A DNA stretch of 5,007 nt. It comes from a bacterium. Its GTDB lineage: Bacteria; JALSQH01. Below the pieces are notes generated by a model. The model had not been told where the DNA came from. It made no database searches and saw only the letters and a program-made list of their open reading frames with translations. The stretch is from positions 1-5,007 of the forward strand of contig JALSQH010000029.1 of assembly GCA_026985515.1 (NCBI GenBank), written 5' to 3'. Shown piece after piece: positions 1 through 5,007 of the stretch. Positions within the stretch are counted from its first letter, which is position 1; every line of letters begins with the position of its first letter. The position numbers and the translations under genes were made by a program.

Positions 1-611
1 TCTCTGATGTTCTTTATGTGAACATCAATGGTTCTGTCTGAAACGAATTTGTTGTATCCCCATAATTCCTCAAGTAATTTTTCTCTACTGAAAACCCATC
101 CTCGTCTTCCTGCAAGTATGGAAAGTATCTTGAATTCCGTGGGAGTAAGATCAATTTTCCTGTCATCTACATAAACTTCATGTTTGTCAATATCAATTTT
201 AACTTTCCCCAGTTCGATAATTTTAGATGTTTCCTGAGCTTGACTTCTTCTTAAGACAGCCTTTACCCTTGCCACCAGTTCTCTGGGAGAGAATGGTTTT
301 GTTATATAATCATCTGCACCTATTTCAAGCCCCACAACTTTGTCTGTTTCTTCTGCCTTTGCAGTTAACATTATTACAGGTATATTGGAGTATATTTCCT
401 GACTTTTCAAATACTTGCACAGATCCAGACCATCCATGTCTGGAAGCATTAGATCAAGGATAATGAGTGAAGGAATCTGCACTTTGAGATAATCGAGTAA
501 TTGATGTGCCTCTGAAAATTCCCTTGTATCGAATCCAGATTTTTTGAGATGCAGTGCAACAAGATTGAGAATATCAAGCTCATCATCAACGATGGCAATA
601 ATCCGCTTCAT
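1..611 (-). CDS. PhoB/OmpR-family response regulator, C-terminus cut by window edge
   Basis: This is a two-component response regulator: a sensor kinase phosphorylates the receiver domain and the winged-helix domain then binds DNA. The ATG at 609-611 (minus strand) opens a frame that stays open for 203 codons to the left edge. The receiver domain (about 1-122) has the acidic pair D9/D10, phospho-acceptor D53 in ILDLMLPDMDG, T83 and K105 in TKPF. The OmpR/PhoB winged helix starts near 131 with LTPTEFKILSIL (155-166), and the recognition helix SDRTIDVHI ends near 199. About 20-30 residues are missing compared with the usual 225-235. The kinase partner, often encoded next to it, would lie outside the window. 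The gene is divergent from a PsiE-family gene, which fits a PhoB-like phosphate role, but the sequence cannot exclude another OmpR-family regulator, so no symbol is given. The ATG has no good Shine-Dalgarno; the best is AAAGG, 14 bases away. Confidence 0.95.
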   Translation of the reverse strand, partial: MKRIIAIVDDELDILNLVALHLKKSGFDTREFSEAHQLLDYLKVQIPSLIILDLMLPDMDGLDLCKYLKSQEIYSNIPVIMLTAKAEETDKVVGLEIGADDYITKPFSPRELVARVKAVLRRSQAQETSKIIELGKVKIDIDKHEVYVDDRKIDLTPTEFKILSILAGRRGWVFSREKLLEELWGYNKFVSDRTIDVHIKNIR

Positions 612-619
612 TAGTTAAT

Positions 620-648
620 AATATACCTTTGTTGGAGAGAGGAGTCAA
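620..648 (-). promoter_or_regulatory. Sigma70 promoter of the response regulator gene (likely leaderless)
   Basis: On the minus strand TTGACT (643-648) and TATATT (620-625) are separated by 17 bases. The -10 box ends only 8 bases before the ATG, so transcription should start within about 0-3 bases of the start codon. The mRNA would then be leaderless or nearly so, which agrees with the missing Shine-Dalgarno. Each box differs from consensus at one base. Confidence 0.7.
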
Positions 649-673
649 AGAGATTATAATTTATTTTTAGTAA

Positions 674-706
674 CCTGAATAAGAAGATTTTTTGAACTAA
701 TTCAGG
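674..706. repeat. Imperfect inverted repeat in divergent intergenic region, possible operator
   Basis: The arms CCTGAATAAG (674-683) and CTAATTCAGG (697-706) are inverted copies matching at 9 of 10 positions around a 13-base centre. The right arm begins at the last base of the proposed psiE -35 box (692-697). Arm centres are 23 bases apart, close to two helical turns, which would suit a dimeric regulator. It has no following T-run, so it is not a terminator. It does not resemble the directly repeated 11-base Pho box of E. coli. A binding role is inference. Confidence 0.4.
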
Positions 707-721
707 ATACGATGTTATAAT
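692..721 (+). promoter_or_regulatory. Sigma70 promoter of the psiE-family gene
   Basis: TTGAAC (692-697) and a perfect TATAAT (716-721) are 18 bases apart. The expected start near 728 gives a leader of about 28 bases with a GGAAG site before the ATG. The overlap with the inverted repeat suggests that this promoter could be regulated. A second perfect TATAAT lies at 655-660, but its -35 is poor (TTGGAG). Confidence 0.6.
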
Positions 722-745
722 CTAAAAAATTTAAAGGTTTCTGCT

Positions 746-750
746 GGAAG
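746..750 (+). promoter_or_regulatory. Shine-Dalgarno GGAAG that decides the psiE start
   Basis: GGAAG lies 5 bases before the ATG at 756. The upstream in-frame GTG at 750 overlaps this site and has only AAAGG (734-738) 11 bases away, so ATG 756 is the better start. An in-frame ATG at 774 has no site before it. Confidence 0.5.
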
Positions 751-755
751 TGGGC

Positions 756-1187
756 ATGAGCAGAATAATTGGGATGTTTGAGAAGATTATAATTGGAATC
801 TTGCTAATTTTCATGATATTTGTGGTCCTTATATCTGTAGTTGAACTTCTGGTTATTGTTTATCAATATTTCGTAGCATCTTCGATACTTTTGCTGAATG
901 TGAAGGAAATGTTATCTATTTTTGGGTTATTTTTGATCGTGCTAATAGGGCTGGAGCTGATGGAGAGTGTCAAGGCATATCTTGAAGAGGATAATGTTCA
1001 TGCAGAGATAGTTTTTTTGGTAGCAATAGTTGCTGTGACAAGAAAGATAATAATTCTTGATTACGAAAATGTAACCCCTGGCTTTCTTTTTGGTATAGCT
1101 ACAATCATTCTTGCTCTGAGTATGGGATATTATCTGGTAAGAAAGGGATTGGCAGTTAATAATACTTTTGAAAAATTTGATAAATAA
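756..1187 (+). CDS. psiE: PsiE-family inner membrane protein (phosphate-starvation-inducible type)
   Basis: This 143-residue integral membrane protein belongs to the PsiE family. In E. coli the family member is induced by phosphate starvation, but its biochemical role is unknown. Counting from ATG 756, four hydrophobic segments lie near 11-35, 52-71, 84-102 and 109-128. The family core is GLELMESVKAYL (about 65-76), then a histidine-containing link (VHAEI, 81-85) and AVTRKIIILD (93-102), with charged E67, E70, E84, R96 and K97 inside or next to membrane segments. Length is normal for the family. The lysine-rich tail after 129 is probably cytoplasmic. The gene diverges from a PhoB-like regulator and converges on a GIY-YIG gene, with no clear terminator after the TAA. 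Family assignment rests on motif recall; the phosphate link is inferred from family and neighbour. Confidence 0.82.
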   Translation: MSRIIGMFEKIIIGILLIFMIFVVLISVVELLVIVYQYFVASSILLLNVKEMLSIFGLFLIVLIGLELMESVKAYLEEDNVHAEIVFLVAIVAVTRKIIILDYENVTPGFLFGIATIILALSMGYYLVRKGLAVNNTFEKFDK

Positions 1188-1274
1188 GAAGTTAAACATA
1201 TTCTGGTAATTTGGTCCCGGATATTTTGAATGTCTTTGCTATGGGTTTTAATTTTTTAGGTAAATATTCTATGC

Positions 1275-1520
1275 TCACTGGAACTTAGTTACTCTTTTTC
1301 TTGATTTCCATCTCTTAACTTCTTTTTCCCGTTTTCTTGCGAGCTGAATTGAAGAGAACTCTTCCTTGTAGATAAGGAACCATGGTCCTTTACCTCTGGT
1401 GTAATTGCTTGCACCGGAATTGTGCTGTTTAAGTCTATGTTCCAGATCGGTGGTTGATCCTATGTAGAGTCTATCAATTTTTGGAGAATAGATTATGTAC
1501 AAATAAGCCTTTTCTTTCAT
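1275..1520 (-). CDS. GIY-YIG domain nuclease-like small protein
   Basis: This is a stand-alone GIY-YIG protein of 81 residues, typical of the short YhbQ/UPF0213-like bacterial type. The GIY part is YIIYS (8-12) and the YIG part is YIG (19-21). R29 in LEHRL is the expected catalytic arginine, followed by H33 and N34, then the YTRGKGPW segment (40-47). E65 in KREKEVKRWKSR is the expected metal-binding glutamate. All key residues seem present and the length is nearly complete, so it looks intact. The family fold cuts DNA, but the role of these small chromosomal members is mostly unknown. The ATG at 1518-1520 lies 20 bases after the 3' end of tRNA-Asn on the same strand, has no Shine-Dalgarno, and there is no terminator between them. 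Expression probably comes by read-through from the tRNA promoter. Confidence 0.88.
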   Translation of the reverse strand: MKEKAYLYIIYSPKIDRLYIGSTTDLEHRLKQHNSGASNYTRGKGPWFLIYKEEFSSIQLARKREKEVKRWKSRKRVTKFQ

Positions 1521-1540
1521 CTATGAGCCAATTAATAAAA

Positions 1541-1616
1541 TGGCTCCCCGGGGAGGACTCGAACCTCCAACCTAGTGGTTAACAGCCACCCGCTCTGCCG
1601 ATTGAGCTACCGGGGA
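1541..1616 (-). tRNA. tRNA-Asn (anticodon GTT), CCA encoded
   Basis: The 76-base gene folds completely. The acceptor stem is TCCCCGG with CCGGGGA, discriminator G, then encoded CCA. The D stem is GCTC/GAGC, the anticodon stem GGTGG/CCACT has one G-U pair at its outer end, and the loop CTGTTAA has anticodon GTT, which reads Asn codons AAC and AAU. The variable loop is AGGTT and the T arm is GGAGG-TTCGAGT-CCTCC. The 3' end of the T stem and the acceptor strand happen to make a perfect 12-base palindrome (CTCCCCGGGGAG). Confidence 0.98.
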
Positions 1617-1626
1617 ACTGAATCAT

Positions 1627-1654
1627 ATTTTACAAATTCATCTTGGTTTGTCAA
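1627..1654 (-). promoter_or_regulatory. Strong sigma70 promoter of tRNA-Asn
   Basis: On the minus strand a perfect TTGACA (1649-1654) is followed after 16 bases by TAAAAT (1627-1632). The -10 ends 10 bases before the tRNA 5' end, so the precursor should carry only about 3-4 extra 5' bases. It probably also drives the GIY-YIG gene downstream. Confidence 0.75.
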
Positions 1655-1662
1655 ATGCGGTA

Positions 1663-1691
1663 TCTTCTCTTTCCCCTTTTCCCTTCCTTCT
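1663..1691 (+). other. 29-base pure pyrimidine tract between divergent promoters
   Basis: Every base from 1663 to 1691 is C or T. The tract fills the spacer between the -35 of the tRNA promoter and the extended -10 of the ybdG promoter, where a ybdG -35 would be expected. It shows no convincing mirror symmetry. A structural or regulatory role is unproven. Confidence 0.6.
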
Positions 1692-1699
1692 GATATAAT
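1691..1699 (+). promoter_or_regulatory. Extended -10 promoter of the ybdG-kup operon
   Basis: TGATATAAT is a perfect extended -10 (TG-n-TATAAT). At the proper distance upstream (1671-1676) there is only TTCCCC, so recognition would rely on the extended -10. The expected start near 1706 leaves a leader of about 26 bases containing GGAGGG. Confidence 0.6.
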
Positions 1700-1718
1700 A
1701 ATGGAAAATTGTTTCACT

Positions 1719-1724
1719 GGAGGG
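1719..1724 (+). promoter_or_regulatory. Shine-Dalgarno GGAGGG of ybdG
   Basis: GGAGGG is 7 bases from GTG 1732 and 10 bases from the next codon, ATG 1735. Spacing favours the GTG slightly, but the two adjacent start codons cannot be separated by sequence alone and differ by one residue. Confidence 0.6.
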
Positions 1725-1731
1725 AAAAGGG

Positions 1732-3309
1732 GTGATGGAATGGATTGTAAATGTAATGGGTAGAATGGGGGTGCCACATGGGTATGCACCGGTACTGGCT
1801 TCCATTATCATTCTGATATTACTTGCTTTATCTGCGTACATCGGTTACAGAATAACATACTTTGTTCTGAAAAGAATCCTTTTCACCCTTTTTATCAGAA
1901 CAGAGAATGTTTATGACGATGTCCTTCTACAGAGGAGAGTTTTTGACAATCTTGCCCACATTGTCCCGGCGGTAATCATTATCTATGGTATAAATCTGGC
2001 AGGATTAAGTAAGGGTCTGACTGATTTCATAATTTCTCTAACATACTCATACCTGATTTTTGAGCTTCTTATTGTTACTCTGCGTTTCCTTGATGCACTC
2101 AATGATATGTACGAAATTTATGCTGAGAAAAAACAGCTGGAAGTCCATATAAAGCAGTACATTCAGGTCATCAAGGTGACCTTTGTTATAATCGCTCTGA
2201 TACTTGTAATTTCAATTTTTCTCAAAAAGAGTCCCGCTTCCATTATTGCTGGCCTCGGTGCAATGACAGCTGTGGTTATGCTGATTTTCAAAGATTCCAT
2301 TCTCTCTCTGGTGGCGAGTATTCAGATATCAGCCTATGATCTTGTTAAAGTGGGGGACTGGATTACTATCCCCGGCAGAAATATTGATGGGGATGTAATA
2401 GACATATCTCTCAACACCATCAAGGTAAAGAATTTTGATAACACCATCAGCACTGTTCCGACCTATGCTCTTGTTCAGGAGTCATTCAGGAACTGGAGAG
2501 GAATGGTCAGCAGTGGTGGCAGGAGGATAAAAAGGGCCATCTACATAGATATGAATACCATTCAGCTGTGTGATAGAGATATGATTGAAAAGTTTAAAAA
2601 GATTCACTACATCAGTGAGTATGTTACAAAGAAGCAGGAGGAGATTGATCGCTGGAACAGGGAGCACAATATCCAGGAACCAGTGAGGGTTAATGGAAGA
2701 GCTCAGACAAATATTGGAATTTTCAGAAAGTATGTTGAGAATTACATCAGGTCCAATTTCAAAATTTACAGAAAATTTTACAAACATGTTTTCGAAATTG
2801 ATGGAAGGAAATATGAGAAATTTGTTGTTGACGGTCCTGAAATGTTGAGGAAAAAATTTGGGGAAAGAATTGACAGATACCTGCAGGAAATTGATGAAAA
2901 AACTGTAATAAAAAATGTGGAGGAATTTCTCAAAGATTTTGGGGATCACTTCATACTTGAGAACAACGCAATTTATGAGGTAAGGAAGGTGAAAAAGGTG
3001 AAGGTGGTGAAGGGAGCGGAGGTTGAGGTGGAAGAGGTTGAAAAGGTTGTTGAGAGGGAGGGGAGATTCAGGGATGATATGACCCTCTTAGTCAGACAGC
3101 TTGATCCCACTGAAAAGGGTCTTCCACTTGAAATTTATGTCTTCACTGCCACGACAGACTGGGTTGAGTATGAATCAATTCAGTCCGACCTTTTTGATCA
3201 CATATTTGCAGTTCTTCCTGAGTTTGGCCTGAGAGTATTTCAGAGTCCCTCAAGTAACGACATCCGTGAATTCCTGGAAAAAGTTGTACAGGAGAAAAAA
3301 TCTGAATAA
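1732..3309 (+). CDS. ybdG: YbdG-family (MscS superfamily) mechanosensitive channel with insertion
   Basis: This 525-residue inner membrane channel of the MscS superfamily would open under membrane tension and release solutes during hypo-osmotic shock. Five hydrophobic segments lie near 20-42, 74-92, 97-118, 145-163 and 168-200; the last is the pore-lining helix (SPASIIAGLGAMTAV, then FKDSILSLVASIQIS). The beta domain follows (VGDWITIPG, then NFDNTISTVPTYAL), then the YbdG signature NWRGM (254-258) and GGRRIKRAIYIDM (262-274). The family pattern breaks after TNIGIFRKYVENYIRSN (326-342) and resumes at DDMTLLVRQL (448-457), ending in LPEFGLRVFQSPS (495-507). Between them lie about 105 residues absent from E. 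coli YbdG as I recall it (415 residues), matching the length excess. The insertion is K/E-rich and its last part alternates Val with charged residues. The reading frame is intact on both sides. The gene is the first of an operon with kup, 15 bases downstream. Confidence 0.93.
   Translation: MMEWIVNVMGRMGVPHGYAPVLASIIILILLALSAYIGYRITYFVLKRILFTLFIRTENVYDDVLLQRRVFDNLAHIVPAVIIIYGINLAGLSKGLTDFIISLTYSYLIFELLIVTLRFLDALNDMYEIYAEKKQLEVHIKQYIQVIKVTFVIIALILVISIFLKKSPASIIAGLGAMTAVVMLIFKDSILSLVASIQISAYDLVKVGDWITIPGRNIDGDVIDISLNTIKVKNFDNTISTVPTYALVQESFRNWRGMVSSGGRRIKRAIYIDMNTIQLCDRDMIEKFKKIHYISEYVTKKQEEIDRWNREHNIQEPVRVNGRAQTNIGIFRKYVENYIRSNFKIYRKFYKHVFEIDGRKYEKFVVDGPEMLRKKFGERIDRYLQEIDEKTVIKNVEEFLKDFGDHFILENNAIYEVRKVKKVKVVKGAEVEVEEVEKVVEREGRFRDDMTLLVRQLDPTEKGLPLEIYVFTATTDWVEYESIQSDLFDHIFAVLPEFGLRVFQSPSSNDIREFLEKVVQEKKSE
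2988..3014 (+). repeat. Three 9-base tandem units inside the ybdG insertion
   Basis: Units GGTGAAAAA, GGTGAAGGT and GGTGAAGGG follow each other exactly and encode Val-Lys-X three times (420-428). The following bases continue with degenerate GAGGTT/GAGGTG elements encoding Val/Glu. The surrounding coding strand is extremely C-poor: a single C (3017) between 2971 and 3068. Nine-base units keep the frame, so copy-number change would alter protein length without breaking it. Confidence 0.65.
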
Positions 3310-3314
3310 TACAC

Positions 3315-3320
3315 GGAGGA
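3315..3320 (+). promoter_or_regulatory. Shine-Dalgarno GGAGGA that fixes the kup GTG start
   Basis: GGAGGA ends 4 bases before GTG 3325. No in-frame ATG or GTG lies nearby that would restore the conserved N-terminus, so this site supports GTG as the start. It lies in the 15-base gap after the ybdG stop codon. Confidence 0.8.
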
Positions 3321-3324
3321 TAAG

Positions 3325-5007
3325 GTGAAAAGTGAAAACAGGTTATTACCCCTTTCAATTGCAGCCCTTGGCGTTGTTTTTGGTGACATTGGTACAAGCC
3401 CCCTCTACGCAATTAAGGAGTGTTTTACCGGTGATTATGGCATTGCTCCTTTGAGGGAAAATATTCTGGGGATTCTTTCCCTTATTTTCTGGACACTTTT
3501 AATAATTGTGACGATAAAGTATGTCATCTTTGTTCTCAAGGCTGACAACGAGGGCGAAGGGGGGGTTATGGCTCTCACCGGTCTGATAAAAAGAGTGGAT
3601 CCAGAGAAAAAGTTAACCCTTTTTGTACTCCTGGGTATTTTTGCAGCAAGTATGCTTTACGGTGATGGAATGATCACCCCTGCAATCTCAGTGCTGAGCG
3701 CGGTTGGTGGACTTGCCGTCGTTGCACCGGGACTCAAAGAATTTGTACTACCAGTCACAATTATTATTCTTATCGGGTTGTTTTTGATCCAGAGCAGAGG
3801 AACAGAAAAGGTTGGTTCTCTCTTCGGACCAATTATTTTCCTCTGGTTTCTTACCCTTGCTGTACTTGGTCTCATTCAGGTTGTGAAAAATCCCGTTGTT
3901 TTCCTGGCATTAAATCCACTCTATGGTTTTAAGTTTTTACTGAATGGAAATCTGAGAAGTTTCATAGTCCTTGGTGCAGTTTTCCTGGTTGCCACGGGTG
4001 CAGAGGCGATGTATGCAGATATGGGACATTTTGGAAGAAAACCAATCAGATTAACCTGGAGTGTGGTAGTTTTCCCCTCACTTGTGCTGAACTATTTTGG
4101 ACAGGGAGCTTACCTTCTCTCTCATCCAGAAAGTGCAGAGAACATCTTTTTCATGATCGCCCCGCACTGGTTGAGGCTTTATCTCCTCATCATCGCCACA
4201 CTTGCCACCATTATTGCGTCTCAGGCTGTTATTACCGGGTCTTTCTCCCTCACCAAGCAGATCATCCAGATGGGTTACTTCCCTAAAATGAAACTGGTGC
4301 ACACATCTTCCACAGAGAGGGGACAGATATATGTTCCTCTTATAAACTGGTTTCTCATGCTTGCCACAATAGGGCTTGTGCTTGGATTCAGGACCACCTC
4401 ACATTTAGCCGCAGCATACGGAGTTGCTGTTAATTTTACCATGATTGTTACCACCTTTCTCTTTTACATAATTTTGAGGAGAAAATTCAAGTGGGGTTTA
4501 TTGAATGCTTTTTTGCTCTCTCTCCTTTTCTTTGTCGTTGAGCTTTCCTTTTTTGTAGCCAATCTTTCAAAAATCATGCATGGAGCATGGTTCCCCCTTG
4601 TTGTGGGAGGAGTGTTTTATGTTATCATGAGAACATGGGAAAAGGGAAGAATGATTCTGAGGGAAGAGTTCAAAAAAATCACCATGGATGTGGAAGAGTT
4701 TAAAGATATGCTGGAAAAGGAGGATGTGATTAAGGTAAATGGGTACGCTGTTTTCATGACGGGGAGACCTGATGTTGTTCCATTTGCCATGATTCAAAAT
4801 GTGAGGCATAACAGGATAATTCACTCAACCTCAATTATTCTTCATATAAAATTTGAAACAATTCCAAGAGTGCCAAATCTTGAGAAGGTTGAGTTGGAAA
4901 AATTGGGTAATGGAATTTTCAGGGTAATTGCCAGAGTGGGTTATATGGAAGATCCAGATGTGGGAAAAATCCTTGAACTTGCCACTGCTTCCGGACTTGA
5001 TGTTCCA
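3325..5007 (+). CDS. kup: Kup/HAK/KUP-family potassium uptake transporter, C-terminus cut by window edge
   Basis: This secondary K+ transporter probably works as a K+/H+ symporter. From GTG 3325 the frame is open for 561 codons to the right edge; E. coli Kup has 622 residues and the alignment suggests about 60 are missing. Seen motifs: GDIGTSPLY (20-28), where D21 matches functional D23 of E. coli; ADNEGEGG (73-80); YGDGMITPAISVLSA (112-126), with D114 where E. coli has E116; ATGAEAMYADMGHFG (229-243); NYFGQGAYLL (256-265); ASQAVITGSFSLTKQ (298-312); HLAAAYGVAV (359-368). About 12 membrane segments occupy residues 12 to 440. The remainder is the cytoplasmic domain (VFMTGRPDVVPFAMIQN, 476-492). 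The usual SAVEG is SAVGG here (125-129). It is probably cotranscribed with ybdG. All 21 Arg codons are AGA or AGG. Confidence 0.97.
   Translation, partial: MKSENRLLPLSIAALGVVFGDIGTSPLYAIKECFTGDYGIAPLRENILGILSLIFWTLLIIVTIKYVIFVLKADNEGEGGVMALTGLIKRVDPEKKLTLFVLLGIFAASMLYGDGMITPAISVLSAVGGLAVVAPGLKEFVLPVTIIILIGLFLIQSRGTEKVGSLFGPIIFLWFLTLAVLGLIQVVKNPVVFLALNPLYGFKFLLNGNLRSFIVLGAVFLVATGAEAMYADMGHFGRKPIRLTWSVVVFPSLVLNYFGQGAYLLSHPESAENIFFMIAPHWLRLYLLIIATLATIIASQAVITGSFSLTKQIIQMGYFPKMKLVHTSSTERGQIYVPLINWFLMLATIGLVLGFRTTSHLAAAYGVAVNFTMIVTTFLFYIILRRKFKWGLLNAFLLSLLFFVVELSFFVANLSKIMHGAWFPLVVGGVFYVIMRTWEKGRMILREEFKKITMDVEEFKDMLEKEDVIKVNGYAVFMTGRPDVVPFAMIQNVRHNRIIHSTSIILHIKFETIPRVPNLEKVELEKLGNGIFRVIARVGYMEDPDVGKILELATASGLDVP

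Follow-up and report, generated by a model that had tools for sequence, protein, structure and literature searches.

Genes and features of the locus

The window analysed here, a stretch of 5,007 nucleotides, includes two genes on the plus strand, one for a YbdG-type channel of the MscS superfamily and one for a kup potassium transporter. The features are as follows, with residue numbers counted from the GTG start of the channel gene (the AlphaFold2 model begins one residue later).

750–1187, upstream of the channel gene: PsiE-family membrane protein (Pfam PsiE, E 3.8e-28)
1275–1520, minus strand: small open reading frame of 81 residues
1541–1616: tRNA-Asn
1732–3309, plus strand: YbdG-type MscS-superfamily channel gene, 525 residues, GTG start with an alternative ATG at 1735
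2707–2757 (residues 326–342), plus strand: left anchor of the insertion, α1 of the α/β domain, TNIGIFRKYVENYIRSN (alignment, model)
2773–3072 (about residues 348–447, ±5 residues), plus strand: inserted segment (alignments, spacing count)
2782–2988 (about residues 351–419), plus strand: predicted strand-strand-helix-helix-strand-strand part of the insert (AlphaFold2, low confidence)
2983–3060, plus strand: charge-segregated arm of the insert, lysine-rich at residues 418–427 (net +6), then glutamate-rich at 428–437 (net −5)
3073–3177 (residues 448–482), plus strand: right anchor, the β2–β3 hairpin and the loop with W477 (alignments)
3325–5007, plus strand: kup potassium transporter gene (Pfam), starting 15 nt past the channel stop

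The 81-residue minus-strand frame, which by eye resembles a GIY-YIG nuclease-domain protein, adjoins the tRNA-Asn. The channel and kup genes, and with them potassium release and uptake, are possibly co-transcribed; as a conserved neighbourhood the pairing did not hold up, not being seen in the homologous loci examined, many of which span only a few kb.

A YbdG-type channel with an otherwise intact core

The channel protein scores above the Pfam cut-offs for both domain profiles of the MscS superfamily, the MscS β-domain (PF00924, 58.1 bits against a cut-off of 20.2) and the MscS C-terminal α/β domain (PF21082, 33.2 bits against 21), and it resembles YbdG-type channels along the whole chain, including the GGRRIKR motif and the TNIG...RQL region. 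In a 26-sequence alignment its identity to homologues ranges from 35 to 48%, and the invariant residues of the channel core (38 invariant columns) are all intact. Domain profiles and alignment thus agree with the initial annotation in placing the protein among YbdG-type channels, and apart from the insert it is a normal MscS-superfamily subunit, presumably tension-gated. The lengths quoted there are also right: the open reading frame has 525 residues and E. coli K-12 YbdG has 415.

An insertion found in one lineage

The homologues come from one scan of contigs from GTDB species, with 31 loci, from two samples taken around the window's genome (59 and 386 genomes) and from three samples at phylum level (7, 398 and 40 genomes); pairwise alignment with the insert-free core left 102 distinct sequences, the window's included. 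The spacing between the TNIG and LLVRQL motifs was scored in the 99 distinct homologues with both anchors, two further ones standing outside the count with an anchor unaligned, one of them truncated. This distance is 25 residues in 84 of the 99, as in E. coli YbdG, and 26 in the other 15, whereas in the window protein it is 126, a net gain of 100–101 residues. The window protein therefore falls outside the standard length of 25–26 residues, which is a statement about length variation and not a definition of a functional family. At 90% identity the 99 homologues split into 86 clusters, and at 70% into 65, so the absence of the insert from every one of them is not that of one clade counted repeatedly; the longer homologues (open frames of 450–611 residues) likewise lack it at the TNIG–LLVRQL site. 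The segment had been proposed to have no counterpart in YbdG, a view that would fail if most homologues carried it or if E. coli YbdG aligned across it without a gap; none of the 99 carries it, and the E. coli protein aligns with a gap.

The anchors had been placed correctly, YVENYIRSN ending at residue 342 (nt 2757) and DDMTLLVRQL starting at residue 448 (nt 3073). Of the originally drawn borders, 2758–3072, the right one stands, while the left one lies about five residues too early and takes in part of an ancestral loop: FKIYRK (residues 343–348) pairs with the homologues' own HPRIRK-type loop (HPRIRK itself in E. coli), and the gap in the 26-sequence alignment begins past the YRK region. 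Because FKIYRK matches that loop, the best borders are at about residues 348 and 447. The insertion is real; it is so far seen in one sequence of one lineage, in a channel whose core is otherwise of a known kind, and the limited open-access set of literature that we searched mentions no insertion at this position.

Coding character and origin of the insert

The frame is open across the insert, with stops in both other forward frames, and its synonymous codon use (0.108) lies within the range of the N-terminal half of the same gene (0.114 ± 0.024). The initial annotation had described an in-frame cytoplasmic insertion free of membrane segments, which fits both the open frame and the lack of any membrane-type stretch in the sequence. 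Lysine makes up 15% of the insert, glutamate 17% and valine 15%, with no serine, tryptophan or cysteine at all.

A source for the segment was sought in several places. The insert is present in single copy in the window's genome, where a DNA search for a mobile or repeated element returned only short chance matches; no repeats were found at its borders, and tandem or internal duplication was rejected, the best local scores (30 and 24) falling below the shuffled means. No relatives were found in the plasmid, phage and viral collections, nor any convincing match among the 386 genomes. The only other genome from the phylum in the sample, a sister genome 80% complete in which the channel copy was not detected, gave a weak match (E 0.008) that falls in an aroB-like gene and is attributable to chance. 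The profile search of the insert by itself, which the initial annotation had proposed, yielded nothing above the curated cut-offs in Pfam and NCBIfam and nothing convincing in PHROGs or PDB sequences; the weak matches (KwaB, TIGR00288, pelota, BOP1NT, phrog_248, RIF2_lid) lie far below cut-off, are mutually inconsistent and are taken to reflect composition.

A thermophilic host with one recognised channel

The window's genome (2.36 Mb in 268 contigs, 97.6% complete) encodes two separate reverse gyrases (contigs C220 and C120; L103, L104, L106), whose scores of 1177 and about 966 bits exceed the curated cut-off. Reverse gyrase is a mark of thermophiles, and the gene content thus supports both a thermophilic host and the thermal setting suggested earlier; that the lysine- and glutamate-rich composition of the insert reflects heat is plausible. 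The inserted channel gene is the one MscS-family match in this genome, and no match to MscL was found in the 97.6% complete draft, so the protein seems to be the host's sole recognised MscS/MscL-type channel, subject to the missing 2–3% of the genome. Such a status raises the stakes of any functional change without showing one.

Predicted structure and position of the insert

AlphaFold2, run with the homologue alignment, models the core with good confidence and the insert at only 30–58; the insert alone reaches a mean pLDDT of 50, and a fold search with that model gave a best Foldseek E of 2.3, a value that carries no meaning for so poor a model. The two runs, which are not independent, agree on the order of elements at about residues 351–419 and differ on the charged arm. 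Structurally, the whole model comes closest to YnaI chains (Z ~15), and its α/β domain, ordered β1-α1-β2-β3-α2, resembles ribosomal protein S6, which has a ferredoxin-like fold (Z 8.2 over 77 residues, 2.4 Å). We infer from the model that the insert sits between α1 and β2 of this ferredoxin-like domain.

This location bears on the lateral portals of the cytoplasmic cage. Bulky residues, W184, F209 and W299 among them, stand in the loops that encircle the portals of YnaI (PMC8137935), and in TtMscS the bulky M243 and W246 narrow the portals (PMC5661003). W477 of the window protein aligns without a gap to YnaI W299, and all 99 homologues have tryptophan at this position. In the model, the start of β2 (about residues 449–450) would lie opposite the end of β3 (about 471), six residues ahead of W477; because β2 and β3 form a hairpin and W477 follows β3, the insert would be rooted at the edge of the domain that bears the portal tryptophan, and its root is probably beside the lateral portal, near W477. 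Being rooted close to the portal need not make the insert cover it, its direction and distance being deduced from topology.

Volume sets a further constraint. One insert of about 12.1 kDa occupies about 14,600 Å3 and seven about 102,000 Å3, four to six times the 17,000–24,000 Å3 of a vestibule taken as a sphere with the reported radius of 16–18 Å (PMC8137935). The seven inserts therefore cannot all lie inside the cage and must, at least in large part, project outwards.

Possible roles of the insert

The reading that we tentatively prefer, at well short of even odds, is a domain on the outside of the cage, specific to one lineage and next to the lateral portals, that probably affects solute entry. 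In one thermophilic lineage the channel subunit would have gained about 100 additional cytoplasmic residues; the seven inserts would form a ring projecting outwards round the cage, and this ring of charged arms would filter or slow ions and osmolytes, according to their size and charge, as they enter the seven portals. Tension sensing would stay with the membrane part of the channel. The spacing in 99 homologues, the intact invariant residues, the domain order, the S6 match, the equivalence of W477 and W299 and the volume estimate speak for this reading; against it stand a single sequence, with no conservation to show selection on the insert, and the low AlphaFold2 confidence (30–58) for the insert. 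Portals belong to the permeation path: enlarging them in YnaI by F209A raises conductance about fourfold (PMC6019658), and in FLYC1, where they shape conductance and selectivity, reversing the charge of two lysines at the portals cuts conductance about twelvefold and the preference for chloride over sodium threefold (PMC8844309). A bulky charged ring beside them would thus be expected to affect solute entry. A stronger form, in which the seven charged domains act as an added outer gate and control solute entry separately from the pore in the membrane, the host being a thermophile with no other recognised MscS/MscL-type channel, we consider unlikely.

Nearly as likely as the preferred reading, and practically level with it because one sequence gives no measure of constraint, is a neutral or stabilising ornament: a loop expansion tolerated outside the cage, perhaps adding heat-stabilising salt bridges and leaving conduction and gating unaffected. 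An insert absent from 99 homologues and without relatives, rich in lysine, glutamate and valine and devoid of serine, tryptophan and cysteine, in a host with reverse gyrase, would fit such an ornament, as would its predicted place in a surface loop between a helix and a strand; yet about 100 residues in seven copies are costly, and the strand-helix-strand order predicted twice, albeit in runs that are not independent, suggests a folded unit. The charge blocks of +6 and −5 could instead belong to a cytoplasmic sensor, whose charged arm would respond to ionic strength, crowding or a ligand by opening or closing and would shift gating or inactivation through the α/β domain. The MscS cage has reportedly been described as a crowding sensor (Rowe et al. 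2014, as cited in PMC4440785), and the kup gene lies 15 nt downstream of the channel, both of which count towards this role; the insert, however, matches no known sensor or ligand-binding family and the kup neighbour does not recur in the homologous loci examined, leaving a sensor unlikely. The initial annotation had offered a sensor or a gating clamp among its options; with no known domain family matching the insert, the results speak neither for nor against these two.

The outward-facing position deduced from volume would also suit a module onto which another protein docks, for instance an enzyme or a protein of the cell envelope, a role that we regard as improbable, there being no candidate partner and no known interaction domain that matches the insert. 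That one genome carries the segment, and that this genome is a draft of 268 contigs, raises the question of an assembly error or chimera; the insert, however, is in frame, flanked on both sides by intact conserved residues, within the gene's range of codon use, present in single copy and without a source in the rest of the genome, which makes an artefact very improbable. The vestibule-blocking element named as one option in the initial annotation, with all seven inserts filling the vestibule and blocking the pore from within, would need four to six times the volume available; in that form it is excluded by volume, and we give a plug next to no weight.

Comparison with known channels

In MscS-like channels conductance and selectivity are determined at the portals, and the purpose of the large cytoplasmic cage is still debated; a naturally occurring channel with some 100 added residues, rooted probably beside the portals, offers a ready-made test against its own deletion, and if that deletion had no effect, the insert would be merely a tolerated loop expansion. 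Among the closest known channels is E. coli YbdG (miniconductance channel, b0577, NP_415109), which is 43% identical over the insert-free core and shares the YbdG-type helical segment (about residues 281–311) and the invariant residues, but has 415 residues in all and 25, not 126, between TNIG and LLVRQL; no YbdG structure was found in the copy of the PDB that we searched. The nearest sequences in the 26-row alignment, YbdG-type channels of Paenibacillaceae (L032–L035; 45–48% identity), have no insertion. E. coli YnaI (PDB 6urt, 7n4t, 9h95 and others), the best structural match of the model, with a portal tryptophan, W299, that corresponds to W477, has neither the insertion nor the YbdG-type segment. 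The plant MscS-like channels Flycatcher1 and MSL10 also carry cytoplasmic regions beyond the MscS core, and one state of FLYC1 has a short N-terminal peptide extending to the portals (PMC8844309); unlike the segment described here, however, their extra regions lie elsewhere in the chain and not at the α1–β2 loop.
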